A stretch of 31,070 nt of DNA from a virus, in the IMG/VR virus record IMGVR_UViG_3300017709_000017, positions 1 to 31,070 of that record. The stretch is one strand, 5' to 3'. The stretch's first letter is position 1; each line of letters begins with the position of its first letter. The notes under the pieces are model-generated. The model did no database searches. It was not told the origin of the DNA and saw only the letters and a program-made list of their open reading frames with translations. Shown here one piece after another: positions 1 to 31,070 of the stretch. The position numbers and the translations under genes were made by a program.

Positions 1-1114
1 CCGTACCACCATCAAAATTTAGAGAACCCGGAGTATTTTCATCTGGACCTTCAAGGACTGTCTCTCTGATTTGTACCCGGTTGTTTTTAGCGTGTTCCAT
101 CAATTCTTCTTTGGTCACATTCTTTTTGCTTAGAAGATCATCAAGACCCGTCCATTTTAATTCGTCAGGCTTTACCCCGGCATTAAGCAACATGGCTTTA
201 TACTGTGAGCCCTGACCCTTTTCTTGCTTGAGATTCTTTACTTCTTCCAATGCTTTAGAGAAAAACCCTAATTCATCTTGATCCACTTGCGGTGTAAACA
301 TATCGCCAACGGCAACAATAGCGTCATCAATACTTTCACCATCAATCCCTGACATGAGTTTTGTGCCACCGGGGCGAGTTGATTTGCGTGTTCTTGCACC
401 TTTAAGAATTTTACCACCGAGATTTTTTGCAAGGTTGTAGGCACCTTTAGCAGCAGGGAGAGAGGTTGCAACATTGATTGCTGCTTCCGCACCCCCGGCA
501 AGTATGTCAGAACCGGCTTTTAACGCACCAAGGTCCATCGTCATACCGGCTCCCGGGACACTAAAGTTATCTGGCTGAACTTCTCCAGAGTCACGTTTAT
601 CTATATAATTTTTATATTCGTTTAATCCTCGTTTTGCTGTGGCACTGCCTTCCATTGCACCTAATGGAGCCCCGATTAACATGAAATCTATAAATCCCAT
701 TTTGTCTTCAGTTCCAGTAATATCATCAGTCAAAGATTGAACGAGTGAATTTGTTTCATATCCTGACCCTGTTTCTTCACTTATATCTACGCCAAGAATA
801 CTTTTTGCTGCACTTTGCAATTTGTTATATAAAGCTACATTCATTTTTTGTCTGGGTGTTAGTTCTCTAGCCTGAAAGAAACTAATGTCTGTTCCAAGAC
901 GCTCGGCTTCTGATCGCATAGTTTCCATTTCTTCTTCGCTTAGTGCTTCTGTGCGTGGCTCTGAGTCGCTTGGAAGGGATATATTGTTATCGTTCATAAA
1001 CTCTTGAGGGGGAGTAAAGGTGGCACTTTTTCCCGGCTCTATGGAAAAGTTATAATCTGTACCAGATTGACGTTGAAACCGTGACGTATTAAGTTCTTCA
1101 AGAAGATCGCTCAT
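1..1114 (-). CDS. N-terminal part of a large polyvalent-type phage protein (cut by the window edge)
   Basis: This frame starts at an ATG overlapping the stop of the upstream gene (ATGA) and stays open for 371 codons to base 1, so its 3' end is missing here. The N-terminal 270 residues are acidic, then Gly/Ala-rich, with no motif I recognise. Around residues 283-355 there is FFSKALEEVKNLKQEKGQGS, then KWTGLDDLL and NNRVQIRETVLEG. This block is known from very large phage structural or polyvalent proteins, where it precedes a module containing IEEFQSDW. That next module lies at the other end of the window in a compatible frame, so the whole protein would be about 894 aa. By position after the tail and internal virion genes it is probably a virion or ejected protein. 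Function is not established. Confidence 0.85.
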   Translation of the reverse strand, partial: MSDLLEELNTSRFQRQSGTDYNFSIEPGKSATFTPPQEFMNDNNISLPSDSEPRTEALSEEEMETMRSEAERLGTDISFFQARELTPRQKMNVALYNKLQSAAKSILGVDISEETGSGYETNSLVQSLTDDITGTEDKMGFIDFMLIGAPLGAMEGSATAKRGLNEYKNYIDKRDSGEVQPDNFSVPGAGMTMDLGALKAGSDILAGGAEAAINVATSLPAAKGAYNLAKNLGGKILKGARTRKSTRPGGTKLMSGIDGESIDDAIVAVGDMFTPQVDQDELGFFSKALEEVKNLKQEKGQGSQYKAMLLNAGVKPDELKWTGLDDLLSKKNVTKEELMEHAKNNRVQIRETVLEGPDENTPGSLNFDGGT

Positions 1115-2922
1115 AACTCACCTATACCTTTAAGATAATCTTTTATGCGTTGTACTGCATTTATTAAAAGTAAATCTCCCGGTTTTCCAAACTTGTTATT
1201 TTTATAAAAGTCTTTACGTTTTTTATCTTCTGATTTTTCTGAATTTATTATAAATTCGTACACCGAAAAATAATCCGTTGGCAAAAATTCTTTATTAAAT
1301 TCTTCATTAATTTCACCAATAACTCGGAGCATGGCTTTGTCAGCCTCTTCTTTGTATTGTGTTTGAAGTTGATCTTTTATTTCATCTTTGTTTTCTAATG
1401 CAATCCGAGCAACAACGGCTGCTGCATCAAATGCTTTATCTTCAATTCTTGCTTGTTTAAGTTCTTGTTTTGCTAATACTTGAATTTGATTATAAATTGC
1501 TCGTTCATTTTTAAAAGGATCCATGTCTTGTGAAACTTCAATATCGGGGTCAAATTTTAAATCTATAGCGACTTGTACTAAAGCATCTTTAATTCCTGAT
1601 TGTTCATAATCATTAATTTCTGTTCTAAATTGTCGATAATCTGCTGCACTTAGTTCGCTTCGTCTTGCTTCAAGCTCGTCATATTCTAAGACACCATCGT
1701 CAAGTTTGTCTTTAAGATTGGATACAGTTGAACCAATCGAATACTGTCGTTGACCCTCAGTTGAACTTAATACTTCTAATAACTCATTTGCTTTGACCGA
1801 GTCTATTGCCCTTAACTCTTCAATCTTAGCATTTGCAGTAGCTTGGTTAGGAGTGTTGGCTGCGATAATGTTGTTGAAGTCTTGGATGAGGGTTTTGATT
1901 TTTTCGGCTTTGGCTTTTTCGGCATTGTTGTCTTGGGTGTTTTCGATAGCTTGTTCATTGTTAATTCCACTTATAATTTTATCTGAGAGTTGGATACGTT
2001 CTTCGTCTGACATCATTGCAACAACAACATCAATTTCGTGACCTATTGGCTCTTTTAAAGTAAGTATTTTTTTTGCGTTTTTAACTGTTAATTTATCTGC
2101 TTTGACAAGTTCTGTATAAACATGACTGCGTATATGATTTGCAAATTCATCATCAAAGTTTTTCATAGCAGAGTTTTGTTGGCTAACTGTTTTATAGGCT
2201 AACTGCACTGCTTTGGCGTAATCGTTGCGAATAGCTTGTCTTTGTAAGGCTACAGCTTCTGAAGTAAGTTGCAGTACATTTCCACTTAATAATTGAGAAT
2301 CAATCATTGGACCAAGTTCTTGCAGCATAACTTCTACAGCTTCGACATTTGTTGCATCAATAGCAGTTTGTGATGCGTTTAAATATTGGGTTCTATAATT
2401 TTGAAAATGCCCGGCTGCACTCATAGAAAGTTTTGCTTTTACTTTTGCCGATAAAGAAGGGGATACAGCCAGTAGTGTATCGGATATTCCTGTTATTGTT
2501 CTATCTAATCCTGTTCGTAATGTTGCCGGAGTATGACCATTCTTTGTGGCTTGAAAGACAGATTCATTAAATGCTTCTGCTGCTTGAATTGTTAAGCGAT
2601 TTTCTAAAACTGCAAGGGCTTCTTTTTTTGCTGCCCGACCAAAAACTGTATTACTAAACGAGGGCATATTCAGTTCTTTATCGTCGGTTGGGTCGGCTGT
2701 TGCTATAGAAATTTGTTCTAAGTCTGGAACAACACTCGCTCCATACTCTTTGCCTTTTTCCTCAAATCCGGCTGCTGCCTGTTTAAAAAAGAAACTGGAC
2801 ATCCGATCAAGCTGATCAGCCATCACAAGCTGCGTGTTTTGAGCTTCCTTTAACGCATAGCCTCGAGAGGGTTGAAACCCCTGCGTCATAAGTCCTGTGC
2901 GTCGGTAAGGTTTAATTGCCAT
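1111..2922 (-). CDS. Internal virion protein, T7 gp15-like position
   Basis: This is a 603-residue soluble protein, almost entirely predicted helix, rich in Lys, Glu, Gln and Ala, with no signal peptide or membrane segment. It lies directly after a gp14-like gene and before a large ejection-type gene, the order T7-like phages use for internal core proteins. Sequence similarity to T7 gp15 is not obvious by eye, so the assignment rests on order, size and composition. Its ATG overlaps the upstream stop as TAATG and its TGA overlaps the next ATG, so it is translationally coupled on both sides. The likely role is a core or DNA-ejection component released into the periplasm at infection. Confidence 0.65.
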   Translation of the reverse strand: MAIKPYRRTGLMTQGFQPSRGYALKEAQNTQLVMADQLDRMSSFFFKQAAAGFEEKGKEYGASVVPDLEQISIATADPTDDKELNMPSFSNTVFGRAAKKEALAVLENRLTIQAAEAFNESVFQATKNGHTPATLRTGLDRTITGISDTLLAVSPSLSAKVKAKLSMSAAGHFQNYRTQYLNASQTAIDATNVEAVEVMLQELGPMIDSQLLSGNVLQLTSEAVALQRQAIRNDYAKAVQLAYKTVSQQNSAMKNFDDEFANHIRSHVYTELVKADKLTVKNAKKILTLKEPIGHEIDVVVAMMSDEERIQLSDKIISGINNEQAIENTQDNNAEKAKAEKIKTLIQDFNNIIAANTPNQATANAKIEELRAIDSVKANELLEVLSSTEGQRQYSIGSTVSNLKDKLDDGVLEYDELEARRSELSAADYRQFRTEINDYEQSGIKDALVQVAIDLKFDPDIEVSQDMDPFKNERAIYNQIQVLAKQELKQARIEDKAFDAAAVVARIALENKDEIKDQLQTQYKEEADKAMLRVIGEINEEFNKEFLPTDYFSVYEFIINSEKSEDKKRKDFYKNNKFGKPGDLLLINAVQRIKDYLKGIGEL

Positions 2923-3458
2923 TAATAATTACCTATTACAGATGGTCTTGCCATTGGAGCCCCGACAGGGGGAGCAATAGACGCTGAACTTGGTGTAAAG
3001 GGAGCTAATGATGCAAAGTTCATAAAGCCAGACGCTGCTGTTCCCAAGGCTGCTGTCCCACCTGAGAGGGCTGCTTGTTGCCCGGCAAGCATGAGGTCTT
3101 CAAACTGTGCCTGACCTGATTTCTCAGCAAGCTGTGCATTAACGTCACTCACAATAATATCATTCACAAGGGGGCTTAGAAGCTGCGTATTAATCACAAA
3201 CCCAAACGAGGATGGATCAACGCCCATAGCGTAAGACCCGGCATTAGCAGATGCCATTTGTTCATTTCCACGCCTGACAATTTCGGCTGTTTGCATCCGA
3301 GCTTTATTAGCTTCGAAAGAATATTTAATACGTTCTTGTTCGGCTTGCGTTTCGTAGCGTTGCTTGCCAATCTGTCCGGCTTTGTTTTGCTTTGACGCTC
3401 CTGATAAAGAACTTCCTAATCCTATGACGGCTGCAATTTCTGGTATTCCTATTGTCAT
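2922..3458 (-). CDS. Internal virion protein, T7 gp14-like
   Basis: This 178-aa protein has a hydrophobic, Gly-rich N-terminus (IPEIAAVIGLGSSLSGASKQ). A central charged helix of about 50 residues (QRYETQAEQERIKYSFEANK) follows, and then an Ala/Gly/Pro-rich tail. That design, together with its place between the tail nozzle gene and a large helical internal protein, matches gp14-type proteins, which form a channel in the host outer membrane during ejection. Its stop overlaps the following start as TAATG. It begins one base after the nozzle gene's TAG. Alternative: a generic virion-associated protein. The family call comes from layout rather than a catalytic motif. Confidence 0.65.
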   Translation of the reverse strand: MTIGIPEIAAVIGLGSSLSGASKQNKAGQIGKQRYETQAEQERIKYSFEANKARMQTAEIVRRGNEQMASANAGSYAMGVDPSSFGFVINTQLLSPLVNDIIVSDVNAQLAEKSGQAQFEDLMLAGQQAALSGGTAALGTAASGFMNFASLAPFTPSSASIAPPVGAPMARPSVIGNY

Positions 3459-3459
3459 G

Positions 3460-5502
3460 CTATACCCCTGCTGTACTAAGTTTATATTCGACCGCTAACA
3501 CAGTCATAAAAAGTGGTTGGCTTTGTGAAAAAGTAATCTGTGCTGTGTCTGTATAGCCCAAGAGGGGACCAATACGTTTTCGACCGCTAAAGCTACTCAG
3601 CGTTGATCCTAGAGTCTCTGAGAGGCTACGAAAGGTAACATCAAACCCATTCACTGTGCAGTTTTGTGTTGCTTCCAAAATAGGTGTAACTTCAAGGATT
3701 CGACGCTTACGAGATTGGACTGTGCCAGAGGCAAGACGAGGTTCAGCCGGGAGTGTACGCACATCAACGGTATAATCCAAACCGACTTCCAAATACGAGG
3801 TAGGTACAATGTCTGTAGTAACGGCAGCAGAGGAAACAGTTGCGTCCAAAAGCACAAAGCCATCTCGAACCATTTTAACTGTTTTTCCTTCCAAATGTGA
3901 AAGACCCGATGCCGTAGTATTACTCGATATGGATAAATCGGGAGAGGACGATCCTGAGAAATACTGGAGATTGGCATCGGTAGTTCTATTGCCGTCGAAC
4001 AATTCCAAATAATATTTGGTGGCAGACGAGATTGTTCTTTTGACAACAGTGTAGATATCTGTGAGGTCCACAGCAACATCTTCAAAGGTTCCGTCCGTTA
4101 CAAACTCACTGGGAGCTATAACATTTTGTGGACGGAGAACAGAAAAGCAAGCCATCGTTCCGTCTGTTCCATTACAGATTAACAACAAGTCTCCTTCGTC
4201 AGAATCCGTTGATGGTCTAAGAGCCATGTGGGTTGGACCTTTAATAAGATGGCTGGAGAAAAACGAAACATTGGCAGAGTTATAGGTAAGCTGAGAATCG
4301 TTGTATAAAAACTCTCGTAAAGCACCACCCTCTCTCTCAATATAAAGCGTGGCATTTGATGCTTGCACAGGTCGTAGACCTTCTTTTGATCCATGCCGGG
4401 TTGCTGTTTTCACTGTTATATTTGAAGGCGTGATGGGTGTGACTTCGGCTTGCTGCACAAAGAACTCAGAACCCGTTGTAAAGATTTGTAAATCACGGCC
4501 AGAAAACAATCCAACAATCGCATTAACTCGATCTGAAGCAAGCGTTGCTTTAATAGCATCATCGTCCAAACCATGCGTTTGCCTGAAGTTAAAAAAATCT
4601 CCAACCTTACTTCCAAAGAGTGTGTTAGGTAAGGACTTGGAACCCCCCATATAAAGCCGACCTTCGTGGAAAACACAAGAGCGAGGATAACCCCGGGAAG
4701 ATGACCACGCATCCTCATAGCCCGATTCAATGTGATGAAGACTGTCAGCGATTGCAGATGTGTTGAGAAAGGGTACTTCGGTTACGCCAATAACTTCAGA
4801 CGTTGAAACAAACTGCACAATTCTGACACGACCAAATCCATCGTCACGGGTAAAAAATTGATCGACATGAGAAGACGTAAAAGAAGACCCGGCAGAGGTA
4901 AGAGTTATACTTCCATCAACAGCCGAGGGTGTGACATTGCCAGAAATCTGCGTCGTTCCTACTGTAAATGCGTGTTTTGGTATGGTTAAAGATATTGTTG
5001 CAGCTGTCCAAGTGCTTGTACTTCCACCACGGACAATAGAAATAGGTGCCATGTCTTCTTGCACAAGTATCAACGTGTCAGCAGATTGCGTAAAATTTAA
5101 GGTCGATAAATCAATATCGCCCATGGACACTTGAAGGTAGTCATCTGAACCCCCATTAATAGCTGTCACTTGAGCCTTATTGCTATAGACAAACATCCGA
5201 ACATTGTTGGATGACCCGGTTCCATTTTTTACAAACACAAGCATATAGGATTGCGTCGTTGAAAACTCAAAAGGAATAAGTCTGATACCGGCTTGTGCCG
5301 TAATTCCACTGCCCAAATGTGAGGTAAGATCAAGCATAAACCTCAAACCCGGTCGTCGCTCAAAACCACCTTGCGGAAGCACGACAACATTCTGTGCTTT
5401 TTCTAACCCTTTTGAATATTGTTCTAAATCAATACGACCAAGAACCAGAGGATCAAGAGCCCCACTTGTAAAGTCAGATTGAAATATTGTTGTTCTACTC
5501 AT
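3460..5502 (-). CDS. Tail tubular protein B (nozzle), T7 gp12-like
   Basis: This 680-residue protein opens with the nozzle signature: an N-terminal QSDFTSGALDP, then LEQYSKGLEKAQNVVVLPQG and FERRPGLRFM within the first 58 residues. Further along is the beta-rich body with SRGYPRSCVFHEGRLYMGG (about residues 270-290) and GSKVGDFFNF, seen widely in gp12-like nozzle proteins of podophages. It would form the distal end of the short tail, through which DNA leaves and to which fibres attach. It overlaps the upstream gp11-like gene by ATGA, so the two tail tube proteins are co-translated. Length is close to the usual 700-800 aa of the family. Confidence 0.93.
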   Translation of the reverse strand: MSRTTIFQSDFTSGALDPLVLGRIDLEQYSKGLEKAQNVVVLPQGGFERRPGLRFMLDLTSHLGSGITAQAGIRLIPFEFSTTQSYMLVFVKNGTGSSNNVRMFVYSNKAQVTAINGGSDDYLQVSMGDIDLSTLNFTQSADTLILVQEDMAPISIVRGGSTSTWTAATISLTIPKHAFTVGTTQISGNVTPSAVDGSITLTSAGSSFTSSHVDQFFTRDDGFGRVRIVQFVSTSEVIGVTEVPFLNTSAIADSLHHIESGYEDAWSSSRGYPRSCVFHEGRLYMGGSKSLPNTLFGSKVGDFFNFRQTHGLDDDAIKATLASDRVNAIVGLFSGRDLQIFTTGSEFFVQQAEVTPITPSNITVKTATRHGSKEGLRPVQASNATLYIEREGGALREFLYNDSQLTYNSANVSFFSSHLIKGPTHMALRPSTDSDEGDLLLICNGTDGTMACFSVLRPQNVIAPSEFVTDGTFEDVAVDLTDIYTVVKRTISSATKYYLELFDGNRTTDANLQYFSGSSSPDLSISSNTTASGLSHLEGKTVKMVRDGFVLLDATVSSAAVTTDIVPTSYLEVGLDYTVDVRTLPAEPRLASGTVQSRKRRILEVTPILEATQNCTVNGFDVTFRSLSETLGSTLSSFSGRKRIGPLLGYTDTAQITFSQSQPLFMTVLAVEYKLSTAGV

Positions 5503-6113
5503 CGTATGCTCGTCAGTAAATAATCCCCAATAACCTGTGTCGATTGCCCGGAAGAATCTATGTTTGTTGCCGTTCTAAAATAACCGCCACGACCAGACTC
5601 TTGTACTGTTCCCATAGCAATACCACGCCAGTATTCAGCTTTTGTAATTTGGTCCGTCACAGGTTCAGCTAAATGCCACGCCATTTGATAGACCAAAAGA
5701 TTTACAAAGTATTCCGGCATTGCCGGTTCGGTTACGGTTTGTTGATAATCAACATAAATTGTTGCGGTATCTGTAAGAAGTTGATCCGCTTGTATTTCAT
5801 AGTCTTTAAATACCGGGGCTCCTACATTTCCTGACGAAAACACCTTTCTTGGTACACCCGTAATCATATCTGCCGGGAGTTGATAGGCGTGTTGCCACAC
5901 ATTTGTTGGAGCATCAGCAAGTTGTCCAAGTTGAACTTTACGTAATGTAAAGGTCCAAGGGTACATTCCAAGAGTAGAAGATTTAACTTTCGGGTAAATT
6001 TTGGACGCAGCACCTGAACCGGCTGTGCCATCGTCAAAAGATGTTATGCTTGAGGAGCCAAGAAGCAGCAGTGCGTGGGAACATATTGAAACATCTGTAT
6101 CACCTGCTGCCAT
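5499..6113 (-). CDS. Tail tubular protein A (gatekeeper), T7 gp11-like
   Basis: This 204-aa protein has the family's layout. The N-terminal half carries SICSHALLLLGSSSITSFDD, then YPKVKSSTLGMYPWTFTLRKVQL and a Trp/Tyr-containing WQHAYQLPADMI. The C-terminal half carries YVDYQQTV...MPEYFVNLLVYQMAWHLAEPVT. These are hallmarks of the gp11-type adaptor that joins the portal to the nozzle. Its ATG is preceded by AGGAGAAG. A GC-rich hairpin lies just upstream between it and the capsid-proximal gene, so its expression may be set apart from capsid expression. It ends overlapping the nozzle gene (ATGA). Confidence 0.92.
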   Translation of the reverse strand: MAAGDTDVSICSHALLLLGSSSITSFDDGTAGSGAASKIYPKVKSSTLGMYPWTFTLRKVQLGQLADAPTNVWQHAYQLPADMITGVPRKVFSSGNVGAPVFKDYEIQADQLLTDTATIYVDYQQTVTEPAMPEYFVNLLVYQMAWHLAEPVTDQITKAEYWRGIAMGTVQESGRGGYFRTATNIDSSGQSTQVIGDYLLTSIR

Positions 6114-6138
6114 TCTCTTCTCCTATTAAATGGGTGAG

Positions 6139-6156
6139 GGGGGCGAGAACGCCCCC
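6139..6156 (-). terminator. GC-rich hairpin between capsid block and tail block
   Basis: A perfect 7-bp stem, GGGGGCG paired with CGCCCCC, encloses a 4-nt loop. It lies in the 50-nt gap between the small capsid-proximal gene and the gp11-like gene. On the minus strand it is followed by CTCACCCATTTAA, without a real U-tract, so a full intrinsic terminator is doubtful. It could be a partial terminator or an RNA processing or stability element. In T7 a terminator (T-phi) sits at the same place, between gene 10 and gene 11. Confidence 0.55.
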
Positions 6157-6163
6157 GTCAATA

Positions 6164-6445
6164 TTAGTCTGAGTCGGTTACTGCCATTGCGTTTGCATCG
6201 CCTACGTCAACAACACCAGAAGCGTTGCTAACAACAACGTGAAAAGACGCTGTAGCCGTACCACCCGTGGATGCGAAAGAGTAAATAATATCACCAACTG
6301 TCACATCTTCTGCAACGCTATTGAAATACCCGGCTGCATCTACGTCCGTTTTAGCGTCCGTCGTTTTATAACCCCACATAACAGGAGAAGTTCCTGACTT
6401 TGCTTCGTTACCAATAACGCCCCAATTTGTTCGATCAAATGCCAT
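6164..6445 (-). CDS. Small capsid-proximal protein, possible head decoration or stabilisation
   Basis: This 93-aa, beta-rich, acidic protein has the sequence features MAFDRTNWGVIGNE, VDAAGYFNSVAEDVTVGDIIYSF and a C-terminal VVSNASGVVDVGDANAMAV. Small proteins with this 'AAGYFNSV...L/V-x-VGD-I' pattern are common directly downstream of major capsid genes in podo- and siphophages, but their role is rarely proven. It follows the major capsid gene by 15 bp with a clear AAGGAG site, so it should be made at high level with capsid. Function is inferred from position only. It is the last gene before a GC-rich hairpin. Confidence 0.75.
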   Translation of the reverse strand: MAFDRTNWGVIGNEAKSGTSPVMWGYKTTDAKTDVDAAGYFNSVAEDVTVGDIIYSFASTGGTATASFHVVVSNASGVVDVGDANAMAVTDSD

Positions 6446-6460
6446 TCTTCATTCTCCTTT

Positions 6461-7315
6461 TTAAGATTCACGACAGGTCAAATCAACCTGTCCATTTGGA
6501 TCAACCGATATGGCACCCATGCTTAACATTCCTGTGACCAAGAACGATGTCATGTGCGGTACATAATTCACTTCGATTTTTGGTGCTATTCCAACACCAC
6601 AACCGATTGCGGATTTATGAAACGCATAACAGGTTCGATCATTTGAACCATCAATCGGAACACCGCCCTCGGCTCTTGTACCCATCATATGTACGGTAAA
6701 GCCCATAAATGAATTAATTTCTCCACGGTTTAACGCTTGAAGTTGTGCAAAGTCTGCACTTACGGCTCTTTCATCCCCAAGCAAAGAAGCGAGTGAATTT
6801 GCGTGAATAACAAGATGACGATCTGCTGAAGGAACATTCGCTGCATTTAAGGCTCTAGCAGCAGCAATAATTTTTCCCACGTTTAAATCTGAGGCAGAAG
6901 CTGACCCGGTGGTGACAACCGTATTGGCTACGGTGGTTCCGGCTGTCGCTGCTGCAAGAGCATCAAGAATAATTTGATCTTCTCTTCGACCAATCGCTGA
7001 ACCAATAAGTTGAGCAAGTTCTTGTCGTTCATCAAAGTTAATTTTTGCTTGGTTGAATACATCTGAATATTCACTTGCTACAAAGTCAGACATCGTTGCT
7101 TCGACGCTTGAAAACGTAGCGTTTAACGGTACAACGGGGGTGGATGGTGTACGCTCAGATGCGGTCCCTGCTGCGAGTTTTGGAAATTTTACAGATGATC
7201 CCTCGACACCTGTTCTCATTCTACAGGCTGCACGTAACATTGCAGTACCCTGATAGGCTTGGTGTACTTCCGCTTCAAATAGCGTTGTAAAAGCCGCTGA
7301 TAGTGTGGTTGCCAT
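6461..7315 (-). CDS. Major capsid protein
   Basis: This 284-residue protein sits between scaffold and tail tube genes. It has the features of an HK97-type shell subunit from small podophages. The N-terminus has few charges. A helical region follows around FNQAKINFDERQELAQLIGSAIGRREDQII (residues about 88-117). After it come an Ala-rich helix (GKIIAAARALNAANVPSADR), VIHANSLASLL, and a C-terminal FMGFTVHMMGT...SIGAISVDPNG-like beta part. The start ATG has a strong GAGGAG site 9 nt upstream. Its transcript would begin near the conserved 14-nt motif at 7499 and carry an untranslated leader of about 185 nt with several hairpins. This is the only late gene with such a leader, which suggests special control of level or mRNA stability. 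Confidence 0.9.
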   Translation of the reverse strand: MATTLSAAFTTLFEAEVHQAYQGTAMLRAACRMRTGVEGSSVKFPKLAAGTASERTPSTPVVPLNATFSSVEATMSDFVASEYSDVFNQAKINFDERQELAQLIGSAIGRREDQIILDALAAATAGTTVANTVVTTGSASASDLNVGKIIAAARALNAANVPSADRHLVIHANSLASLLGDERAVSADFAQLQALNRGEINSFMGFTVHMMGTRAEGGVPIDGSNDRTCYAFHKSAIGCGVGIAPKIEVNYVPHMTSFLVTGMLSMGAISVDPNGQVDLTCRES

Positions 7316-7498
7316 ATTGTGACACTCCTCTAATTAAAACAAAGGTTTAACGCCTTGAGTTTATCGGAGTGATCCGGACTCTGACTTCGTTGTGCGTAAC
7401 GCAACGTGTAATTTCTTACAGCCAGAACGGGCTCTATGGCTTGTCGTTCATCTAACGCTTACCACAACATTATGTGTTTCGTCAACCTAAACGTATCT
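7316..7498 (-). ncRNA. Structured 5' leader of the major capsid mRNA
   Basis: There is no open frame here. On the minus strand the leader contains a run of short hairpins. In plus coordinates they are: 7365-7376 (CGGA/TCCG stem, 4-nt loop), 7388-7406 (CGTT and GCG paired with CGC and AACG, one 2-nt bulge, 3-nt loop), 7407-7420 (TGTAA/TTACA with GAAA loop in the RNA) and 7420-7433 (AGCC/GGCT, 6-nt loop). Stems 2 to 4 are almost contiguous. The capsid ribosome site GAGGAG follows in a less structured stretch. This could stabilise the capsid mRNA or be a regulatory RNA. I see no tRNA or known riboswitch. Confidence 0.5.
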
Positions 7499-7512
7499 TC
7501 TAGGTCTTGAAC
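7499..7512 (-). promoter_or_regulatory. Conserved 14-nt motif, copy 1 (upstream of capsid)
   Basis: On the minus strand this reads GTTCAAGACCTAGA. It overlaps the stop codon of the scaffold gene and lies at the 5' edge of the capsid leader. It is one of five copies in the window that share 13 of 14 positions with the consensus GTTCAARACCTAGA. All are oriented towards a downstream leftward gene block, so a promoter or activator/operator site is likely. Confidence 0.7.
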
Positions 7513-8276
7513 TACTTTACAGTCTCTTGAAATGTACGCTCTACAGAATTTCTGTATTTTGCATCTGTTTGGTATCTTGGGTCTTGAACCAGTGCAAACA
7601 ATTCGGATTTGTCATACGCCTGACCTGACACAGAAGCAACCGGGATTTCTTTTTCACCCATAAGCCCACGAACTTTTTGCAGCAATCGTTGACCGGCTGC
7701 TGTACCACCGAGAACTTCAAGTTCTTGGTAGTCATCTTCTGTGAATACACCCTTGTTTACAAGTCCTCGACCCCATTGCACATTGGATTTTATGATATCA
7801 TCTGCGTTTTTACCTAACGCTGCTTTTTCCGTCGCAATATTAATTTGGGCATCATTCACCTGAGAGTTTTGTATTTCTACAAATTTTTGCCCTAACTTGT
7901 TAAAGGCTTCCTGTGAAATCATGTTTTCTTTTGCCCAATCCTGATAGCTTGCTAAGAGGGGATCGTCGGGTGCAAACTCACCAAGGTCTTTTGTTTCATA
8001 AACTTCGGGGGGCTTATGCTCACCTCGACTCATTTTTGTTCTTAACTCAGAATAAGATTTTTTTGTTTTATTAAATTCACCCATTAAGGCTTCAATCTTA
8101 GGACCTGAATCGGCATCCCAATATTCTTCCGGCAAATATTCCGGGCGTGTAAACTCAACTTCGTCAGGCTCAACAGCCGGTTCTTTATGCACCATTTCTT
8201 GTGTATCTGACTCTGTTTCTTCACTTTTATGTTCAGCCATTAATCCTTGCGTTTCTTCTTTTACTTCTTCAGCCAT
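7512..8276 (-). CDS. Capsid scaffolding protein
   Basis: This 254-aa protein has a very acidic N-terminal third (Glu-rich, first 45 residues). A charged helical middle follows, with LMGEFNKTKKSYSELRTKM and QEAFNKLGQKFVEIQNSQV. It lies between portal and major capsid, where T7-like phages put gp9 scaffold. FTRPEYLPEEYWD near residues 42-54 and a C-terminal helical tail fit scaffold proteins of this class. It overlaps the previous gene by 8 bp. The stop codon is embedded in the conserved 14-nt motif. The role in procapsid assembly is inferred from order and composition. Confidence 0.85.
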   Translation of the reverse strand: MAEEVKEETQGLMAEHKSEETESDTQEMVHKEPAVEPDEVEFTRPEYLPEEYWDADSGPKIEALMGEFNKTKKSYSELRTKMSRGEHKPPEVYETKDLGEFAPDDPLLASYQDWAKENMISQEAFNKLGQKFVEIQNSQVNDAQINIATEKAALGKNADDIIKSNVQWGRGLVNKGVFTEDDYQELEVLGGTAAGQRLLQKVRGLMGEKEIPVASVSGQAYDKSELFALVQDPRYQTDAKYRNSVERTFQETVK

Positions 8277-8556
8277 TGATTGCTCTCCTTATCCGTCCTT
8301 GAATATCCCAGACTATTGAATTTTGACCCTCGCTGTAATACCCATAGCTTTTTTTAGCTCCCGGTATCCAACTTGGTTTATTGATTGTTACAGAAATAAG
8401 ATGTTCTAAAACCTTCTGTCCATCTTCTGTTCCAAAACATCGTTGATAGGATTTATCAAGCTGAGAAGGTTCAACTTTAATATCCTGTGGTGTTGCGTCC
8501 AAGCCATCCCACCCGGGCGTATTGATTGATCTAATTTGTTGGGCTTGCGTTTCCAA
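8269..8556 (-). CDS. Small structural-type protein, Bbp19-like
   Basis: This is a 95-residue protein. The central segment YQRCFGTEDGQKVLEHLIS, followed by YYSEGQNSIVWDIQGRIRRA, resembles the Bbp19 family. That is a short protein found near portal and scaffold genes of podophages, with the pattern F-GT-x-DG-x-x-VL-x-x-L and a later EGQR/NxxxxxI helix. The biochemical role of that family is not known to me. The gene overlaps its upstream neighbour by 26 bp and the scaffold gene by 8 bp, in line with one co-translated head-assembly block. Confidence 0.7.
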   Translation of the reverse strand: METQAQQIRSINTPGWDGLDATPQDIKVEPSQLDKSYQRCFGTEDGQKVLEHLISVTINKPSWIPGAKKSYGYYSEGQNSIVWDIQGRIRRAING

Positions 8557-8836
8557 TATTTCTCTCCTTCATTAGTGGTCGTTTGACTGCACGACTTAGC
8601 ATTTGCTTTGCCTGTTCTTTACTGACAGGCTTAAGGTTATAATCATGGATAGCTTTATCGTAGGCTTGTGCTTCTTCAAGACTGTCAAAAGCAACAAAAG
8701 TTCCTGTATCTAAAGACTTCTTTAAGGCTTGGTTTGTTGGTAAAACCTGACCTTCCCAAAGAGTCGGATAAACAATTTGTTTTTTATCAATTTCATCTAT
8801 TCTTGTAACAACAGTAGACATTGTACCATTGTTCAT
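8531..8836 (-). CDS. Hypothetical protein between portal and Bbp19-like gene
   Basis: I place the start at the ATG at 8836, just after the portal stop; the frame can be read further upstream but only inside the portal gene. An alternative ATG is at 8821. The 101-aa product has VYPTLWEGQVLPTNQALKKSLDTGTFVAFDSLEEAQAYD. That pattern (PT-x-W-G...A-x-x...F-x-S-x-EEA-x-x-Y/E) recurs in phage virion proteins of unknown role. The start lies within a 7-bp inverted repeat (8836-8852), and no strong ribosome site is visible, so it may be coupled to portal translation. The exact start is uncertain. Confidence 0.7.
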   Translation of the reverse strand: MNNGTMSTVVTRIDEIDKKQIVYPTLWEGQVLPTNQALKKSLDTGTFVAFDSLEEAQAYDKAIHDYNLKPVSKEQAKQMLSRAVKRPLMKERNIGNASPTN

Positions 8837-8858
8837 AATGATCTTATCATTAATAATA

Positions 8859-10436
8859 TTATTGAAGTGGTGCTTCAGGATTGGGTCCACCTTGCCCCCC
8901 TTGTGCCATTTGCTGTTGCTGCATTTGCATTTGCTGCTGCATTTGAGCCATAGCTTGTTTTTGCATTTCAACCCGTTCTTGTGGAGTTGTTATAAGCTCA
9001 GAGGGAACCGCCATTTGTTCTGCCACATAATCAAGTACAGCTTCTTGTTTTAACACAAACTGCCCTGCTGGACCTGCTGCCTGTGCAATCTGAGCAAATT
9101 GCATAACCTCTTGCACCTTTGCCATATTTTGAGCTTGGGCAAGTGGAGCCGACGGGACAACTTTTACTTCCAAGCCATTCACTCGGAGAGGTAAATCAAT
9201 CATTCCCATTTGATCCATTGTTTCTAAAGTTCGCCTGACAACAGGGTACATCGTTTCATTAATGAGCCGACCAAATGCTGCCCCTAAGTTTTGAGCAAGC
9301 TGACGGGTTTTCTCTGTAATTTCCGTTGCGGATCGTGCTGACATATTTTCAGGCGGTAAATCTTCGTCTAGTAAAATTTTCTTAATAGACATTCTTAAAT
9401 CGTTTGCCACAATTTGTGAGAGTTGAGGGTCCCCGGAACGTGGTAGTGGAGCAAGACTAGCACCTTGAGGACCCCCGTTTCGGGCAACGGGTATGATTGC
9501 ACCGGGAAGAATTTGTATTGTCGATGGGTTTAAGATTCCGTCATCGCTTGCCGTAAAAACTCCCCCGATTGATAGAGAAGCATTTTTAAGGGTTAGTTCT
9601 ATGGCTCGGTTTAAAGATTTAATGTCGGGCAGGGCAGTCAAACACACACCTCGCCCCATGATTTCTTGAGAAGCCACCATATACCGGGCGATAACCCAAG
9701 GAAAGGATGTGAGTTCTCTGTGCAGCAATTCATGTTGCCCGGATTCATCTATGATTTGATAATGATACATACCCTTTGTTTTATCGTAATAGGTCGATTC
9801 AATCAGCGTTATTTTATCGTTTTCAGAGTCTTTATACCGAGAAGCAATTTCATTTGGTATTTCGATGTCCGGGTATTCTTGATCCAAAACATTAAAAGGC
9901 TTCTTAATTTTTCGATACACTTTATCCACGGTGCCAAAAGGACCCTCTTCAAAACACACCGTAAAAGTTGGAATACAGGTAAATCGCATAGGCTGCACTT
10001 CATCACCGGGCTGTATCAGCATCACAGCCGTACCGATTGCCAGTTCAAGAAGAAACTCACCCATCGCCATATCAAAGTTCGATTGCCTGAGAACGCCAAA
10101 CATCTTGGTCGTATAATCATCAAGAACACGTTGAATTTCAACTTGCCGTTCTGCCGGAATTGATTTACCGGGTGCTAACCGACACCAGTTTCGCATGGGA
10201 GGAAAGATACCAGACTGAAGTCGATTAGCAAAACGGTGCGTGGATTGAATAGCAGTGCTATCAAAAACCCTCGACATTTTATCCTGACCCGGAACATCCC
10301 CTTCGTAATACCCATCATAGAGATTTCTATTGGGCAAGCAGTAACGATAGGCATCTTCGTAAATAGACCGCCATTGATCTTTTTTTGAGGTTGCTGCCTC
10401 ATACCGTTTTTTAATCGTTTCAGGTTTTAATTTCAT
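8859..10436 (-). CDS. Portal (head-tail connector) protein, T7 gp8-like
   Basis: This 525-aa protein has the classic connector start: YEAATSKKDQWRSIYEDAYRY, then KMSRVFDSTAIQSTHRFANRLQSGIFPP and NWCRLAPGK within the first 110 residues. Later come AIGTAVMLIQPGDE, YMVASQEIMGRGVCLTALPDIKSLN and the region MSARSATEITEKTRQLAQNLGAAFGRL. It would form the dodecameric ring for DNA entry and exit at one capsid vertex. The last 40 residues are a Gln/Met-rich low-complexity tail ending in GGQGGPNPEAPLQ. Its ATG overlaps the stop of a 47-aa gene as ATGA. Length matches T7 gp8 (536 aa). Confidence 0.95.
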   Translation of the reverse strand: MKLKPETIKKRYEAATSKKDQWRSIYEDAYRYCLPNRNLYDGYYEGDVPGQDKMSRVFDSTAIQSTHRFANRLQSGIFPPMRNWCRLAPGKSIPAERQVEIQRVLDDYTTKMFGVLRQSNFDMAMGEFLLELAIGTAVMLIQPGDEVQPMRFTCIPTFTVCFEEGPFGTVDKVYRKIKKPFNVLDQEYPDIEIPNEIASRYKDSENDKITLIESTYYDKTKGMYHYQIIDESGQHELLHRELTSFPWVIARYMVASQEIMGRGVCLTALPDIKSLNRAIELTLKNASLSIGGVFTASDDGILNPSTIQILPGAIIPVARNGGPQGASLAPLPRSGDPQLSQIVANDLRMSIKKILLDEDLPPENMSARSATEITEKTRQLAQNLGAAFGRLINETMYPVVRRTLETMDQMGMIDLPLRVNGLEVKVVPSAPLAQAQNMAKVQEVMQFAQIAQAAGPAGQFVLKQEAVLDYVAEQMAVPSELITTPQERVEMQKQAMAQMQQQMQMQQQQMAQGGQGGPNPEAPLQ

Positions 10437-10576
10437 TTCTTTTTACCATAAGCCTTCATAGCAATTTTGCCCGAGGTCGATTTGGCAAAAGACTTAGCAT
10501 CTTCAACACCCTGTTTGGTGTAAGCAAAATGTTTTGTTTTCATGCCTTCTTTGGTTTTATACATGACCTTTGGCAT
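10433..10576 (-). CDS. Small basic protein (47 aa) coupled to portal
   Basis: The start ATG lies immediately after the stop of a 22-codon gene and the TGA overlaps the portal ATG, so all three are packed with no spacer. The product, MPKVMYKTKEGMKTKHFAYT plus 27 more residues ending in YGKKK, is about one third Lys. It looks like a small nucleic-acid-binding or virion-associated protein. Gene packing and start/stop fit support it as real. I do not know its function. Confidence 0.75.
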   Translation of the reverse strand: MPKVMYKTKEGMKTKHFAYTKQGVEDAKSFAKSTSGKIAMKAYGKKK

Positions 10577-10645
10577 TTATTTTTTCGTACCCTTTTTAGG
10601 GGGTCTGCCTTTTTTTGTTCCGTACGTTCCCATACCTTTTGGCAT
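10577..10645 (-). CDS. Very small basic protein (22 aa, GRPPKK)
   Basis: MPKGMGTYGTKKGRPPKKGT followed by KK is the entire product. It has an AAGGAT ribosome site 7 nt upstream and its stop abuts the next ATG. GRPPKK resembles an AT-hook-like DNA minor-groove motif (core GRP). Similar 'GTYG-x-K-x-GRPPKK' peptides occur near the portal in marine podophages, as far as I recall. It is short enough that real expression needs proof, but the tight packing argues for it. Confidence 0.6.
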   Translation of the reverse strand: MPKGMGTYGTKKGRPPKKGTKK

Positions 10646-10649
10646 AAAC

Positions 10650-11423
10650 TTATCCTTCCCTTGGGTTAAAACGAACACCAGATGTTGATGCTCCGAAATC
10701 AGACACGCCCAAGCCGGGGCTAAACCGATCTTGTGACATAAGAAGCCTTTGACCACCAAAACGTCTCAATCTGTTTCGAGATATCATCTGGCGTATTTGT
10801 TTACGTCGTTCCGCTTCGGCAATCATTTCCTGTTTTTTCTGGATCATTTCTTCATCGGAATATCCCTGTCCCTCAAGGACTGAGAAATCAACAATCTCTT
10901 GAACGCTATCGCCATCCCCTGTGACCGCACTTGCATTAGAGGGAGCCGTAAAGGTTGAAGCAGCAGCAGCATTAGCAGCAGCAATAGCAGCAGCATTATC
11001 GCTGACATTGGATGTACCGTCACTTTGAAGGGTATCATTTGTTGAAGATGACCCGGTATTTAAAGCAACTTGATCGGATGTTGCGTCAATATCCCCAAAG
11101 TAATCTCTGTATTCGTCCATGAGCCCAGACGCTAACCCTCGTTTTGTTTTGCCTAAATCAACAGTTTGATCATTGGATAGCGTGGTGCCAAAATTCTTTC
11201 CCTCATCCGTAAGAGGATCATTTGTAAGAGTTGCACCGCCCTCAACAGCGGTTTCAATTTCTTCAAAGCCAGATAAAACGCCTTGTGCTGCAGTAAGTTT
11301 TGTACGACCTGTGCTTATTTGCGTACCATCAGGCGTTTCAATCGACCAATACTTCCCTGTATCCACCAATTTATTGCCGGAAGCCGAGGTAAAGGTCGGG
11401 TTTGGAGCGTTTGGCTTATTCAA
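10650..11423 (-). CDS. Hypothetical virion-region protein with Ala-rich linker
   Basis: The frame must start at the TTG at 11423, because a stop lies three bases upstream and no ATG occurs until residue 101. GGAAGG lies 12 nt before it, a poor spacing. The 257-aa product has a polar N-terminus with IETPDGTQISTGRTKLTAAQ and FEEIETAVEGGATL. A low-complexity segment follows around residues 140-165 (DNAAAIAAANAAAASTF). Then comes a basic helix with EEMIQKKQEMIAEAERRKQI, and the end contains RNRLRRFGGQRLL. The C-terminal RRFGGxxLL-type ending is seen in short phage head proteins. Function is unknown. Confidence 0.7.
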   Translation of the reverse strand: MNKPNAPNPTFTSASGNKLVDTGKYWSIETPDGTQISTGRTKLTAAQGVLSGFEEIETAVEGGATLTNDPLTDEGKNFGTTLSNDQTVDLGKTKRGLASGLMDEYRDYFGDIDATSDQVALNTGSSSTNDTLQSDGTSNVSDNAAAIAAANAAAASTFTAPSNASAVTGDGDSVQEIVDFSVLEGQGYSDEEMIQKKQEMIAEAERRKQIRQMISRNRLRRFGGQRLLMSQDRFSPGLGVSDFGASTSGVRFNPREG

Positions 11424-11426
11424 AGT

Positions 11427-11900
11427 TTAAAATAACCTTCCATAAATGGCGTAGTCCCTGCAATCGGGACCATATCGCTTACACAATCCTTCCTTTTTAA
11501 ATAGCACAGAGGATATCCACCTGTCTGCAAGAGAATTGTCGGAGCAAACATGGGCTTGAAACCGCCACAATTTAAGTTCTTTGGCTATGAAATCAAACCA
11601 TTTAAGGCTTGCCCGGTGCCAAACGTGTCGTTTTTTACCTAAATTTGCATCCGGGATCATCCATGCTTCGGCAACGCCTGTCCAAAGAAGGTGAAACCCA
11701 AAGGAAACATAAAGTTTATCTTTAGAAATGCCTGTCCACGCCTGTCCTTCTTTAACAAATTCAAAGTTATTGCCTTCAAATACAGGTCGATCAATCTCTC
11801 GGAGTGTCATAAGCGTTGGATGATGAGGGTGAAAAGGAATTAATCGGTTGGAAATACCGTCCAGACCCATAGCTTTTTCCATTTGTCTAGGCGAAAACAT
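11427..11900 (-). CDS. GNAT-like protein, T7 gp13-type (internal virion protein A)
   Basis: I choose the ATG at 11900, overlapping the terminase stop by 14 bp. An ATG at 11882 is an alternative, and neither has a strong ribosome site. The 157-aa product has a short N-terminal HPHHPTLMTL segment, then GQAWTGISKDKLYVSFGFHL, a helix AWMIPDANLGKKRHVWHRAS, and VCSDNSLADRWISSVLFKKE. This last stretch resembles the late strand-helix region of acetyltransferase-fold proteins (an environment-sensing N...A-x-x-W/F-x-x-x-LGF pattern). T7 gp13, annotated as internal virion protein A, has the same fold and similar length. The acetyl-CoA binding loop (Q/RxxGxG/A) is not clear, so enzyme activity is uncertain. 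Confidence 0.65.
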   Translation of the reverse strand: MFSPRQMEKAMGLDGISNRLIPFHPHHPTLMTLREIDRPVFEGNNFEFVKEGQAWTGISKDKLYVSFGFHLLWTGVAEAWMIPDANLGKKRHVWHRASLKWFDFIAKELKLWRFQAHVCSDNSLADRWISSVLFKKEGLCKRYGPDCRDYAIYGRLF

Positions 11901-13413
11901 CAAAATCAAGCCCGGCATAGACAGGTTTGGAAAAGGACGTATCTGATCCTCGCACCAATCGTCGGTGTTCACCACCGCCTAGACATAAATACCCGGCAGC
12001 ATCGCCAATATGTGAGTGTTCGTTCTTGTTTGGGCTGTCTTTAAACCTCTCAACGCCTGATCCAATACTCACTCTCTTGAAATGATAGCCCCCGGCTAGT
12101 GATTTTCGCAATCGAACACAGGTTTTATTGACCATAAAGCCGGGTTTGCCCTCAATTAATCGTCCCATAGGAGATGCAAGGGCTTCTCTTCTCACTTTAA
12201 AATCGTTTGATGCAGTGGGACGAGCCATTAATCCATGTGTTTTTAAGTGGTCAAAAGCGGTTGTTTCATAGATTGCATCTCTTTGGGACCCTGCCGGATC
12301 GCCCCAAATCATTACAGGCATTTTTGGGAAGTATGTTTCCAGTTCTGCTTTGAGAATATGGCAAAATCGTTCCAATCCCATGTCAAACGTCACAACTTCA
12401 TGGAGAATATGCCATCGACCATTGGGCAATCTCTGTCCAAAGACAGCAACCGGGGTCAATCCAAAGTCCAAACCAATCTGAATGGGTACATTTTTTTCTG
12501 GCTCAAGGTCTAAAGACATTAAATTATCGTCATATTCAGGCCAAACGGAGCGTCCTTCCTGAACATAAGTGTATTTTCCTTCCGCATAACAGCGTATCCA
12601 ATCAAGATTTTTACCGCCCAAAAGCTGTTCGTAATAACCGCCCGGTAAATTGGATAAGTTTTCAGCTTTAGGGTTAGTTTGCCACCATTTGCCGGCAGCA
12701 TGAATAAATCCTTGAGCTTCGGGCATATCGGATGGAACTTTATCCAGAGAAACTTCGTGAACACCGCCTTGCTGACGAAAGAATTTCCACGCAAATTTAC
12801 CTTTTGGCGTTTCTTTTTCGGCAAGTTTATACCAGTAATGATCATCATCCATAGGATTTGTATCCATGATAACCCCTCGCCATGTACAGCCCCCATCCGC
12901 TTCTGTAGGATATCGTCCCACTCGATGCGTTAAACCATCAATTACAGCTTTGGGAAGTTCTCTTGCTTCATTTACCCAAGCCCCGGTAAGTTCGAGAGAC
13001 AATAATTTTCTCACATCTTTAGGTTGATCCAAAGCTAAGAAGATAACTTCCATATTAACCCCGGCAGCCCCTTCACGACTTGGTAGTTTTAAGTGATGGG
13101 TGATTGGCGGTGCGTATCTTACAGGTCCCCACGTTTCCTCGGGAAATAACTCAAGCCATGTTTTAAGCGTTGTGGTTTTAAGCATGGGATAGCTGTTTCT
13201 TACTATTGCAAACCTTGAATATTTAATGCCATCACGAATAGAAGGCTTTTGTTCCACAGCAATTTTCATTAATTCGGAAGCACAGGCGTAAGATTTGCCC
13301 GATCCCACAGGACCCATGAGCCCTCGAACAAAAGATTTATCTTTGAGAAACTTCCAGACTTGCGGAGAATTGCTAAAATCCAGTTTCATCGCTTTTGGAA
13401 ATTGATTACTCAT
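11887..13413 (-). CDS. terL: Terminase large subunit
   Basis: This 508-aa packaging motor and nuclease has a Walker A GPVGSGKS at residues 34-41. An acidic Walker B-like region near LELTGAWVNEARELP follows at about residues 140-155. The C-terminal nuclease domain carries its acidic residues in IQIGLDFGLTPVAVFGQ, then VMIWGDPAGSQRD and SHIGDAAGYLCLGGG. This Walker A spacing and the DFG...GDPAG...D arrangement are typical of T7-like gp19. It cuts and translocates DNA at the portal. It overlaps both neighbours. Unlike T7, it comes before the portal and capsid genes in transcription, directly after the small subunit. Confidence 0.95.
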   Translation of the reverse strand: MSNQFPKAMKLDFSNSPQVWKFLKDKSFVRGLMGPVGSGKSYACASELMKIAVEQKPSIRDGIKYSRFAIVRNSYPMLKTTTLKTWLELFPEETWGPVRYAPPITHHLKLPSREGAAGVNMEVIFLALDQPKDVRKLLSLELTGAWVNEARELPKAVIDGLTHRVGRYPTEADGGCTWRGVIMDTNPMDDDHYWYKLAEKETPKGKFAWKFFRQQGGVHEVSLDKVPSDMPEAQGFIHAAGKWWQTNPKAENLSNLPGGYYEQLLGGKNLDWIRCYAEGKYTYVQEGRSVWPEYDDNLMSLDLEPEKNVPIQIGLDFGLTPVAVFGQRLPNGRWHILHEVVTFDMGLERFCHILKAELETYFPKMPVMIWGDPAGSQRDAIYETTAFDHLKTHGLMARPTASNDFKVRREALASPMGRLIEGKPGFMVNKTCVRLRKSLAGGYHFKRVSIGSGVERFKDSPNKNEHSHIGDAAGYLCLGGGEHRRLVRGSDTSFSKPVYAGLDFDVFA

Positions 13414-13624
13414 AGACCCTCGCTGCTAAAAGTTTTTCTTTTTCTTCGACAAAGGCATCCGTAACAATAGATGCAATCACCTGTCCGACATCACACTTGT
13501 TCATTTTTACAGCTTCCTCAATCAGCCAGTGTTTTTCATCGTCATCTAAATAAGAATACACATTACCTTTTTTTATTTTTAACTCTTTGAAAATTAAGTT
13601 GTCAAAACGATCGTTGTATTTCAT
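13406..13624 (-). CDS. Small protein with ribbon-helix-helix-like pattern
   Basis: This 72-aa protein lies between the terminase subunits, overlapping each (ATGA with the small subunit, 8 bp with the large). Residues 24-60 read YSYLDDDEKHWLIEEAVKMN then a loop and VGQVIASIVTDAF. The pattern, short strand then two helices with 'D-x-E-x-x-x-L-x-x-x-A' and 'x-x-x-V-I-x-x-I-V', resembles CopG-type ribbon-helix-helix proteins. It could be a packaging accessory DNA-binder or a regulator. The family call is tentative. Confidence 0.6.
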   Translation of the reverse strand: MKYNDRFDNLIFKELKIKKGNVYSYLDDDEKHWLIEEAVKMNKCDVGQVIASIVTDAFVEEKEKLLAARVYE

Positions 13625-14025
13625 TTGCTCTTGCCTTTCTTTTTTGATGGGGCTTCTCCTTCTGGACCAAGCATTTGTATTTCTACAACAGCCGGTCGAT
13701 TGGCGTTTTGCTCCCGGTCAAGAAGTCCGGCTGACTTGGCAAGAGTTTGCAGCACTCTGACCTTATCAACCATTTCAACTTCCAAGCCCTGACCGGGTAA
13801 CACTCTTATTTTTTTTATCGCAGAAAGGGCATAATCTGGAATATCCTTACTGGCTTTTACATCCACTTCACCCTGTTCATTCCACGTTAGAATATCTGTG
13901 ATCTTACTTGTTCCCAAATTAATCAACTCGGTTGCTAATGCGTCCCTGTTATCAACAATAACATCACTGCCTTTTATTCTGCGATTAATCTCACGAATAC
14001 CGCCAAATCCCTTAATCCTACTCAT
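13621..14025 (-). CDS. Probable terminase small subunit
   Basis: This 134-aa protein is directly upstream of the large terminase. Residues 30-80 (ALATELINLGTSKITDILTW then KASKDIPDYALSAIKKIRVL) are followed by GLEVEMVDKVRVLQTLAKSAGLL. These match the C-terminal oligomerisation half of phage terminase small subunits, which commonly read 'AIxxI...G..ixmxDKxxALexLakhxGL'. The N-terminal part is short and may lack a full helix-turn-helix, and the end is Lys-rich. It would recognise the packaging start and recruit TerL. It begins inside the SSB stop (TGATG). Confidence 0.8.
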   Translation of the reverse strand: MSRIKGFGGIREINRRIKGSDVIVDNRDALATELINLGTSKITDILTWNEQGEVDVKASKDIPDYALSAIKKIRVLPGQGLEVEMVDKVRVLQTLAKSAGLLDREQNANRPAVVEIQMLGPEGEAPSKKKGKSK

Positions 14026-14480
14026 CAGAACGGTATTTCATCATCTAAATCATGGTTGCCCGGCACAGGCTCGGCTGCACGATCAGGCGTTAAAGAGGGC
14101 GATGAAAAGGAGCCCCCTGGACTCGATTGCTCCTTTGCCTTGTCACACAGAACCAGTGATCCCCCGTAATTGCCAATCACAATCTCAGCAGCAATCTTAT
14201 TCGTGCCATCCTTGCCGGTATACTTTCTCATGGTCATCGTTCCCTCAATCAAAACCGTTGACCCTTTCTCCAGATACTTCTCAGCAATCCCAACCAAAGC
14301 ATCCGACTTAATGACAACCTTATGCCAATCGGTACGCTCCTGTCTTTCACCGTCCTTTGTCTTCCATCGCTCGGTGGTTGCCACTGCTAATTCAGCAATA
14401 CGACCACCGCTAGGAAACGTCCGAACTTCTGGACTGCGACCCAAATTCCCCATGATTGTAATTTTATTATAACTCGCCAT
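14025..14480 (-). CDS. ssb: Single-stranded DNA-binding protein
   Basis: This 151-residue SSB has the bacterial OB-fold signature: MASYNKITIMGNLGRSPEVR, AELAVATTERWKTKDGE, TDWHKVVIKSDALVGIAEKY and KGSTVLIEGTM. A Ser/Pro/Gly-rich linker and the acidic tip DLDDEIPF follow. That tip is the protein-interaction tail of bacterial SSBs, so the phage protein could engage host SSB partners as well as protect replication and recombination intermediates. It is the first gene after the conserved motif at 14650 and carries a leader of about 170 nt. CAGGAGAGA precedes the ATG. SSB is followed directly by terminase genes, so replication and packaging share this transcript. Confidence 0.97.
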   Translation of the reverse strand: MASYNKITIMGNLGRSPEVRTFPSGGRIAELAVATTERWKTKDGERQERTDWHKVVIKSDALVGIAEKYLEKGSTVLIEGTMTMRKYTGKDGTNKIAAEIVIGNYGGSLVLCDKAKEQSSPGGSFSSPSLTPDRAAEPVPGNHDLDDEIPF

Positions 14481-14649
14481 TTGTCTCTCCTGAAAGTTGA
14501 AAAAAGTTTTGTGAGGTACCCCTCTATACGCACGACGGGGTAGCCCCCCATAAGTGCCTTTTTCGTAAGGGTGGGCTGCCCTTCTTTTTTATTCCTACGC
14601 CCTAGCTATCTCCCTTTATTTGTACTGTGTTCAAAGTGTATAACGAACA
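14481..14649 (-). promoter_or_regulatory. Leader region of the SSB/terminase transcript
   Basis: No gene is present. On the minus strand the leader between the motif and the SSB ATG holds a G/C-rich segment with GGGCAGCCC, a G6 run and a second GGGGTACC, able to form stem-loops. CAGGAGAGA precedes the ATG. It is unlike the AT-rich surroundings in composition. Confidence 0.45.
14537..14590 (+). terminator. Stem-loop plus U-tract, plus-strand orientation
   Basis: On the plus strand GGGTAGCCC (14538-14546) can pair with GGGCTGCCC (14573-14581), 9 pairs including one G-U. It is followed at once by TTCTTTTTT, the form of an intrinsic terminator for rightward transcription. No rightward gene lies near, so it may block antisense transcription into the replication genes. 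On the minus strand the same arms form a leader hairpin (one A/C mismatch) in the SSB mRNA. Which use is real is unknown. Confidence 0.45.
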
Positions 14650-14663
14650 TCTAGGTTTTGAAC
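14650..14663 (-). promoter_or_regulatory. Conserved 14-nt motif, copy 2 (upstream of SSB/terminase block)
   Basis: Minus-strand GTTCAAAACCTAGA, just downstream of the initiator stop codon and about 170 nt before the SSB start. It fully matches the five-copy consensus. Its GTGTTCAAA half recurs inverted at 14627-14635, making a 9-bp dyad seen only at this copy. Confidence 0.7.
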
Positions 14664-14664
14664 A

Positions 14665-15546
14665 CTAACGCTTATTGTTAAATGCATCCTTGTAAAACGC
14701 AAGTGAGAAGGGTGGTTGCTTCTCTTCCTTCTTGTACCACATGATCGACTGAAGTATCTCTTTCTTCCATTGGTCCAAGGTTACGCCAGTGCTTGCTATG
14801 TCCTCTGCGATTGCCTCTTGCCTTTCGTCCCACCTGAACTGTCCTCTTGTGCCTAGCTGTAAATCTAATGTCGTAATGTACCATTTTACCATTTCTTTAG
14901 AAATCTCTTTAGTATTAGTATTGTCGTTAGATAATACGTTACTTACAACCTCACGTTGTTGTTCACTCATACAACCTCTAGATGTTGTATAACTCTCCTT
15001 CTTTTGTCTCTTTTTAGCAGTAGGTTTAACAACCTGATGTTGTGCAACTGTGGATAACTTCTTCATTGTTTCACTCGCTTCCTGTGTTTCTAAGTACTCA
15101 ACTTTGTTTACCATTTTACTCGTTAATTCTTCATCACTGACACCGGGATCGTAGATGATTCTCCATGTGGCTCCCTTTCTTCCGACCTTCCGTAATCTAT
15201 TCTGCTGTCCTATTTTCTTCACATATCCCCATTCCTCAAGCAGCTTCATTTGCCGACTGACCGCTTGCTGTGTCTTCCCTAATAGCTCTGCGATTGTCTT
15301 TTGATTGGGAAACAAGGTCCCGGCTTTATTGGCATACAAAGCCAAAGCACAGAGCATGAGAAACGTGGAACTATGGTTGCGAAACCTTGCATCAGCAATG
15401 GCTCTGGATGGTCCTATAAAGTACGCAGCCGGTGCCGTTCGATCATTGGTTGCCGTGTTGTACTCTGCGTCCGGCTTTGTGATTTCCTCACGGGCTTTCT
15501 TACGCTCTTCTAGGATATCTTTATCTCTCATATAGACAACATTCAT
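14665..15546 (-). CDS. Replication initiator, lambda O-like, with internal origin
   Basis: This 293-residue protein has an N-terminal winged-helix domain at about residues 55-130: HSSTFLMLCALALYANKAG, LFPNQKTIAELLGKTQQAVS, then LLEEWGYVKKI and GATWRIIYDP. A charged linker (about 150-210) and a helical C-terminal domain (about 215-290, with MVKWYITTLDLQLGTRGQ and WKKEILQSIMWY) follow. This is the organisation of phage O-type initiators, in which the N-domain binds iterons and the C-domain recruits host replication proteins. Repeated dyads and a DnaA box lie in the DNA encoding the linker, exactly as ori-lambda lies inside O. The gene follows a DnaA domain IV-like gene by one base. No helicase loader is seen nearby. 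Confidence 0.75.
   Translation of the reverse strand: MNVVYMRDKDILEERKKAREEITKPDAEYNTATNDRTAPAAYFIGPSRAIADARFRNHSSTFLMLCALALYANKAGTLFPNQKTIAELLGKTQQAVSRQMKLLEEWGYVKKIGQQNRLRKVGRKGATWRIIYDPGVSDEELTSKMVNKVEYLETQEASETMKKLSTVAQHQVVKPTAKKRQKKESYTTSRGCMSEQQREVVSNVLSNDNTNTKEISKEMVKWYITTLDLQLGTRGQFRWDERQEAIAEDIASTGVTLDQWKKEILQSIMWYKKEEKQPPFSLAFYKDAFNNKR
14945..15057. other. Candidate replication origin: three dyad iterons plus a DnaA box
   Basis: Three copies of ACAACCT...GTTGT-type dyads start at 14945, 14971 and 15029, with plus-strand cores ACAACCTCACGTTGTT, ACAACCTCTAGATGTTGT and ACAACCTGATGTTGT. They are followed by a perfect consensus DnaA box, TGTGGATAA (15049-15057; TTATCCACA on minus). An AT-rich stretch lies next to them at about 14895-14940. 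All of this is inside the linker-coding part of the initiator gene. The architecture is lambda ori-like; function is inferred. Confidence 0.6.
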
Positions 15547-15547
15547 G

Positions 15548-15820
15548 TTACTTCACCAATAAGACTTCGGCATGGTAGGTTAGGTTTTTATAATGTGATG
15601 CGTAATCCTCGTCTTCATTCATCAGAACATTATGCCTCTTGAGATAATGGATAGCAGAAGTGTGATCCCGGTGCAAAGAACGTCCAATCTGGGGAAAGCT
15701 AAACCTGAAATGCCGGGCGAGGGCTGCGTACAAATACTTAAACACAACATTATGTTGATCGGCTCTCTTTTGATCTCGAAACGCATTAAACTCGGCACCA
15801 GTAATGATTTCAAACACCAC
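15548..15820 (-). CDS. Stand-alone DnaA domain IV-like DNA-binding protein
   Basis: The DUF1064 gene ends 17 bp upstream and no ATG is available, so I start at the GTG at 15820 (or 15817), preceded by GAAGAGG. The 90-aa product has ALARHFRFSFPQIGRSLH RDHTSAIHYLKRH (residues about 33-62). This matches the signature helix-turn-helix of the bacterial DnaA C-terminal domain, with the conserved R-D-H-T-x-x-x-H that contacts the DnaA box. No AAA+ ATPase domain is present. With the initiator immediately downstream and a perfect DnaA box inside that gene, it likely binds the phage origin, either helping or replacing host DnaA. Alternatively it titrates boxes to control timing. Confidence 0.75.
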   Translation of the reverse strand: MVFEIITGAEFNAFRDQKRADQHNVVFKYLYAALARHFRFSFPQIGRSLHRDHTSAIHYLKRHNVLMNEDEDYASHYKNLTYHAEVLLVK

Positions 15821-15837
15821 AATAACCTCTTCAATAT

Positions 15838-16185
15838 CTATACTTCCGTGATGATTGTCCCCGGGAAATACGCCTCGACCAACTTCTTTTTGAGCCGATA
15901 AACCGGGGTTTTCACTCCCTTCACATCCTCGACCACCATGGCTCCGAATTGACCGTCTACTCCCTTCACATTCTTGTCGATGTACTGAAAATCTGCCCGG
16001 TATGTGCATATCTTTCTCCCATTAATTTCTACTTTAAATTGTGGCTGCAATTCCAAATGACTGATACTGCCTGTCTTTTCTCTCAGTTTAAGAATCGCAT
16101 AGCGATTAGCTTCCTTCTTGGAGTCAAAGGTAATGCCATCAAGAGTGGTTTTAATCGCCCGGTATTTATTATGAGTAAACTTCAC
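15838..16185 (-). CDS. DUF1064 family, PD-(D/E)XK nuclease-like
   Basis: This 115-residue protein has the family layout: KYRAIKTTLDGITFDSKKEA (residues 8-27), ILKLREKTGSISHLELQPQF, then TYRADFQYID and VVEDVKGVKTPVYRLKKKLV. The E in the KKEA helix, the D in YRADF and the E-x-K pair in VVEDVKG form a PD-(D/E)XK-type active site. Such phage proteins are considered endonucleases, possibly acting on branched DNA, but I know of no firm substrate. It starts with GTG overlapping the previous TGA. Its place between regulator and replication genes fits a role in processing replication or recombination intermediates before packaging. Confidence 0.85.
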   Translation of the reverse strand: MKFTHNKYRAIKTTLDGITFDSKKEANRYAILKLREKTGSISHLELQPQFKVEINGRKICTYRADFQYIDKNVKGVDGQFGAMVVEDVKGVKTPVYRLKKKLVEAYFPGTIITEV

Positions 16186-16397
16186 GGAAATAATCCCTGT
16201 GGTCTTGGAAGAGGTGGCGGAGTAACGTGGTCAAACGTGCCAACTGATAAATCTCGCTCCTCGTCGTAACGAATAATCATGGCACAGTAAGGTGTGTGTC
16301 CGGGCGTGGTATTGTAGTTCTTATAAAAAGCATTACAGACCGCTTCGTCGTTAAACTCCATCATAATCATAGCCACATAAATCACCGTTTCCTTCAT
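16182..16397 (-). CDS. Hypothetical early protein (71 aa)
   Basis: The ATG at 16397 overlaps the stop of the upstream gene (ATGA), and the TGA overlaps the GTG of the DUF1064 gene. The product begins MKETVIYVAMIMMEFNDEAV, contains several Tyr and two Cys residues, and ends in a Pro-rich PPPLPRPQGLFP tail. It has no recognisable domain. Overlaps on both sides and its position in the early-left block make it a credible gene. It could be a host-directed or regulatory protein, but I see no direct evidence for that. Confidence 0.65.
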   Translation of the reverse strand: MKETVIYVAMIMMEFNDEAVCNAFYKNYNTTPGHTPYCAMIIRYDEERDLSVGTFDHVTPPPLPRPQGLFP

Positions 16398-16600
16398 TCG
16401 ATTGACCCGGTTTGTCGTCGGCTGTTGAACTTGCAAGACAGCTTCAGTTCTTCTTCAATCAATCGAAACAATTCTTTCATGTCCTTTTCCTTTCGCACCA
16501 ACATATTAAGATTTTGGCACCGCTTGTACTGGATCATCGCCTCTTGAACTTTCTTGTACTGAACAGGGATTGTCGCCCTGATAACTTGCAACTCTGTCAT
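16394..16600 (-). CDS. Hypothetical charged helical protein (68 aa)
   Basis: This 68-residue, mostly helical protein contains YKKVQEAMIQYKRCQNLNML then EKDMKELFRLIEEELKLSC, a likely coiled-coil hairpin, and a basic tail. It overlaps the ribbon-helix-helix gene by ATGA at its start and the next gene by ATGA at its end. It could be a partner of the ribbon-helix-helix protein or a small regulator. No family is recognised. Confidence 0.65.
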   Translation of the reverse strand: MTELQVIRATIPVQYKKVQEAMIQYKRCQNLNMLVRKEKDMKELFRLIEEELKLSCKFNSRRQTGSIE

Positions 16601-16809
16601 TGTCCAAGCATCCTTTCCACAGCGTCATTTACGTCATTTATAGCCGTTTTGCGTCTTTTTGGCTCCGGGTTTTCAAGAGATTGTTTGAGTAACACTTGTG
16701 CAAGGCTTGCCATAGATCGTCGTTCATTTTCAGCAACTTGCTTGAGTTTCTTATGCAAATCTTCTTCGATTCGTATGTATAAAGGGACCAACATTTCTAT
16801 TCCGTTCAT
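16597..16809 (-). CDS. Ribbon-helix-helix DNA-binding regulator (CopG/Arc type)
   Basis: Residues 8-45 read VPLYIRIEEDLHKKLKQVAE then ERRSMASLAQVLLKQSLE. This is a beta strand with alternating residues, a first helix and a second helix entered at the MASLA turn, as in CopG/Arc transcription factors. Length is 70 aa from the first ATG. A second ATG five codons in (16794) has a better-placed GGA. It is the first gene of the leftward early block and lies 12 bp from a copy of the conserved 14-nt motif in the divergent control region. It is therefore a candidate for autoregulation or for controlling the early/late switch. Confidence 0.75.
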   Translation of the reverse strand: MNGIEMLVPLYIRIEEDLHKKLKQVAENERRSMASLAQVLLKQSLENPEPKRRKTAINDVNDAVERMLGQ

Positions 16810-16821
16810 AAAAAAGTACCA

Positions 16822-16835
16822 TCTAGGTCTTGAAC
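16822..16835 (-). promoter_or_regulatory. Conserved 14-nt motif, copy 3 (divergent early region)
   Basis: Minus-strand GTTCAAGACCTAGA lies 12 bp upstream of the regulator gene and inside the only divergent intergenic region of the window. The short distance to the ATG means a transcript starting in or after it would have almost no leader. It fits the five-copy consensus. Confidence 0.7.
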
Positions 16836-16858
16836 ATATGATATCGTTATGCTATCTG
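16830..16858 (+). promoter_or_regulatory. Possible rightward early promoter
   Basis: On the plus strand TTGAAC (16830-16835) and TATCTG (16853-16858) are 17 nt apart, a weak sigma70-like arrangement ahead of the rightward operon. The -35 overlaps the conserved motif, so a factor bound there could switch direction. The -10 match is poor. Confidence 0.3.
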
Positions 16859-16898
16859 TATAGAGAGAATAATAGGAATATTGAAAGAGGGATACATT

Positions 16899-17084
16899 AT
16901 GACAACGGAAACACTTACATTTAGCAAGGATCGCTTGGCTCGGCTCAAGGACAGCTATGCACAGGCCATCAGCGAGGGCAGGGATGAGTTCACCTTTGAT
17001 GGTTACGACTTTCTTGTTGGCTACGCCAAGTACCTCATAGAGTATCTCGACAACCATTTTGAGAAAGCACAGGGGAAACGATAA
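16899..17084 (+). CDS. Hypothetical early protein (61 aa), first gene of rightward operon
   Basis: I start at the ATG at 16899, which has AGAGGG 7 nt upstream. A TTG further upstream in frame lies across that site and is not needed. The product, MTTETLTFSKDRLARLKDSY then FTFDGYDFLVGYAKYLIEYL, is acidic and amphipathic. As far as I recall, similar short proteins occur in early regions of marine phages, with no known role. Being first in the early operon it may act on the host or regulate later genes. Its TAA overlaps the next ATG. Confidence 0.75.
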   Translation: MTTETLTFSKDRLARLKDSYAQAISEGRDEFTFDGYDFLVGYAKYLIEYLDNHFEKAQGKR

Positions 17085-17347
17085 TGGTTACGAAAAAAGA
17101 AATAAGGCAGTTTGATAAAATATCTAAACGCTACAAACCTAAACTGTCTGATACTGAATTTTATTATGTACGGGATGCAGTGTCTTTCTATGGAAAATCT
17201 AAAAAAGGAACCCCATACCAAGATATACATAAAGTGGTTTCAGACGTTTTTGATAAAGCAGAAAAGAAAGCTCAGAAAATTCTCGACAATCATATCAAAA
17301 AAGAAAAGTCGCATAATATATATAGGGGAAAAAGTGATGGCTCTTAA
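17084..17347 (+). CDS. Hypothetical Lys-rich early protein (87 aa)
   Basis: This is a highly basic 87-residue protein, rich in Lys and Tyr: TKKEIRQFDKISKRYKPKLS, then FYYVRDAVSFYGKSKKGTPY and a C-terminal Lys-rich helix. It starts in the previous stop (TAATG) and ends 11 bp inside the recombinase gene, so the three are co-translated. It may bind nucleic acid. No family is recognised. Confidence 0.7.
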   Translation: MVTKKEIRQFDKISKRYKPKLSDTEFYYVRDAVSFYGKSKKGTPYQDIHKVVSDVFDKAEKKAQKILDNHIKKEKSHNIYRGKSDGS

Positions 17348-18170
17348 AATTAGGGATACAGCCGGGCAAGAACATAACGACACAGAGTATTTCGCTTATG
17401 TCCGGGTCAGTACCGACAAACAGGATACCATTAACAACCGTCATATCATTGAAAAGTGGCTTAACGGTGGGGATCATAAAGTAAAATGGTACGAGGATTC
17501 CGGGTACTCAGGTTCTATAGCTCTCAGAGAGCGTCCGGGGCTGCACCAGTGCATTAAAGATGCGAAAGCTGCGAAAGGGACCATTATTGTTGCAACGCTC
17601 GACCGGTTTGGTCGTAAGGCTTGGGAAACATTGCAGTTCTTCGATCAGGTCGTAGCCAAGGGCAAGGTGAAGTTTGTCTGCTGCGATGATCCTACAATCT
17701 CAGAGGATAAAATGCGACTGCATATGAAAGCTATGTTTGCTGAATTTGAACGTGAGAAAATACAAGAGCGTACCAAAAAGGCATTGGATCGTATTAATCA
17801 AGAGATAGCCGAGAAGGGGTCCTATATAACAAAAGAGGGCAAGACCATCACGCAGTTGGGGGGCAATAAAAACATGGATAAAGCCCGGGCTGCTTCCTCT
17901 CAAAAAGTACAATCTAAAGCCGACTATTTTGCCGATATGATGCGTCCTGTAATCTTGGACCTTTTGAGAAGAGGGTTTACTTTTCGGGATATGGCAGACT
18001 ATCTTGAAGCGAAATCCGTTATGTATCCTACCCAAAGAGGGGGAAAATGGGGTGCATCAACGGTCTATAATTTGGTCAAACGAATACGAAAATTCGGGCC
18101 AGATACTGCAAGTGAAATTGATAAACTTGTAGAAAGTAACGTCATTAACAAAGGAGAGAAAAATGACTGA
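17337..18170 (+). CDS. Serine recombinase (resolvase/invertase-type, small)
   Basis: I start at the ATG at 17337, preceded by AGGGGAA. The 277-aa protein has the resolvase catalytic domain in its N-terminal 150 residues. The motif FAYVRVSTDKQD contains Arg23 and the nucleophile Ser25, DSGYSGS and RPGL follow, then LDRFGRK (Arg90, Arg93), and AMFAEFEREKIQERTKKAL leads into the E-helix. The C-terminal 100 residues contain a helix-turn-helix-like region (LLRRGFTFRDMADYLEAKSV, then GGKWGASTVYNLVKRI). It is too short for a large serine integrase with a zinc ribbon and coiled coil. Roles could be DNA inversion, resolution of genome multimers, or integration. No inverted recombination sites flank an obvious invertible segment. 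Confidence 0.92.
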   Translation: MALKIRDTAGQEHNDTEYFAYVRVSTDKQDTINNRHIIEKWLNGGDHKVKWYEDSGYSGSIALRERPGLHQCIKDAKAAKGTIIVATLDRFGRKAWETLQFFDQVVAKGKVKFVCCDDPTISEDKMRLHMKAMFAEFEREKIQERTKKALDRINQEIAEKGSYITKEGKTITQLGGNKNMDKARAASSQKVQSKADYFADMMRPVILDLLRRGFTFRDMADYLEAKSVMYPTQRGGKWGASTVYNLVKRIRKFGPDTASEIDKLVESNVINKGEKND

Positions 18171-18468
18171 ACAAAATTATGTACGACAGATAATAAATGA
18201 TGCAGAATATTTGCGATACCGTGGGATGCGAGTCGCAAGCCGAATTACTGTGCCTTTAACGAGTACACCTCATATTAAAAATGCAGCCGTTGCGTTTCGT
18301 CACCTTGCTAAAGAGTTAAATGCAATCTTTCGGGATAGCAAACGCTCAGACATTGATAAAGTTTACTTTGCACAGCAGCTTGCAACTTCCACAGGACAAC
18401 GCCTTAAAGGTGAAGCAAGTCCAAATGGTTTTTGGGGTGCGGATGGCTCTTATAAGGGTGTAAGATAA
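18163..18468 (+). CDS. Hypothetical early protein (101 aa)
   Basis: It begins 8 bp before the recombinase stop, after AAAGGAGAG. The sequence MTEQNYVRQIINDAEYLRYR, then a helical middle, SDIDKVYFAQQLATSTGQRL and an end GFWGADGSYKGVR, shows a mixed helical protein with a Gly/aromatic tail. No domain is recognised. Its place between the recombinase and recombination enzymes suggests an accessory role, but this is a guess. Confidence 0.7.
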   Translation: MTEQNYVRQIINDAEYLRYRGMRVASRITVPLTSTPHIKNAAVAFRHLAKELNAIFRDSKRSDIDKVYFAQQLATSTGQRLKGEASPNGFWGADGSYKGVR

Positions 18469-18566
18469 ATTATATTCACGGCTTAGACGGGTATTCTAGG
18501 CTTTTGTATCAAAATGGTGACCCCGATAAGGTTATGAACAGGGGTTTAAAAATAGGGAAAAAATAT
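18469..18566. other. Non-coding gap in the rightward operon
   Basis: About 98 bases lie between a hypothetical gene and the membrane protein gene. I see a loose resemblance to the conserved motif (TTCTAGG then CTTTTG near 18494) but with an inserted base and no GAAC, so I do not call it. No terminator or convincing promoter is visible. Confidence 0.4.
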
Positions 18567-18827
18567 ATGAAACATATACTTAGCAATCTGTATGACTCTA
18601 GTAGTCGCATAATATATATTATGACAGGTCGTTATCAGACCTATCAATCTAAATTAATTAGTCTTTCACTAATTGGACTGTTTGTCCTGTGCATAGAAGC
18701 AATTATTCTTCTCGGCATTTTTCTGATTCTTATACTATCACTTTGGTTTGGTTGTACAATAACTGATTCTTGTTATGCCGTTCAAAATGTATCTATAACC
18801 TCTAGCAAATGGAGGTCATTTACATGA
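18567..18827 (+). CDS. Small membrane protein in the recombination operon
   Basis: The first ATG with an acceptable site (AGGG) is at 18567, giving 86 residues; the frame could be read from 18504 with a TTG. The N-terminal 30 residues are polar. A hydrophobic stretch of about 34 residues (ISLSLIGLFVLCIEAIILLG, IFLILILSLWFG) then makes one long or two short membrane segments, and a polar tail follows. Its TGA overlaps the exonuclease ATG (ATGA), so it is likely a real gene. A single membrane protein among DNA-recombination genes suggests superinfection exclusion or host membrane targeting. This is inference only. Confidence 0.6.
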   Translation: MKHILSNLYDSSSRIIYIMTGRYQTYQSKLISLSLIGLFVLCIEAIILLGIFLILILSLWFGCTITDSCYAVQNVSITSSKWRSFT

Positions 18828-19747
18828 AATGGAGTGATGATTCTGTTGAGTTGGGTGCAAGTAAAGTAGCACCATTAATTTTAGATCAAGGGGCGTTTGG
18901 AACCGTAGCCGAGGATATACGCCAGTTAGTTTTAAATGCTAAGAAAGGTTTAAAGTCTTCAACCTATTTTAATAAAGCTGCTATTGAACGTGGGAATAGA
19001 CTTGAGCCGGCATTGAAGATTTGGGCTATGGATGAACTGCAATCTATGTGTGGTCCAAATGTGATGGTCAATGGGATTGAGCCTGAAGACGCTGATCGGC
19101 TGCCGGAGTACAAACTGGCTGCAAGTTGTGATCATAAAGTTTTAATTGTGGGTGGTGAATTAACGGTACCAAATCCCATGGGGGATGATTTCGCAATGAA
19201 GGGCGAGATACCATTAGAGATTAAAACAGATGGTACATCAGATGGACCACCCAAGTACGATTATATTATACAGTTAAACGTGCAGATGAAGTGCATGGGT
19301 GCTGACTTTGGTGTGATTGCTGTGCTGTCCAAAGGCTTGAAGTTTACTTTATATCCTTACAAACGAGATAAGGAGCTTTGTAAATTAATTGAAGAACGAG
19401 TGACAGACTTTTGGCACCGGGTAAAACACAACATTCCTTATCCTGAGAAAAAAGATAGTAAGCCGGAAACGATTAACTTGGATCGTCTTAATTCTAAGAA
19501 GTCTGTTCTTGATTGCATCGACAATTATCACAAATGCGAGTCTGAAGTGGACAAGTGGACTGAAGAAAAGACAAACGCAAAGAATGTTTTGGTCGGAGTT
19601 CTTGAAGCCCACAATGCTCAGTACGCTGAAATTGGTGATTATAAAATTAACTATCCTGTTGTGGAACGCAAAGCCACGCCAGAGAAAACTGTCCCGGCAA
19701 AACCGGCAACGCAACATCGACGATTTAGTATAGAGGTGAGAAAATGA
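18824..19747 (+). CDS. YqaJ-type exonuclease (lambda-exonuclease-like recombination nuclease)
   Basis: I use the ATG at 18824, which has GGAGG 8 nt upstream. The 307-aa protein carries the YqaJ family active site in order: ERGNRLEPAL (Glu61), AASCDHKVL (Asp103), PLEIKTDG (Glu132, Lys134) and YIIQLNVQM (Gln150/Gln154). It would degrade the 5' strand of double-stranded DNA ends, leaving 3' tails for the annealing protein encoded next. The pair forms a lambda Red/RecET-type recombination system. The C-terminus is a charged, Lys/Glu-rich extension beyond the nuclease core. It overlaps recT by ATGA. Confidence 0.93.
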   Translation: MKWSDDSVELGASKVAPLILDQGAFGTVAEDIRQLVLNAKKGLKSSTYFNKAAIERGNRLEPALKIWAMDELQSMCGPNVMVNGIEPEDADRLPEYKLAASCDHKVLIVGGELTVPNPMGDDFAMKGEIPLEIKTDGTSDGPPKYDYIIQLNVQMKCMGADFGVIAVLSKGLKFTLYPYKRDKELCKLIEERVTDFWHRVKHNIPYPEKKDSKPETINLDRLNSKKSVLDCIDNYHKCESEVDKWTEEKTNAKNVLVGVLEAHNAQYAEIGDYKINYPVVERKATPEKTVPAKPATQHRRFSIEVRK

Positions 19748-20562
19748 AAAACGCACTTGTTCCTACAAATATATCAGAAGCCATGCAGATCAGCGAAATG
19801 CTTGCAAGCTCGACTGTCATTCCAAAAGACTACGTGGGAAAACCTGCCAATGTCTTTGTGGCAATTAATGCCGGGATGTCGATGGGCTTGTCACCTTTTC
19901 AAGCCATGCAGAACATAACGGTTATCAATGGCAAACCCTCTGTGTGGGGGGACGCTATGCTCGGTATGGTTCGATCTTCTCCCAAGTGTCTTGGAATTGA
20001 CGAGACTGTAACGGGTGAGGGAGATAAAAGAACGGCTACCTGTATAGCGACTCGTAAAAATGGCGATGTAATTGAAAAGATTGAAAGATCGTTCTCTTGG
20101 TTTCAAGCAAAGAAGGCAAACTTAACAACCCGGGGACCGTGGCAAGCCTATCCAGATCGGATGTTGCAAATGAGAGCCAGAGGGTTTTGTCTCAGAGACG
20201 CATTTCCTGACGTACTGGGGGGCGTTATTACTGCCGAGGAAGCCCAAGACTACCCGGACACTCAACCGACCCTAGAACCCCCAAAAATGGAAGCTATAGA
20301 GTCAAAGCCAGAAGAGCCTTGGGTAATTCATGTGCCGGGTAAAGACTCTATCGTGGTTAACAACGCTGAAACGTGGGCTAATGGTTATGAAGCCATGGCA
20401 AACCAAATTATTTCAGCAAAAAAACTAACTAAAGTGTCTAAAGCAGAAAAACTTATTGCTTTTCGATCTGTAAACCAAGCTGCGTGGGATGAACTTCAAC
20501 AAGATCATGAAGAACTTTATAATAAACTTATGAAATTAGAGGAGAACTTTAATAATGAGTGA
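19744..20562 (+). CDS. RecT-family single-strand annealing protein
   Basis: This 272-residue protein matches the RecT family core. SEMLASSTVIPKDYVGKPAN is followed by VAINAGMSMGLSPFQAMQNI, VINGKPSVWGDAMLG and MVRSSPKC, and then WQAYPDRMLQMRARGFCLRD and AFPDVLGG. These correspond to the beta-hairpin and helical elements that bind single-stranded DNA in RecT/Redbeta-type proteins. The C-terminal 90 residues are acidic and lack conservation by eye, usual for an interaction tail. It pairs with the overlapping exonuclease for homologous recombination, concatemer formation and repair at phage DNA ends. Confidence 0.92.
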   Translation: MKNALVPTNISEAMQISEMLASSTVIPKDYVGKPANVFVAINAGMSMGLSPFQAMQNITVINGKPSVWGDAMLGMVRSSPKCLGIDETVTGEGDKRTATCIATRKNGDVIEKIERSFSWFQAKKANLTTRGPWQAYPDRMLQMRARGFCLRDAFPDVLGGVITAEEAQDYPDTQPTLEPPKMEAIESKPEEPWVIHVPGKDSIVVNNAETWANGYEAMANQIISAKKLTKVSKAEKLIAFRSVNQAAWDELQQDHEELYNKLMKLEENFNNE

Positions 20563-20794
20563 TGTAATAATGAGTGATTTTCCGCTAACTCCACGGCAAA
20601 TGTCGGTGTTTAAATCGTTAAAGCAATATTATAAAAAACATAAATTCATGCCGACGCAGCGAGAGATTAAAGCTGACATGAAAATCAAAAGCGACTCTGT
20701 AATCATAGAGTGTCTTAAAGCGTTAGAAGAAAAAGGATTCATTGAGCGTCGGCCGGGTGGTATGCGTATGATCCGAATCTTAAAAGATATTTAA
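20555..20794 (+). CDS. LexA N-terminal-type winged-helix protein without protease domain
   Basis: This 79-aa protein is a single DNA-binding domain: LTPRQMSVFKSLKQYYKKHK, FMPTQREIKADMKI, then KALEEKGFIERRPGGMRMI. This follows LexA's N-terminal domain (L-T-x-R-Q...F-x-P-x-x-R-E-I...ALEEKGYI) with no cleavage site or catalytic Ser/Lys domain. It could bind SOS-like boxes or phage operators and control the early-to-late change. The start region is duplicated (TAATAATGAGTGAT at 20550 and 20565), giving two possible ATGs 15 nt apart. It overlaps RecT by 8 bp. Its stop shares TTAA with the stop of the convergent endolysin gene. Confidence 0.85.
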   Translation: MSDVIMSDFPLTPRQMSVFKSLKQYYKKHKFMPTQREIKADMKIKSDSVIIECLKALEEKGFIERRPGGMRMIRILKDI

Positions 20795-21303
20795 CTCATT
20801 AACTGTTGGGCTTGTTCTAACGCTTCTTTGTTACGACGAGTCCAACCTTTTCCAAACGTATCAAATGTTTTTAAACCTTCATAAAAGCCCTGACGCTTGT
20901 CGTGCATCTTAATTAAGACTTCTGCTGTATTATGTTCAGCCAATGCTTTGAGAGTTTGCGGTCCAATCCCACCATCCTGTTCAACTCCAATAATGCCCTG
21001 CAATGCTTTTGCAGAGCGACTTACGCCAGAGTTAACACCCCAATCAAAGCAGAAAAAATCAAGACCGGGTGGTAAATCATCACACTTTAATCGTTTCCAA
21101 TATTCGTGTTTATAAATTGGGGCAACGTCAGTTGGAGTAAGTTTTTTCATTTCTCCATCCTTAATACTTCGACCAACCCAACTACTATATGTGTTTCGTG
21201 TTACACCAAGATTCGTTTCACCGCCCGGATCACGGGGATGATTAACGTAACCACCTTCGTGATGCAGGAGCATTTCTAATGCTTTGTCAAAGTTCTCTTG
21301 CAT
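20791..21303 (-). CDS. Endolysin, GH108-family muramidase
   Basis: This 170-aa enzyme has the GH108 N-acetylmuramidase start EMLLHHEGGYVNHPRDPGGE, in which the Glu of HEGGY is the catalytic residue, followed by TNLGVTRNTYSSWVGR. Further on are YKHEYWKRLKCDDLPPGLDF, CFDWGVNSGVSRSAKALQG and the C-terminal putative peptidoglycan-binding helices with QDGGIGPQTLKAL. It has no signal peptide and should need a holin to reach the cell wall. It ends convergently with the LexA-like gene. It starts inside the stop of a small basic gene (TAATG). Confidence 0.95.
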   Translation of the reverse strand: MQENFDKALEMLLHHEGGYVNHPRDPGGETNLGVTRNTYSSWVGRSIKDGEMKKLTPTDVAPIYKHEYWKRLKCDDLPPGLDFFCFDWGVNSGVSRSAKALQGIIGVEQDGGIGPQTLKALAEHNTAEVLIKMHDKRQGFYEGLKTFDTFGKGWTRRNKEALEQAQQLMS

Positions 21304-21464
21304 TAGCGTTTCTTACGAGGGCTTGCAGTCTTTGCAGCTTGCTTAAAGTTCTTAGCAGTCGGGGCTCCTTTGCTTCCCGGCTTTCTCATTTTCTCGCCTG
21401 AACCGGCAGCTATTCTTTTTTTCTTTGCGTGAATGTTTGCATATAAACCGGGTTTTTTTGCCAT
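21303..21464 (-). CDS. Small basic protein (53 aa) in lysis cassette
   Basis: The frame begins at the ATG at 21464 and ends in the endolysin start (TAATG). The product starts MAKKPGLYANIHAKKKRIAA, then GSGEKMRKPGSKGAPTAKNF, and ends in KKR. It is very Lys-rich with no membrane segment. I recall near-identical proteins (AKKPGLYANIHAKRKRI) in many marine podophages, with unknown role. Conservation of that kind and the coupling to endolysin support it as real. Confidence 0.8.
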   Translation of the reverse strand: MAKKPGLYANIHAKKKRIAAGSGEKMRKPGSKGAPTAKNFKQAAKTASPRKKR

Positions 21465-21465
21465 G

Positions 21466-21843
21466 TTATTTTCCTACTTTCTTTACACGTTCTAGGGTTC
21501 TAAGTCCCCCCAATCCAAGCATTCCCATAAGAACCGGGAGCATGACTGAGGTATCCGCTTGAGGGATTTCGATATTAAAAGGGGCAGCAAGTGGAGCGAT
21601 TAAAAAATTTACCATAAAACCAAGGACACAGACCCAAGCGGTTGCGGGTCGCCACGATGATTGAAACCAGTTTCCTTTTGCATCCTCTTTATTTATTTCT
21701 AATTGTGCCAAGAGAGCTTGTTGTGCATGGGTGTCAGCCATTGTCGCTAACTCATGGGCTAACTGAGCCTTCTGATCTTTGTCTTCTATGACTTTATCTA
21801 AGAGCCCAGAAACAGGACCAATAAGACTATTAATAATACTCAT
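21466..21843 (-). CDS. Holin, GTA-type three-helix family
   Basis: I choose the ATG at 21843, which has AAGGAGAA 7 nt upstream, over the GTG two codons earlier. The 125-residue protein has a helical N-terminal half with a coiled-coil-like region (KDQKAQLAHELATMADTHAQ). Next comes NWFQSSWRPATAWVCVLGFM, then a run of hydrophobic segments to LMGMLGLGGLRTLERV. The W-R-P-x-T/A-x-W-V-C pattern is typical of the GTA_holin_3TM family. It would permeabilise the inner membrane to release the endolysin downstream. It lies one base from the small basic gene and overlaps its upstream neighbour (TAATG). Confidence 0.87.
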   Translation of the reverse strand: MSIINSLIGPVSGLLDKVIEDKDQKAQLAHELATMADTHAQQALLAQLEINKEDAKGNWFQSSWRPATAWVCVLGFMVNFLIAPLAAPFNIEIPQADTSVMLPVLMGMLGLGGLRTLERVKKVGK

Positions 21844-22103
21844 TACCACTTCTCCTTGTTAGCCCAGTAAGCAGCAGACATAAGACCTTTGCTAATGTTT
21901 GATCTATGCCGAGCTTTAAATGAACGTGACCGGGCTGTATCTTTCTTGTCCCCTGACACTCCTTGCTGACCAAACCGAATTGTTTTTATTTTGTTGCCTT
22001 TTTTTGCAACAACCACATGAGACTTTGTTGAGTGTCCGGGTGTTCGTTTGGGCTTGTTATAGGACATTAATCCAAGCCGTTTTAATCTTGGGTCCTTACT
22101 CAT
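21843..22103 (-). CDS. Basic protein with KSFKARH...YWANKEKW motif (86 aa)
   Basis: This is a basic 86-aa protein. After MSKDPRLKRLGLMSYNKPKR it reads KSHVVVAKKGNKIKTIRFGQ, then SFKARHRSNISKGLMSAAYW and ends ANKEKW. The RSFKARH and (A)YWANKxKW patterns recur in phage and giant-virus proteins of the DUF6321/DUF5872 kind, as I remember it, with no known function. It sits in the lysis cassette between two membrane proteins, and is coupled to both through start/stop overlaps. Confidence 0.78.
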   Translation of the reverse strand: MSKDPRLKRLGLMSYNKPKRTPGHSTKSHVVVAKKGNKIKTIRFGQQGVSGDKKDTARSRSFKARHRSNISKGLMSAAYWANKEKW

Positions 22104-22300
22104 TCTTTCTTTCCACTTCCCAAGAACACAGCAAAGGCTCCTGTGAGAGCCCCGGTCATAACGGAGGGCAGGGCTGCTTGCTCAAGTGATGGGTCAGGCA
22201 GAGAAATAAACCATTCAATAACCCGAAATGTCATAACAATGAGAGCCAACATAATAAGCCGGGGAATAATTCTCCATTTGTCTAAATACTCGGGTGTCAT
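22100..22300 (-). CDS. Small two-helix membrane protein, candidate second holin or spanin-like
   Basis: The 66 residues contain two hydrophobic segments, RLIMLALIVMTFRVIEWFIS (about residues 14-33) and SVMTGALTGAFAVFLG (about 46-61), with a short polar linker and basic ends. This size and topology fit class II-type holins or antiholins. It overlaps neighbours on both sides by ATGA and lies four genes upstream of the endolysin. Whether it or the 125-aa GTA-type protein triggers lysis cannot be told from sequence. Confidence 0.75.
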   Translation of the reverse strand: MTPEYLDKWRIIPRLIMLALIVMTFRVIEWFISLPDPSLEQAALPSVMTGALTGAFAVFLGSGKKE

Positions 22301-22395
22301 TTAATCAGCATCCATTTCGGTTCCCATGTAATTGCATGGTGATAAGCTAGGAGTAATGAAACAATCGTAATATACATTATAATTTTTGGGTCCAT
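22297..22395 (-). CDS. Tiny membrane peptide (32 aa), first in lysis block
   Basis: The ATG at 22395 encodes MDPKIIMYITIVSLLLAYHH and 12 more residues ending in MLIK. One hydrophobic segment of about 15 residues is flanked by polar ends. Its TGA overlaps the next ATG (ATGA), consistent with real coding. It starts 8 bp after a conserved 14-nt motif, so its transcript would be near-leaderless. A regulator of lysis timing is possible. Confidence 0.6.
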   Translation of the reverse strand: MDPKIIMYITIVSLLLAYHHAITWEPKWMLIK

Positions 22396-22402
22396 CGTTA
22401 GG

Positions 22403-22416
22403 TCTAGGTTTTGAAC
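22403..22416 (-). promoter_or_regulatory. Conserved 14-nt motif, copy 4 (upstream of lysis cassette)
   Basis: Minus-strand GTTCAAAACCTAGA lies just downstream of the preceding gene's TAG, 8 bp before the lysis block's first ATG. It exactly matches the five-copy consensus, suggesting separate control of lysis genes. Confidence 0.7.
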
Positions 22417-22418
22417 AC

Positions 22419-22838
22419 CTACTTATATTTCATTGCGAATAAATACATCAGGTAGCCACCACCACCTGTAATAGCCATGGAAAACATTATTCCAACAGCA
22501 TTTATAATTTGGTTCTTTCTTTTAGTGGCTTGGTATCTACCTTCTTTCTCACGTTCTTTAGCTTTCTCTCTAAACTGTTTTAGCATACGCACTCCCGAGC
22601 TACCCCGGGCTTGCCACACCGCTTCTTCGATTGTCTTCTCCATATCGAGTGCTTTATAATATAAAGTCAATTCGGCTAGCGGATCGTTCTTATTGCCCGA
22701 CTTCTGTGCTTCCTTGGCTCCATCTATAAATGAAAAAACTTTATTCAAATCAGATGAAACAGAGCTTAAGTCCTTACCAACATTAATGGCCTTTCTTACG
22801 GTTGCTAGGGCTAGGAGTGCTGTCGAAATCGGCTCCAT
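22419..22838 (-). CDS. Hypothetical coiled-coil protein with C-terminal membrane anchor (139 aa)
   Basis: The N-terminal part (PISTALLALATVRKAINVGK, then a helical KVFSFIDGAKEAQKSG) is followed by a charged helix KQFREKAKEREKEGRYQATK. A C-terminal hydrophobic segment then runs from about residue 112 (IINAVGIMFSMAITGGGGYL, MYLFAMKYK). Proteins of this build occur near tail genes in marine phages, role unknown. The ATG has AAAGG 7 nt upstream, directly after a small membrane gene. Possible roles are lysis, tail or exclusion. Confidence 0.7.
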   Translation of the reverse strand: MEPISTALLALATVRKAINVGKDLSSVSSDLNKVFSFIDGAKEAQKSGNKNDPLAELTLYYKALDMEKTIEEAVWQARGSSGVRMLKQFREKAKEREKEGRYQATKRKNQIINAVGIMFSMAITGGGGYLMYLFAMKYK

Positions 22839-22841
22839 TCT

Positions 22842-23003
22842 TTAACCTTTAATTACCAAGCTAAGAAGTAATACTATCGTTGTACCTGCACTGCCTATCA
22901 AGACCATCTCAAGGCGTTTGACACGGCTAATGATCTCAAGCCACCTCTCTTCTGACACAGCCTTGTGCGTGTCCAGAGCAGCTTTGAGTTCAAGAACTTT
23001 CAT
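22842..23003 (-). CDS. XhlA/hemolysin-like small membrane protein (53 aa)
   Basis: It starts at an ATG immediately following the previous stop. The first 33 residues form an amphipathic charged helix (LKAALDTHKAVSEERWLEII then SRVKRLE). A single hydrophobic segment (VLIGSAGTTIVLLLSLVIKG) follows at the C-terminus. XhlA-family proteins, which act with holins in several phages, share that layout though they are usually longer. The family call is by architecture. It may assist lysis or anchor to the membrane. Confidence 0.65.
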   Translation of the reverse strand: MKVLELKAALDTHKAVSEERWLEIISRVKRLEMVLIGSAGTTIVLLLSLVIKG

Positions 23004-23222
23004 TTAGTTAGCTACTGCTTCCACAGCTTCTTCTGGCTCAACGCTTTTAATTAAAGCATTAGTAAAACCTTGCAAACTAACTTCGAATATTTGTAGCTCT
23101 GCTTTTAAACTGTTAACTTTTGCTTGGCAGACTTTAATCTGATTAATAATATGTTTTTGCTCATTCGACATAGTATCTACATCGTGGTCTGTGCCGTTAA
23201 TTTTTATCACGTTATCTGTCAT
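23004..23222 (-). CDS. Small DUF6447-like protein (72 aa)
   Basis: MTDNVIKINGTDHDVDTMSN then a helix IINQIKVCQAKVNSLKAELQ and a hydrophobic-polar end matches the phage DUF6447 form: an IKI(D/N)G-x-(E/D)-Y/H...L/M-S-x-(E/Q) strand-turn followed by a long coiled-coil helix. These occur near tail fibre genes in marine phages with unknown role. A tail or fibre assembly role is a guess from context. Confidence 0.65.
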   Translation of the reverse strand: MTDNVIKINGTDHDVDTMSNEQKHIINQIKVCQAKVNSLKAELQIFEVSLQGFTNALIKSVEPEEAVEAVAN

Positions 23223-23230
23223 ATTAACTC

Positions 23231-23491
23231 CTAAGATGGTTTCGTTGGAAAATCTACATCTGGAAATCCAGATTGTGCAGGAAGATCACGCAATGCTTGA
23301 CGATATGTTTTCCATGAATCTGACATAGTTACATCTGAATTAGCCATCCAATCTGTTTCTTGTAGTAAAGCATTACGTTTCGTGCGAGCCATTTGGCTTC
23401 CAACTTTTAATGCAAGAGCTGCTTGTTCTTCTTCTGTTGGAATATCCCAATCAGGTGTATACTCTACGCCATCTTTATAATGTTTAGCCAT
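23231..23491 (-). CDS. Phage tail assembly chaperone (Phage_tail_APC-like)
   Basis: This is an 86-aa protein. Residues 33-86 read QMARTKRNALLQETDWMANS, DSWKTYRQALRDLPAQSGFP, ending DVDFPTKPS. This is the conserved C-terminal domain of tail assembly chaperones (R-x-x-LL-x-E-T/S-D-W...W/Y-R-x-A-L-R-D-x-P-x-Q-x-G-F-P). It begins right after the fibre stop, which places it with its likely client. The N-terminal 30 residues (DIPTEEEQAALALK) are a variable lead. It probably assists folding or trimerisation of the tail fibre. Confidence 0.9.
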   Translation of the reverse strand: MAKHYKDGVEYTPDWDIPTEEEQAALALKVGSQMARTKRNALLQETDWMANSDVTMSDSWKTYRQALRDLPAQSGFPDVDFPTKPS

Positions 23492-26485
23492 TTATTGAAC
23501 CCTTCTATATTGACGAATAATACCATTTATATTGCCACTACCTGCTGGAAAAATTTTTAATGTTGTAACTTGATTAGTTTCTCGTATTAGACCTGAAGAA
23601 TAATTTCTTAAAGCGGTTGTTGTTCCAGTTCCATTTGAAATTTCAATGTCAAATTTTGCATATTTACTATTAGCTTGATGGTAACGCATAAATCCATGTC
23701 CATAAATTGCGTCATTAGTTTCAGAAAAATTGTCTTGTGAGAGTGTTACTTCAGTTGAGTTTAACCCTGCTGAAGCATGACTGCCACCACTTGTAAAATA
23801 AAAATAAGCTACTCTGAAATTTGCATCTCCATAACTTCCAAAACCAGAATCTCCTGCACCTTTTGCTTGAAGAGTAATACCACCAGTACCACTAGTTCTA
23901 GAAAGGTTTTCAAGAGTAAAATAAAAATCTCTATCGTAGCTCACAGTAAATTCAGCAGAACTTGCACCAGACATAGTTGTAGTTGTTACAAGTTCGTACA
24001 TACCACCACCACCGCTTGCATCTTCCCAAGCTACACCTGAGCCTGTGCTTGTAAGCACTTGACCGTCTGAGCCTTGAGCACCATTTATCTTAAAGTTATC
24101 AGCATCAAGGTATCCTGTTACATTTACACCACCAGATTCTGTAGCGAGTTTAGCTGCATTGTTATGATAAAGGGTTACTGCTCCATCAGTCAGAAACGAT
24201 GCCATACTTTCTGAACCACCTTTATTAAGATATATCCCAGTCCCATCTGTTGATATCTTAAAATCACCAGTTCCAACATCATCAATATGGGAGGCTCCCC
24301 CAGAGTGATAAATCTGAAGGTCAGAACTATTACCAAACATAGCCTTGGCATTGTCAGGAAATAAAATATCATCTGTTCCTGTAGGTACAGTAAACACTGT
24401 AGCATCAGCATCATTCTTTAATGTAATGTCAGATGTTGAACCTTGACCTGTAAGTATAAGACCTTCAGCAGCAGTGTATCCTATAGCTGCATTATCCCCT
24501 GCACTAGTATCAGAAGTTGCGTTAACAGTACCACCTGAAATATCACCTGTAGTAGTAATCGTAGAAGAACCTATGTTTATATTTCCAAAGCCAGATGTTA
24601 TAGAGCCACTATCTAAAGCACCTGTTGTTACAATAGATGATGAACCACTTGCACTTGCACCAGAAGCCCAAGAAGGTATACCACTAGCTAAAGTAAGAGA
24701 TTGACCATCTGTACCTTTGGCTAGTCTTACATACTTACTACCATTATTATAAAGTATATCTCCACTTGCATCTGAGCCAACATTAAATCCAGTATTAAAT
24801 TCAACTAAACCAGTATCAGTTATTGTCATGGCATCATCGCCATCTGTAAAAGCAATCTTAGTTGTCTGCACTTCCCCTGCTATATTAACATCACCAGACA
24901 CATCTAAACTTCCTGCATCTAATTCACCTGTAAGAGTTATATTTCTAAAGCCTGTAACATCTTTATTTGTATCAACAACAACTGCTTTACTTGCAGCTAC
25001 AGTTCCTGCTGTAATACCATCAATACTTTCTAAATCATTTTCATTAATATCAGCACTGCCTATAACAAATGACCCTGCTGTAATTGCACCAGAAGCAGTA
25101 ACAGATGTTATATTTGGGTTTGCACCTCCCCCTGCTAATGAAGCCATGTCAGCAATAACAGAGGATGTAGCAAGTAAATTTAAATCTTCAACAATCGCAG
25201 ATGTCGCTAATAAATTAATATCAGTTACAATATCAGATGTGGCTAACGTATTTAAATCACTTACAATATCGCTTGTTGCCAATGTATTTATGTCGCTTAC
25301 AATATCAGAAGTAGCAAGTGTGTTTAAATCAGAAACAATATCAGATGTAGCCAGTGTATTTAAATCAGCAATTACATCAGAATTAGCAAGCAAAGCCATA
25401 TCTGCTATTACATCAGTTGTCGCTAATAAAGCCATATCCGCTACCACTGCTGACGCACTTAATGTAGCCATTGCTGTTACATTTGCAGATGTCCCTAGCA
25501 CTCCCATTGCTGTTACGTTTGCACTTGTACCCAACAAACCCATGTCTTCAATGACTGCTGACGTTGCTAGTAATCCCATATCTTCAATAACAGCACTTGT
25601 TGCTAGTAAAGACATATCTTCTACGACAGCAGTTGTACCTAATAAATTTAAATCTTCGACAACAGCAGTTGTACCTAATAATGCTAAGTCAGCTACTGCT
25701 GCTGTAGTACCTAATAAACCCAATGAGGTAACAGAAGCACTTGTTCCTAGCCTTCCTATTTCTGTTGCTTTCCCTGCTACTGCACCTATATCTGTTGCAT
25801 CATTAGCAACACTTGTAACATTAGAAGAAATACCTGCTACTGTAGTTACATTGCTCGCTACTCCGGCAACCGTGGTTACATTCCCTGCTATTGCAGCAAC
25901 CGCTTGAATCGCATCTGTCGAATCTGTCCCATCTTCAATATCAGCAAGCGTAGCAATGTCGGTTGTCACAGACGCAAGGGTGGTTACGTCCGTTGTAGAT
26001 GGACCCACTTCTGGGTTTCCTGTAGTGGAATTAAATGCAAGAAATTTTCCTAAACGATCTGCTTTGACAGGAAGCTCCATATCAATAGAGGTGGCATCAT
26101 TCTCTGGGGCAGCTAATGCTCTATCCACTTTCTGAGAAACTTGCTGTAGAATCATCTGCTGCGTATCAAAGTCTTTTTCTAAAGCAGCAGCCGTAAGAGG
26201 ACCACCTGTGGTATAAACGGATGACCGGGCAAGTCCTACGTTAGAGGAGATTGTAACGGTCTGAGAATTGGTAGGAAAATTTCCTGACGTAAAGCTCACT
26301 GATCCGGCACCGCTTGAACTTAACGTGACTGTATAATGAGTACTAAGCGTTTTCAGAGTTCCATCAACAAAAACATTAACTTCTGTCGTTGCGTTCACCT
26401 GAAACGTGAAGCTGAACGGTCCTGCATCAGCCGGATTATTGCCGGTATATTGTACTCGTCGAGCTACAGCATTAATATCAGTCAT
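23492..26485 (-). CDS. Tail fibre protein with T7 gp17-like N-terminus and long repeat stalk
   Basis: This is a 997-aa fibre. The N-terminal 125 residues, AVARRVQYTGNNPADAGPFS then FTFQVNATTEVNVFVDGTLK, GSVSFTSGNFPTNS, PLTAAALEKDFDTQQMILQQ and VDRAL, match the T7-type anchor that fixes the fibre to the tail. Residues about 195-450 are repeats, including 17 copies of a 12-residue unit (245-448). Then come a beta-rich shaft with TITDTGLVEFNTGFNVGSDA- and GDISGGTVNATSDTSAGD-like repeats, and finally a C-terminal domain after GGGGMYELVTTTTM that probably binds the receptor. No intramolecular chaperone cleavage motif is obvious. It is expressed from the conserved motif 15 bp upstream. Confidence 0.92.
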   Translation of the reverse strand: MTDINAVARRVQYTGNNPADAGPFSFTFQVNATTEVNVFVDGTLKTLSTHYTVTLSSSGAGSVSFTSGNFPTNSQTVTISSNVGLARSSVYTTGGPLTAAALEKDFDTQQMILQQVSQKVDRALAAPENDATSIDMELPVKADRLGKFLAFNSTTGNPEVGPSTTDVTTLASVTTDIATLADIEDGTDSTDAIQAVAAIAGNVTTVAGVASNVTTVAGISSNVTSVANDATDIGAVAGKATEIGRLGTSASVTSLGLLGTTAAVADLALLGTTAVVEDLNLLGTTAVVEDMSLLATSAVIEDMGLLATSAVIEDMGLLGTSANVTAMGVLGTSANVTAMATLSASAVVADMALLATTDVIADMALLANSDVIADLNTLATSDIVSDLNTLATSDIVSDINTLATSDIVSDLNTLATSDIVTDINLLATSAIVEDLNLLATSSVIADMASLAGGGANPNITSVTASGAITAGSFVIGSADINENDLESIDGITAGTVAASKAVVVDTNKDVTGFRNITLTGELDAGSLDVSGDVNIAGEVQTTKIAFTDGDDAMTITDTGLVEFNTGFNVGSDASGDILYNNGSKYVRLAKGTDGQSLTLASGIPSWASGASASGSSSIVTTGALDSGSITSGFGNINIGSSTITTTGDISGGTVNATSDTSAGDNAAIGYTAAEGLILTGQGSTSDITLKNDADATVFTVPTGTDDILFPDNAKAMFGNSSDLQIYHSGGASHIDDVGTGDFKISTDGTGIYLNKGGSESMASFLTDGAVTLYHNNAAKLATESGGVNVTGYLDADNFKINGAQGSDGQVLTSTGSGVAWEDASGGGGMYELVTTTTMSGASSAEFTVSYDRDFYFTLENLSRTSGTGGITLQAKGAGDSGFGSYGDANFRVAYFYFTSGGSHASAGLNSTEVTLSQDNFSETNDAIYGHGFMRYHQANSKYAKFDIEISNGTGTTTALRNYSSGLIRETNQVTTLKIFPAGSGNINGIIRQYRRVQ
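25142..25753 (-). repeat. Seventeen tandem 12-residue (36-bp) repeats in the tail fibre
   Basis: The unit is close to LLATSAVIEDMG; 17 successive copies span residues 245-448. They fall into subgroups, for example LLGTTAVVEDLN, LLGTSANVTAMG and TLATSDIVSDLN. The same region is open in the opposite strand for over 350 codons because of this composition. The 36-bp units invite unequal recombination. Confidence 0.9.
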
Positions 26486-26500
26486 AGTCTATTCCTCACT

Positions 26501-26514
26501 TCTAGGTTTTGAAC
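26501..26514 (-). promoter_or_regulatory. Conserved 14-nt motif, copy 5 (upstream of tail fibre)
   Basis: Minus-strand GTTCAAAACCTAGA lies between the large virion gene and the tail fibre. It is 15 bp before the fibre ATG, and the ribosome site GTGAGG follows it directly. It exactly matches the consensus and divides the late region into separately controlled blocks. Confidence 0.7.
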
Positions 26515-26530
26515 ATAGCATAAAGCATTA

Positions 26531-29500
26531 TTAATATCCACTTTTAAGTAACTCCTTCTCTTCGACCACTTCTCTAATTCTACCTACATTCTCCCTCATA
26601 AACTTACGGGCATACGATCTGCGTTGTGTAACTTCTGCACTTAATAGGTTGTAACGTGATTCATCATCAAAAGCGTTTTTATCCTTATCTCGACTTGCTC
26701 CAAAATAAAAAGCTCCGTTATCCGTTGTTGGGTCCATGTATGAGTTAAGTGTATTTAGTAACGTTTCTTCCGGGTTATACCCTCTATCCCCCGGCAAGCG
26801 ACCTTCCTCATCGTAATTATTTATAAGATAAATATAATCGTTATAATCTTGACCCGAAAGTTTAACACCTTCTATAGATTTTTTGTGCATAGAAAACGTC
26901 CCGGCATCAACTTCAGAGAGCCTTATTAATTCTTGGTCAAGAGGGGTAAGTTCAGCGTCATGCGTTGTACGAATAGGATTAAAAAATTCCTCAAAAGTTC
27001 CTTTGCTTTGCTTCCTTTCATTTCCCCAGAAATCGAGTCCTGGTGGTAATTGATCTGAGAAAGATGGATGCCGAGCTTTTGCTTCTTGGACTGATTTATA
27101 AAAGCCTTGAAGAAACGGGTGCAGTTCTGTTGAGTGTGTTCCAAATATGTATTCATCAGGAAGCATAGTGTTTGACGCTGTTGGGTTTGAATAGCGTTCC
27201 ATTGCTCCTGAAAAAGATGTTGCCCCAATAACAGGAATGTCTGCTTGTTCAGCAAAATAAGTACCAAGTCCAAATGTCATACGACCTTGAGCCGAGCCAG
27301 ATAATGCCATGCCGACATCTCCAACTTTCTTTCCGGCAAAGAGTTGTAGGCGTTCAATGATATCTTCTTTTTCACCATAAGGATTCCCTACGGCTGTCAT
27401 CAATTCTGCAAACCCTTGTAGAAAAGGCATATTGGTTGCGTATTGAGATGCAGATAATGTGGCTGCTGACATCATAGCGTCATATAATTTAGGGTCTTCA
27501 GATAAATCACTGTCTCTCATGTAATACGCCATGTCTGCTGCCATAGCGAGAAGCCCGGACATTGGGTCCATACGGCTAAATGTAAATGTTTGATACGTTC
27601 CATCATCATTTTTTATACCAATAGAGTAGGGCTGTATTCCTTTATCTGTCATAATCTTACGGGCTTTTTTGTCCGTTGGACCTGTGCCTGTTACAATAAT
27701 ATCATCTCCGTATTGACCAGAAGCAAAATACATCATCGTAGACATAACACCCCAACCCGTAGCCAGTTTGCTCATAGCGTCATCAAACTCTCGACCCCCG
27801 GACCCTTTTGGACCAATACCTTTTTTTATGGCTCTTGCTACTGGAAAGACATTAAACGACCTATCCCACACGTTCTGCACAATATTTGCCGGGGTTTTAT
27901 AAAATGGCACAACAACTTTAACACCGGGAAGATTAGCCACACCACCAAGTTTTGCAGCAATACCTTCAAGATCAGATTGAAACGTCATTTCCTTTGCTTC
28001 TAATTCCATCATGTCAAGAACATCACTTGAAGGATTTGTCATTACATCTGCATAAGTTTGACTAAATGTGTTGCTTGCTTCTTCTCTTGTTTTCCCTGCT
28101 TTAAGGGCTAAACGATAATCTATAGACCCACGCTTATGAGCTTCTCTGTATTGCACTCTTCGTCTTGATATAACCTTAAACAATTCATCCTCTGACGCTA
28201 AGAACCTACCGGGGATACGGGTTGCTACACCTAACACATCGTAGAACATCCCACTGAAATCACCTTTACCGGCATTTTCCATAATTTTACCAATGTTGTC
28301 TTCTTTACCAATAGCCCGTCTATTTTTTAAATCTATCTTAGAAGCAAAGTCTCCTGACTCGCCCGTAATTAAAGTTCGACCCATAAGCGTCCAAGCCTCT
28401 TTTTGAGCCATAATTATTGCTTGTGCTTCAGCAGCCATTTCACCCATAAACACACGATCTGTTACAAGTTCAGCGTTTGCACCGCCTATCATTTTAGAAC
28501 GAAATTCACCAATAACCCCGGCAACTCCACGCTCAAGAAGTCTTTGTGTTTGAAACGCCAGATTGCCACCTTGATTTACAAAGTGCGTAACAGGGCTTGA
28601 GAGAAGGGCATTAATATAAATCTCCATTGCTACATCATAACTTTTAGCCCACGCTCCTTTTTCAACATATTTTGCTTTAGCCGGGTTGGAAAGCTGCGTG
28701 TATTGCAACAGCTTCATATTCATTTCGCCTTCTTCCATAGTATTAAAATCAATACTTTTTTCGTCCCAACCTTTTATATAATCAGTTAATTCCTCAGAAT
28801 AATTTTTAAGATTTAATCCCTCTAGTTTCTGTACGTTACGAACAACAGCTAATCCTCGCCCATACTCACTAACAACTCCTGATACCTTCGCAGAAAGATT
28901 TGACTGTATAGCACCAAGCCGGGCTATTTGCTGCATAAGGGCTGCTTTTTCTGGTCCTGTTGCTTGAAGGGCAAGTTGAACACCGTGATCCAATTCTTTT
29001 GTTAATCGCACAATAGCTACAATGCCACCAACAACATCTTCTGGCGGTGCCATTTGACCGGGTTTCATTTTTAAAAACTTATACATCATGGAATCAACAC
29101 CTGCTGCTTCAGCAAGTTTTAGTAAATCCTCAAGACTTTGTTTGTCTCGTTTCATGTGTTTAAATAAGGCTTTGTTTTGAACCTTTATATCTTCCATAAG
29201 ATTACCAATAAGCCGACCAGAATCGTCAGCTAGTAATTCAGCCCTATCAAATATTTCACCAATACGGGCAAAGTCTAAACCAAAGTCTAGGGCAGGTCCT
29301 TGGTAGCCTGTATCTGCTATAATTTTATTAAGTTCGACAACTTCTTCTTCTGGCATGGATTTAACAAGAATATCACCATCACCCATTTTTGTAATTGTAT
29401 CATCAGGAGCATCACGACCAAACACTTTGGCAGAAGTTTCCTCACCAAAACCCCCAATTTTTTTAGCTCCGGCTTCAACTAACTTAGAAACACTTACCAT
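26531..29500 (-). CDS. Large virion/ejection protein (989 aa)
   Basis: This 989-residue protein has a helical N-terminal half. Near residues 275-300, EIYINALLSSPVTHFVNQGG is a widespread element of giant phage proteins (LLSSPxTHxxN). A central region carries VVPFYKTPANIVQNVWDRSF and a Gly-rich, weakly hydrophobic stretch around SKLATGWGVMSTMMYFASGQ. The C-terminus contains DAGTFSMHKKSIEGVKLSGQ. Such proteins are packaged in the head and injected, or are large internal core proteins like T7 gp16 in position, though no transglycosylase motif is visible. It starts in the upstream stop (TAATG) and is followed by the tail fibre behind a conserved motif. Confidence 0.8.
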   Translation of the reverse strand: MVSVSKLVEAGAKKIGGFGEETSAKVFGRDAPDDTITKMGDGDILVKSMPEEEVVELNKIIADTGYQGPALDFGLDFARIGEIFDRAELLADDSGRLIGNLMEDIKVQNKALFKHMKRDKQSLEDLLKLAEAAGVDSMMYKFLKMKPGQMAPPEDVVGGIVAIVRLTKELDHGVQLALQATGPEKAALMQQIARLGAIQSNLSAKVSGVVSEYGRGLAVVRNVQKLEGLNLKNYSEELTDYIKGWDEKSIDFNTMEEGEMNMKLLQYTQLSNPAKAKYVEKGAWAKSYDVAMEIYINALLSSPVTHFVNQGGNLAFQTQRLLERGVAGVIGEFRSKMIGGANAELVTDRVFMGEMAAEAQAIIMAQKEAWTLMGRTLITGESGDFASKIDLKNRRAIGKEDNIGKIMENAGKGDFSGMFYDVLGVATRIPGRFLASEDELFKVISRRRVQYREAHKRGSIDYRLALKAGKTREEASNTFSQTYADVMTNPSSDVLDMMELEAKEMTFQSDLEGIAAKLGGVANLPGVKVVVPFYKTPANIVQNVWDRSFNVFPVARAIKKGIGPKGSGGREFDDAMSKLATGWGVMSTMMYFASGQYGDDIIVTGTGPTDKKARKIMTDKGIQPYSIGIKNDDGTYQTFTFSRMDPMSGLLAMAADMAYYMRDSDLSEDPKLYDAMMSAATLSASQYATNMPFLQGFAELMTAVGNPYGEKEDIIERLQLFAGKKVGDVGMALSGSAQGRMTFGLGTYFAEQADIPVIGATSFSGAMERYSNPTASNTMLPDEYIFGTHSTELHPFLQGFYKSVQEAKARHPSFSDQLPPGLDFWGNERKQSKGTFEEFFNPIRTTHDAELTPLDQELIRLSEVDAGTFSMHKKSIEGVKLSGQDYNDYIYLINNYDEEGRLPGDRGYNPEETLLNTLNSYMDPTTDNGAFYFGASRDKDKNAFDDESRYNLLSAEVTQRRSYARKFMRENVGRIREVVEEKELLKSGY

Positions 29501-31070
29501 TACTGCCTCTCCTCATTCATTGACTGTGCAGCTAAACCACCACCTACGGCTGTTGCAGCTATTGGAGTAAAGAGAGGTTGACCTTTTGGTGCGGAAGATT
29601 TGATGGCATCTGTGATAGGAATAGCGAGTGTGTCTTGTCCACCGTCCACAGGTAACTTTATTACCTCAACCTTGGCTTTTTTATCGAGCTTCTTAAGAAC
29701 TGCACTGGAGTTTTTAGGAAGGATTGAATCATAGAATTGTTCAAGACCGGGTTCATTCCACCGAGCCACTTGTATTTTACCGGGGCTCCAAGCAACGTAA
29801 TCATAACCATTTTCTGTAGCGTAACGGATCATTCTCTTTAAACCCAGTTGGACCCATTGGTCAGTTTTTTCTACAAGAGGACCACGGGGAACAATAGTAT
29901 TTGGAGTTTCTTTAGTTAAATTATTAATTTCATCAGTTATATTTTTTAACTCAACAAATGCGTCATAAGCACCGGGATTGTCTTTATATATTCTACGGGC
30001 AGTTTCAAGATCAGTATTTGCTAAAGTTACGTTATTAATTACAGAGCCCGGACCTTCTCCAACTTTTTTATTAAATGCTTCAGATAATTTTTGTTTCTTA
30101 CTTTCTAAGCTACTTATTTTAGCTTTGTTCGCTTGTATTTCTGGGGAGTTAAACCTCATACGATCACTTTTACGACCGCCCCCGGCTTGAGCCCAATCGC
30201 TTTGAAACTCCTCAATATAAAGAACCTTTTTACCGTTAATGTCTTTTCGGTCTTTCACTCTGACATGAGCAATAATATTATTTTCATCAAAATGTGAATT
30301 GTCCTTAAATGAAGCAAGTGACCCTTGTGGATACTTTTTATTATTTTCAGCAAATTCAATACGCAGTTGTTTCATTTGATTTTCTAAGTTTCTTTTTTCA
30401 GCGTACAATACTTTTTCTTCATCTGTATGATTAGACATATTTATTTGTAACCGTGGCGATATACTATTTATTTCATTAACTCGTTTTCTAAGTTCAAATT
30501 CCTGTTGACCGATTTTACTCGACTTGATTTGGGCTGAAACCAAGTCAGGATCACCAGAAAAGTTATCATTTTGTAAAAGTATCTCCCTATAATTCTCACC
30601 GCCATCTTGCGTATAATCTAGGTATCGGGCATCACCTTCATATTCTATAAAACCATAATCCATGGCGTGTGTTTCGGCTTGTACTTTTGCTTCATCCAGA
30701 GAATAAATATCTCCATCTGTAACTCTTGTTCCATTTGGCGTATTAATATAATACCCTAAATCGTCATTACCAACTATTTCGTAACCAGAGTCAGGATCAC
30801 GATACTGCATATAAGGATTATCAAGATATTCTTCTTGGGCTATATTATCTGCAATTTCTGCTACGTCATAACGAAAATCAACAACATTACCATCAGCGTC
30901 CGTATATTCAAACTCACCTTTTTTTAAGGCTTCAAGCATTGCAGGGTTATAACCGGGCTTTTCTTTTAAACCACTATCAATTTGCTCAACTATAAACTCT
31001 TCCCCACGTTCTAATTCATACATATAATCTTCAGTTCTGTGTCTCCATTCATCAGCGTCATCTATAACCG
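29500..31070 (-). CDS. C-terminal part of a large polyvalent-type phage protein (open at window edge)
   Basis: The frame runs open to base 31070, 15 codons beyond the first internal ATG, so the ATG at 31023 is not the true start. The protein contains HVRVKDRKDINGKKVLYIEE then FQSDWAQAGGGRKSDRMRFN, and later WVQLGLKRMIRYATENGYDY, AWSPGKIQVARW. This module (LYIEE-x-QSDW...W-x-x-L-x-LKR...A-x-x-G-Y-D-x-x-AW) occurs in very large phage virion proteins following a module seen at the other end of the window. Reading in from base 1, codon phase is continuous and the text joins as ...GGT A VIDDADEW. It most likely encodes the remaining 523 residues of that gene. Confidence 0.87.
   Translation of the reverse strand, partial: VIDDADEWRHRTEDYMYELERGEEFIVEQIDSGLKEKPGYNPAMLEALKKGEFEYTDADGNVVDFRYDVAEIADNIAQEEYLDNPYMQYRDPDSGYEIVGNDDLGYYINTPNGTRVTDGDIYSLDEAKVQAETHAMDYGFIEYEGDARYLDYTQDGGENYREILLQNDNFSGDPDLVSAQIKSSKIGQQEFELRKRVNEINSISPRLQINMSNHTDEEKVLYAEKRNLENQMKQLRIEFAENNKKYPQGSLASFKDNSHFDENNIIAHVRVKDRKDINGKKVLYIEEFQSDWAQAGGGRKSDRMRFNSPEIQANKAKISSLESKKQKLSEAFNKKVGEGPGSVINNVTLANTDLETARRIYKDNPGAYDAFVELKNITDEINNLTKETPNTIVPRGPLVEKTDQWVQLGLKRMIRYATENGYDYVAWSPGKIQVARWNEPGLEQFYDSILPKNSSAVLKKLDKKAKVEVIKLPVDGGQDTLAIPITDAIKSSAPKGQPLFTPIAATAVGGGLAAQSMNEERQ

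Follow-up and report, generated by a model that had tools for sequence, protein, structure and literature searches.

At the origins of iteron plasmids of the pSC101, P1, F and R1 type, an adjacent DnaA box serves host DnaA. These plasmids depend on host DnaA and are not known to encode a mimic of its domain IV, and phage lambda is not known to encode a DnaA-like protein. In lambda, DnaA-binding sites are located near the origin and origin activation is stimulated by DnaA (PMC3985674). The residues of DnaA that make base-specific contacts are R399, P423, D433, H434, T435 and H439 (PMC7561715). In addition, DnaA was among the proteins common to all HTVC010P-related genomes (PMC6811365).

The window analysed here is a virus record of 31,070 bases from a phage of marine type, whose large terminase was 71% identical to the counterpart in Methylophilales phage MEP301. 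A small gene for a stand-alone protein resembling DnaA domain IV was identified in a leftward early operon with the following features:

15548-15820, minus strand: stand-alone 90-aa DnaA domain IV-like protein with a GTG start (Pfam, phage profile, AF2 and Foldseek)
15826-15832, minus strand: Shine-Dalgarno-like GAAGAGG ahead of the GTG start (from the sequence)
15632-15688, minus strand: helix-turn-helix signature IGRSLHRDHTSAIHYLKRH, residues 45-63 of the 90-aa protein (from the translation)
14665-15546, minus strand: phage replication initiator of 293 aa with an HTH_36 winged helix (PF13730, E 9.3e-10)
15838-16185, minus strand: DUF1064 protein (Holliday-junction resolvase PHROG), upstream in the same operon (PF06356, E 3.1e-21; phrog_190, E 1.8e-32)
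16597-16809, minus strand: ribbon-helix-helix (RHH, Arc/CopG-like) protein heading the operon (PF07878, E 7.6e-7; phrog_3180, E 4.7e-9)

The reading frame of the 90-aa protein started with GTG at 15820 and its stop ended at 15548, as first annotated. A longer reading of 153 aa, in the same frame that is open up to 16009, was rejected because the extension overlapped the DUF1064 gene and was without support. The operon ran from the RHH gene (16809) through two small ORFs, the DUF1064 gene and the 90-aa gene to the initiator, which was followed by an intergenic gap and then SSB. The 90-aa gene is the same-strand neighbour of this HTH_36/DnaD-like initiator, with exactly one base between its stop and the initiator ATG at 15546 (junction GTGAAGTAACATGAATG). 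The initiator also resembled DnaD-like and O-like initiation PHROGs (phrog_270, 2.2e-9; phrog_186, 7e-8).

Other features of the window were observed outside these genes. The sequence GTTCAARACCTAGA (minus strand) occurred in five dispersed copies at 7497-7513, 14648-14664, 16820-16836, 22401-22417 and 26499-26515, all in one orientation and all in gaps ahead of minus-strand genes, compared with 0.2 copies expected and none of 100 shuffles reaching five. It was also present after the initiator in the relatives L002, L003 and L005, and is a candidate phage promoter or operator, perhaps bound by the RHH protein. At 17112-20562, a resolvase/invertase-like serine recombinase was encoded ahead of genes resembling RecE and RecT, an order shared by MEP301 (recombinase, YqaJ and annealing protein).

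The only Pfam match to the 90-aa protein was Bac_DnaA_C (PF08299) with an E value of 4.9e-4 and 20.5 bits, which did not reach the gathering cut-off of 31.5 bits, and a family search of the window record showed no Bac_DnaA_C match above the search threshold, either in this gene or elsewhere. The AAA+ ATPase domain III (Walker A/B) was absent from the protein, and the ORF list contained no AAA+ ORF of DnaA length nearby. In the PDB sequence search, three DnaA entries were the best hits (E 0.017-0.07) and the fourth, weaker hit was 5duk, a putative DNA-binding protein. As the Pfam score amounted only to a "perhaps", phage DnaA-IV proteins were gathered with motif scans of IMG/VR and profiles of their DnaA-IV domains were built without any window sequence; a mixed alignment (A2) was too diverse for scanning. 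The phage profile matched residues 8-81 of the 90-aa protein with 49.7 bits (E 3e-13 for 20,000 sequences). The best full shuffle scored 16.9 bits and the best shuffle with the motif kept (IGR..HTSAIH) scored 39.4 bits, with none of 20,000 of either type reaching 49.7 bits. The profile produced from the generic canonical-motif scan alone gave 32.4 bits compared to at most 26.2 bits for motif-kept shuffles. Masking of the motif reduced the score to approximately 3 bits, which indicated that the helix-turn-helix bears most of the signal and that the flanks contribute a modest but real share.

The AF2 model, produced with a 55-sequence alignment that was made up of DnaA-like proteins, showed five helices with a pLDDT of 85.5 and a pTM of 0.77; single-sequence AlphaFold performed poorly (pLDDT 47) and was discarded. 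The top Foldseek matches of the AF2 model were 3pvp_B, 3pvp_A and 1j1v_A with TM 0.73-0.80 and a probability of 1.00, and the next match had a TM of 0.43. The initial annotation had described the protein as the signature of DnaA domain IV and no other part of DnaA, and this description was upheld by the single Pfam match, by the 49.7 bits of the phage profile and by the model, which matched DnaA domain IV only. Assignment to a different HTH family was rejected, since the Pfam and PDB sequence searches both pointed to DnaA and the next-best folds were so much weaker. Judged from its sequence and predicted structure, the 90-aa protein is a divergent, near-minimal DnaA domain IV without the AAA+ part, and the domains for ATP binding, oligomerisation, DNA melting and helicase contact are missing from it as read and modelled.

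All six base-contact residues of DnaA were retained in the 90-aa protein, with the alignment less secure around R399, and the equivalents of D433, H434, T435 and H439 were borne by the helix-turn-helix signature. Position 407 was K in the 90-aa protein and R in 192 of the 193 family rows compared, and further substitutions were Q408 to Y, T436 to S and A440 to Y. With the six contacts kept but positions 407, 408, 436 and 440 changed, recognition of DnaA boxes is plausible but not assured, and the affinity or specificity of the protein may differ from those of DnaA owing to R407K, Q408Y and A440Y.

Direct relatives of the 90-aa protein were not found with tblastn in phages nor in 84,980 genomes. 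In IMG/VR, tblastn produced one relative, on L003, where only the last 27 codons were within the contig; identity over those 27 residues was 96% (L001/L003). In L002 and L004, with initiators 95% and 82% identical, respectively, the DUF1064 gene was followed by the initiator within approximately 10 bp and no DnaA-IV gene was present between them. No DnaA-IV gene was found elsewhere on the partial contigs L002 and L004 or in the complete MEP301 genome by a search that also missed the partial copy on L003. As far as these contigs show, the 90-aa gene is dispensable in close sister phages. The single and truncated other carrier and the two sisters without the gene would suit a decayed remnant or an over-called ORF with no function. 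However, the intact frame, the Shine-Dalgarno sequence, the tight junction, the near-identity of the L003 fragment and the extent of the profile match make this reading highly improbable.

The slot directly upstream of the initiator, which lies behind DUF1064 in the window, L010 and L011, was occupied by unrelated genes in different relatives. A cytosine methylase-like gene was present in L010 (5334-6194), a 62-aa ORF in L011 (5338-5526) and L012, and a different small ORF in L006 (2968-3252). By comparison of these contigs, the slot is a mosaic hotspot of gene exchange.

A putative origin was identified inside the initiator gene with the following elements:

15049-15057, minus strand: perfect DnaA box TTATCCACA within the initiator gene, invariant in L002-L005
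15029-15043, no strand assigned: palindromic iteron ACAACCTGATGTTGT adjoining the DnaA box, conserved in relatives
14971-14988, no strand assigned: palindromic iteron ACAACCTCTAGATGTTGT
14945-14962, no strand assigned: palindromic iteron ACAACCTCACGTTGTTGT

Chance alone would place approximately 0.01 perfect DnaA boxes in a gene as long as the initiator, and the distance from the box to the nearest iteron was 5 bp. The flank of the box was, like the box itself, invariant in all four relatives that covered the region (L002, L003, L004 and L005). At conserved residues, 83% of the codons were unchanged in the origin stretch compared to 55% elsewhere (Fisher p = 0.0045). From its sequence features, 14945-15057 is a lambda-like origin within the initiator gene which is conserved at synonymous sites. 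The plan recurred at 3652-3711 of L006, whose initiator was 35% identical, where two 19-nt iterons were separated by 8 bp from a perfect box.

The initial annotation had placed the 90-aa gene one base upstream of an initiator holding a perfect DnaA box, and both the junction and the box at 15049-15057 were confirmed. The link that it implied between the 90-aa protein and the box was not borne out. In L002 and L004 the gene was missing before the initiator and the box was exactly retained, and a perfect box was also present in L006-L008, which have 35% identical initiators and no DnaA-IV gene found on their contigs, with iterons beside the box of L006. The box therefore does not require the 90-aa protein. 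In addition, perfect boxes were found near DnaA-IV genes at 5 of 159 loci with no clear enrichment, so that the usual site of the family may be something else. For these reasons the box was rejected as proof of the target of the 90-aa protein. The simplest reading would be that the box is used by host DnaA, much as host DnaA works near ori-lambda (PMC3985674), and that in phages with the gene the small protein acts there alongside host DnaA, in its place or against it. A DnaA fold of changed function, which would bind a sequence other than the DnaA box or act by protein contact only, is consistent with this lack of enrichment, with the sub-threshold Pfam score and with the substitutions at R407, Q408, T436 and A440, but the retention of all six listed base-contact residues argues against it and we consider it quite unlikely.

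The 90-aa protein could also be a transcriptional regulator with a binding site close to the early operon, adjusting initiator expression in the way that DnaA regulates its own gene. It is through domain IV, the part present here, that DnaA also controls transcription, and the 90-aa gene precedes the initiator within one operon. However, no canonical DnaA box was found upstream of the operon or between the operon start and the initiator, the sole perfect box being the one inside the initiator gene, and the first gene of the operon already encodes an RHH protein, which leaves regulation a rather unlikely role.

Stand-alone DnaA domain IV proteins were found to be common in phages. The canonical-motif scan of IMG/VR showed at least 120 contigs with DnaA-IV, and 109 of 120 located proteins (119 among the matches listed in that scan and L079) were shorter than 300 aa. 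The motif scan for the short-loop form produced 83 contigs, with nearly all ORFs short. Named carriers included Pelagibacter phages HTVC010P, HTVC203P and Greip, Rhizobium RHph_N28_2, Tenacibaculum Gundel_1, Cellulophaga phi46:3 and Bradyrhizobium prophages, together with PHROGs 16091 and 30669, and stand-alone DnaA-IV proteins have already been annotated in pelagiphages. With so many carriers, named phages among them, the arrangement is not rare. As a phage-borne DnaA-IV ORF of less than 300 aa with no AAA+ part, the 90-aa protein fits this class and is a divergent member of a widespread, functionally uncharacterised group of phage proteins. The initial annotation had called a split system of this kind little studied; for function, this was consistent with a literature search that found no functional work on phage stand-alone DnaA domain IV proteins, but it did not hold for occurrence, since the kind is widespread and annotated in phages. 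One contig (G053, the contig of L251) carried two DnaA-IV genes approximately 1.4 kb apart at 42258-42464 and 43887-44129.

The pairing of a DnaA-IV gene with an initiator was not unique to the window. In the unrelated contig L079 (15-957), the DnaA-IV ORF overlapped an HTH_36/DnaD_N initiator, and the next gene after DnaA-IV encoded a DnaD-like loader in L262 and a primosomal protein in L243. In RHph_N28_2, the DUF1064, DUF1376 and DnaA-like genes were consecutive, which are the three gene types of the window in a different order, while an annotated replication protein adjoined the DnaA-like gene in ctOK67 and Gundel_1. Among neighbours at positions ±1-2, the top PHROGs were primosomal and initiation families with 8 members each of 148, and these were absent from the top 25 at positions ±5-7. 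The position test on 50 whole contigs used the initiator families DUF1376, HTH_36, phrog_3992 and phrog_1408, which were picked from the neighbour tally of a first set, and showed a detectable initiator-family gene in 26 contigs, the nearest one being on the same strand in 26/26 and within 1.5 kb in 21/26. Random placement produced a mean of 2.4 within 1.5 kb and a maximum of 9 in 20,000 trials compared to the 21 observed, and a harder null with placement within 6 kb produced a mean of 7.9 with none reaching 21. In the second set of 25 records including L079, 10 had a match, of which 8 were within 1.5 kb and all 10 on the same strand, which indicated that the coupling pattern is not only a product of selection. 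The coupling of stand-alone DnaA-IV genes to phage initiators looks undocumented so far. What is new here is the quantified same-strand closeness to initiators and the natural comparison between phages that have the gene and phages that lack it, with origin and box unchanged. The closeness to initiators suggests that phages may have a general way of dealing with the DnaA-box system, by takeover, bypass or block.

Shut-off of host replication and helicase loading, both put forward in the initial annotation, are speculative roles. A dominant-negative competitor would mask the DnaA boxes of the host, at oriC and elsewhere, and so halt host initiation, leaving nucleotides and replisomes for phage use, with the initiator being just another early gene. 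Base-reading residues kept without AAA+ or helicase-contact domains are the composition expected of such a competitor, and the early operon position and the dispensability of the gene are in agreement with it. However, a host-directed weapon need not adjoin the initiator, yet the DnaA-IV gene does so in many unrelated phages; no other recognised host-takeover genes were clustered here among the Pfam and PHROG matches, and the divergent R407, Q408 and A440 positions would weaken competition. Overall, this role is possible but on the unlikely side.

Our preferred reading, held tentatively from sequence and model, is that the 90-aa protein binds DNA as an accessory to the phage initiator and substitutes for or competes with host DnaA. 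It would sit on a DnaA-type site, for which the box lying 5 bp away from the iterons is the simplest candidate, in place of host DnaA or as its competitor. The adjacent initiator would meanwhile bind the iterons and recruit the helicase machinery, and in sister phages without the gene this box would be left to host DnaA. DnaA-box binding, cooperation with the initiator and independence from host DnaA are what we infer for this accessory. In a broader form, a domain IV box reader and a helicase-recruiting initiator (DnaD, DUF1376 or O-like) would be separate, co-expressed polypeptides of one phage orisome in many lineages. Such a split initiator is a more doubtful proposal; if true, it would release phages from dependence on host DnaA and from the cell-cycle control of that protein. 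Hundreds of phages, HTVC010P-type pelagiphages among them, contain a stand-alone DnaA domain IV. The window is a compact test case in that its close sisters share one origin and DnaA box whether or not they carry the gene.

Compared with known systems, the 90-aa protein shares with cellular DnaA domain IV (PF08299; 1j1v, 3pvp) the fold (TM 0.73-0.80), the helix-turn-helix signature and the six base-contact residues, and with Mycobacterium tuberculosis DnaA the short loop IGxxxxRDHT. It differs from cellular DnaA in the absence of domains I-III, a reduced N-terminal helix region and the four substitutions at positions 407, 408, 436 and 440. With phage stand-alone DnaA-like proteins it shares a domain IV without AAA+ and a location in the replication region, often beside initiators, whereas the named-phage examples examined are 116-191 aa with extra N- or C-terminal sequence and the window protein is near-minimal. 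The window resembles lambda O/ori-lambda in that its initiator gene contains the origin and several palindromic iterons, and differs in its HTH_36/DnaD-like initiator and in a perfect DnaA box that is only 5 bp away from an iteron. Finally, with iteron plasmids of the pSC101, P1, F and R1 type it has in common iterons or initiator sites with an adjacent DnaA box.
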